A stretch of DNA of 41,031 nt from a bacterium (GTDB lineage Bacteria; UBA9089; JAHJRX01), in NCBI GenBank assembly GCA_018830565.1, contig JAHJRX010000049.1:1-41031 (forward strand). The letters are read 5' to 3'. Within the stretch, counting starts at the first letter, position 1; the number at the start of each line of letters is the position of its first letter. Below are positions 1-41,031 of this stretch, piece by piece. The translations under genes and the position numbers were made by a program. Below the pieces are notes generated by a model. That model searched no databases and was not told the origin of the DNA. It saw only the letters and a program-made list of their open reading frames with translations.

Positions 1-48
1 AAGAAAGGTGCATATTCTTCCATTGGATCACCCTTGGAGGAAGTTTAA
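1..48 (+). CDS. C-terminal tail of an upstream gene (partial)
   Basis: Frame 1 is open from the window edge to a TAA at 46-48 and encodes 15 residues ending GSPLEEV. It is too short to identify. The downstream repeats at 90-129 resemble the ends of IS21/IS481-type insertion sequences, so this may be the end of a DDE transposase. That is inference from context only, because no catalytic residues are in view. Confidence 0.25.
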   Translation, partial: KKGAYSSIGSPLEEV

Positions 49-89
49 AATAAACCCATATAAAAGATCATTTTTATCTAATACAAAAT

Positions 90-140
90 AGGACATTTCT
101 ATTTAACGGAAAACAGGACATTTTCATTTTGCTGTTACAA
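90..140. mobile_element. Possible insertion-sequence end (relic)
   Basis: Two near-identical 15-bp blocks, AGGACATTTctATTT at 90-104 and AGGACATTTtcATTT at 115-129, lie 25 bp apart and are followed by GCTGTTACAA. Repeated GGACATTT blocks ending in a TGTTACA-like tip are typical of the multiple terminal repeats of IS21-like and related integrase-type elements. Only one end is visible, so intactness and family are unproven. Confidence 0.3.
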
Positions 141-184
141 TATTGAAAAAAGTATTACCGAGGTCATTTTTTTAATTTTTCACC

Positions 185-214
185 TTGTTATTTTTTATAA
201 CAATGTGGTATACT
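185..214 (+). promoter_or_regulatory. Sigma70-type promoter for the CsgG-like gene
   Basis: TTGTTA (185-190), an 18-bp spacer and TATACT (209-214), with an extended -10 TGG directly before it. It lies 30 bp upstream of the start at 244. The same architecture (TTGTTA, TGG, TATACA) recurs at 8517-8545, which supports it as a genuine promoter style of this genome. Confidence 0.5.
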
Positions 215-243
215 AATAGTAGTTTTAAAGATTTGGAGGATTT

Positions 244-1311
244 ATGATCAAGAAATTTATAAAGATATTCATCTTGATAGTTATTTTGATAGTTATTTCT
301 TTTCTCTTGACTTCACCTTCTTTTGCTCAAAAGAAACCTATTCGCATGGCCATTATTGACTTAGATGCCCAAGGTGTTCCTCAAGAGATAGCTAACTCTT
401 TAGCGGAAGTTCTTCGCTCTGCTTTTGTTGGTTACCCAGAGTTTGAGATCATTGAATACAGCAAGATGAGAGAGATCTTAAAAACACAGGCTTTTCAACA
501 AACTGGTTCTACTGATACTGCCTCTATGACAGAGCTTGGAAAGATCTTAAATGCCCAGAAAGTAGTTTTGGGGTCCATAAATGCAATTGGTAAAAAGTAT
601 CTTATTGTCTTAAGAGTAGTCGATGTAGAATTAGGCAAGATTGAGATGGCTCATACTGAGGAGCTTATTTGTGAACTGGAGGAGCTAACTACCTTAGTTA
701 GGAATACGGGGATAGGTTTAGCCAATAAGATCTTAGGTGTTTTACCGGTAGAAAAACCAGCCGCCAAAGAGATAAAAGAGATAGTTAAAAAAGAAGGGCC
801 GGTTAAAGTGGAAGAAAAAGCTCCTCAGATATTAAAAATGAAGATTCGAGAAGGAGCTAAGACCAAAGGAATTGCTTTTGCTCGTTCCTTTATTCTTCCT
901 GGTTGGGGGCAATTTTATAAAAGGCATTACTTTAAAGGAAGCGCTATCTTAATTATAGACACGATTGCTATCTTGGGAGCTATAGATGCAAAGAAAAAAT
1001 ACACTACAGTAAATAAAGAATATCAAGAGGCTCAAAAAAAGTACGACCAAATGGTGAGAGAAAATTATCCTTTTGACCAATTTTTAAGTGATGATCTTAA
1101 TATAAAGTATCAGGAAGCCAAAGATGCTTCTAAAAATATTCAAGGGCCTATGACTATAGGGATAATTGTTTATGCTTATAACTTAATTGATTCCTTATTA
1201 GGTTTTCCTTTGCCTGAAGATATAATTTACACGACTAAAAACACCAAAGACTGGAACCTTTCTTTAGATTTATTAGTTGAGCCAAAATTAGTGATAACTA
1301 AGAAATTTTAA
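244..1311 (+). CDS. Exported CsgG-like protein with C-terminal DUF5683-type membrane region
   Basis: 355 residues. A signal peptide spans residues 1-28, ending SFA before QKK. Residues about 33-165 have the alpha/beta pattern of CsgG-like proteins (start RMAIIDLDAQG, later KVVLGSI), seen in outer-membrane assembly factors and in many uncharacterised periplasmic proteins. The C-terminal part starts with FARSFILPGWGQFYKRHY, the hallmark opening of DUF5683, and contains two hydrophobic helices (about 228-250 and 298-320) around a charged helical stretch. The ATG follows GGAGG by a good spacing and a promoter lies at 185-214. The next gene is a lipoprotein 34 bp downstream, so both probably act at the cell envelope. 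Exact function is unknown. The combination suggests a sensor or assembly protein for a surface structure, which is inference. Confidence 0.75.
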   Translation: MIKKFIKIFILIVILIVISFLLTSPSFAQKKPIRMAIIDLDAQGVPQEIANSLAEVLRSAFVGYPEFEIIEYSKMREILKTQAFQQTGSTDTASMTELGKILNAQKVVLGSINAIGKKYLIVLRVVDVELGKIEMAHTEELICELEELTTLVRNTGIGLANKILGVLPVEKPAAKEIKEIVKKEGPVKVEEKAPQILKMKIREGAKTKGIAFARSFILPGWGQFYKRHYFKGSAILIIDTIAILGAIDAKKKYTTVNKEYQEAQKKYDQMVRENYPFDQFLSDDLNIKYQEAKDASKNIQGPMTIGIIVYAYNLIDSLLGFPLPEDIIYTTKNTKDWNLSLDLLVEPKLVITKKF

Positions 1312-1345
1312 CTATTCTTTTTTACTTTAAAGGAGGTTGTTGAAA

Positions 1346-2074
1346 ATGTTTACTCGACAAAGTAAATTAATCTTATTTTTTACTTTAGTTTGCTTATGTT
1401 TTTTTCTCTTTAATTGTGCTAAAAATCCAGTAGAGCCAAATTTTAATCATCCTGATGATTCTCGTAATCCATCAAATAATCCATCAAATCCACCTCCACC
1501 AAATCAACCCACGATCCAACTATCTCCTCCCGCCCCCATAAATTTTAATTCTGTAGAATTAAAATGGACTTGTTCCAATATGGATCCTAATAAACTTAAA
1601 CACTTTGAAATCTGGATGGGTACTTCCCCTGGTAATTACCAGCTTAAAGGAAATAGTGGCAAAAATACTTCCTTTCAGGTTAGTAATTTAACTCCTAATA
1701 CAAATTACTTCTTTGTCATCAAGGCTATAGGATATGATGGTGGTATCTTGGCTATGAGTAACGAGGTTTCGTTTAATCTCCCAAATCCACCCACGATCCA
1801 ATTACTTCCTCCCACCCCCATGGGTTTTAATTCTGTAAGGTTAGATTGGACTTATTCCAATATAAATCTTAGTGAAATTATGTACTTTGAAATCTGGATG
1901 GGTACTTCCCCTGGTAATTACCAGTATAAAGGAAATAGTGGCCAAAATACTTCCTTTCAGGTTGATAATTTAACTCCTAATACAACTTACTACTTTGTCA
2001 TCAAGGCCATAAAAATTGATAATACTAGTTTTAAAAGTAACGAGGTTTCATATTTTTATGCCATAGGAAATTAA
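1346..2074 (+). CDS. Lipoprotein with two tandem fibronectin type III domains
   Basis: 242 residues from the ATG at 1346. A TTG at 1337 is in frame but touches the AGGAGG at 1331-1336, so the ATG nine bases downstream of that site is preferred. Residues 1-24 form a lipoprotein signal ending LFNC, a slightly atypical lipobox with Asn at -1. A Pro/Asn-rich linker (about 28-55) follows, then two FN3-like repeats of about 94 residues, each with FEIWMGTSPGNYQ and LTPNT.Y.FVIKAI. The repeats are almost identical at DNA level, so the duplication is recent. It is likely an envelope-anchored adhesion or scaffold protein. No enzymatic domain is visible. Confidence 0.75.
   Translation: MFTRQSKLILFFTLVCLCFFLFNCAKNPVEPNFNHPDDSRNPSNNPSNPPPPNQPTIQLSPPAPINFNSVELKWTCSNMDPNKLKHFEIWMGTSPGNYQLKGNSGKNTSFQVSNLTPNTNYFFVIKAIGYDGGILAMSNEVSFNLPNPPTIQLLPPTPMGFNSVRLDWTYSNINLSEIMYFEIWMGTSPGNYQYKGNSGQNTSFQVDNLTPNTTYYFVIKAIKIDNTSFKSNEVSYFYAIGN
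1508..2049 (+). repeat. Recent tandem duplication encoding the FN3 domains
   Basis: Copy 1 starts at CCCACGATCCAA (1508) and copy 2 at the equivalent site (1790). The period is 282 bp (94 codons). In the stretch around FEIWMGTSPGNYQ the two copies differ at only a few bases over more than 100. Copy 2 is one codon shorter near its end. Confidence 0.85.
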
Positions 2075-2078
2075 ATTA

Positions 2079-3041
2079 ATGAAGGTTTTAATTACCGGGA
2101 TAAATGGTTTTACAGGTGAACATCTGGTAAGATACCTATATAAAGAAGACCCCGAGGTAGAAATCTATGGTTTTATAGAAAGAGGTGGAGAATTTCTTCA
2201 TCTTGAAGAAAAGTGGGTAAAAAAGATAAGATTATTTGAAGTAGATATTACTAACTACCGGGAAGTAACTGGACTTATCTCAAGTATCCTTCCAGAAAAG
2301 ATATTTCATTTAGCCGCGATAACTTTTGGACCTACGGTAAAGAAAAATCCTCGCTTTGCCATGGAGGTTAATTTTTTTGGCACTAAGAATATCTTAGATG
2401 CTGCCTTAGAAGCTAAAATAAATCCCTTAATTCACGTGGCTACTTCCAGTGCTGAATATGGCTTAGTCTATGAAGAAGAAAATCCCGTTACCGAAAAAAA
2501 TGTCCTTCGGCCCATGGATTTTTACGGAGTAACTAAGATTGCTCAAGATATGGTAGCTTATCAATATTTTAAGACTTACCAGTTACAGATTATTAGAACT
2601 CGATCCTTTAATCAAACCGGCCCAGGAGAGCGAAAGGATTTTGTTTGTTCTAATTTTGCTTATCAAATTGCTCTTATTGAAAGAGGAAAGCAAGAACCAG
2701 TAATTAAAGTAGGAAACTTAGAAGCTAAAAGAGATTTTATCGATGTCAGAGATGTAGTTAAAGCTTATTATTTAATTATGGAAAAAGGAGAAAGAGGAGA
2801 GGTTTATAATGTCTGCTCTCATAAAGCTTATGCCATTAAAGAAGTCTTGGATATCCTCTTGAAAATGAGCCGGTGCGAGATAGAAGTTAAGGTAGAAAAA
2901 GAACGGTTTCGGCCTTCAGATGTGCCTATTCAAGTAGGGAGCTATGAAAAACTTAAATCCCAAACAGGATGGAAGCCAGCCATTACTTTTGAAAAAACTT
3001 TAAGAGATCTCTTGAATTATTGGAGGGATAGGCTAAAATAA
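2079..3041 (+). CDS. NAD(P)-dependent sugar epimerase/reductase, GDP-6-deoxy-mannose reductase-like (extended SDR)
   Basis: 320 residues, the normal length for an extended short-chain dehydrogenase. The Rossmann motif GINGFTG is at residues 7-13, the SSAEYG segment near 123-128 provides the catalytic Ser, and YGVTK at 149-153 gives the catalytic Tyr/Lys pair. RSFNQTGPGERKDFVCS and the RDFIDVRDV segment resemble GDP-mannose dehydratase and GDP-6-deoxy-4-keto-mannose reductase (Rmd) families. It would act in the cytoplasm on a nucleotide sugar. It begins 4 bp after the lipoprotein gene with only a weak ribosome site (AGGAAA). It opens a four-gene surface-sugar cluster. The exact substrate cannot be read from sequence. 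Confidence 0.75.
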   Translation: MKVLITGINGFTGEHLVRYLYKEDPEVEIYGFIERGGEFLHLEEKWVKKIRLFEVDITNYREVTGLISSILPEKIFHLAAITFGPTVKKNPRFAMEVNFFGTKNILDAALEAKINPLIHVATSSAEYGLVYEEENPVTEKNVLRPMDFYGVTKIAQDMVAYQYFKTYQLQIIRTRSFNQTGPGERKDFVCSNFAYQIALIERGKQEPVIKVGNLEAKRDFIDVRDVVKAYYLIMEKGERGEVYNVCSHKAYAIKEVLDILLKMSRCEIEVKVEKERFRPSDVPIQVGSYEKLKSQTGWKPAITFEKTLRDLLNYWRDRLK

Positions 3042-3052
3042 AGGTAATTGTT

Positions 3053-3178
3053 TAGCCGTCAGTAGTCAGCTAAAACTAATAAAATCAGGTAGTAGTGTCT
3101 CAAATATATTTCTCTTGCCTTAATGGACTTATTCCTAATAAAACTAAAGGCTGAGAGCTGACACCTGAACGCTGACAA
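3053..3178. repeat. Intergenic GCTGA/TCAGC repeat tract
   Basis: The 176-bp gap holds GTCAGTAGTCAGCT near its start and GGCTGAGAGCTGACACC and GAACGCTGAC near its end. The two clusters are complementary, so the transcript could form a long weak stem. A related tract with GGCTGACGGCTGAACG occurs at 37840-37880. No gene or clear promoter is seen here. Confidence 0.5.
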
Positions 3179-3217
3179 ATAACCTATTAAGATTACTGAT
3201 TTTAGAGGAGGTAAGAT

Positions 3218-4207
3218 TTGGATTGGAAGAATGAAAAGGTATTAATCACAGGAGCAGGAGGGTTTATTGGCAGCCATTTGGCGGAAAGATTAGTGACCTT
3301 AGGGGCCAAGGTAAAAGTCTTTATTCGTTATAATTCCCGAAATCATCAAGGATTTATTGAAGGTTTTAAACCTCAAATAAGAGAAAAGATAGAGATTGTG
3401 GCTGGTGATTTAAGGGATGCTCAAGCTGTTAAAGAAGCCAGCAAGGAAGTAGATATTATCTTTCACTTGGGTTCATTAATCTCCATTCCTTACTCTTATT
3501 TACATCCCAGCGAAGTAGTAGAGGCTAATGTCTTAGGTACTTTAAATGTCTTAAATGCGGCCAGAGAAAATAAATCAAAAAGAGTAGTCCATACTTCGAC
3601 CAGTGAAGTTTATGGTACGGCTATTTATGTTCCCATAGATGAAAAGCACCCTTTGCAAGGACAATCTCCTTATTCAGCCAGTAAGATTGGAGCAGATATG
3701 TTAGCGGAAAGCTTTTATCGGGCTTATGATTTACCAGTAGTAACGGTGAGACCTTTTAATACTTATGGTCCCAGACAGTCAGCCCGAGCCGTTATTCCTA
3801 CCTTAATTACTCAAATTATTGCTGGAAAAGATGTTTACTTAGGAAGCACTAAACCCATCAGAGATCTTAACTATGTTTCAGATACGGTGGAAGGATTTAT
3901 TAAGATAGCGCAAGCCCCTAATATAGAAGGAGAAGTAATTAATATTGGCTATGGCAAAGGAATCTCAGTGGGCGAATTAACTGATAAGATTATAAGTTTA
4001 ATTGGTCGAGAAGTAAAGGTGATCTTTGATGCCTCGAGAATAAGACCCTCCAAGAGTGAAGTAGATAGATTAATTGCCAATAATGAAAAAGCTAAAAAAT
4101 TGACCGGGTGGGAACCTCAGGTTTCTTTAGATGAAGGGCTGAGGAGAACCGTGGATTGGATTTCAGAAAATATAGCTCTTTATAAACCAAGTGTTTACAA
4201 TGTTTAG
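3218..4207 (+). CDS. NAD-dependent 4,6-dehydratase/epimerase, LegB-like (extended SDR)
   Basis: 329 residues with a TTG start, chosen because GAGGAGG at 3205-3211 lies 6 bp upstream and MDWKNEKVLITG is a normal family beginning. GAGGFIG (residues 12-18) binds NAD, TSTSEVYG (126-133) and YSASK (152-156) carry the active site, and RPFNTYGPRQSARAVIP is typical of nucleotide-sugar 4,6-dehydratases. The C-terminus (SENIALYKP..YNV) resembles the subfamily that includes UDP-GlcNAc 4,6-dehydratase LegB of legionaminic acid synthesis. That subfamily placement is from memory of the family and should be treated as likely, not proven. The nucleotidyltransferase gene follows after 9 bp, probably in one operon. 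Confidence 0.8.
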   Translation: MDWKNEKVLITGAGGFIGSHLAERLVTLGAKVKVFIRYNSRNHQGFIEGFKPQIREKIEIVAGDLRDAQAVKEASKEVDIIFHLGSLISIPYSYLHPSEVVEANVLGTLNVLNAARENKSKRVVHTSTSEVYGTAIYVPIDEKHPLQGQSPYSASKIGADMLAESFYRAYDLPVVTVRPFNTYGPRQSARAVIPTLITQIIAGKDVYLGSTKPIRDLNYVSDTVEGFIKIAQAPNIEGEVINIGYGKGISVGELTDKIISLIGREVKVIFDASRIRPSKSEVDRLIANNEKAKKLTGWEPQVSLDEGLRRTVDWISENIALYKPSVYNV

Positions 4208-4216
4208 GAGATAAAA

Positions 4217-4921
4217 ATGAAGGCTGTGATTTTAGCAGGAGGATTCGGGAGTAGGCTTCGACCTATTACTTACTCTATCCCCAAGCCCTTACTTCCCGTG
4301 GGGAGAAGGCCTATTATGGAGATTCAAATTGATCAATTAAGAAAAGCCGGGTTTAATAAGATCTATGTAGCTACAGGATACCGAAGCGAACTAATCGAAG
4401 CTTATTTTAGAGATGGAAGTAGTCTGGGGGTAGAAATTACTTATTCTAAAGAAACCAAGAGATTAGGAACAGCTAGTCCTATTAAGTTATTAGAAGAATT
4501 CTTAGATGAACCTTTTTTAGTCTTAAATGGGGATGTGCTTCTGATTAGAGAAAACTTTAAGGATATTTATGACCATCATCTTAACTTAAATTATGAGATG
4601 ACCATTTGTCTTAAAGATTATGAGGTGGTCGTTCCTTATGGAGTAATAGAGATTAATGAAGGCTATGTTAATGCAGTCAAAGAAAAACCAATCTTAAAAT
4701 ACCACATTGCTGCCGGGGTATATGTCTTAAATCCTTCTCTTTTAGAATACCTCCCTAAAGATACTTTTTATGATATTCCTGATTTAGTAAGGAATCTTTG
4801 TAGTCTTAAAAAGAGCGTTGGAAGTTATATCATTAAAGGTGATTGGATAGATATCGGAAGAGAAGAAGATTACGAAAGAGCATCTTTGGAAGTTATGAAG
4901 TGGGAAAAGGAAGATCTTTAA
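4217..4921 (+). CDS. Sugar-phosphate nucleotidyltransferase
   Basis: 234 residues. The N-terminus has the pyrophosphorylase signature LAGGFGSRLRP, then PKPLLPVG (23-29), with the metal-binding LNGD at 103-106 and GDWIDIGREEDY near the end. This is the minimal NTP-transferase domain without the C-terminal left-handed beta-helix of GlmU or GlgC types, so it should activate a sugar 1-phosphate with NTP for the neighbouring dehydratases. Start ATG follows TAGGAG. It is 9 bp from the LegB-like gene and 31 bp from the next gene. The sugar and nucleotide specificity (glucose, mannose, GlcNAc) is not determinable by eye. Confidence 0.85.
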   Translation: MKAVILAGGFGSRLRPITYSIPKPLLPVGRRPIMEIQIDQLRKAGFNKIYVATGYRSELIEAYFRDGSSLGVEITYSKETKRLGTASPIKLLEEFLDEPFLVLNGDVLLIRENFKDIYDHHLNLNYEMTICLKDYEVVVPYGVIEINEGYVNAVKEKPILKYHIAAGVYVLNPSLLEYLPKDTFYDIPDLVRNLCSLKKSVGSYIIKGDWIDIGREEDYERASLEVMKWEKEDL

Positions 4922-4952
4922 GAGGTGATAAGTTTAAGAGGTAATAAGAGAG

Positions 4953-5684
4953 ATGCAAAAGAATGACTATCTCTTAGCTAAAGAGAAATTTACCTTTGGA
5001 GAATACGGAGAAGTTACGGAAAGATTCAAGCAGGTCTTGAATGAGTTTAAAGAGAGGGAGAAGTTAGAGCCCATCTTTAATATTTGGGAAGTAGGAATTA
5101 AGAGAATAATCGATTTATTTTCTTCCTTATCAGGAATTATTATTCTTTTGCCATTCTTGGTAATTGCAAGCTTAATTATTAAGCTTGATTCTAAGGGACC
5201 TATATTTTTTAAACAAAGGAGAGCTGGTTATCGAGGAAAGGTCTTTTATTGTTATAAGTTTCGCTCGATGCGGATAGATGCTGAGGCAAAAAAGGATGGA
5301 TTGAGAAAAGAAAGCGAAGTAGATGGGCCAGTCTTTAAGATTAAGAAAGATCCTCGGATGACCAAGGTAGGAAGATTTATTCGTAAAGCCAGCATTGATG
5401 AGCTTCCTCAACTCTTTAATGTCTTAAAAGGAGAGATGAGTTTAGTAGGGCCACGTCCTTTGCCGATTGAAGAAGTAGCTAAATTTGAAAGATGGCATTT
5501 AAAACGTTTAAGGTCTGTCCCTGGACTTACTTGTATTTGGCAAGTAAGTGGCAGGAATACGATTAGCTTTGATGATTGGATGCGGATGGATATTGATTAC
5601 ATAGATAATTGGTCAATCTTTTTAGATTTTAAACTTTTACTCCAAACTATTCCCACGGTAGTCTTTGGCACGGGAGCAAGTTAA
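4953..5684 (+). CDS. Initiating sugar transferase (monotopic phosphoglycosyl transferase)
   Basis: 243 residues. It transfers a sugar phosphate from a nucleotide sugar to undecaprenyl phosphate to start a surface glycan. A hydrophobic re-entrant segment spans residues 58-77, followed by KFRSM (102-106), the catalytic Asp-Glu pair in SIDELPQLFNV (149-150), EMSLVGPRP (161-169) and GLTCIWQVSGRN. It lacks the multi-helix N-terminal domain of WbaP-type proteins and instead has about 50 charged residues, so it is a short PglC/ExoY-like form. Upstream is a small imperfect repeat (AGAGGTGATAAG, AGAGGTAATAAG), the second copy giving the ribosome site. It closes the sugar cluster. Confidence 0.88.
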   Translation: MQKNDYLLAKEKFTFGEYGEVTERFKQVLNEFKEREKLEPIFNIWEVGIKRIIDLFSSLSGIIILLPFLVIASLIIKLDSKGPIFFKQRRAGYRGKVFYCYKFRSMRIDAEAKKDGLRKESEVDGPVFKIKKDPRMTKVGRFIRKASIDELPQLFNVLKGEMSLVGPRPLPIEEVAKFERWHLKRLRSVPGLTCIWQVSGRNTISFDDWMRMDIDYIDNWSIFLDFKLLLQTIPTVVFGTGAS

Positions 5685-5855
5685 ATTATAAGATTCTCAT
5701 TTTAAACAGTTTGGCCAAGTAAATCATTGAGATAATCTAGGATTTCAAGTAATGTTTTTTCGCAAGCTTGTTTTGCTTGGTGTTTGGAATTGGTAATTTG
5801 AAATTTTAACATTTTTTTCAATCTTAATTTATTTGAGTATATCAAAGAAAGGTTT

Positions 5856-7238
5856 ATGAAAAAAAATAAGGACATTTCAAAATTGTTTCATTTTTGTTTA
5901 GTTAGTATCTTTTTAATCATTACTTTTTTATTATATTATACTTCTTGGAGTGGCATTACTTATCTTTTTGCTTCTCCGGCTTTATATATTATCCCAGTGG
6001 TAATGGCGGTATTATTATGGAGCTTAAAAGAAGGAGTAGTAGCCTTGTTTTTAGCTTTGTTAGCCGTAGCTCCTCTCTTTTTTTATAAGATCCAGACCGG
6101 AGAAGTTAGGGAAAGTATCATCATCTTGAGCGAGGTAACTTTACTCTTATTAGTAGGTATCTTTTTTATAGAGTTTATAAAAAAGAGGATTAAAGAGATT
6201 ACTAAAAGTGGCGGCATTGAAACTATTACTCAAATTACAGTGGATAAAGAAAAAGAGGCAGAAAAACTTTTAAAAAGTATTAGAAATCTTCATCAAATTG
6301 CTTTATCTTCAGTCTCCATCAAGGAAGAAGACTTTAAATTTATCTTAGAAGATATTATTGATTACTTTAAAAGCCGCTGTTGTGTAATCTTGTTAAAAGA
6401 TGAACCTACGGAAGACTTTTACTTTAAGTATTTTGCCGGGGATACAAAAGAAGCAGAAAAGATCTTTAAATCTAACTTAGGAAAAGATATGAAGAGCTTT
6501 ATCATAAAGACCTCTGGTCATATTATGATCGGAGATATTTGTGAAGATATTAGATATCGAAGTTTTTCTCAAGCTTTAGTCAGAAGCATCTTATGTGTCC
6601 CCATGATCTTATATGGAAATATTATCGCCTTAATGTATGTAGATAGTCCAGTAAAAGATACTTACCAAGAAAAAGATGTGGAGGTTTTGTCCTTATATGG
6701 AGAGTTGCTGACCTTGTTCTTTAAAGCAGAACACCTCCAGGATAAATTAGAAGAAGTCTCTATCTATGACGAAACTTCAGATCTAATGAGTTTAAGTTAT
6801 TTCCAACAAAGATTGGATGAAGAAGTTTCTCGCGTCGATAGGTATGGCGCTAAATTAGTCTTAGTTTTAGCTTCAATTAAAATAGTGACCGAAAAGGAGA
6901 TGCCTTCTTTCATTACTGATGATCTTCTTTTAAAAGATCTAGCTAAGATATTCTTAAAATGTGTCCGACAAGGAGATATTTTAGCTCGATATAAAAGTTC
7001 TTCTTTTGCGGTAGCTTTAATAGATTCTAGTACTAATTTAGCTTTTATCTTTGCAGAGCGGGTTCAAAAGTCTATCTTAGAATATTTAAACGACAAGAAT
7101 TTAAGTAAAAAAAACTCTGTCAATATTGGTATTGGAAAATATAAGACTGGATTAAATAAGAAGGAATTCTTAAGAAAACTTGAAGAAATTACCGAAAAAG
7201 CTCATTTGGAAGAAGGAAATATCTCTGTTCTGGAGTAG
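5856..7238 (+). CDS. Membrane GAF protein with degenerate GGDEF domain
   Basis: 460 residues. Four hydrophobic segments (about 10-30, 38-56, 60-78, 88-110) anchor it, a short coiled linker follows, then a GAF-like domain (about 140-295, with IGDICEDIRYRSF and SILCVPMILYGNIIALMYVD). The C-terminal region (305-455) has the GGDEF fold pattern: DETSDLMSLSYFQQRLDEE, then RQGDILARYKSSSFAVAL. The signature GGDEF/GGEEF is replaced by YKSSSF, so cyclase activity is not expected. It may bind nucleotide or act as a regulatory partner. The next gene encodes an HD-GYP phosphodiesterase, although a strong terminator separates them. The start follows AAAGGT. Confidence 0.8.
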   Translation: MKKNKDISKLFHFCLVSIFLIITFLLYYTSWSGITYLFASPALYIIPVVMAVLLWSLKEGVVALFLALLAVAPLFFYKIQTGEVRESIIILSEVTLLLLVGIFFIEFIKKRIKEITKSGGIETITQITVDKEKEAEKLLKSIRNLHQIALSSVSIKEEDFKFILEDIIDYFKSRCCVILLKDEPTEDFYFKYFAGDTKEAEKIFKSNLGKDMKSFIIKTSGHIMIGDICEDIRYRSFSQALVRSILCVPMILYGNIIALMYVDSPVKDTYQEKDVEVLSLYGELLTLFFKAEHLQDKLEEVSIYDETSDLMSLSYFQQRLDEEVSRVDRYGAKLVLVLASIKIVTEKEMPSFITDDLLLKDLAKIFLKCVRQGDILARYKSSSFAVALIDSSTNLAFIFAERVQKSILEYLNDKNLSKKNSVNIGIGKYKTGLNKKEFLRKLEEITEKAHLEEGNISVLE

Positions 7239-7262
7239 TTTTTCTTGACCAAAGATAGACCT

Positions 7263-7299
7263 AAAAAGACCAGTATTGATAAAGAATGCTGGTCTTTTT
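7263..7299 (+). terminator. Rho-independent terminator after the GAF/GGDEF-like gene
   Basis: AAAAAGACCAGTATT pairs with AATGCTGGTCTTTTT across a 7-base loop, with one G-U pair, and the 3' arm runs into T residues. It lies 25 bp after the stop codon at 7238. Confidence 0.85.
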
Positions 7300-7329
7300 A
7301 GTTTTTATGGTAGTAGTTATTAATTAAAA

Positions 7330-7359
7330 TTGGCATAGTTATTTGGGCAAGCTTATATA
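7330..7359 (+). promoter_or_regulatory. Candidate promoter for the HD-GYP gene
   Basis: TTGGCA (7330-7335), an 18-bp spacer and TATATA (7354-7359), 61 bp before the start at 7421. It sits just after the terminator at 7263-7299, where a new promoter is expected. Confidence 0.4.
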
Positions 7360-7420
7360 GTCAACAGTTAATCATTATATTGTTGGCCACGTTGTTAACC
7401 TAAGACACAAGGAGAAATAG

Positions 7421-8449
7421 ATGAGCGAAGACAAAATATGGGAAGTTAAGAGAATTAAGTATAAAGGTCAGGTTGAAGAGAGTATTTCTTCTAAAAAGGA
7501 AAAAGGCCCTCGCCTCATAAGGAACAAAAAAGTAGTGGCCAAGATAGAAGAAATTCCTAAGGTTATTTCCAAAGAAACAAAGAAAGAAGCGATAGATCAT
7601 GTCTCCAAAGTCATGGAAGATATTAAGTATGGAAGAACAATTAATGGTCAAGAAACAAAAAAGGCTATGAAGGGCATGATTAAAGAGCTTACAGAGAACA
7701 AAGAAGCTATGTTAGAGTTAGAGAAGATTAAAGAATATGATAAATATACCTTTACTCACTCCTTAAATGTATGTATTCTCTCTTTATTAATTGGTCTGGA
7801 ATTAAGATTAAGTCAAGACCAATTGGAAGAATTAGGGGTAGGGGCGCTCCTCCATGACGTAGGAAAGACTTTTATTAATAATAATATCATTAATAAAGAA
7901 GAACATTTAGATAGTAGAGAGTATGAGGAAATTAAAAAACACCCTTTATATAGTTATAAGATTATCTCTCAAGATCAATCTATTGGTGAAATGCCAAAGA
8001 TTATTGCTTATCAACATCACGAAAGATATAATGGCTTCGGTTATCCTCAAGGGTTGAAAGATACTAAGATTAACAAGTATGCGGTAATGGTTTCATTAGG
8101 AGATGTTTATGATGCTTTAATTGCCGATCGCGTTTACAAAAGAGGACTTTTACCTTATGAAGCAATGAAGATTATTATTGGTTCAAGTGGAACAGATTTT
8201 GATCCTAATATTACTTCTTCTTTTGTCAGATGTATGTCTATCTATCCTTCAGGAAGTTTAGTCCGGTTAAACACTGGAGAAATTGCGATGGTGGTTAAGG
8301 TTAGCAAGCAATCGATTATTAGGCCTTTCATCAGAATAGTCTTAGATTCTCAAGGAGAAATCTGTAAAGAAACGATAGAGATTGACTTAATGAAGGACGA
8401 TAAGCATTTTATTATAGGGGCAGTTGATGTTGACATCTTCTCTAAATGA
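7421..8449 (+). CDS. HD-GYP domain protein, predicted cyclic-di-GMP phosphodiesterase
   Basis: 342 residues. The HD-GYP domain has all expected metal ligands: H113 (THSLN), H145-D146 (LLHDVGK), H174 (KKHP), H199-H200 (YQHHERYNGFGYP) and GYP at 207-209. The family hydrolyses cyclic di-GMP (some members cGAMP) to linear or mononucleotide products. The first 100 residues are charged with no membrane segment or receiver domain, and about 60 residues follow the HD-GYP domain (SGSLVRLNTGEIAMVVKV), a common C-terminal extension. The ATG is preceded by AAGGAG. It has its own promoter region after a terminator. Cytoplasmic. Confidence 0.9.
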   Translation: MSEDKIWEVKRIKYKGQVEESISSKKEKGPRLIRNKKVVAKIEEIPKVISKETKKEAIDHVSKVMEDIKYGRTINGQETKKAMKGMIKELTENKEAMLELEKIKEYDKYTFTHSLNVCILSLLIGLELRLSQDQLEELGVGALLHDVGKTFINNNIINKEEHLDSREYEEIKKHPLYSYKIISQDQSIGEMPKIIAYQHHERYNGFGYPQGLKDTKINKYAVMVSLGDVYDALIADRVYKRGLLPYEAMKIIIGSSGTDFDPNITSSFVRCMSIYPSGSLVRLNTGEIAMVVKVSKQSIIRPFIRIVLDSQGEICKETIEIDLMKDDKHFIIGAVDVDIFSK

Positions 8450-8516
8450 CTTTAGGAGATTATTAACAGAAGATTTGGATAGGTTGGTTTAATCTTAATT
8501 TAAAAAAGAAAATTTG

Positions 8517-8545
8517 TTGTTAAAAAATATAGATTATGGTATACA
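8517..8545 (+). promoter_or_regulatory. Extended -10 promoter for the Cys-rich/AlaR/AlaT/glyA operon
   Basis: TTGTTA (8517-8522), a 17-bp spacer and TATACA (8540-8545), with TGG as extended -10. It lies in the 171-bp gap after the HD-GYP gene and about 75 bp upstream of the TTG start at 8621. It is the best promoter for the co-directional genes through 11720. Confidence 0.55.
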
Positions 8546-8620
8546 AAGTTTACCTTAATGGTTATTTTTTAAGTATTTTCGTTAATAGCTACTATAAGTT
8601 TTTTCTAGTCAGGAGGCTTT

Positions 8621-8812
8621 TTGTCATTAAATTGTTGTAAAAATTGCGAAAATTTTTTTCATTGTGAAAAAAAGTGGGTTTTAGGAGAGAGAGGAATTAA
8701 TTCTTCTTGCTGTCTAGAATGTAAAGATTTTAAGATTTGCTTAGTCGGTAATATTAAAGAACGATGGAAGATTATCCATGAAAATGAAAGTAATCTAAAG
8801 TCTTTAGAATGA
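8621..8812 (+). CDS. Small cysteine-rich protein, unknown function
   Basis: 63 residues from a TTG start with AGGAGG at 8611-8616, four bases upstream (short spacing). It carries eight Cys in two related halves: CCKNC..FFHC near the N-terminus and CCLEC..FKIC near residues 31-41, a pattern that suggests bound zinc or an iron-sulfur centre. No ATG is available. It lies 26 bp before the Lrp/AsnC regulator gene and shares its promoter region, so a link to that regulon is plausible but unproven. I do not recognise the family. Confidence 0.6.
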   Translation: MSLNCCKNCENFFHCEKKWVLGERGINSSCCLECKDFKICLVGNIKERWKIIHENESNLKSLE

Positions 8813-8838
8813 AAAAAGATGAAGATGAGGGGTAAAAA

Positions 8839-9321
8839 ATGAAGGATATATTAAAGATTTTGTCTAAAAACGGAAAAGAAAGATCAGAAAACATTGCTGC
8901 TATGACCGGCAAGACTAAAGAAGAAGTAGAAGCCTTAATTAAAGAGATGGAAGAAAAAAAGATTATCATTAAGTATAAAACCTTAATTGATTGGGAAAAG
9001 ATTAGCGAAGAAGTGGTTTATGCTTTTATTGAAGTGAAAGTTATTCCAGAAAGAGATGTAGGATTTGATGCTGTAGCCAGACGAATTTATAGCTATCCTG
9101 AAGTTCATGCTATGTATTTGATGGCTGGTACTTATGACTTTGCGGTAGTTGTCTCTGGTAAGAGCATGAAAGAAATTGCTTATTTTGTAGTAGAACGATT
9201 AGCTACTATTGAGCAAGTTCAAAGTACCGCTACTCATTTTGTTCTTAAAAGATACAAGGTAGATGATGAAATTATAGTTCCCCTGGAAGAAGAAGATAAA
9301 AGATTAAAGGTAAGTTATTAA
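8839..9321 (+). CDS. Lrp/AsnC family transcriptional regulator (AlaR-like)
   Basis: 160 residues. Residues 1-45 form a winged helix-turn-helix (ILSKNGKERSENIAAMTGKTKEEVEALIKEMEE region), and 58-145 form the ligand-binding RAM/AsnC domain with VHAMYLMAGTYDFAVVV. Lrp/AsnC proteins bind DNA as multimers and sense amino acids. The next gene, 3 bp away, is an AlaT/PatA-type aminotransferase, the same pairing as Bacillus YugG-YugH (AlaR-AlaT), so it probably activates or controls that gene in response to alanine or a related amino acid. The ATG follows GAGGGG. Confidence 0.88.
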   Translation: MKDILKILSKNGKERSENIAAMTGKTKEEVEALIKEMEEKKIIIKYKTLIDWEKISEEVVYAFIEVKVIPERDVGFDAVARRIYSYPEVHAMYLMAGTYDFAVVVSGKSMKEIAYFVVERLATIEQVQSTATHFVLKRYKVDDEIIVPLEEEDKRLKVSY

Positions 9322-9324
9322 GAA

Positions 9325-10488
9325 ATGAAGAAATTATTAAGTCAAAGTGTTTTAAGTATTCCACCTTCCGGAATAAGACGATTTTTTGATATTATAGCTA
9401 CTTTAGATGATGTGATCTCTTTAGGAATAGGAGAGCCAGATTTTGACACGCCGTGGCATATAAGAGAGCTAAGTATTTATCACCTAGAGCAAGGATATAC
9501 TAACTACACTTCAAATTCTGGATTAATAAAATTAAGAGAAACTATTAGTCAGAGACTAAATAAAGATTACCAATTAAAGTATGATCCGGTAACTCAAATA
9601 TTAGTTACGGTAGGGGTAAGCGAAGGATTAGACTTAGCTTTAAGAGCTATCTTAAATTTAGGAGATGAGGTCATTGTCCATGAGCCATCTTATGTTTCTT
9701 ATAAACCTTGCATTATTATGGCTGGTGGAGTTCCAGTGGTAGTAGAGACTAAATTAGAAGATGATTTTCAGTTAAAAGCAGAAGAGATAGAAAAAGTAGT
9801 TACTAAAAAAACCAAGGCCCTGATTATTTCTTATCCCAACAATCCCACGGGAGCAATAATGGAGAAAGATAGATTATCAAAGATTGCTCAAGTAGTAAAA
9901 AAACATAATCTCTTAGTTATTGCTGATGAAATATACGAACATTTGACTTACGAAGGTAGCCCCACTTGTTTTGCTGCTTTACCAGAAATGAAAGAACGAA
10001 CTATCTTATTGAATGGATTTTCTAAGGCTTATGCCATGACCGGGTGGCGAATTGGGTATGCAGCTTCTCATCAAGATATTATTGAAGTTATGACTAAGAT
10101 TCATCAATACACGATGCTTTGTGCCCCTATTATGGGACAACAAGCAGCGATAGAAGCTCTTAAAAATGGGTACTTTCATAGGCAAGATATGATTACTGAG
10201 TATAATCAAAGGAGAAGATTAATCATCAAGGGATTAAATGAAATTGGCTTAAACTGCTTTACGGCCAAAGGTGCCTTCTATGTTTTTCCCTCGATTATAA
10301 ATTCTACCTTAAATGATGAGGAGTTTGCTGAAAGACTGCTCTTAGAAGAAAGAGTAGCCGTAATACCAGGAGGAGCTTTTGGAAAGAGCGGCAGAAGTTT
10401 TATTCGTTGTTCTTATGCTACTTCTTTAGATAAGATAGAAGAAGCTCTGGAAAGAATACGAAGATTTTTTAATAGGTATAAAAGATGA
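9325..10488 (+). CDS. Class I PLP-dependent aminotransferase, AlaT-like
   Basis: 387 residues. Fold-type I aminotransferase with [11 protein letters not shown], the Asn of NNPTG (172-176), cofactor Asp201 (IADEIYE), PLP Lys234 in [13 protein letters not shown] and the C-terminal Arg region [11 protein letters not shown]. By family and by linkage to the Lrp/AsnC gene it probably makes alanine from pyruvate and glutamate. Aspartate or aromatic specificity cannot be excluded. No strong ribosome site precedes the ATG, which is 3 bp after the upstream stop, suggesting translational coupling. Its own stop overlaps the glyA start by 4 bp. Confidence 0.85.
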
Positions 10489-11720
10489 ATAAATTATGGC
10501 AAGTAGACCCTGAAGTAGCCAAGTTAATAGAAAAAGAAAAAGAGAGACAAGAAGAGAGATTAGAAATGATTGCCTCAGAAAATGTAGTTAGCGAAGCAGT
10601 GCTTCTAGCCCAAGGTTCTATTCTTACCAATAAGTATGCAGAAGGATACCCAGGCAGGAGATACTACGGGGGTTGTGAAAATGTAGATACGGCTGAAGTC
10701 TTAGCTCAACAAAGAGCTAAGATTATCTTTGGAGCGCAGCATGTCAATGTCCAACCTCATTCAGGATCACAAGCTAATATGGCTGTTTATTTGAGCATGT
10801 TAAAGCCAGGAGATAAGATCTTAGGATTAGACCTTACTCATGGAGGACATTTAACCCATGGAAGCACCGTTAATTTTTCTGGAATATTATACCGAGCAGT
10901 TACCTATAGATTAAGGAAAGAAGATCAATTGATTGATTATCAAGACATGGAAGAGATAGCTCTTCAAGAAAAACCTAAAATGATTATCGCTGGGGCAAGT
11001 GCTTATCCTCGAACCATAGATTTTCAAAGGTTCCAAAGTATTGCTCAAAAAGTTGGGGCATACCTAATGGCTGATATTGCTCATATTGCAGGACTTGTGG
11101 CAGCTAAATTACACCCAGATCCAGTGCCTTATTGCGATTTTGTAACCACTACTACCCATAAAACTCTTCGGGGTCCACGAGGTGGAATAATTATGTGCCG
11201 GGAAGAGTACGGTAAGCTTATCGATAAGGCAATCTTTCCAGGAATTCAAGGTGGTCCTTTAATGCATATTATTGCTGCTAAAGCGGTGTGCTTAAGGGAA
11301 GCAATGACTGAAGAGTTTAGAGACTACCAAAAACAAGTTATAAAAAATGCTAAAGTCTTAGCCAAAGAGTTAAATAATTATGGCTTTAATTTAATTACTG
11401 GCGGAACAGATAACCATTTAATTTTAATAGATCTAAGAAATAAAAATATTAATGGTACTCAAGCAGAGAAGATGTTAGGAGAATCTAATATTACGGTAAA
11501 TAAAAATACGGTGCCTTATGATACAGAAAAAGCTTTTGTTACCAGTGGCATTCGATTAGGTACCCCCATCTTGACTTCTCGGGGTATGAAAGAAGAAGAG
11601 ATTAAAGAGGTTGCTTACTTAATAAATAAGGTAATATCTTCAATAGGCAAAGAAGATATTACTCTTCAAATAAAGAAAGAAGTAAAAGATTTATGTAAAA
11701 GATTTCCTTTATATAACTAA
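10485..11720 (+). CDS. glyA: Serine hydroxymethyltransferase
   Basis: 411 residues, full length. It interconverts serine and glycine with transfer of the one-carbon unit to tetrahydrofolate. Visible signatures are the N-terminal LIASENVVS-like [49 protein letters not shown] and the PLP Lys226 in [14 protein letters not shown]. The ATG overlaps the aminotransferase stop (ATGA), so the two are translationally coupled. Together with serC 500 bp downstream, it forms a local set for serine, glycine and alanine metabolism. A weak terminator follows at 11728. Confidence 0.97.
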
Positions 11721-11727
11721 AGGTATA

Positions 11728-11752
11728 ATCAAGCAACTCTTGATACTTTTTT
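11728..11752 (+). terminator. Weak candidate terminator after glyA
   Basis: ATCAAG (11728-11733) pairs with CTTGAT (11739-11744) around a 5-base loop, followed by AC and six T. It overlaps the end of convergent rpmB. The stem has only two G-C pairs, so it is weak. Confidence 0.35.
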
Positions 11753-11920
11753 AGACCGTAGGCATTTAGTGCAGACCTTAAGGTGGGTGGTAGATTTATT
11801 TACCACAGTCTTTATTTTTTGTAAATTAGGTATCCAACGACGTTTAGTCTTTCTATTAGAGTGACTAACTTTATTTCCTGTCAAAGGACCTTTTCCGCAA
11901 ATCTCACAAACTTTAGCCAT
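11729..11920 (-). CDS. rpmB: 50S ribosomal protein L28
   Basis: 63 residues, the normal length for a bacterial L28. It starts [20 protein letters not shown] and contains [12 protein letters not shown]. Cys pairs CEIC and CTKC make it the zinc-binding (C+) form. The minus-strand ATG is preceded by GAGGGG. It stands alone on the minus strand, convergent with glyA (8 bp apart) and divergent from serC. The 285-bp region upstream should hold both promoters. Confidence 0.97.
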
Positions 11921-12080
11921 TTTTAACCCCTCAATAATTTCTTGCCAGTTTTTTTAATTTAAAGTAAGTTGAAGTTTACCATATAATAAAGATATTATGC
12001 AACTAATTTTTTACTTTGGGAAAATTCATTAATGTTTCTATGAAAATCGTAAAAATTAGGTTAATCTGTTTTGTAAAATC

Positions 12081-12098
12081 TTATAATTAGAATGGCTG
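12081..12098 (+). repeat. Copy of the 18-bp intergenic motif (solo)
   Basis: TTATAATTAGAATGGCTG, the reverse complement of the CAGCmATTCTmATTATrA consensus. The bases before it (TCTGTTTTGTAAAATC) also match the copy ending at 37701 and, more loosely, the one at 20654, extending the similarity to about 34 bp. No inverted partner is seen nearby. Confidence 0.6.
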
Positions 12099-12116
12099 GA
12101 ATTTTCATATCAAGGC

Positions 12117-12145
12117 TTGACTTAGGTATTATATTATGATAATTT
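12117..12145 (+). promoter_or_regulatory. Candidate promoter for serC-bioC-bioDA
   Basis: TTGACT (12117-12122), a 17-bp spacer and TAATTT (12140-12145) in very AT-rich sequence. GATAAT at 12138 is an alternative -10 with a 15-bp spacer. It starts 18 bp after the 18-bp motif, an arrangement also seen upstream of the genes at 21258 and 37973. Confidence 0.4.
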
Positions 12146-12205
12146 TATAATAAATATTTTAAAAAATATAATAAGTTTTATCTTTATTTGAATTAGGAGG
12201 AATTA

Positions 12206-13297
12206 ATGGTTAGAAAGTTTAATTTTAATCCAGGTCCCGCTGCGCTTCCCTTAGAGGTTCTTCAAGAAGTTCAAGAAAATGTGGTAGATTTTTATGGTTT
12301 AGGAATGTCTGTTTTAGAGATGAGCCATCGAAGTAAAGAATTTATTAATGTTTTAAATGAAGCTAAGCTGCTCTTAAAAGAGATCTTAGAGATTCCCGAA
12401 GATTATGAGATATTATTTCTCCAGGGTGGAGCAAGCTTACAGTTTGCTATGGTTCCTTATAATTTACTTAGAGATGGAGAGTTTGCTGATTATATTATTA
12501 CTGGTTCTTGGGCCAAGAAAGCTTTAAAAGAAGCTAAGATCTTAGGAAAGGTTAACATTGCCGCCACTACTGAATCTGAAAATTTTAAAAGAATTCCTAA
12601 GCCGGGTGAAATAAAGCTCAATCAAGAGGCTGCTTATGTCCATATTACTTCCAATAATACTATCTTTGGAACTCAATGGAAGAGTTTTCCAGAGACAGGA
12701 AACGTGCCTTTAGTGGTTGATATGTCTTCGGATATTTTAAGTCGGAAGTTAGAGGTAAGCAAGTTTGGATTAATCTATGCTGGAGCCCAGAAAAATCTTG
12801 GACCAGCAGGAGTAACTTTAGTTATTATTAGAAAAGATTTAGCCGCGCGATGTCCTGAAACAGTGCCTACTCTTCTTAGATATAAAACCCAGATAGAAGA
12901 AAATTCTCTTTACAATACCCCTTGTGTCTTTGGGATCTATGTAATGAAGTTAGTCTTAGAATGGGTCAAGAAAAAAGGAGGGTTTGAAAAGATAGAAGAA
13001 CTTAATACCAAGAAAGCAGGTTTAATTTATGAGGCGATAGATTCTTCTCAAGGATTTTATCGTCCCCATGCGGAGAAAGATAGTCGTTCTCTAATGAATA
13101 TAACTTTTAGATTAAAGGATGAAAGTTTAGAAGATAAGTTTGTGAAAGAAGCCTCGTCGTTGGGATTCTATGGCTTAAAAGGGCATCGTTCTGTAGGTGG
13201 GATAAGAGCTTCTATTTATAATGCTTTCCCTATAGAAGGCGTGGAAAGATTAGTAGAATTTATGAAAAAGTTTGCTTTGGCAAACCAAAGTGGATAA
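12206..13297 (+). CDS. serC: Phosphoserine aminotransferase
   Basis: 363 residues, typical length. It converts 3-phosphohydroxypyruvate and glutamate to phosphoserine, the second step of serine synthesis, with PLP. The start RKFNFNPGPAALP is the classic family N-terminus. GGASLQFAMVP (74-84) binds PLP phosphate, TSNNTIFGTQW recognises substrate and K196 in YAGAQKNLGPAG is the PLP lysine. The ATG follows TTAGGAGG. The bioC frame overlaps its end, so serC leads a serine/biotin operon. Biotin-pathway methyltransferase and aminotransferase steps use SAM, tied to one-carbon metabolism fed by serine, but a direct functional reason for the linkage is inference. Confidence 0.97.
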   Translation: MVRKFNFNPGPAALPLEVLQEVQENVVDFYGLGMSVLEMSHRSKEFINVLNEAKLLLKEILEIPEDYEILFLQGGASLQFAMVPYNLLRDGEFADYIITGSWAKKALKEAKILGKVNIAATTESENFKRIPKPGEIKLNQEAAYVHITSNNTIFGTQWKSFPETGNVPLVVDMSSDILSRKLEVSKFGLIYAGAQKNLGPAGVTLVIIRKDLAARCPETVPTLLRYKTQIEENSLYNTPCVFGIYVMKLVLEWVKKKGGFEKIEELNTKKAGLIYEAIDSSQGFYRPHAEKDSRSLMNITFRLKDESLEDKFVKEASSLGFYGLKGHRSVGGIRASIYNAFPIEGVERLVEFMKKFALANQSG

Positions 13298-14069
13298 ATT
13301 AAAGATAAAAGATTATTTTTCTAAAGTAGCTCTAAGTTATGATTTTTATGCCCATCTTCAAAAAAGATGGGCAAATCATTTAGTCTCTAAAATTGGTAAG
13401 GGTAAAAATGTTCCTTGCCGAGTATTAGACATAGGCATGGGGACAGGAGGTCTAACTTTAAAATTAGCTAAGATCTTTCCTCAAGCCTTGATATTTGGTT
13501 GTGACCTTGCTTCGGGTATGGTCGAATGTGCTAAAGAAAAAGCAAGAAAAAATGGAATAAAGAAAGTTGAATTCATAGAGGCAGATTTTGAATATCTCCC
13601 TTATTTTGATTGTTTTTTTGATTTGGTCATTTCTAATGTAGCTTTTCAGTGGGCTCTAGATATAGACAGAGCCTTTAATGAGGCTTACCGAGTATTAAAT
13701 AAAGGAGGAGACTTCTATTTAACCCTTTTAGGTCAAAATTCCTTAAAAGAATTAAGAGAGGCTTTGGAGAGAATAAACCCTGCCAGCTTTTCTGAACATA
13801 AGTTTTTTAAGGAAGAAGATATTTATCTCTTGATGAAGAATAAGCCTTGGCAAAGGTTTAATGTAGAAAAAAGAGTAAAGAAAGTGGCTTTTAAAGACAT
13901 CCTCTTTTGTTTAAAATGGCTCAAGGCTATTGGAGCTAACTATGGGATTAAATTAAAGGCTGATGGATTAGCCTTGGGGAAGCAAATTTTTTCCCTTAGG
14001 AAGCTTTACCCAAAACAGTTTTATCTGACCTTTGAAATTTTTTATGTCTGGGGGGAGAATAAACTTTGA
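13290..14069 (+). CDS. bioC: Malonyl-ACP O-methyltransferase
   Basis: 259 residues from a GTG at 13290, overlapping the serC end by 8 bp. A TTG at 13272 is an alternative. BioC methylates malonyl-ACP with SAM to disguise it as a fatty-acid primer for pimelate synthesis. The N-terminal KDYFSKVALSYDFYAHLQK is BioC-like, SAM motif I is VLDIGMGTGGLT (45-56), GCDLASGMVECAKEKA follows and SNVAFQWALD is characteristic of BioC. The following gene is bioD-bioA, which supports the call over a generic methyltransferase. No strong ribosome site is seen, consistent with translational coupling. A perfect 10-bp hairpin lies inside the gene at 13349-13373. Confidence 0.88.
   Translation: MDKLKIKDYFSKVALSYDFYAHLQKRWANHLVSKIGKGKNVPCRVLDIGMGTGGLTLKLAKIFPQALIFGCDLASGMVECAKEKARKNGIKKVEFIEADFEYLPYFDCFFDLVISNVAFQWALDIDRAFNEAYRVLNKGGDFYLTLLGQNSLKELREALERINPASFSEHKFFKEEDIYLLMKNKPWQRFNVEKRVKKVAFKDILFCLKWLKAIGANYGIKLKADGLALGKQIFSLRKLYPKQFYLTFEIFYVWGENKL
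13349..13373. repeat. Perfect 10-bp inverted repeat inside bioC
   Basis: TGCCCATCTT (13349-13358), loop CAAAA, AAGATGGGCA (13364-13373), about 60 bases into the bioC frame. It is GC-richer than its surroundings. It may be chance coding sequence (AHLQKRWA) or may affect translation or transcript stability. Confidence 0.6.
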
Positions 14070-16117
14070 GAAGAGCTGTCTTTATTACGGGTACTGATAC
14101 TGAGATAGGAAAGACAGTAGTAAGTGCCGCTATTATCCATACTCTTCAAGAGAAAAATATTAGCTGCGGAGTAATGAAACCTATCCAATGTGGAGGAGAT
14201 GATATTCAAATCTTAAAAGAAGTATCTCAAATAAATGAACCTCCTTCTTTGATTAACCCCTACTCTTTTTCAAAACCATTCTCACCTCACTTAGCTTCTA
14301 AGCTTGAGAAAAGAAAGATCGATTTAGAAAAAATCTACCGTAGTTATCTAACCTTAAAAGAAAAATACCAAGTTTTGGTAGTAGAAGGAGCAGGGGGGTT
14401 ATTGGTCCCCATTTCTAAAGATCTTTTCATGGTTGATCTGATTAAAAGATTAAATATTGGAATAATTATTGTGGTTGGATTAAGGGTAGGGGCGATAAAT
14501 CACTCTTTACTGACCATAGAAATAGCTAAGAAGTATGGATTAGAGATTATTGGCCTTATCTTTAATCAAAATCAGCAAGAAATTTCACCTATTTCTAAAG
14601 AAGACAGTCCTTTAATCATCTCTAAATTAAGCCAAACCAAGATATTAGGAATGATTCCTTATTTAGAAGTTTTAGAAAAAAAAGGCAATCAAGAATTAAC
14701 AAAGAGAGAGTTTTTTAAGGAAATAACTAAGAAGATTAATTTAAAATATATCTTGGAAGATAAATTACCAGCTAAAAGAAATAAGATCTTAAAAGATAGA
14801 GATCGTTCCTTAGTTTGGCATCCTTTTACCCAGATGAAAGATTATCAAGAACTAGAACCTTTGATTATTGAAGAAGGTAAGGGTTGTTTTCTTAAAGACA
14901 TAGAAGGTAACTGGTATTTAGATGGCATCTCTTCTTTGTGGGTAAACCTTCATGGCCATCAAAAAAGAGAGATAGACGAAGCCTTAATTAGTCAGGTTAA
15001 TAAGATTTCACATTCTACTTTACTTGGATTAGGAAATGTTCCTTCTGTGGAATTAGCTGGTAAGCTTTTGGAGATCACACCCCAAGGGCTTTCTAAATTT
15101 TTTTATTCAGATAATGGCTCTACCGCGGTAGAAATTGCTTTAAAGATAGCCTTTCAGTACTGGCAGCATAAAAAAGAAGTCAAGAAGAATAAATTTCTCA
15201 CTTTCTATAATGCTTACCATGGAGATACTATTGGGAGTGTAAGTGTGGGAGGAATTGACCTTTTTTATAAGACATTTGCCCCCCTTCTTTTTTCTTCTTT
15301 TAGAGTTAAAGCTCCTTATTGTTATCGTTGTCATTTAAATTTGACTTACCCTGATTGTCAGATAAGTTGTTTGCAAGAATTAGAAGATCTCTTAGTTAAG
15401 CATCACCAAGAAATAAGTGCCTTGATCCTTGAACCAATAGTGCAAGGAGCAGCGGGCATGATTATCCAGCCAGAAGGTTTTTTAAAGAGGGTGAGAGAAT
15501 TAACTAAGAAGTACCAGGTATTAATGATTGCTGATGAAGTAGCTACTGGGTTTGGAAGAACAGGAAAGATGTTTGCTTGCCAGTGGGAGAGGGTAGTTCC
15601 AGATATAATGTGCTTAGCTAAATCTATTACCGCTGGTTATCTTCCCTTAGCGGTGACTATTACCACTGAAGAAGTTTATCATGCTTTTCTGGGTGAATAT
15701 GAGGAAAAAAAGACTTTTTTCCATGGACATACTTATACTGGAAATCCTTTAGCTTGTGCTTGCGGCTTGGCTAATTTAGAAATTTTTGAGAAAGAAAAAA
15801 TATTAATTAAGCTGGAAAATAAAATTAAATTTCTTAATCAAGAGTTAAAGTATTTTTTAAATCTTGAACATGTTGGAGAAGTGCGTCAAAAAGGATTTAT
15901 GGTAGGGATTGAGTTGGTAAAAAATAAAGAATTAAAGATTCCTTATCATTTTGAAGAAAAAATAGGCCTTAAGGTAACTCAGGCGATTAGAAAAAAAAGA
16001 GCCATTTTGCGGCCATTAGGAGATACAATCGTCCTGATGCCACCTTTAAGTATCTCTAAAGATGAGCTTAAGTTTTTACTTGAAGTAACTTATGATGGTA
16101 TTAAAGAGGTAGAATAA
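14066..16117 (+). CDS. bioDA: Bifunctional dethiobiotin synthetase / DAPA aminotransferase (BioD-BioA fusion)
   Basis: 683 residues in one uninterrupted frame. Residues 1-225 are BioD: P-loop GTDTEIGKT (9-17), KPIQCGG (38-44) and VVEGAGGLLVP (105-115). Residues 245-683 are BioA: WHPFTQMKDY (251-260), YHGDTIG (384-390), cofactor Asp490 (IADEVATGFGRTG) and PLP Lys519 (LAKSITAG). BioA makes 7,8-diaminopelargonate from KAPA, and BioD then closes the ureido ring, so the fusion joins consecutive steps in reverse polypeptide order. A four-Cys segment (YCYRC..CQISC, 418-435) is common in this BioA subtype. The start is TTG with GGGGAG upstream and overlaps the bioC stop by 4 bp. The same BioD-then-BioA order occurs in plant BIO3-BIO1 fusions. 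bioB and bioF are not in the window. Confidence 0.95.
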   Translation: MRRAVFITGTDTEIGKTVVSAAIIHTLQEKNISCGVMKPIQCGGDDIQILKEVSQINEPPSLINPYSFSKPFSPHLASKLEKRKIDLEKIYRSYLTLKEKYQVLVVEGAGGLLVPISKDLFMVDLIKRLNIGIIIVVGLRVGAINHSLLTIEIAKKYGLEIIGLIFNQNQQEISPISKEDSPLIISKLSQTKILGMIPYLEVLEKKGNQELTKREFFKEITKKINLKYILEDKLPAKRNKILKDRDRSLVWHPFTQMKDYQELEPLIIEEGKGCFLKDIEGNWYLDGISSLWVNLHGHQKREIDEALISQVNKISHSTLLGLGNVPSVELAGKLLEITPQGLSKFFYSDNGSTAVEIALKIAFQYWQHKKEVKKNKFLTFYNAYHGDTIGSVSVGGIDLFYKTFAPLLFSSFRVKAPYCYRCHLNLTYPDCQISCLQELEDLLVKHHQEISALILEPIVQGAAGMIIQPEGFLKRVRELTKKYQVLMIADEVATGFGRTGKMFACQWERVVPDIMCLAKSITAGYLPLAVTITTEEVYHAFLGEYEEKKTFFHGHTYTGNPLACACGLANLEIFEKEKILIKLENKIKFLNQELKYFLNLEHVGEVRQKGFMVGIELVKNKELKIPYHFEEKIGLKVTQAIRKKRAILRPLGDTIVLMPPLSISKDELKFLLEVTYDGIKEVE

Positions 16118-16160
16118 GGGCAGGGTTGCTTTTATAAAATACTTGAAATATAGTCATTAT

Positions 16161-16198
16161 CTGGTAAACTAAGCCTTGTTTTGGGAAAAATTTACCAG
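16161..16198. promoter_or_regulatory. Inverted repeat upstream of hisD
   Basis: CTGGTAAA (16161-16168) and TTTACCAG (16191-16198) are perfect inverted 8-mers spaced by 22 bp, 60 bp before hisD. They could be an operator pair or an RNA hairpin. No histidine-codon leader peptide or T-box features are evident. Confidence 0.35.
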
Positions 16199-16258
16199 AA
16201 AAATAGCTTTGGTGTTCCTATGGTCTATATTTACCTGACTAAATGAGGATAGGAAAGA

Positions 16259-17551
16259 ATGAAAAAACTGAGATATTGGATTGATAAAGATAAGAAAGAA
16301 GTAAATAATAAGATTAAGAGAGATCTTCTTTCGACTGTAAATCCAGAGATTATTTCAAAGGTTTCAGAAATTATTGCCGAAGTTAAAGAAAACCAAGATC
16401 AAGCTTTAATTAAGTATACAGAATTATTCGATCAGGTGAAATTAGAGGAAGAAGATTTAAGAGTAAAGGAAGAAGAGTTTAGAGAAGCTTCTAAAAAGGT
16501 AGAAGAAAGATATTGCCACTCTTTGATGGTGGCTAAGAAGAATATTATAGATTTTCACGAAAGACAAAAAGTAAAGACTTGGGAAGAGAAAAAAGAGAAA
16601 GGGATAATTTTAGGCCAGAGATACCAGCCAATAGATAAAGTAGGCATTTATATTCCAGGAGGAAGAGCGCCTTTGGTCTCTTCAGTCTTAATGACCGTTA
16701 TCCCTGCTTTAGTAGCTGGAGTGAAAGAGATCTTTATTTGTACTCCTCCTAACCAAAAAAGGGAAATTAATCCTTATCTCTTAATGGCTGCCAAGTGGTT
16801 AGGAATTAAGAATATTTATAAAGTGGGCGGTGCTCAAGCTATTGCTGCCTTAGCTTACGGGACAAAGATTATTCCCGCCGTAGATAAGATTGTAGGACCT
16901 GGAAATATTTATGTAACGATAGCTAAAAAGTTGGTTTATGGAAAAGTATCTATTGATATGATTGCCGGTCCTAGCGAAGTATTAATCTTAGCTGATGAAA
17001 GGGCTAAAGCTAAGTTTGTGGCGGCAGATTTATTATCCCAGGCAGAGCATGATGAGCTTTCTTCGGCTGTCTTAATTACTACTTCGGAGACCCTGGCTTT
17101 AGAGGTAGAAAAAGAAATAGCTCTTCAAAAGGAAAGGTGTCTTAGAAAAGAGATTATCGAGAAGTCCTTAGAGAATAATGGACTAATCATCTTAATTAAG
17201 GATATCCCTGAAGGTATTGAGATTATAAATAGCTATGCTCCTGAACACTTAGAGCTTTGTTTAAAAGAGCCTTGGAAGTATTTAGACGAGATTAGACATG
17301 CTGGAGCAATATTTGTAGGTAATTATACTCCAGAATCAGTGGGAGATTATCTGGCTGGCCCCAGCCATGTTCTTCCTACATCAGGAAGTGCTCGGTTTTA
17401 TTCCCCTTTAAGCGTAGATGATTTTATGACTAAATCAAGCTTAATCTATTATACTCAAGAAGCTTTAAATGAGTATAAAGAAGATATCATCAATATCGCT
17501 AATTTAGAAGGGCTTGATGCCCATGCTTCTGCCATTAAGATAAGAGAGTAA
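16259..17551 (+). CDS. hisD: Histidinol dehydrogenase
   Basis: 430 residues, typical length. It carries out the last two oxidation steps of histidine synthesis with NAD and a zinc ion. Visible family blocks are GQRYQPIDKVGIYIPGG (119-135), YKVGGAQAIAALAYGT, KIVGPGNIYV, DMIAGPSEVLILAD and the zinc/catalytic segment SQAEHD (260-265), then APEHLEL and GPSHVLPT near the C-terminus. The ATG follows AGGATAGG. hisC follows after 37 bp. In most genomes this operon continues with hisB, H, A, F and I. Here only hisC and a displaced hisB follow. Confidence 0.97.
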   Translation: MKKLRYWIDKDKKEVNNKIKRDLLSTVNPEIISKVSEIIAEVKENQDQALIKYTELFDQVKLEEEDLRVKEEEFREASKKVEERYCHSLMVAKKNIIDFHERQKVKTWEEKKEKGIILGQRYQPIDKVGIYIPGGRAPLVSSVLMTVIPALVAGVKEIFICTPPNQKREINPYLLMAAKWLGIKNIYKVGGAQAIAALAYGTKIIPAVDKIVGPGNIYVTIAKKLVYGKVSIDMIAGPSEVLILADERAKAKFVAADLLSQAEHDELSSAVLITTSETLALEVEKEIALQKERCLRKEIIEKSLENNGLIILIKDIPEGIEIINSYAPEHLELCLKEPWKYLDEIRHAGAIFVGNYTPESVGDYLAGPSHVLPTSGSARFYSPLSVDDFMTKSSLIYYTQEALNEYKEDIINIANLEGLDAHASAIKIRE

Positions 17552-17588
17552 TAAGTTTTTTTTAAAGAGAAAGACGAAGAGAAAGACG

Positions 17589-18671
17589 ATGTTTAATCTT
17601 AATGAAATAATCAGAGAACCAGTTAAAAAATTAACTCCCTATAAAGTTTGTCCAATAAGCTGTCCTATAAAATTAGATGCGATGGAGAGTCCTTATGATT
17701 TACCAGAAGAGATTCTCTTAGAGATTATAGAAAAAATGAAAGGGCTAAGATTTAATCGCTATCCTGACTCAAGGTGTAATAATCTAAGAGAAGTTATTTC
17801 TCTTGCTTACCAGATACCAAAAGAATACATCTTAATAGGCAACGGGTCTGATGAATTAATCTTAAATATATTATTATCTTTTGGAAAAAATGAAGTCCTA
17901 TATCCTAATCCTACTTTTGAGATATATGGTCTAATAGCTAAGATGATAGGCTTAAATATTAGAGAGATTCCGCTAAAAGAAAACTTTGAGATAAACTCTA
18001 AAGAATTTATAGAGGGTGGACAAAATAATCTTATCTTTATTAGTTATCCTAATAATCCTACTGGAAATTGCTTTTCTAGGGAGTTCATTTACCAAATAAT
18101 TGAAGAATCAAATAGTCTAATCGTTATCGATGAAGCTTACTTTGGTTTTTCAGATAAGACATTCTTGCCAGAAGTAAAAAGATACCCAAATTTAATAGTT
18201 ACTCGAACATTTTCTAAGATGTTTTCTCTGGCTTCTTTACGGGTGGGTTTCTTATTTGCACCTCCTGAAATCATCGAGATTTTACTTAAGGTAAAGTTAC
18301 CTTATAATATAAATTCTTTTTCTCAAGTAGCTGCTAAGATAATCTTATCCAAGGAAGATTATTTTAAAAAGAAAGCGGTGGAAATTATAGAAGAAAGAAG
18401 AGAGATGATTAATTTCTTAAAAGAGATAGATGGAATAATACCGTATCTTAGTGAGACTAATTTTGTGCTCTTTAAAGTTAAAGGGTACCGAGCCAAAGAT
18501 CTTTATCACTTTTTGATAAAGGAGGGGATTCTAGGACGTAATTTTGAAAATATTCCTTCTCTTGCTGATTGTTTGAGAATATCAATAGGCACTAAAGAAG
18601 AGAATAAAATTTTTAAAGAAAAGATAAGAAAATATTTTAAAAAAAGCAAGATAGATAACTTTCTTGGTTGA
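17589..18671 (+). CDS. hisC: Histidinol-phosphate aminotransferase
   Basis: 360 residues. It is a class I PLP aminotransferase converting imidazole acetol phosphate to histidinol phosphate. Family marks are LDAMESPYDLPEE near the N-terminus, RYPD (58-61), GNGSDELI (84-91), NNPTG (155-159), Asp181 (VIDEAYFGF), PLP Lys210 (RTFSKMFSLASLRVG) and the C-terminal LRISIGTKEEN. The region before the ATG is an imperfect repeat of GAAAGACGAAGAG rather than a strong ribosome site. Directly downstream is debris and a toxin-antitoxin-like pair, before hisB. Confidence 0.95.
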   Translation: MFNLNEIIREPVKKLTPYKVCPISCPIKLDAMESPYDLPEEILLEIIEKMKGLRFNRYPDSRCNNLREVISLAYQIPKEYILIGNGSDELILNILLSFGKNEVLYPNPTFEIYGLIAKMIGLNIREIPLKENFEINSKEFIEGGQNNLIFISYPNNPTGNCFSREFIYQIIEESNSLIVIDEAYFGFSDKTFLPEVKRYPNLIVTRTFSKMFSLASLRVGFLFAPPEIIEILLKVKLPYNINSFSQVAAKIILSKEDYFKKKAVEIIEERREMINFLKEIDGIIPYLSETNFVLFKVKGYRAKDLYHFLIKEGILGRNFENIPSLADCLRISIGTKEENKIFKEKIRKYFKKSKIDNFLG

Positions 18672-18696
18672 TAAAATCTTTAAGATAGGAGGCTAT

Positions 18697-19093
18697 ATAA
18701 AAAAAGACAAGATACTATTAAAAAAGAATGGGTTGTGTGGATAGCTTTGTTCCTTTTGCCTTTACTTTTCTATCCAGGGGCAATTTCTTCTTCATGGAAA
18801 AGTAATAGCGATATTCATGCCTTGTTAGAATTCTGGTCATTTTCTATGGCATTGCTTGCCGGGATAATGACGATTCTATATTTTTTTCAGAATACTTTAA
18901 GGACAAGGGAAATTATGAGTGTCATAACTGTCGGGCGTTTATCCTGGACATGAGGAATGTTTGTTTTATGATTACAGGCACAAGATGTTTTGGAAAGGTT
19001 CAGGGTAAGTATATAGAGAAGATATATGATTGCCGTAAATGCGAGGTTTATCTAAATAATATGGGTAAAAATAAGAGATGGGGTGTAAAAGGG
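18697..19093 (+). pseudogene. Frameshifted remnant of a membrane protein with a two-CW-type cysteine domain
   Basis: AGGAGG at 18687-18692 sits at ideal spacing before ATA AAA AAA AGA CAA (18697), where a start codon seems to have been lost. A GTG at 18735 is the first usable start. The first frame encodes two hydrophobic helices (WIALFLLPLLFYPGAIS and LEFWSFSMALLAGIMTIL) and stops at 18953. Near 18890 the continuation shifts to another frame encoding YECHNCRAF, VCFMITGTRCFGKVQG and DCRKCEVY, the spaced-cysteine pattern of the two-CW domain found in bacterial sensor proteins. No kinase or PAS part remains. The second frame then runs by chance into the PIN gene. It interrupts the his genes. 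Confidence 0.6.
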
Positions 19094-19099
19094 ATGGCT

Positions 19100-19594
19100 A
19101 TGGAAGATAAAATGATGAGAAAACTTAAAATATATCTTGATACCTCTGTAATAAATTTTCTTTTTGCTGATGATGCTCCAGAGAAGAGAGATATTACCAA
19201 AGCTCTATTTGAAGAAATATCACAGGGTAAGTATGAAGTCTATATTTCTGAATTAGTTATTGCCGAAATATTTAATACTGAGGATGAAGAAAAGAAACGC
19301 AAGTTGCTTGACATAATTCAAACATATCAACCTAAAGAACTATCAGGAAGTGAAGAAGTGTTTCATCTTACGGAAAAATATCTTAAGGCAAAAATTGTTC
19401 CTAAAAGATTTGAGGAAGATGCGATACATATTGCCTATGCAGTTATTAATGATATTGATGTGCTAATCAGTTGGAATATGAGACACATTGTTAGACTAAA
19501 GACAAGATGGGGGGTCAACAGTATTAATAAAATCGAGGGCTATAAAGAGATTGAACTCATAAGTCCTGAGGAGGTGATAGAAGATGAAGACTAA
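19100..19594 (+). CDS. PIN-domain protein, VapC-like toxin candidate
   Basis: 164 residues from the ATG at 19100, which has AAGGG six bases upstream. ATGs at 19094 and 19112 are alternatives, and the frame is open upstream into the two-CW remnant. It begins KIYLDTSVINFLFADD, the first acidic motif of PIN-domain RNases (Asp after YL), with a Glu in ISELVIAEIFNT and acidic residues in FEEDAIHIAYA and later INDIDVLISWNMRHIV, matching the PIN catalytic pattern. Such proteins usually cleave RNA and are neutralised by a small antitoxin. A 55-residue gene overlaps its end by 11 bp. The gene lies between hisC and hisB, suggesting later insertion. Confidence 0.8.
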   Translation: MEDKMMRKLKIYLDTSVINFLFADDAPEKRDITKALFEEISQGKYEVYISELVIAEIFNTEDEEKKRKLLDIIQTYQPKELSGSEEVFHLTEKYLKAKIVPKRFEEDAIHIAYAVINDIDVLISWNMRHIVRLKTRWGVNSINKIEGYKEIELISPEEVIEDED

Positions 19595-19751
19595 AGAACC
19601 AACATCGATGGCAGAAATACACAAAGCTAGAGAAATAATCTATGAAAAAACAAAAGGTATGACTGCCAGAGAAAAATTAACATGGATTCATAGGGAAACT
19701 GAAACGGCTAAGAAAAAATATAACTTACAGTTATCGGAAGCCAATAGGTAA
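19584..19751 (+). CDS. Small partner of the PIN protein, candidate antitoxin
   Basis: 55 residues, with an excellent ribosome site (AGGAGGTGAT eight bases before the ATG) located inside the PIN gene. The frames overlap by 11 bp, indicating translational coupling. The product is helical and charged (MAEIHKAREIIYEKTKG, MTAREKLTWIHRE, ending KKYNLQLSEANR). It has no recognised DNA-binding motif. Small helical proteins of this kind accompany PIN toxins in many genomes, usually upstream of the toxin; here the order is toxin first. The antitoxin role is inference from position and size. Confidence 0.65.
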   Translation: MKTKEPTSMAEIHKAREIIYEKTKGMTAREKLTWIHRETETAKKKYNLQLSEANR

Positions 19752-19783
19752 AAACGCTGAAATGCAAGAAAATTGGGAGATTA

Positions 19784-19809
19784 ACCACGAAGGCACAAAG
19801 GCACGAAGG
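19784..19809 (+). repeat. CACGAAGG-type intergenic repeat
   Basis: ACCACGAAGGCACAAAGG followed by CACGAAGG. Short runs of ACCACGAAGGCACGAAG are widespread interspersed repeats in unrelated bacterial genomes. It lies 32 bp after the small partner gene. Confidence 0.5.
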
Positions 19810-19816
19810 GAGGAAA

Positions 19817-19880
19817 GGTAATCGGTTATCAGGTGAAGAGGTGATCGGCAAGAGAAACAATTACCTGATAACCGATTACC
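19817..19880. repeat. Perfect 18-bp inverted repeat upstream of hisB
   Basis: GGTAATCGGTTATCAGGT (19817-19834) and its exact complement (19863-19880) flank a 28-base loop. The repeat ends 21 bp before hisB. It could form a strong hairpin in the hisB leader, or be a mobile intergenic repeat. Confidence 0.8.
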
Positions 19881-19901
19881 ATTTTCAAGATAGGGGGTGA
19901 A

Positions 19902-20489
19902 ATGAGTAGAAAAAGCAAAGTAGAAAGAATTACCAATGAGACCCAAGTCTTAGTCTCTTTAGACTTAGATGGAGAGGGTAAACATGAAGTAAATACCAAA
20001 GTTCCATTTTTAGACCATATGCTCTCTTTATTAGCTAAACATGGGCTATTTAATTTAGAAATTAAAGCTACTGGTGATTTAGAAGTAGATAATCACCATC
20101 TGGTAGAAGATGTTGGACTTACCTTAGGAGAGGCCATTAATAAGGCTTTAGGAAATAAAGCAGGCATAAAGAGATTTGCTTTTGCTTCAGTCCCTATGGA
20201 CGAGTCTTTGGTAGCTTTAGCTTTAGATATTTCAGGAAGACCGTTATTAGTGTATAATGTAAGATGTTTGCAAGAGAGAACAGGTAACTTTGAAAGTGTC
20301 TTAACTGAAGAATTTTTTAAAGCCGTGACTAATTCGGCTAAAATTACCTTTCACATTAATCTTCTTTATGGGAATAATACTCACCATATTATTGAAGCTA
20401 TCTTTAAAGCTTTTGGTCAAGTCCTTTCTATGGCTACAACTATTGATAAAAGGATTAAAGGTATTCCTTCTACTAAAGGTAGATTATAA
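19902..20489 (+). CDS. hisB: Imidazoleglycerol-phosphate dehydratase
   Basis: 195 residues, the monofunctional size (no N-terminal phosphatase domain). It dehydrates imidazole glycerol phosphate in histidine synthesis. Manganese-binding motifs are FLDHML (36-41) and HHLVEDVG (65-72), repeated in the second half as FHINLLYGNNTHHIIEAIFKA. The ATG follows AGGGGGTGAA. It is separated from hisC by the two-CW remnant, the PIN pair and a large hairpin, and is followed by gene debris instead of hisH, so the ancestral his operon appears disrupted or rearranged here. Confidence 0.96.
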   Translation: MSRKSKVERITNETQVLVSLDLDGEGKHEVNTKVPFLDHMLSLLAKHGLFNLEIKATGDLEVDNHHLVEDVGLTLGEAINKALGNKAGIKRFAFASVPMDESLVALALDISGRPLLVYNVRCLQERTGNFESVLTEEFFKAVTNSAKITFHINLLYGNNTHHIIEAIFKAFGQVLSMATTIDKRIKGIPSTKGRL

Positions 20490-20653
20490 ATGACAGATGA
20501 TCCTTTCTCTCCCTTGACTGGAACACTTTCTATTACTACTCAAGCTACATAAACAGAAGGCCAGCTGAGGTCTTATAGTTAAAGATTCTTAGTTAAAGAT
20601 AAAGAAAATCTTATGCCTTTCTTCTAATCCCTTCAACATAAACCACATTCAAC
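20490..20653. other. Non-coding stretch after hisB
   Basis: The stretch from 20490 to 21257 (768 bp) has no intact gene. This first part contains only a 20-codon open frame beginning at 20490 (MTDDPFSPLTG) with no recognisable product, and a short GTTAAAGAT repeat near 20580. The remainder is described under the element at 20654-21171 and the promoter at 21189. Confidence 0.5.
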
Positions 20654-20689
20654 CAGCAATTCTCATTATGAAATTTGACAAGACAGATT

Positions 20690-21148
20690 CTAGTCCAGTG
20701 TCAAAAACGAGATACTTATTACTCCAATCAGATAAGAAATAAATAAACAAGGAGTAATTATTAGACAGAGGAAGCTTAGGATATTTGCAACTGCTCAATA
20801 TCCTGTGGCAATTCCATGAAATTGAAAACAACAAGGCAATCTAATTCGTTACAATTGTAGAAGTAAGCTCACAAAGCCGCACCATATCAGGTGAAATGTC
20901 GTAGCCGACAAAATGGTCTGTCAAATTTTTCGCTCGTCCGGCATAAGCGATTTAAATCCCCCTGCGACTTTACTACTTTCCCCCTTTATCAAAGGGGGAT
21001 TAAGGGGGATTCCATGTTGTTTGAGAAGCAGAATCACAAATCGTTTCACCCTTTTTCGGGTCAACCACCGCCACAATAAAATCAATAATATGGCGCGGAG
21101 TGTACTTAACCCACTGTTCAAGATTGTTACTTTGCCTAACCATTGTTA
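20690..21148 (-). pseudogene. hsdM (type I methyltransferase) fragment, copy 1
   Basis: On the minus strand, reading from 21146, it encodes VRQSNNLEQWVKYTPRHII then DFIVAVVDPKKGETICD, homologous to the segment before the SAM motif of HsdM. A deletion of about 44 bp relative to copy 2 (40719-41031) then removes the SAM motif and shifts frame. Further along, HFVGYDISPDMVRLCELTS matches the downstream HsdM segment (GYDISPDMVRL), interrupted by the CCCCC/GGGGG repeat, and LSDWSNKYLVFDTG appears near the end. N- and C-terminal parts are missing. GC content is visibly higher than neighbouring genes. It cannot encode an active enzyme. Confidence 0.75.
20951..21014. repeat. CCCCCTTT/AAAGGGGG palindromic repeat, copy 1
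   Basis: CCCCCTTT (20980-20987), ATC, AAAGGGGG (20991-20998), flanked by TTTAAATCCCCCTG and ATTAAGGGGGATT. This is a widespread interspersed repeat type in bacteria. It is inserted in the hsdM fragment, at the same place as in the copy at 40919-40981. Confidence 0.8.
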
Positions 21149-21188
21149 GCGGGTCATAATGAGAATGGCTGCCCTATTTTCTTTTCTA

Positions 21189-21217
21189 TTGACTTTGAAG
21201 CTTATTTTTAATAATCT
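21189..21217 (+). promoter_or_regulatory. Candidate promoter for the TPR gene
   Basis: TTGACT (21189-21194), a 17-bp spacer and TAATCT (21212-21217). It begins 17 bp after the outward-facing end of the 20654-21171 element and lies 40 bp upstream of the TPR gene. Confidence 0.4.
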
Positions 21218-21257
21218 TATAAAGGAAGTCTTTATTTAAAATCTTGGGGAAAGAACC

Positions 21258-23366
21258 ATGCCTAAAGAAGAAAGAGACAAAGATCAAGATATTAATCATA
21301 ATGGAGAATGGGACTCTTTTTTAAAAGAGTTAGATGATACTGATCTCTTCAAAGAAGATTCTTTATTAAAGCAAGATAGTAAAGAAAGACGCAGAGATAT
21401 AAAAGAGGATAAGTTTGAAGAAGAATTATTTGAATCTCCAGAAAAAATAATCAAAGAAAAGACTAAGGAAAGGACTATAGAAAGCATTATAGATCAAGAG
21501 TTGTTTTCTGTAGAGAAAGAAGAAATTGTTTCCTTTGAAGAAGAAAAAGGCTTTGAAGGATTAGAAGAGGTAAAACCAGAAATTTCAGTAGAAAGGATTA
21601 TCAAAGAAAAGGAAATAACCATTCCTCTTAAAAAGAGAAGGAGGTATCTCGAAAGAGCTCTTACCAAGATTAAGAAAATTAAAGAATATAAAGCCATTGG
21701 GCAAATAATTTGCTTAGCTGCCTGCATTGCATTAGCTGTCTTTCTCTCCTTCCAGGCGATCAATCGTTATCTCCAAGCCAGAGCATATCTCCATAAAGGA
21801 ATTACTGCTATTGAAGAAAGGAACTTTAAAAAAGCAGAGGATTATTTTAAAAAAAGTTTCAAGTATAGCTTTAATAAGATAAAGGTATGTCATCAATTTG
21901 CTTTATCCTATGCTCCAATAAGACCTCAAACAGCTATCTTTATTTTAAAAGCTGTTTTAAGAGAAAAACCAGAAGATTTAAACTTATTAAATAGTTTACT
22001 GGTTGTTTATAGTAATTTGGGTAGCATAAAAGAAGCAGAAGATATTTATCATAAAATATTACGTATTGATTCTGAGAATGTAAAAGCTATGGCTGTGCTG
22101 GGACGAACTTATTTAAATCAAGGGGATATAGAAAAAGCTTTCTTAGAATGTGAAAAAGCCTTAAACATAAAGTATGACAATGTAAGTTCTTTGTTCTTAT
22201 TGCAAAGTATTTTGATGAAAAAAAAGCTGTATAATGCTGCCACTGGTGTACACCGATTCATCTATAAGATTACTGAGGAAAAGCAATGTGATCCTTATAT
22301 CTTATGCCAATTAGGCAAAATTTACTTTGAAAGAAATCGGAAGAAATTAGCGGAGGAGCTTTTTAGGGTTACGGTGAAGCATAACCCCAGTTGTCTGGAA
22401 GCTCATTATTATTTAGGTGTCTTATTTCATGAAAAGAAAATACTTAATAGAGCGGCCGCCGAGTTTCAATTTGTAATTAATAAAGATCATAAGCATGCTA
22501 ATGCTCATAATGGTTTAGGGCAGGTATATTATGAAAAAAATATGATGGAAAAAGCCTTTTTCGAATTTAATAATTGCTTACGATTAGACCCCTCCCATAA
22601 AAAAGCTATTTACAACTTAGCCAATGTTTACTTTTACTACTTCGATGAATTAAAAAAATGTAGCCAACTTTATGAAGATGCTTATCGATTAGGAATTAAT
22701 ACAGTGGATCTACATTATAATCTTGGCGTGGCTTATTATGATAATAAAGAATATACCAAAGCCTTAACGCAGTGGAAAAAGATACTTCCTAAAGAGATAG
22801 ATAATCCCTTTATTAATTATAACTTAGGAGTGGTAAATCTTAGATTAAATGAATTAGATGAAGCTAAAGAAAGATTTAGTAGAGCTTTAGTTATTTTCCA
22901 AAAAAGATTGCTCAAAGCCTATAAGAAATTAACTGCTAATGAAGAAAGGGAGATTCTTAATTGCATTTCTAATGTCTATAATAACCAAGGAATTGTTTAC
23001 GAATTAATGGGAAGAAAGCGAGAAGCTATGACTTCTTTTGCTCAATCGGTAGAAGTTGCTTTCCAGGCTAAAAAGAAGAATAAGATTGCTTATGATAACC
23101 TTCAAAGGTTATTTCAAGGGATTCCCTTAACTATGGCTATTTTTCCTGTTTGTCTTGAGGATAAAATAAGTAAAGAATATATCAAGAAAGAAGTAGAGAA
23201 AAAGCCAAAATATTGGGAGTTTAAAACTACAAGTGATGCTTTTACTTATACAGTTTGTTTTTTGATCGCCTTATTTATCTTTGGAAGTTTTAAATTTTTA
23301 GTAAGAAAAAAGAGTGTCTTTGATCTTGTTTATCAATTATCCAGAAAAGCAGAAAGGGCTATTTAA
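21258..23366 (+). CDS. Membrane-anchored tetratricopeptide repeat protein
   Basis: 702 residues. Residues 1-140 are highly charged and low-complexity, ending in a basic patch (PLKKRRRYLERALTK). A transmembrane helix spans about 146-167 and a second one lies near the C-terminus (TVCFLIALFIFGSFKFLV). Between them are at least ten TPR-like helix pairs (about 175-620), such as AYLHKGITAIEERNFKKAE, AHNGLGQVYYEKNMMEKA and NLGVAYYDNKEYTKAL. TPRs mediate protein-protein contacts, so it may scaffold an envelope complex. The ATG follows GGGGAAAG. alr follows 11 bp downstream. I do not recognise a specific family. Confidence 0.8.
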   Translation: MPKEERDKDQDINHNGEWDSFLKELDDTDLFKEDSLLKQDSKERRRDIKEDKFEEELFESPEKIIKEKTKERTIESIIDQELFSVEKEEIVSFEEEKGFEGLEEVKPEISVERIIKEKEITIPLKKRRRYLERALTKIKKIKEYKAIGQIICLAACIALAVFLSFQAINRYLQARAYLHKGITAIEERNFKKAEDYFKKSFKYSFNKIKVCHQFALSYAPIRPQTAIFILKAVLREKPEDLNLLNSLLVVYSNLGSIKEAEDIYHKILRIDSENVKAMAVLGRTYLNQGDIEKAFLECEKALNIKYDNVSSLFLLQSILMKKKLYNAATGVHRFIYKITEEKQCDPYILCQLGKIYFERNRKKLAEELFRVTVKHNPSCLEAHYYLGVLFHEKKILNRAAAEFQFVINKDHKHANAHNGLGQVYYEKNMMEKAFFEFNNCLRLDPSHKKAIYNLANVYFYYFDELKKCSQLYEDAYRLGINTVDLHYNLGVAYYDNKEYTKALTQWKKILPKEIDNPFINYNLGVVNLRLNELDEAKERFSRALVIFQKRLLKAYKKLTANEEREILNCISNVYNNQGIVYELMGRKREAMTSFAQSVEVAFQAKKKNKIAYDNLQRLFQGIPLTMAIFPVCLEDKISKEYIKKEVEKKPKYWEFKTTSDAFTYTVCFLIALFIFGSFKFLVRKKSVFDLVYQLSRKAERAI

Positions 23367-23377
23367 GGTGATGAGAA

Positions 23378-24499
23378 GTGAATTGTAATTGTTGGGTAGA
23401 AATTAACTTGGATCGGATCAGAGACAATATCAAACAAATTAAGAATATCTTGCCAAAAGAGACTAAACTTTTAATAGTAGTAAAGGCTGATGGGTATGGC
23501 CATGGAGCTATAGAAGTAAGCAAGGTGGCCATTTTATCAGGAGCTAATTATTTAGCCGTAGCTAATTGTCAAGAAGCAATAGCCCTTCGTGAAGCTAAAA
23601 TAATTACCCCTATCTTAGTCTTAGGCATTGTTTTTCCCCAGGATATTCTTAAAGTCATAAAATATGGACTTACTTTAGCTATTTACCAGCTAAAAACAGC
23701 TCAGAGTCTATCTTACTGGGCTGAAAAATATAACCAGAAAGCTAAAGTTCATATTAAGGTTGATTCGGGAATGGGTCGACTTGGAATTTTACCCCATGAA
23801 ACATTAGATTTCGTAAAGAAGTTAAAGGAGTTACCTTTTGTTGAAATAGAAGGTATCTATACTCACTTAGCTACTGCCGACGAAGAAGACGATACCTACG
23901 CCCTCGGTCAGTTTAATAAATTTAAGAAAATCTTAAAGACCTTAGAAAAAGAAGGTATTAGCATTCCTTTAAAGCATATCTTAAATAGTGCTGGTTTTTT
24001 AAGATTTCCTTCAATGTGCCTTGATCTGGTAAGAATTGGTATTATGGCTTATGGTCTTTATCCTTCTTCTTATTGCCGTGAGAAGATTAGCTTAAAGCCA
24101 GCCATGTGTTTTAAAACAAGAATCCTCCAAATTAAAAATTTACCTAAAGACAGTGGCATTTCTTATGGTAAGACTTATATTACTTCTCAAGAGACTAAGC
24201 TGGCCGTGTTGCCGGTGGGTTATAATGATGGATATAATCGGCTTTTGTCTGATAAGGGAAGAGTGATTATCAAGGATAAAATCCTTCCTCTTAGAGGAAG
24301 AATTTGTATGGATATGTGTATGGTTGAGATAAGTGAGTTAAAAAAAGTAAGAGAAGGAGAAGAAGTCATTTTATTTGGAGATAATGAATTTCAAAGTATT
24401 TCCGTAGATGAGATTGCTAAAATTTGTCATAGTATAAATTATGAGATCGTGTGTCAAGTAGGTAAGAGTGTACCGAGGGTGCATATCTCATCATCATAA
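23378..24499 (+). CDS. alr: Alanine racemase
   Basis: 373 residues, full length, cytoplasmic. It produces D-alanine for peptidoglycan. The N-terminal WVEINLDRIRDNI is typical, PLP binds K36 in VVKADGYGHG, MGRLGI and the Tyr of GISYGKTY (the second catalytic base) follow, and the C-terminal GRICMDMCMVEI and VCQVGKSVPRV complete the fold. The start is GTG, with AAGGTGAT upstream at good spacing. Its stop is followed 7 bp later by the ATG of a small membrane protein gene. Confidence 0.96.
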   Translation: MNCNCWVEINLDRIRDNIKQIKNILPKETKLLIVVKADGYGHGAIEVSKVAILSGANYLAVANCQEAIALREAKIITPILVLGIVFPQDILKVIKYGLTLAIYQLKTAQSLSYWAEKYNQKAKVHIKVDSGMGRLGILPHETLDFVKKLKELPFVEIEGIYTHLATADEEDDTYALGQFNKFKKILKTLEKEGISIPLKHILNSAGFLRFPSMCLDLVRIGIMAYGLYPSSYCREKISLKPAMCFKTRILQIKNLPKDSGISYGKTYITSQETKLAVLPVGYNDGYNRLLSDKGRVIIKDKILPLRGRICMDMCMVEISELKKVREGEEVILFGDNEFQSISVDEIAKICHSINYEIVCQVGKSVPRVHISSS

Positions 24500-24506
24500 A
24501 AAAACC

Positions 24507-25004
24507 ATGCCGATAAAAGAAAGAAAGAGAGACAAAGTTAAAGCCATAAGTCCTGTGGTTGGTCAAGTTATTTTAGCTGTAAATATCATTATCATCATTG
24601 GGATGTTCTTATATGCCAGACAACATTTAAAGACATTTAAAATTATTACATCTACCTTTAACCAGGTAGAATATCTTTTTCAAGTTACACTGCTTTCTAA
24701 TAAAATTGACTATCTTTTAAAATTAGAAATGAAAAATAAAGAAAAAAAGCCTAAATTACTAAAGTTTTCCAAGCCTCAATATGAGTTTATTATTAAAAAA
24801 TTTAAAAGAACTATCTGGCAGGTTTCTGGAATAAATCAAGAAGAAGTTCTTCTTTTGCCAGAAGGAAGATTATGCTTTAGTCAAATATGGGATCAAAGAA
24901 ACACCTTAGGCGAAATGGTAGAACCAGGAGAATATCAAGTAGTGGCCAAGATTAATCTTTCTTCTCCCAGAAGCCTTGCTACTCAGATAAAAGTGAGAGA
25001 ATAA
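24507..25004 (+). CDS. Uncharacterised protein with one N-terminal membrane helix
   Basis: 165 residues from the ATG at 24507. A GTG at 24468, preceded by TAGGTAAGA and overlapping alr, is an alternative giving 13 extra residues. A basic N-terminus (KERKRDKVKA) precedes a membrane helix (VVGQVILAVNIIIIIGMFLYA), then a mostly beta-like soluble part (LLPEGRLCFSQIWDQRN, VEPGEYQVVAKI). The beta-rich C-terminal half with PGEY resembles small Ig-like modules that follow GXYXVXA patterns, but no family is recognised. Its 3' end is duplicated downstream (24971-25116). Confidence 0.6.
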   Translation: MPIKERKRDKVKAISPVVGQVILAVNIIIIIGMFLYARQHLKTFKIITSTFNQVEYLFQVTLLSNKIDYLLKLEMKNKEKKPKLLKFSKPQYEFIIKKFKRTIWQVSGINQEEVLLLPEGRLCFSQIWDQRNTLGEMVEPGEYQVVAKINLSSPRSLATQIKVRE

Positions 25005-25116
25005 TCTCATTAGCTAACTATTACTTTTAATAGCATTTTTCTTTATGACTTTATGACAAGCCTTGCTAATATATAAAAGTGAGAGAATAATCTCATTAGC
25101 TAACTATTATTTTTAA
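24971..25116 (+). repeat. 86-bp-period tandem duplication of a gene 3' end
   Basis: AAGCCTTGCTA begins at 24971 and again 86-88 bp later, and a 44-bp block (24987-25030 and 25073-25116) is identical at 43 positions. The first copy encodes the end of the upstream protein (SLATQIKVRE and stop). The second lacks one base and is non-coding, lying just before the next ribosome site. Confidence 0.85.
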
Positions 25117-25132
25117 GTTAAAGGAGAAGGTT

Positions 25133-25609
25133 ATGATTGAGATGAAAGTTTTAGGAATTGCTTTAGATGCTAACAATAATAATATTCCTATCGTTGTTCT
25201 GGTAGATGAGAAAAGGAAAAGAGTATTGCCAATTTGGGTAGGATTCTTTGAAGCTCAATCAATACTGCTAGCTTTAGAGCATATTCCTGTTCCTCGACCA
25301 TTATCTCATGATCTAATGTGTGATATTATTAATAAATTAGAAGGTAAAGTTACTTATATTTATATTAGTACTTTGAAGGAGAATACTTACTATGCCAAGA
25401 TTAATTTAAAAAAAGGTAATCAAAATTTAGAAATTGATTCTCGTCCTTCCGATGCTATTGCCGTAGCCTTAAGAGAGAATGTAGCTATCTTTGTTTCTGA
25501 GCCAATTATTAATATGGCTTCAAAACCTAAGCAGCCTATTGACGAAGAAGAAGTAAAAAGATTTAAGGAAAAATTAAAGGATTTAAGTCCAAGGGATTTT
25601 TATGAGTAA
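25133..25609 (+). CDS. Bifunctional nuclease family protein (DUF151)
   Basis: 158 residues. The whole protein matches the BFN/DUF151 pattern: KVLGIALDANNNNIPIVVL, LPIWVGFFEAQSILLALE, PRPLSHDLMCDII, YYAKI and the highly conserved IDSRPSDAIAVALR. Plant members have DNase and RNase activity. The bacterial role is uncertain. The ATG follows AAGGAGAAGG. It overlaps the DUF362 gene by 8 bp. Confidence 0.9.
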   Translation: MIEMKVLGIALDANNNNIPIVVLVDEKRKRVLPIWVGFFEAQSILLALEHIPVPRPLSHDLMCDIINKLEGKVTYIYISTLKENTYYAKINLKKGNQNLEIDSRPSDAIAVALRENVAIFVSEPIINMASKPKQPIDEEEVKRFKEKLKDLSPRDFYE

Positions 25610-26792
25610 GGTAGCTATTGTAGAGTGTAAAAGTTATGATGAGGAGGCAATTGAAAGTTCTCTTAGATTAGCTTTGAACCTAATAAGCCAAGACTTACAT
25701 GAAAATATTTTAAAGAAATTAGTTTTTGAAGATAGCGAAGTCCTTCTTAAGCCAAATATGCTAGGAAGTTATTCACCAGACGCCGGTATCAATACTCATC
25801 CTAATATCATCAAAGTTGTAGCTAAGTTAGTTAAAGAATTAGGAGGTAGGCCGGTGATTGGAGATAGCCCAAGTTTTGCTATTAAAGGCGTAGAACAAGT
25901 CTGGGAAAAGTCTGGTTTTAAAAAAGTAGCTGATGAATTAGGGATCAAGTTAATAAACTTTGAAAAAGATGGTTTAATAGAGCTTGATGTTCCAGAAGCT
26001 ACTTATTTTAAGAAATTATATCTAGCTAAAAAAGCTAAAAATGTTGACGTTCTTATTAACCTCCCTAAGTTTAAGACCCACACTAATACCATCCTAACTG
26101 GAGCTATCAAGAATTTGTTAGGTTTAGTTCCAGGGTTTTTAAAAGCAGAATTTCATCGACGAGCGATTCGTTCTTCTGAATTTGGAGTAGCTCTGGCTGA
26201 GATTCTATCAGTCATAAAGCCTTCTTTGAATATTATGGATGCGGTGATCGGCATGGAAGGAGATGGTCCTACTGCTGGAAAGTTACGAGTTATTAATTTA
26301 CTCTTAGTAAGTACTGATGCCGTAGCCTTAGATGCTGTTTTTGCTGGTTTAGTCTGGGTAAGCCCTCTTTCTGTTCCTCCTGTTTTTGCTGCTTACCAAA
26401 AAAGATTAGGAGAAGCTAATTTAAAGAAGATAGAGATCGTAGGTATTCCTTTAAACAAAGCTCGTTTGTCTAATTTTATCCTACCCAATCAAAGTTTGAT
26501 CAATAAAATCCCCCTACCGATGGCTAAAATTATTGCTAATTTAGTTAAAGTTCGGCCAGTAATTTTGGAAGATAGATGCACCAAGTGCAAACTTTGTCTA
26601 AAAGGATGTCCCGTCAAGGCTATTTATTTAAAAAGAGGCAGAATTAAGGTTAATTACAACCTTTGTATAGAATGTTTTTGTTGTTATGAATTTTGTCATT
26701 ACTATGCCTTTAGACTTAGAAAATCTTTCCTTACTTTTATCTATTTTAAGATATTAGGTCTCATTAATAAGATCAAGAGATTATGGTGGTAA
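25602..26792 (+). CDS. DUF362 protein with C-terminal 2[4Fe-4S] ferredoxin domain
   Basis: 396 residues. The DUF362 core covers residues 1-300: VLLKPNMLGSYSPDAG, VIGDSPSFA, NLPKFKTHTNTILTGAIKNLLGLVPG and VALDAVFAGLVW. Residues about 325-362 form a two-cluster ferredoxin: CTKCKLCLKGCP and CIECFCCYEFCH, both with complete CxxCxxCxxxC ligands. The family is uncharacterised and is assumed to carry out a redox reaction in the cytoplasm. It overlaps the DUF151 gene by 8 bp and precedes thiL by 10 bp, so the three are probably co-transcribed. Confidence 0.9.
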   Translation: MSKVAIVECKSYDEEAIESSLRLALNLISQDLHENILKKLVFEDSEVLLKPNMLGSYSPDAGINTHPNIIKVVAKLVKELGGRPVIGDSPSFAIKGVEQVWEKSGFKKVADELGIKLINFEKDGLIELDVPEATYFKKLYLAKKAKNVDVLINLPKFKTHTNTILTGAIKNLLGLVPGFLKAEFHRRAIRSSEFGVALAEILSVIKPSLNIMDAVIGMEGDGPTAGKLRVINLLLVSTDAVALDAVFAGLVWVSPLSVPPVFAAYQKRLGEANLKKIEIVGIPLNKARLSNFILPNQSLINKIPLPMAKIIANLVKVRPVILEDRCTKCKLCLKGCPVKAIYLKRGRIKVNYNLCIECFCCYEFCHYYAFRLRKSFLTFIYFKILGLINKIKRLWW

Positions 26793-26802
26793 GGTTAAAA
26801 GA

Positions 26803-27801
26803 GTGATAAGGTTAAAAGATCTGGGTGAGATAAACCTGATTGAACGTTTCCGAAACAATATTTCCTACCCTCATTCTAAGATTATATTAGGGATAGGCGA
26901 TGATGCAGCGGTAGTAAAGAATAGGGCTAACAAATACTTAGTAGCTACTACCGATTTTTTTATTGAAGATGTTCATTTTGATCTAAAATTTTCAACTTTT
27001 TATCAAATTGGATGGAAGGCCACGGCTGTTAATCTTAGCGATATCGCGGCTATGGGAGCTACTCCTAAATACTTATTACTTTCCGTAGGTTTGCCTGAAG
27101 ATTTAGCTATTTCTTCCTGGGATGAAATTTGTAAAGGAATTTTAGACCTGTCTTCAAAATTTAAGGTCCATATTATTGGAGGAGACATGGTTAAATCCCA
27201 TAAGTTATTAATTAATATTACTTTATTAGGAGAAGTAGCCAAGGATGGTTACGTTTCGCGGCGGGGAATTAAAAGAGGAGAAAAGTTAGCGGTAACAGGA
27301 TGCTTAGGTGATTCTAAAGCAGGTTTAAATATTTTAAAGAACCAGCTAGACATTAATAAGAAAGAAAGAGAGATCTTAATTAACAAACATTTATTTCCTT
27401 ATCCTAAAATAAAAGAAGGTTTAATTATTTCTAAGTATAAAGTTGCTTCAAGTATGATGGATATTAGCGATGGATTGAGTAGTGAATTATATAGATTAGC
27501 CCAAGAAAATGAGGTGGGGTTTAAGCTCTATGAAGAAAAGATTCCTTGCTCTCCTGCTCTTTTAGCTTTTTCTCAAAAGACTCAAGGTAATCCTGTAGAG
27601 ATGGCTCTTTCTGGCGGTGAAGATTATGAGCTTCTTTTTACTTGCCAAGAAGAAAGATTAAAGATCCTTCAAAAAGCCAAAATTAATTATTTTATCATTG
27701 GAGAAGTTCTTCCAGAAAAAGAGATCATCATTTTAAAAAAAGGAGGATTTATTGAGAAGGTTGAAAGAAGTGGTTATGAACACTTTAAAGATATTCACTA
27801 A
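26803..27801 (+). CDS. thiL: Thiamine-monophosphate kinase
   Basis: 332 residues. It phosphorylates thiamine monophosphate to the active diphosphate using ATP. Motifs: GIGDDAAVV near residue 30, TTDFFIEDVHFDL, GWKATAVNLSDIAAMGATPKY, GGDMV, VTGCLGDSKAGL, MMDISDGLSSELYRLA and SGGEDYELLFT, all standard for ThiL. The start is GTG, following AAGGTTAAAAGA, within a short repeat (AAGGTTAAAAGA twice in 20 bp). It is convergent with lnt, with 4 bp between stops. Confidence 0.96.
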   Translation: MIRLKDLGEINLIERFRNNISYPHSKIILGIGDDAAVVKNRANKYLVATTDFFIEDVHFDLKFSTFYQIGWKATAVNLSDIAAMGATPKYLLLSVGLPEDLAISSWDEICKGILDLSSKFKVHIIGGDMVKSHKLLINITLLGEVAKDGYVSRRGIKRGEKLAVTGCLGDSKAGLNILKNQLDINKKEREILINKHLFPYPKIKEGLIISKYKVASSMMDISDGLSSELYRLAQENEVGFKLYEEKIPCSPALLAFSQKTQGNPVEMALSGGEDYELLFTCQEERLKILQKAKINYFIIGEVLPEKEIIILKKGGFIEKVERSGYEHFKDIH

Positions 27802-27805
27802 AAGG

Positions 27806-29344
27806 TTATTCCTTAGGGAGAATCTTGCTAAAAGAGATGCTTAGTTTTAAGCTGATAAGTAAAATCACGGTTAAAAGTGAGCACCCATGAGCAAAAATAT
27901 CGCCATATTGGCTATAAAAAGTCTTAAAGGCAGAAGTAGAAATTTCTCCATGTAAGATTCCTTTTTGATAAACACTTAAACTTTTTTCTACCACTCCATA
28001 AGGATTAATAAGGGCGGAAATACCAGAATTTCCAGCTCTAACTAAAAAACAACGTCCTTCAATGGCTCGAAAGATGGCCATTTCAAAATGTTGAAGATGA
28101 GCAGAAACATTTTTTGACCAAGCATCATTAGTAATGTTAACCATAAAATTAGCTTGATGATTAATAAAGTCTTTAGCGATATAACCAAAGATATCTTCAA
28201 AGCATATTGAAACTCCTGCCTTTACTATTTGGTAATCTTGATGATAAAAACTTAAAGGATAAAAACCTTTTCCCGGGCTAAAATCTCCTACCATAGGGAG
28301 TAATTCTCTAAGAGAAGGCAAGAAAGGAAGAAGCTTTTTGAGCTTATTAAAAGTATCTTCAAAAGGAATCATCTCTCCAAAAGGAACTAAGTGAACCTTG
28401 TCATATCGACCCAGAATCTCTCCTTTTTTAGAGATTAAGAAGGCACTATTAAAGTATTGATCTCCTTTCTTCCCCGATTTTACACAGGGAATGCCAATCA
28501 GGAGGTTAACATTGCCTTCTTTAGCCAGATTTAAGACAGCATTTCTAATATCTGGATTTAATTCCCAAAGATTGTGAAGAGCAGTCTCTGTCCAGATAAT
28601 TAAATCGGGATGATATTCTGCAACTGCTTTTTTACTGCTTTGGAGTAAGTCATTTAAGACTTCATTCTTGTGTTTATTCCAGCTATCATACCAATCGGGA
28701 TCAATATTAGCTTGGATGATAGAGACCTTTAGATTTCTGGCGGGGATAAAGTCTTCCCTTAATCTTATCTTTCCATAAATAGTTAAGAAGAGAAAGATTA
28801 AAGGAATAACCAGTAAGTATTTTTTCTCTAATTTTTTTGTCATTACTTCAAATAAGAGAGAATTTACTAAGATGACCATAAATGAGATACCAAGCACACC
28901 TACCAGATCAGCTATTTGGATTAAAGTGGTGTTTTCACTTTGAGAATAACCAATTACTCCCCAGGGAAAGCCTAAAGTTCCACTACTGCGAAGATCTTCT
29001 ATTAGGACCCATAACAGAGGAATAATCAAGAAGTGAAATTTAGAAATATTTTTCTTTATCCAGCTATATAAAAAGCCAAAGACCCCTGAGAATAAAGAAA
29101 GGTAAAGGCATAAGAAAAGAAGAGCTAAGGGATGATAAATTTTAATCCAAAATAAAAGACCGAGAGAAAAAGCTAAGCCTTGTAAGCTTCCTAAAAGAAA
29201 GCTCTGAGATAAGTTTTGACCTTGGAGAGAAAATAAGAAAGGAATTAAGAATAAGTAAGCAAAAAGAGAAAGACTGTAAGGAGGAAAAGATAGCACCGCT
29301 AAATATCCTGATAAAATTGCCAATAAATAAGGTTTGAAGTTCAA
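27806..29344 (-). CDS. lnt: Apolipoprotein N-acyltransferase
   Basis: 512 residues, full length. An inner-membrane enzyme that adds the third acyl chain to lipoproteins. Six or so membrane helices cover residues 1-195, followed by a periplasmic nitrilase-like domain with the triad E253 (WTETALHN), K316 (YDKVHLVPFGE) and C381 (SICFED), and a last helix near the C-terminus (SLLTVILLISLKL). The minus-strand start is TTG, with AAGGAA upstream. Its presence indicates a diderm cell and fits the lipoprotein at 1346. Confidence 0.95.
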   Translation of the reverse strand: MNFKPYLLAILSGYLAVLSFPPYSLSLFAYLFLIPFLFSLQGQNLSQSFLLGSLQGLAFSLGLLFWIKIYHPLALLFLCLYLSLFSGVFGFLYSWIKKNISKFHFLIIPLLWVLIEDLRSSGTLGFPWGVIGYSQSENTTLIQIADLVGVLGISFMVILVNSLLFEVMTKKLEKKYLLVIPLIFLFLTIYGKIRLREDFIPARNLKVSIIQANIDPDWYDSWNKHKNEVLNDLLQSSKKAVAEYHPDLIIWTETALHNLWELNPDIRNAVLNLAKEGNVNLLIGIPCVKSGKKGDQYFNSAFLISKKGEILGRYDKVHLVPFGEMIPFEDTFNKLKKLLPFLPSLRELLPMVGDFSPGKGFYPLSFYHQDYQIVKAGVSICFEDIFGYIAKDFINHQANFMVNITNDAWSKNVSAHLQHFEMAIFRAIEGRCFLVRAGNSGISALINPYGVVEKSLSVYQKGILHGEISTSAFKTFYSQYGDIFAHGCSLLTVILLISLKLSISFSKILPKE

Positions 29345-29402
29345 ATGTATTTCCTTATAAAAGTGAAGGGCATTCCTATATCTATTCTGATAAAGTTACC
29401 AA

Positions 29403-29545
29403 TATATGCAATCCATTAATTAAGTTGACATACCTCGTAGGGAAAATCCACCCCCTACCCCCGCCAGCAAGGGACAGTCTCGAGCTTATCCCCCGCTGGC
29501 GGGGGTAGGGGGTGGAAATACAAGTTATTTATCAGATTGCATATA
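29403..29545. repeat. Nested inverted-repeat element between lnt and glgA
   Basis: The outer arms TATATGCAATC (29403-29413) and GATTGCATATA (29535-29545) are perfect complements. The inner arms (29447-29468 and 29495-29516) are 22 bp, perfect and very GC-rich (CACCCCCTACCCCCGCC). An imperfect 18-bp direct repeat, ATAAATAAGGTyTGAAGT, lies at 29325-29342 (the lnt start) and 29543-29560. It is GC-rich in an AT-rich genome, so probably an inserted repetitive element. It may also terminate glgA transcription. Confidence 0.8.
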
Positions 29546-29571
29546 AATAAGGTCTGAAGTAGCTCCAAAAA

Positions 29572-31026
29572 TTAGGTTTTTTTAGCAAGGTATATTTTTT
29601 CATAAAGTTTAATATATTTCTTAGCGGAACGAGACCACGAAAAATCTAAACTCATACCTCTTTTGGCTAATCTTGACCAAATTTTTGGATCTTGATAAGT
29701 CTTAAGGGCTTTTTTTATAGTCCTTAAAAGACCAAAAGGCGAAAATTTACTAAAAGTAAAGCCATTTCCTTGATTTTCTTGCTCGAAGTTAAATTCAACT
29801 ACGGTGTCAGATAATCCACCAATCTTGTGAACAATAGGGACACAACCATATCTAAAGCTGATTAATTGTCCTAAGCCACAAGGTTCATAGCGGGAAGGCA
29901 TTAAGAACATATCACTAGCAGCATATATTTTATGGCCTAAAGGGTCGTCAAAATCAATCTTTACTCTTAGTTTATCTGGATACTTATTAGCCATAGAGAT
30001 AAATAAGTCTTGATAAATCTTTTCTCCCTTACCTAATACAATCAAATATAAATTTAATTTCATGATTTTATCTATCGCTTCACTTAAAAGATCAAAGCCT
30101 TTTTGGTAAGTAAGTCGACTGACGATGCCGACTAAAGGAATATTTTCCTGGTAAGGTAAATTCAGCTCTTTCAAGAGACTGATTTTGTTTTTTTTCTTTT
30201 TTTCTAAACTAAGTTGGTTATAATCTTGGTAGATCAAGCTATCAGAAGCAGGGTCCCATTCTTGATAGTCTATGCCATTTAATAAGCCGTGAATAGTCTT
30301 ATGGTGAAAGGAAAGAACTGTTTCTAATCCATATCCATATAAAGGGGTTTGAATCTCTTTAGCGTATTCTTTACTCACCGTATTAATGGCATCGGCATAA
30401 ACAATGCCTCCTTTTAAAAGATTGACTTTTCCATAAAATTCTAATTGATCGAAGGTAAAAAAATCCCACCCTAAATTAGTAGTAAGCATTTCAGGAGCTT
30501 CAAACAATCCTTGATAAGCGATATTATGGATGGTAAGCAAGGTTCTTATTTTTTGATAGTTTTTTTCTTGACTATAAATGCTCTTTAGATAAACAGGAAC
30601 TAAACCTGTCTGCCAATCATTACAATGAATGACCTCAGGAAACCAGTCAATTAACTTTAAAAGTTTTAAGACTGCTTGGGAAAATAAAGCAAAACGAGCG
30701 GCGTTGTCAGGATAAGCATCTTCGCAAGTTCCATAAAGACCGTCGCGATGAAAATAAGAGTCATTTTGGACAAAATAAAAAGGAACACCGTGAAAAACCT
30801 TAGATTTTATCGTAACCTTTTTAGTGGACGGGCCTATTTTTACTTTAAAACTACCCTCTAATTTTAAATCTTGGTCCTGAATGGACTTATATTTAGGAAG
30901 AATAACTCTAATATCTAGACTTGGATCTTGTTTTTTTAAATTTTGAGGTAATGTTCCGGCTACATCTGCTAATCCACCAGTCTTAGCAAAAGGAACTGCT
31001 TCTGAAGCCGCTAATAATATCTTCAT
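29572..31026 (-). CDS. glgA: Glycogen synthase (ADP-glucose type)
   Basis: 484 residues, normal GT5 length. It transfers glucose from ADP-glucose to growing alpha-1,4 glucan. KTGGLADV (15-22) binds the nucleotide sugar, HCNDWQTGLVP and LTIHNIAYQG lie mid-domain, NGIDYQEWDP is the family hinge and RLTYQKGFDLL and PSRYEPCGLGQL form the C-terminal active site. The ATG follows AAGGAGATAAAAG. It is preceded on the minus strand by dgt with a 27-bp gap. The phosphofructokinase and aldolase genes at 37973-40429 are other sugar-metabolism genes in the window. Confidence 0.96.
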   Translation of the reverse strand: MKILLAASEAVPFAKTGGLADVAGTLPQNLKKQDPSLDIRVILPKYKSIQDQDLKLEGSFKVKIGPSTKKVTIKSKVFHGVPFYFVQNDSYFHRDGLYGTCEDAYPDNAARFALFSQAVLKLLKLIDWFPEVIHCNDWQTGLVPVYLKSIYSQEKNYQKIRTLLTIHNIAYQGLFEAPEMLTTNLGWDFFTFDQLEFYGKVNLLKGGIVYADAINTVSKEYAKEIQTPLYGYGLETVLSFHHKTIHGLLNGIDYQEWDPASDSLIYQDYNQLSLEKKKKNKISLLKELNLPYQENIPLVGIVSRLTYQKGFDLLSEAIDKIMKLNLYLIVLGKGEKIYQDLFISMANKYPDKLRVKIDFDDPLGHKIYAASDMFLMPSRYEPCGLGQLISFRYGCVPIVHKIGGLSDTVVEFNFEQENQGNGFTFSKFSPFGLLRTIKKALKTYQDPKIWSRLAKRGMSLDFSWSRSAKKYIKLYEKIYLAKKT

Positions 31027-31053
31027 CTTTTATCTCCTTAATCTTTATCTGAA

Positions 31054-32094
31054 CTAATATTGCTTCAATTTCCAAGATTCTGGCAAGAATATTTTTTTAT
31101 ATAGAGAAATGACTTCTCGGTCGCTTAAGATAGAAAGATAGTCACAAATTAGCCTCTCTTTCTCGTGTTGATTCATAATATAACTAAATTCTTCCAAGAC
31201 TGTCTTTGGATTTTCTAAAAAGTAAAAGTATAACTCTTTTATCACTCTTTCAGCTTTAATTCCCTGAGTTTTAATTCTAGGATGAGTATAAACTTCCTGG
31301 TATAAATAACTTCTAAGCTGATCGGTCGTTTTTAATACTTCATCACTCATCGAAATAAAGTTTTTGTCTTTGCTATTTATGATTACATCATAGACCATCG
31401 TATTAATTCTTTCCGAATGCCTTCTACCCAGTATCTTTAAGCACTCATGGGGTAGATCGGACATCTTAATCATCCGAGCTTGAATGGTATCTTCAATATC
31501 GTGATTAATATAAGTAATGCTATCGGCTAACCTGACAATAGTTCCTTCTAAAGTTACTGGTCGTAATTCTTCAGGTTCAATATATAAACTTGAGGAACCA
31601 CGAGTATGTTTTAAGATACCATCTCTTACTTCATAGGTTAAATTTAAGCCTTGGCCATTCTTTTCTAATACTTCCACCACTCGTAAACTTTGTTCATGAT
31701 GGCGAAAACCACTTGGAGATACCTCATTTAAGGCTGATTCTCCTATATGACCAAAAGGAGAATGTCCTAAATCATGACCTAAGGCAATAGCTTCAGTTAA
31801 ATCTTCATTTAAACGCAAAGCTTTAGCAATAGTTCGAGCTATTTGAGAAACCTCGATAGTATGAATAAGTCTGGTGCATATTTGTTCCACTTCAGGAAAT
31901 AACAAGACTTGAGTTTTATACTTTAATTGCTTAAAAGCCTTAGAATGAATAATTCGATCTCGGTCTCTTTGAAAACAAGTGCGGACATCACATTCTTTTT
32001 CTTTTTCTTTTCTTCCTTGGCTTTTTGCAGAAAGCATGGCATAAAAAGAAAGCTCTTCTCTTTCCCTTTTTTCGAATAGTTCACGCACGATCAT
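31054..32094 (-). CDS. dgt: dNTP triphosphohydrolase, dGTPase-like
   Basis: 346 residues. An HD-domain enzyme that removes triphosphate from dNTPs. Seen: RDRDRIIHSKAFKQLKYKTQV (43-63) and the metal site H78 (IHTIEVSQIARTIAKAL), H107-D108 (LGHDLGHSPFGHIGE) and a later Asp in RLADSITYINHDIED. Length matches the dGTPase-like group 2 family rather than the 500-residue E. coli enzyme, so substrate range may be broad. The ATG follows AGGAGC. It is 12 bp after recG. Confidence 0.92.
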   Translation of the reverse strand: MIVRELFEKREREELSFYAMLSAKSQGRKEKEKECDVRTCFQRDRDRIIHSKAFKQLKYKTQVLLFPEVEQICTRLIHTIEVSQIARTIAKALRLNEDLTEAIALGHDLGHSPFGHIGESALNEVSPSGFRHHEQSLRVVEVLEKNGQGLNLTYEVRDGILKHTRGSSSLYIEPEELRPVTLEGTIVRLADSITYINHDIEDTIQARMIKMSDLPHECLKILGRRHSERINTMVYDVIINSKDKNFISMSDEVLKTTDQLRSYLYQEVYTHPRIKTQGIKAERVIKELYFYFLENPKTVLEEFSYIMNQHEKERLICDYLSILSDREVISLYKKIFLPESWKLKQY

Positions 32095-32106
32095 AAAAGC
32101 TCCTAA

Positions 32107-34257
32107 TTATTCTAATAACAAATCTTTTTCTAAGTAAGGCAAGTAACTACTTTTAAGATTTTGAATCAGTCTTTGGTTTTCTTCTTTTTGCAAAAGAGGA
32201 TCTAAGGTAAATAACCGATCTACCTGGCTTTTGGCTTTTTTTAAGTAATCTACATCTCTAATGATATTAGCTAATCTTAATTCAGGCAGTCCATGTTGTC
32301 TTGTTCCGAAAAACTCCCCCGGTCCTCGTATTTCAAAATCAACTTCAGCAATCTTAAAACCATCGTTAGTCCCGATCATGGTCTTTAATCTCTTAATAGC
32401 ATCTATTTGATTTAAATCAAACTCTTTCTCTTTGAAGGAAGAAGAGTTTACCTCTGCAGAGATGTGTTTTTTGGTAATAAAAAGACAGTAAGACTTATTC
32501 TCACCTCGTCCAATCCTACCTCTAAGTTGGTGAAGCTGAGAAAGACCAAATCTTTCTGCATGTTCAATCAGCATCACCGTAGCATTAGGAATATCAATGC
32601 CTACTTCAATCACGGTAGTAGAGACCAAGATATCAATTTCTTGATCTTTAAACTTATTCATTACTTCTTCTTTTTCAGAAACTTTCATCCTTCCATGAAG
32701 AAGTCCTAACTTAAATTCCTTAAATACTTCTTTTTGAAGCTCTTCTACCATCTTGGTAGCTGATTTTAAGTTCAGCTCTTTAGATTCTTCAACCAAAGGA
32801 TAGACAAGATAAGCTTGCCTTCCTTTTGAAATTTCCTTTTTCATGAATTCATAAATCTTATTTAAGTCATCTTCACTTCGGCAGAAACTTCTTATTTCTT
32901 GGCGATTAGGAGGAAGCTCTGAAATAGTGGAGATATCTAAGTCTCCATACAAAGTTAAAGCTAAAGTTCGAGGGATAGGAGTAGCGCTCATTACTAAGAT
33001 ATCAGGTTTTTTTTGGTCTTGACCCTTTTTTTGGAGAGATAATCTTTGCATTACTCCAAAGCGATGTTGTTCATCAATGATACACAGACCTAAACGATGA
33101 TAACTTACTCCTTTTTGAATTAAGGAATGGGTGCCAAGAATGAGTTTAGTTTGACCACTTTTTAATTCTTGTAAGATTTCTCTTCTGATTTTACCTTTAA
33201 CGCTACTGGTAAGCAAAGCTACCTTTACTTCTGTCTCCTTGAGAAATTTTTTTATATTTAAGTAATGTTGCTCGGCTAAGACTTCGGTAGGGACCATAAA
33301 AGCTACTTGATAGCCGTTCTTAATAGCAATCAAGGAGGAAATGATAGCTACGACTGTCTTTCCAGAACCAACATCACCATGAATTAAACGACACATAGGA
33401 AAACTACTCTGCAGGTCTATTATAATTTCCTTGATAACTTTATTTTGAGCAGAAGTAAGGGAAAAAGGAAATAAGGAGTAAAAAGAGTTTAACTCATCTT
33501 GGTTGACTAGATACTTTATTCCAAGCTCTTCTTGCTTAACCTTGTGACGAAGATACCCAAAAGCTAATTGAAGATAAAAGAGCTCTTCAAAGACCAACCG
33601 CTCTTTAGCTTTTTTATACATCGACCAATTAGCAGGAAAATGAATATCTTGTAAGGCAGTCTTTAGGTCAATTAAGAAATGTTCTTTTAAGATATACTCG
33701 GGAAGAGTTTCCTCAATTTCGCTTAAATAAAGATCGCCAACGCTTTTTATGGTTTTACGAAGAAATCTTTGCCAATAAGAAGGTATGTTACTGGTAAGGC
33801 GATAGATAGGAACAATTCTTTTATTATGGATAAACTCATCTTCTTTTTCAAGCATCTCATATTCAAAATTAGACATTTGAAGGGCTTGACGGTATCTTCG
33901 AACTATTCCTGAAGCAACGATCTTACTTCCTATAGGTAAGTATTTTTCAATATAAGGTTGGTTAAAAAAGGATAAAGTAATTATGCCGGTGTCATCGCCA
34001 ATCACTACTTTAGTTACTTTAATCTTTTTTCGGGGAAAACTACTCTTTAGGTGTCTTATGACCACCCCACAAATAGTCTCTTTTTCTCCTTCTTTAAGAC
34101 TAAAGATAGATCTTATTTCAGTCCGATCTTGATAAATTCTAGGAAAATAATAGAGTAGATCTTTTATCGTTTCAATGCCTAACTTAGAAAAGATCTTAGC
34201 TCTTTGAGGTCCTATCCCTTTCAGATATTGAATGGAGCTATTCAAGCTCTTAGCCAT
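32107..34257 (-). CDS. recG: ATP-dependent DNA helicase RecG
   Basis: 716 residues. It remodels stalled replication forks and Holliday junctions. The N-terminal helix-hairpin region (GIGPQRAKIFSKLGI), the OB wedge domain (60-140), Walker A GDVGSGKT (294-301), the DEQH motif (395-398), TATPIPRTL-like SATPIPRTLALT, STTVIEVGIDIPNA and QLRGRIGRG are all present. It is slightly longer than average. The ATG overlaps no gene but follows a stop codon in the sequence TAAATG that belongs to a relic of the folB end, and no clear Shine-Dalgarno sequence precedes it. Confidence 0.97.
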   Translation of the reverse strand: MAKSLNSSIQYLKGIGPQRAKIFSKLGIETIKDLLYYFPRIYQDRTEIRSIFSLKEGEKETICGVVIRHLKSSFPRKKIKVTKVVIGDDTGIITLSFFNQPYIEKYLPIGSKIVASGIVRRYRQALQMSNFEYEMLEKEDEFIHNKRIVPIYRLTSNIPSYWQRFLRKTIKSVGDLYLSEIEETLPEYILKEHFLIDLKTALQDIHFPANWSMYKKAKERLVFEELFYLQLAFGYLRHKVKQEELGIKYLVNQDELNSFYSLFPFSLTSAQNKVIKEIIIDLQSSFPMCRLIHGDVGSGKTVVAIISSLIAIKNGYQVAFMVPTEVLAEQHYLNIKKFLKETEVKVALLTSSVKGKIRREILQELKSGQTKLILGTHSLIQKGVSYHRLGLCIIDEQHRFGVMQRLSLQKKGQDQKKPDILVMSATPIPRTLALTLYGDLDISTISELPPNRQEIRSFCRSEDDLNKIYEFMKKEISKGRQAYLVYPLVEESKELNLKSATKMVEELQKEVFKEFKLGLLHGRMKVSEKEEVMNKFKDQEIDILVSTTVIEVGIDIPNATVMLIEHAERFGLSQLHQLRGRIGRGENKSYCLFITKKHISAEVNSSSFKEKEFDLNQIDAIKRLKTMIGTNDGFKIAEVDFEIRGPGEFFGTRQHGLPELRLANIIRDVDYLKKAKSQVDRLFTLDPLLQKEENQRLIQNLKSSYLPYLEKDLLLE

Positions 34258-34421
34258 TTACTTTTTTCGCTCTATTTTTATAGCTGTAAAATCTATTTAA
34301 CCATTTAAGACTAAATGGAGATATTTAAGATTTAATCTATTTACTAGCCATTTACTTTTTTACTTTTTTTTACTTTTTTCGCTCAATCTCTACGCCGGTA
34401 AAATCTACTTGGCCACCTAAG
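34251..34421 (-). repeat. Duplicated folB end / recG start junction
   Basis: On the minus strand, 34309-34251 resembles 34421-34345. The upper copy is the genuine folB 3' end (VDFTGVEIERKK, stop). The lower copy reads IDFTAIKIERKK, stop, preceded by an in-frame stop, and abuts the recG ATG. Both copies continue with TAAATGGCTAG/A, so the duplicated unit includes the recG start. Between them are T-rich runs and a short CCATTTA/TAAATGG hairpin. Confidence 0.8.
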
Positions 34422-34729
34422 TTAAGGTGATATTTCTTTATTCTTACCCCGACGGAAAGAAGATTAAAATTTTGTAAAATTTCCTTAGCGATCTCTTCCG
34501 CTAAAGCTTCAATTAAAGAAAAACTCTTTTCTTCGCAAATCTTCTTTATTAATTTATAAACTTCTTGATAATTAATAGTAAAAGCTAAATCATCGCTCTG
34601 GCCAGCTTTTTTTAAATCTAAATTAAGATCTAAGTCAACTACTATCTTTTGACCTAATTTACGTTCTTCTTCATAGACACCATGAGCGCCAAAAAAAGCC
34701 ATACCAGAAAGAATAATCTTATCTTTCAT
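34370..34729 (-). CDS. folB: Dihydroneopterin aldolase
   Basis: 119 residues, normal size. It cleaves dihydroneopterin to the pterin precursor of folate. Signature GMAFFGAHGVYEEERKLGQ near the N-terminus, the catalytic Tyr in TINYQEVYKLI, Glu in SLIEALAEEIA and the C-terminal KYHLNLGGQVDFTGVEI (Lys of the active site). The ATG follows AAGGTAATTAAG. Folate feeds the glyA reaction elsewhere in the window. Its 3' end has a degenerate copy downstream. Confidence 0.94.
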   Translation of the reverse strand: MKDKIILSGMAFFGAHGVYEEERKLGQKIVVDLDLNLDLKKAGQSDDLAFTINYQEVYKLIKKICEEKSFSLIEALAEEIAKEILQNFNLLSVGVRIKKYHLNLGGQVDFTGVEIERKK

Positions 34730-34816
34730 CTTAATTACCTTGAAACTTAGTTTCTAAACTTTCTTGTTGGACAAAAGCTAAAAATGCTTTTTGGTGGAAT
34801 TATACTGCTCGTAAAC

Positions 34817-35209
34817 TTATTTTGCTTGAGTACCTTGAGTGCAATTAGATATTATTGCTTTTTCTACCTTTTTTAAGAGACTAAGGGGTAAGAAAGGCTT
34901 GGTGAGATAATCAACGACTCCTTCTTTTTTAGCTCTCTTTTCATTTTCTTCTTCGGATTTAGCGGTAAGAATAATCACTGGAATTGGAGAGGTCTTTAGG
35001 CATCCCTTAAGCTTTTTACATACTTCCCATCCATCCATCACGGGCATCATAATATCTAGTAAGATAAGATCTGGCTGATCTTTATCTGCTCTTTCCAGTC
35101 CTTCTTTTCCATTAAATGTTTCTATCACCTGATAGTGGGCAATTTCAAGAAGAAGTTTGAGGACTCCAACAATATCTGGATCATCATCTATGATTAAAAT
35201 CTTTTTCAT
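34817..35209 (-). CDS. Single-domain response regulator (CheY-like)
   Basis: 130 residues consisting of one receiver domain and no output domain. Acidic pocket IDDDPD (7-12), phosphoacceptor D52 (LLDIMMPVMDGW), Thr/Ser region ILTAKSE and K104 (YLTKPF). It is 5 bp after the histidine kinase gene, so the kinase is its probable phosphodonor. Without an effector it must act by protein contact or in a phosphorelay. The last 10 residues (NCTQGTQAK) are a polar tail. Confidence 0.95.
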   Translation of the reverse strand: MKKILIIDDDPDIVGVLKLLLEIAHYQVIETFNGKEGLERADKDQPDLILLDIMMPVMDGWEVCKKLKGCLKTSPIPVIILTAKSEEENEKRAKKEGVVDYLTKPFLPLSLLKKVEKAIISNCTQGTQAK

Positions 35210-35214
35210 TTTCT

Positions 35215-37353
35215 TTAGATTACTTCTTTTTTAGGTAAAGTAAAGACAAATTTACTACCCTTATCTTTTTCTGAGTTAACCTTAATAGTGCCTCCAGAAT
35301 TTTCTATAATCTTTTTAACGATCGCTAACCCCAGCCCCAGTCCTTCATATTCTCTTTTATCAGACATATCTATTTGATAAAAACTTTCAAACATCTTTTC
35401 CTGACGTTCCGCAGCAATACCAATACCAGTATCTTCTACAAAACCTTGAAGATAACTACCTTTATCTATCAATCCAATTGTAACCTTATTAAAAGAATTA
35501 GCCGGCGTAAATTTTATGGCATTATCCATTAATTTGCTAAAGATTTCCTTAGCTTTCTTGCCGTTATACCTAACCAAGGGAAAGTTAGTGTCTATTTGAG
35601 CTTGGAGAATGATTTGTTTTCCTTGAGCTGCTTGAGTAAAGGTAGAGACTACTTCTTCTATTATCTTTTTAAAATTTACTACTTCTTCTTCGAGTTTATC
35701 TCCTTCTCTTTGTTCTGCCTTAGAGAAAGCTAAGATATTACCAATTAATTTCCTTAGTCTTTCAGATCTTTTCATCATGATCTTAAGACCTTCTTCTTGG
35801 GCAGAATTATACTCACCTAAGGTCTTTTGAAGAAATAAGTTAAGATAACCTATAATCACTGTTAAGGGAGTTTGTAGTTCATGGGAAACCACCGCTAAAA
35901 AGTTAGATTTAGTTTCATTGGCTATTTGTAACTGAATAGCTCTTTTTTCTAATTCCAGAGCATATTTTTTTAATTCGGTAAATAACTTAGTATTTTCTAA
36001 AGCAAGGGCTATTTCACTACTTAGAGTAGAAAGAAAGACCAATTCGTCATTACTATAAACCTTACTACTTAATTTTGATCCTAAATTTAATATACCTATT
36101 AACTTTTCTTTAAAGATAATAGGAATAGAGATGATCATTCTTAGCTTTTCGATAACATTCGTCAAAACTTCCTTGACGTCATTAAATTCTGGGTTTTCTT
36201 TGACTTCTTCTTTTAATAATTCTCTTTTTTCTTGATTAAACCAATGAACAATAGGATGATCTTCTTTGAAGACTTCTGATTTATCGTAATCTCCAAAAGT
36301 AAATTCTGGTTTATATACACCCTTAGATTGATCGAATAACATGATGGCTGCATATTGAGGATGAATAACTTTCTTAATAACATTAAGGACTAATAAAAAT
36401 AGATCTTCTCGATCCAGGGTAGTGGAAATATCACTACTTACCTTCTTTAAAATTTGTTGAAGATTATGCTTTTCTCGATAAAATCTTTTATCTACCAGAA
36501 GCTGGATTTTTTCTCTGATAGGTTGAAAGATAAAGATAATAATGACGATGGTTAAAACTCGAGCGTAGAGAGTTTCAAAATGTAAAACTCCTTCAAAGAT
36601 AAAGATAGCCAGTAACCAAATAGTAGTTACCAAGGTAGTTAATAAAGAATAAATTATTCCTTTTTGGATAATGAGAGAGATATCCATTAATCGATATTTA
36701 ATAATCGCGTAGGTAATTATCAAAGCATAAATAATAATAGCTAAATGAGCTAAAGGATATACTTTTAGCCCCATCACTAATAAAATATTAGTGATACTAC
36801 TTATAAAAATAATAAACATACCTCCAAAGACATAACTTATTCGATTCTTTTCCAATAAAGATTCAGAGATCTGATATCTTTTATACAAAAGATAGACTCC
36901 ATATGAAACAAAGAAGAGGAAAGTAAGATTAAAGAAAGGGGCGGCTTTGCCAGCTACCGGTTGATAGCTGCCAAAAACAAAAATTACATCTGAAACAGTA
37001 GCCAAAGACTTTATCTGATCAGTAATATTGAAGAGTAGTCCTAAAATATAAGCGGTAGAACATATTATCTTATTTCTCTTGCTTTGATCATCAATAAGCG
37101 TTAAGACAAAATAAAAAAAGTTACCAAAGCTAAAGAAGAGTCCAAAATGAAGAATACGAACACCGGTCATAGCCATTTGTTTATCTGAAGCAATAGTCAT
37201 CATAAACATACCTATACTCCAGATGACAATGGAAGCTTCAAATAAGGCAAAGGCTCTGTTTCGTTGGCTCTTAATATTTTTGCTAAGAACAAAGAGACCC
37301 AGAAGTAAATGAACAAAGCCGGCAATAAAAAGGGTTACTGTGTAAAAACCCAT
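35215..37353 (-). CDS. Membrane sensor histidine kinase (7TM-GAF-HisKA-HATPase)
   Basis: 712 residues. Eight or so hydrophobic segments cover residues 1-280, like the 7TM sensor region of histidine kinases. A GAF domain spans about 300-455, a short coiled coil 455-482, then the H box at H491 (AVVSHELQTPLTVIIGY), N box (KLMDNAIKFTP), G1 (VEDTGIGIA) and G2 (GLGLGLAIV) of the ATPase domain. Autophosphorylation at H491 should feed the CheY-like protein encoded next. The signal is unknown. The ATG follows AGAGGATCC. Confidence 0.93.
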   Translation of the reverse strand: MGFYTVTLFIAGFVHLLLGLFVLSKNIKSQRNRAFALFEASIVIWSIGMFMMTIASDKQMAMTGVRILHFGLFFSFGNFFYFVLTLIDDQSKRNKIICSTAYILGLLFNITDQIKSLATVSDVIFVFGSYQPVAGKAAPFFNLTFLFFVSYGVYLLYKRYQISESLLEKNRISYVFGGMFIIFISSITNILLVMGLKVYPLAHLAIIIYALIITYAIIKYRLMDISLIIQKGIIYSLLTTLVTTIWLLAIFIFEGVLHFETLYARVLTIVIIIFIFQPIREKIQLLVDKRFYREKHNLQQILKKVSSDISTTLDREDLFLLVLNVIKKVIHPQYAAIMLFDQSKGVYKPEFTFGDYDKSEVFKEDHPIVHWFNQEKRELLKEEVKENPEFNDVKEVLTNVIEKLRMIISIPIIFKEKLIGILNLGSKLSSKVYSNDELVFLSTLSSEIALALENTKLFTELKKYALELEKRAIQLQIANETKSNFLAVVSHELQTPLTVIIGYLNLFLQKTLGEYNSAQEEGLKIMMKRSERLRKLIGNILAFSKAEQREGDKLEEEVVNFKKIIEEVVSTFTQAAQGKQIILQAQIDTNFPLVRYNGKKAKEIFSKLMDNAIKFTPANSFNKVTIGLIDKGSYLQGFVEDTGIGIAAERQEKMFESFYQIDMSDKREYEGLGLGLAIVKKIIENSGGTIKVNSEKDKGSKFVFTLPKKEVI

Positions 37354-37547
37354 ACCGAATTTGGATCCTCTCTAAATTTCAGTGGTGTTCTTGAATAGTT
37401 AACTTGTGTAAGATGGAGATAAATTTATTTTAAATTGCAAATCTTGATAAAAAGTTTACTTAAAAAAAGAATAATTCCAAGAAAAGAACTTACTTGGCCA
37501 ATAATAAGGTAAAAAAATAAAAAAAGCAAGTAATTTGCGAGAAAAGT
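37354..37547. other. First part of the 619-bp gap between kinase and phosphofructokinase genes
   Basis: This AT-rich stretch contains no gene. It should hold the minus-strand promoter of the histidine kinase, but I see no convincing -35/-10 pair. The rest of the gap is covered by the entries at 37548-37701, 37711-37739 and 37829-37880. Confidence 0.4.
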
Positions 37548-37701
37548 CAGCAATTCTAATTATGAAAATTTCTTTTTATTCTATAGGTAATTTAAGACAA
37601 TATGCCCCTTTGCCAATTAGTTAATGAAGACCAATTTACTATTTAAGGAAAGGGACAAAGTGGTTAATTTGTTTTGTAAAATCTTATAATGAGAATTGCT
37701 G
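37548..37701. mobile_element. 154-bp MITE-like element with 18-bp inverted ends
   Basis: The left end CAGCAATTCTAATTATGA (37548-37565) and right end TTATAATGAGAATTGCTG (37684-37701) are inverted at 16 of 18 positions and match the ends of the element at 20654-21171. The interior has no coding capacity. The right-end sequence TTTGTTTTGTAAAATC before the motif also matches the solo copy near 12081. No target duplication is evident. Confidence 0.5.
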
Positions 37702-37710
37702 AAAAACATC

Positions 37711-37739
37711 TTGACACTATTTAAGCTATTCCCTATAAT
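37711..37739 (+). promoter_or_regulatory. Consensus sigma70 promoter for the phosphofructokinase operon
   Basis: A perfect TTGACA (37711-37716), a 17-bp spacer and a perfect TATAAT (37734-37739). It lies 9 bp after the right end of the 37548-37701 element. The leader to the GTG at 37973 would be about 225 nt, long enough for regulation, and includes the GCTGA tract. Confidence 0.7.
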
Positions 37740-37828
37740 AAAAATAATAAAAGTTTTAGTTATTTTTTGCTGGTTCTCTTTAAAGGTAATGATTTTACTT
37801 ACCTTCTTACATCGGGCAGACTAACTTT

Positions 37829-37880
37829 CTTAAACACGGAAGGTGAGCCCTGACGACTAATGGCTGACGGCTGAACGTTG
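37829..37880. repeat. GCTGA-rich tract in the phosphofructokinase leader
   Basis: GAAGGTGAGCCCTGACG, then GGCTGACGGCTGAACG. Similar words occur at 3053-3178. It would be transcribed from the promoter at 37711. Confidence 0.45.
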
Positions 37881-37972
37881 GCCTTTATATTTTATTTATT
37901 TTACCAATTTTTTTGAAGATTCTAATAAAGATAATTCTTGGTAAGGAAAGTGGTAAAGAAAGGAAGTTTTAA

Positions 37973-39013
37973 GTGAAGAATATAGGTATACTTACTGGTG
38001 GAGGAGATGCTCCTGGCTTAAATGCAGTAATTCGAGCGGTAGTCTACAAAGCTTCTTCTTTGGGTATCTCGGTGCTTGGAATTAAAGAAGGTTGGGCTGG
38101 ACTTTTAAAAGGGGAAGCCACCTTATTAAGTAAAGAAGAAGTAGCCGATATTTATAGTTTAGGAGGAACAATTATTGGAACTTCACGAACTAATCCTTAT
38201 AAGATTGAAGGTGGAAGTAAAAAAGCTATAGAGAATTTTAATAAATTAGGGTTAGATGCCTTAATTGCGGCGGGAGGAGAAGATACTTTAGGAGTAGCCA
38301 ACAAACTTTTTCAGGAAGGCTTAAGAGTAGTTGGGGTGCCTAAAACTATCGATAATGACCTTTCTTGTACTGACTATACATTTGGTTTTGATACCGCTGT
38401 TTCTATTGCTACGGAAGCCATTGACCGGCTACACACCACGGCTAAATCACATCGTCGCTCTTTGGTGGTAGAAATTATGGGCAGACATGCAGGTTGGATA
38501 ACTTTGATGGCTGGTTTAGCAGGCGGAGCTCACTATATAATAATTCCAGAAGTACCTTTTGATATAAGTGAAGTCTGCCAATTAGTAAAAGAAAGAGTAG
38601 AAAAAGGAAAGCTTTATACCATTATTGCTGTTTCTGAAGGGGCCAGGTTTGCTACTGATCAAGAAAAAACAGGGCATTTTCTTCAAAATCAAGAATTAGA
38701 TGCCTTTGGCCATGTAAGATTGGGTGGAATTGGAAAGACTTTAGAGAAGATTATCGAGAAAGAGACTAAAGTCGAGACTCGTTCTGTAGTCTTAGGTCAT
38801 TTACAAAGAGGAGGTTCTCCTACTGCTTTTGATCGTAATTTAGGTACCAGATTAGGTATAAAAGCAGTGGAATTAGCCAAAGAAGGAAGATTTGGATATT
38901 TAGCTTGCCTTTACGAGAATAAGATTACCGCGATGCCCTTAAGTGAGGCGGTGGGTAAGATCAAGACAGTAGATCCAGAGTTATATGAAATAGCTAAGAC
39001 ATTTTTTAGTTAA
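37973..39013 (+). CDS. 6-phosphofructokinase, predicted pyrophosphate-dependent
   Basis: 346 residues. PfkA superfamily: GGGDAPGLN (9-17), GGEDT (101-105), PKTIDNDL (123-130, catalytic Asp127), MGRHAGW and HLQRGGSPTAFDR. ATP-dependent enzymes have Gly at positions 104 and 124. This protein has Asp104 and Lys124, the residues that mark pyrophosphate as phosphoryl donor, and GGEDTLGVA resembles the actinomycete PPi enzyme type. It would then be reversible and serve both glycolysis and gluconeogenesis. The start is GTG, with AAGGAAG upstream. The aldolase-like gene follows after 9 bp, so consecutive glycolytic steps are in one operon. Confidence 0.9.
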   Translation: MKNIGILTGGGDAPGLNAVIRAVVYKASSLGISVLGIKEGWAGLLKGEATLLSKEEVADIYSLGGTIIGTSRTNPYKIEGGSKKAIENFNKLGLDALIAAGGEDTLGVANKLFQEGLRVVGVPKTIDNDLSCTDYTFGFDTAVSIATEAIDRLHTTAKSHRRSLVVEIMGRHAGWITLMAGLAGGAHYIIIPEVPFDISEVCQLVKERVEKGKLYTIIAVSEGARFATDQEKTGHFLQNQELDAFGHVRLGGIGKTLEKIIEKETKVETRSVVLGHLQRGGSPTAFDRNLGTRLGIKAVELAKEGRFGYLACLYENKITAMPLSEAVGKIKTVDPELYEIAKTFFS

Positions 39014-39022
39014 GGAGGAATG

Positions 39023-40429
39023 ATGATTTATAAGCTATACCAAAATGTTAAAGATTTAATAACTTCTACCGGCGATATCATTAAGATTTCTAAAGATGGA
39101 GTATTAATCATCTTAAACAAGCAAGTTTTTCAAAAAGATTTAATAGATAGATTGGTCTACAATCTTGTCTTTAATCATGACCAAGATGTGGTGGATTCTA
39201 TTTACTGGATTATTTGGGAAGCAGCTAATATTTTAGGGATTAATTCTGCTTCTATCCAGGGCTTGTATCAAGCTAAGGGAAGAAAGGAATATGAAAAAAT
39301 TACTGTCCCCGCGATAAACATTCGAGGTTTAACCTACGATGTGTCTAAAGCCCTATTTAGAGCAGCTTTTGAAAATAAAGCTTCGGCTTTTATCTTTGAA
39401 ATAGCTCGTTCTGAAATGCAGTATACTCATCAAAAAGCTTCTGAATACACCGGTGTCATATTAGGAGCAGCCATTAAAGAAAGATATAAAGGTCCTGTAT
39501 TTATTCAAGGTGACCACTTTCAAGTTATTGCTCGTAAATTTAAAGAAGATAAGGATAAAGAAGTAAATTTTGTTAAATTTTTAATTGAAAAAGCTATTGA
39601 AGCTGGTTTTTATAATATCGATATCGATACTTCTACTTTAGTCGATTTAAACAAAGACACCATTTCCGAACAACAAAGGTTAAATTACGAGATGGCCGCG
39701 CTTCTTACTCAATTTATTAGGAAAAATGAGCCAGATAATATTACTATCTCTATTGGAGGTGAAATTGGTGAAGTAGGTGGCCATAATTCTACTGAAGAAG
39801 AACTTCGAGCTTACTTAGAAGGATATAGAAAAAATATATCTAATGAGATGGAAGGAATAAGCAAAGTCTCTATTCAAACTGGCACTACCCATGGAGGCGT
39901 TCCTCTTCCTGATGGAACTATAGCTGAGGTAAGGTTAGATTTTGAAACCTTAAGAAGATTATCTAAGGTAGCCGTCGATGAATATAATTTAGCTGGTGCT
40001 GTTCAACATGGAGCTTCTACTCTTCCTTCAGATGCTTTTTACCGTTTTCCGGAAACCGACACGGCTGAGGTTCATTTAGCTACAGAGTTTCAAAATATGA
40101 TCTACGATAGTGAGTATTTTCCTTCAGATTTAAGAGATGAAATTTATGAATATTTAAAAAATAATTGTGCTGATGAATGGAAGAATGGCTTGACCAAAGA
40201 ACAATTTATCTATAAAGCTAGAAAAAAAGGTTTTGGTCCTTTTAAAGAAAAACTTTGGAATTTATCTTCAGAAGCACGAGAAAAGATTTGCCAAAGCCTG
40301 GAAGATAAATTTAGCTTTTTACTTAAAAAGCTAAATGCTACTAATACTACTGATTTTGTTAATAAATATGTCCAGTCGGTGCATGCATTAAAAGAAATTC
40401 CTTATTCTTTGATGCAGGAAGTTAGTTAA
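39023..40429 (+). CDS. Class II fructose-bisphosphate aldolase-like protein (long form)
   Basis: 468 residues from the ATG at 39023. An ATG at 39020 almost touches the AAGGAGG. It has class II aldolase features in order: VPAINIRGLTYDVSKALFRAA, FIQGDHFQV (zinc His), NIDIDTSTLVDLN, SIGGEIGEVGGHNSTEEEL, SIQTGTTHGGVPLPDG and AGAVQHGASTLPSDAF. It is about 120-150 residues longer than E. coli-type enzymes, with an N-terminal extension (1-95) and a C-terminal helical region (340-468). The pairing with the phosphofructokinase gene supports a fructose 1,6-bisphosphate or related substrate. Tagatose-bisphosphate or another ketose is possible. Confidence 0.85.
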   Translation: MIYKLYQNVKDLITSTGDIIKISKDGVLIILNKQVFQKDLIDRLVYNLVFNHDQDVVDSIYWIIWEAANILGINSASIQGLYQAKGRKEYEKITVPAINIRGLTYDVSKALFRAAFENKASAFIFEIARSEMQYTHQKASEYTGVILGAAIKERYKGPVFIQGDHFQVIARKFKEDKDKEVNFVKFLIEKAIEAGFYNIDIDTSTLVDLNKDTISEQQRLNYEMAALLTQFIRKNEPDNITISIGGEIGEVGGHNSTEEELRAYLEGYRKNISNEMEGISKVSIQTGTTHGGVPLPDGTIAEVRLDFETLRRLSKVAVDEYNLAGAVQHGASTLPSDAFYRFPETDTAEVHLATEFQNMIYDSEYFPSDLRDEIYEYLKNNCADEWKNGLTKEQFIYKARKKGFGPFKEKLWNLSSEAREKICQSLEDKFSFLLKKLNATNTTDFVNKYVQSVHALKEIPYSLMQEVS

Positions 40430-40443
40430 TAGCCTCAAATTTT

Positions 40444-40533
40444 GGCGGGATGGCAGAGTGGATTAATGCGGCGGTCTTGAAAACCGTTGACGGGGTAACT
40501 CGTCCGTGGGTTCAAATCCTACTCCCGCCGCCA
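40444..40533 (+). tRNA. tRNA-Ser (anticodon TGA)
   Basis: 90 nt including an encoded CCA. The acceptor arms GGCGGGA and TCCCGCC pair fully, the anticodon loop is CTTGAAA (TGA), a long variable arm (TGACGGGGTAACTCGTC) marks a class II tRNA and the T loop is GGTTCAAATCC. It reads UCA and wobble codons. Confidence 0.97.
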
Positions 40534-40584
40534 GAAGAAGTAAGTAGATGATACCTGCTACTTCTTACTTAATACTTAATTTTT

Positions 40585-40677
40585 GGAGAGGTGCCGGAGC
40601 GGCTGAACGGGGCTGCCTGCTAAGCAGTTGTAGGAGGTTGACTCCTACCGAGAGTTCGAATCTCTCCCTCTCCGCCA
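40585..40677 (+). tRNA. tRNA-Ser (anticodon GCT)
   Basis: 93 nt including an encoded CCA. Acceptor arms GGAGAGG and CCTCTCC, anticodon loop CTGCTAA (GCT), long variable arm with TAGGAGG/CTCCTA and T loop AGTTCGAATCT. It lies 51 bp after the first tRNA-Ser, with an imperfect AGAAGTA/TACTTCT hairpin between them. Confidence 0.97.
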
Positions 40678-40718
40678 ATTGTAAAACTGTGGGGAATTCA
40701 GTCCGCCCCACTGTTCAG

Positions 40719-41031
40719 CAGCAATTCTAATTATGACTCGCTAATAATGGTTAGGCAAAGTAACAATCTTGAACAGTGGGTTAAGTGCACTCCGCGCCAT
40801 ATTATTGATTTTATTGTGGCGGCGGTTGACCCGAAGAAAGACGAAACGATTCGTGATCCTGCTTACGGAACGGCTGGATTTTTGATTTCCGCTTATAAAC
40901 ATATTTTCAAACAACATGGAATCCCCCTTAATCCCCCTTTGATAAAGGGGGAAAGTAGCAAAGCCACAGGGGGATTTAAATCGCTTACTTGTTTATTTAT
41001 TCCTTACCTGATTGGAGTGATAAGTATCTTG
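40719..41031 (+). pseudogene. hsdM fragment, copy 2, running off the window
   Basis: It begins with the 18-bp motif CAGCAATTCTAATTATGA (40719-40736), then an open frame from the ATG at 40747: VRQSNNLEQWVKCTPRHII, DFIVAAVDPKKDETIRDP, AYGTAGFLISAYKHIFKQHG. This is the SAM-binding region of a type I methyltransferase (DPACGTAGF in intact proteins, here DPAYGTAGF). The frame then runs through the CCCCC/GGGGG repeat, and a deletion of about 190 bp relative to copy 1 joins it to the LFIY..DWS segment. It is GC-richer than its neighbours. The start of the gene is absent and the far end is outside the window. The sequence from 40678 to 40718 holds only a GTGGGG/CCCCAC hairpin. Confidence 0.75.
40919..40981. 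repeat. CCCCCTTT/AAAGGGGG palindromic repeat, copy 2
   Basis: CCCCCTTT (40933-40940), GAT, AAAGGGGG (40944-40951), with flanking CCCCCTTAAT and CAGGGGGATTTAAA. It is the same unit as at 20951-21014 in opposite orientation, at the same position in the hsdM fragment. Confidence 0.8.

Follow-up and report, generated by a model that had tools for sequence, protein, structure and literature searches.

Bacterial MITEs, such as the Correia elements and the MITEs derived from insertion sequences, are short, occur in many copies and carry the terminal inverted repeats (TIRs) of a transposon but no transposase. The capture of gene fragments by transposons, and their subsequent multiplication, is best known from plants. 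Plant Pack-MULEs are non-autonomous, carry fragments of host genes and insert near gene starts (PMC3942029). In Pseudomonas, the TIMEs and TIME-COMP elements are miniature Tn3 derivatives that can move other DNA and assemble into mosaics (PMC4133298). A further group, comprising TnGBS, ISLre2 and some ISKra4 elements (p-MULT 3 and 4), inserts 15-17 bp upstream of the -35 boxes of sigma-A promoters, generates 8-9 bp duplications and has inverted repeats with a terminal C; for these elements, an interaction with the initiation complex of RNA polymerase has been proposed (PMC3942029).

The window analysed here, a bacterial DNA stretch of 41,031 nucleotides that makes up the whole of contig C49, contains two copies of an element bearing part of the type I methylase gene hsdM. 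We read both, with a probability of about 0.9, as MITEs of an ISNCY / IS4-ISAs1-like DDE transposon that has the ends CAGCAATTCTMATTWTRR, makes a 9-bp duplication and appears to direct its insertion to promoters. Copy 1 (20654-21171, minus strand) is a 518-bp non-autonomous element with a captured hsdM fragment, delimited by a TIR at both ends and by alignment with seven other copies in the genome. A motif search of the window places the 18-bp motif at its two ends in inverted orientation, as an exact match at the transposon's right (B) end (20654-20671, plus strand, CAGCAATTCTCATTATGA) and with one mismatch on the hsdM side (21154-21171, minus strand, CAGCCATTCTCATTATGA). Its interior holds only internal hsdM fragments and repeats, and no transposase gene. 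The first part of the hsdM fragment (21018-21101, minus strand) runs from TPRHIIDF, where the homology starts, with a 92% amino acid match and a deletion private to this copy; the second part (PDERK..DISPDMVRL, 20871-20943, minus strand, with the match at 20871-20936) is common to the copy on contig C52. The two are separated by a palindromic CCCCCTT..AAGGGGG repeat (20944-21017, minus strand, boundaries approximate). Next, at 20778-20874 (boundaries approximate), comes a piece of a second MITE family (TIR GTAACTGCTCAATATCCTGTGG) nested in the element; it was recognised by a TIR search and by 79-91% DNA identity to repeats of another genome of the phylum, G009. The right-end segment (20654-20751, minus strand) is present in all hsdM copies that reach that end, and its outer 36 bp match the transposon's B end. 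A 9-bp flank repeat test finds no target duplication at the insertion point of copy 1.

Copy 2 (40719-41031, plus strand), whose TIR lies at 40719-40736 (plus strand, CAGCAATTCTAATTATGA), is a short form of the same element and runs to the end of the contig. It differs from the copy on contig C51 at five sites, and the final 141 nt, which in each case reach the contig end, are identical in the two; copy 2 is therefore truncated by assembly, at a break caused by the repeat, and not by biology. The initial annotation took its end at 41031 at face value and missed the contig-end cut. It had correctly located both copies and recognised that they have in common the hsdM segment, the palindromic CCCCC/GGGGG repeat and the 18-bp boundary motif, with which each does start, but it overlooked the second, inverted end of copy 1. 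The gap of about 44 bp that it saw in copy 1 measures 41 bp and is filled in copy 2; the deletion of about 190 bp attributed to copy 2 is right in size (about 192 bp measured), but the difference is in part the nested MITE fragment of copy 1. The palindrome, described as inserted in the methylase segment, is indeed there; in several copies it reads in frame with hsdM (GIPLNPPLIKGE) and may therefore have been part of the gene already when the fragment was captured. The same palindrome (AATCCCCCTTTGATAAAGGGGGA) is also found in genomes of other phyla, and it occurs in the window at 20944-21017 and 40921-40980 and at loci L095, L098, L099, L106 and L107.

The 18-bp motif is the transposon's TIR. 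It matches six times in the window against 0.06 expected, and the bacterium's own genome (1.70 Mb in 86 contigs, 99% complete), in which the stretches around matches were read, has 62 sites at up to three mismatches compared with three for a reversed-pattern control. Of 19 genomes from the phylum, 13 contain the motif and none the control pattern, with 159 sites in the genome G015 alone, these being counts from fragmented assemblies in which repeats are what is lost. Complete units are mostly 100-260 bp long and combine common 18-bp ends with very different interiors. A 9-bp direct repeat (at least 7/9 matching) marks the insertion point in 14 of 44 complete units, against 0.5% for mismatched pairs of flanks; examples are TGTTTAATC, ATAAAAGCA and CATCGCCAC. 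The window holds two further members. One is a 154-bp MITE (37548-37701, plus strand) without cargo, in which the left (A) end is joined directly to the B end, marking it as an internal deletion derivative of the transposon; the other is a solo TIR with B-end sequence (12081-12098, minus strand). A literature search for the TIR sequence returned no paper. Another repeat, with the end-like sequence TGTAATACCAAAATGAAAATGTCC, lies beside or within family members (G000 C20:1-157, C42:23213-23438 and C75:1-300), and on C75 a frame near it reads IIHSDNGPQ, as in IS3/IS481-type transposases.

In G015 the 18-bp end leads into a transposase-like gene. Its relative in the window's own genome is decayed (C76:13341-13691, 58% identity, two stops) and is flanked by the left-end sequence A (ATGAAAATTTCTTTTTATTCTATAGGTAATTTAAG) and the right end B (TGTAAAATCTTATAATTAGAATTGCTG); further pieces occur on C46 and C52, and the stretches read in this genome contain decayed pieces only and no complete transposase. 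Six contig ends, however, enter the unit for 138-140 bp without a mismatch, three from the A side (C22R, C23R and C82L) and three from the B side (C22L, C67L and C84R), and four of them can be paired across the gap by identical 9-bp duplications (C22R/C84R, AATCAAAGT; C23R/C22L, GCTTTTATT). Perfect duplications at paired contig ends indicate recent, longer copies lying in the assembly gaps, and these copies may well encode an intact transposase.

Relatives of the G015 transposase (44-50% identity) are found in 1.8-1.9 kb elements on cyanobacterial plasmids of Gloeothece (NC_014534), Calothrix (AP025020/AP025021), Anabaena (NC_019773) and Nostoc (CP054697). These elements end in CAGCAATTCTCATTTTGA or close variants, and 9-bp duplications flank four of the five (GGCAACGAC, GAAATATAC, GTTATCTAT and GGTAATCCC). 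One of the records is annotated "ISNCY family transposase", the Calothrix protein gives a weak DDE_Tnp_1 match (24.1 bits, cut-off 23), and the matches of these relatives to IS4_2 (4.5e-6) and ISAs1 (0.0065) are weak, both falling under the model cut-offs; no Mutator-type Pfam or NCBIfam model matches. The enzyme is thus predicted to be a DDE transposase of ISNCY / IS4-ISAs1-like type, a class assignment made from weak profile matches. Searches found no relatives in viral contigs and no meaningful match among solved structures. Proteins matching PF01609, considered as the parent transposase, occur in 14 genomes of the phylum and not in the window's own, with no exact TIR beside the matches examined, and were rejected. 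The transposase acting on the miniature elements would be supplied in trans by gap-hidden or past copies, and it would need little beyond the 18-bp TIR, so that almost any interior could be carried.

The initial annotation had proposed a non-autonomous mobile element built on a captured methylase segment, and this is borne out by the many same-ended copies with variable interiors, the 9-bp duplications, the related transposase and a deletion common to five copies. The search of this genome and related ones that it suggested recovers many copies, together with a transposase with matching TIR, decayed in this genome and also present elsewhere, and does not find an intact parent hsdM.

The position of the elements relative to promoters was absent from that annotation. 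A TTGAC box lies within 22 bp outward of 41 of 129 element ends, compared with two in the opposite sense, in a set from which orthologous insertions are only partly removed. The distances from end to box peak at 17-19 bp, minor clusters fall at 7-9 and 11-14 bp, almost none exceeds 22 bp, and the boxes are followed after 17 bp by a TATAAT-like box with a preceding TG, that is, a full, outward-facing sigma-70 promoter. After the peak had been noticed in an initial set, a second set served to test it: 17 of 64 ends there have the box against two in the opposite sense, 15 of the 17 at 17-19 bp, and promoter-like matches occur at 22 of 62 ends against 4.5 in shuffles. The peak is also seen in other genomes and in the recent, high-copy families of G015 (13 of 41 ends, 0.5 expected). 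A control MITE family (GTAACTGCTCAATA), mostly of G009, shows no such peak (1/39), and the five cyanobacterial elements show no promoter association (0/10 ends). Within the window, a -35-like TTGACT (21189-21194, plus strand) stands 17 bp outside copy 1, with a weak -10, before a TPR-repeat gene (21258-23366); a TTGACA-N17-TATAAT promoter (37711-37739, plus strand) stands 9 bp outside the 154-bp MITE, before phosphofructokinase (37973-39013); and a TTGACT stands 18 bp outside the solo TIR, before an aminotransferase gene (12206-13297). Counted back over the 9-bp duplication, the original cut falls at about -50 or about -40 from the start of transcription, a region in which DNA is contacted by the RNA polymerase alpha subunit. 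Insertion appears to be directed to the DNA just upstream of sigma-70 promoters, probably through contact with promoter-bound RNA polymerase or through recognition of the DNA occupied upstream of the -35 box.

The same positions could instead reflect selection acting on mobile elements, for example as insulators or upstream activating DNA, if insertions in genes and core promoters were lost and elements at a fixed spacing were kept for a regulatory effect. We regard this as unlikely, if the better of the alternatives together with the composite considered below. The peak at 17-19 bp is sharp, with almost nothing further out, and it persists in the recent G015 families, and on these two grounds directed insertion is favoured; moreover, the peak is missing in the other MITE family of the phylum, and directed insertion of this type is known in other elements (PMC3942029). 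As a separate observation, some elements of G015 that lack target duplications (L347, L329 and L176) are flanked on either side by a promoter facing outward, in most cases at 17-19 bp, a pattern that would fit a recombination event between copies in which flanks from two insertions were brought together.

The hsdM-bearing elements form a subfamily of at least eight copies in the window's own genome, eight of which were aligned. The hsdM homology starts 52 bp inside the left TIR and has 75-80% identity to the hsdM of distant bacteria; most of the gene segment is retained by the C52 copy and less by copy 1. Extended over the 52 bp to the left TIR the homology is not better than shuffles. In the right-end segment, about 60 bp have matches solely among the copies and ends of this family. 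One deletion junction, CGCTTA joined to CTTGTTTATTTATTCC, recurs in the copies on C49 (copy 2), C51, C84, C68 and C45. A deletion common to five sites points most readily to the transposition of a single founder that already had it, and indicates that the fragment spread as a unit. Target duplications accompany two of these copies, as a 12-bp flanking repeat with one mismatch on C84 and as CCGAAGATT, beside a damaged right end, on C68. The copies contain only internal pieces of hsdM, never with hsdS or hsdR alongside, and neither this genome nor the rest of the phylum yielded an intact parent hsdM. The closest hsdM of the phylum (L213, G016:C154:1-3500; 65% amino acid identity over half the query) is a fused open frame of an hsdR-like N-terminal stretch and the C-terminal part of hsdM, and the closest outside it are in Falkowbacteria and Wolfebacteria MAGs (80%). 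The hsdM piece would be passenger DNA that encodes no working methylase.

How the piece entered the element is suggested by its surroundings. It might have travelled as an ordinary composite of two complete MITEs around an hsdM segment, as Tn3-derived TIMEs are known to form (PMC4133298). Here, however, the cargo lies inside both TIRs and has to its left only the 18-bp TIR and no whole MITE, such that nearly all of a left MITE would have to have been lost later, and we hold this origin to be improbable. The junctions of the fragment, with only a bare TIR to the left and the native right end of the transposon opposite, suggest repair or template switching at an element in place of two whole flanking elements. 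In the mobile-element reading that we prefer, part of the interior of a type I hsdM gene, perhaps already with its in-frame palindrome, would once have been joined between a bare TIR and the transposon right end; the resulting composite would then have transposed and shed internal pieces in separate lineages, copy 1 gaining its fragment of the second MITE. This second MITE family, to which the fragment at 20778-20874 belongs and whose ends are GTAACTGCTCAATAWCCTGTGG, has 165 sites in G009 and only three in the window's own genome (L373-L402, mostly G009), and its L381 copy has an apparent 8-bp duplication; from this duplication and its GTAA start we presume an origin of IS66 type.

Two further explanations fare much worse. 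On one of them, the motif would be a hot spot of recombination, or a site-specific target for it, and the fragments would have arisen there repeatedly; this would suit the several elements that lack target duplications and have mismatched flanks or nested pieces. It is made very improbable by the inverted ends, by a DDE transposase with matching ends and by 9-bp duplications at a frequency well beyond chance; the recurrent recombination target offered as an alternative in the initial annotation is not needed, and exchange between copies probably came later and did not give rise to the elements. Least credible of all is an eroded, duplicated hsd operon from which the 18-bp motif derives, for although the interior is truly hsdM, it is internal hsdM only and never hsdS or hsdR, most of the 62 motif sites are without hsdM, five copies at unrelated sites have one deletion, and the motif ends transposons elsewhere that are free of hsdM, which rules out this reading and with it the prospect of two sole copies bounded by part of an intact operon.

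Taken with the promoter association, these findings lead us to favour, if only by a little, the view that the family is a bacterial counterpart of Pack-MULEs, in which a non-Mutator DDE lineage would have independently evolved insertion at a fixed distance from sigma-70 promoters, and its miniature derivatives, with almost any interior and including a host gene fragment, would have spread phylum-wide. Fixed-distance promoter targeting by an IS4/ISAs1-like transposase is not reported in the literature that could be searched, where only Mutator-like elements of bacteria are credited with this habit. If another transposase group, apparently unrelated, has it too, the idea of polymerase contact would become testable by comparison, and its occurrence in two groups would suggest a general route by which transposons spread without breaking genes. 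The hsdM copies, for their part, are a clear example, in a bacterium, of gene-fragment capture within a single pair of transposon ends followed by multiplication.

Compared with the described systems, the hsdM elements are most directly alike to the ISNCY-annotated cyanobacterial transposons in TIR and 9-bp duplications, from which they differ in that the latter are 1.8-1.9 kb long, have a transposase gene and no hsdM, and show no promoter association at the few ends examined. They depart from bacterial MITEs in general in having one subfamily with a gene fragment, interiors that differ widely between genomes and ends common across the phylum. Insertion at a fixed distance upstream of promoters is a property of both this family and TnGBS, ISLre2 and ISKra4, as are target duplications of similar length (8-9 bp in the latter) and inverted repeats with a terminal C, but the transposases of the latter are Mutator-like whereas the relatives here weakly match DDE_Tnp_1, IS4 and ISAs1, and since no Mutator-type model matched we do not file the family with them. 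TIMEs and TIME-COMP elements differ in being Tn3-derived, in making 5-bp duplications and in flanking their cargo with two miniature elements. Pack-MULEs, finally, are eukaryotic and of Mutator type, whereas the family described here lives in a bacterium and carries one clear gene fragment only.
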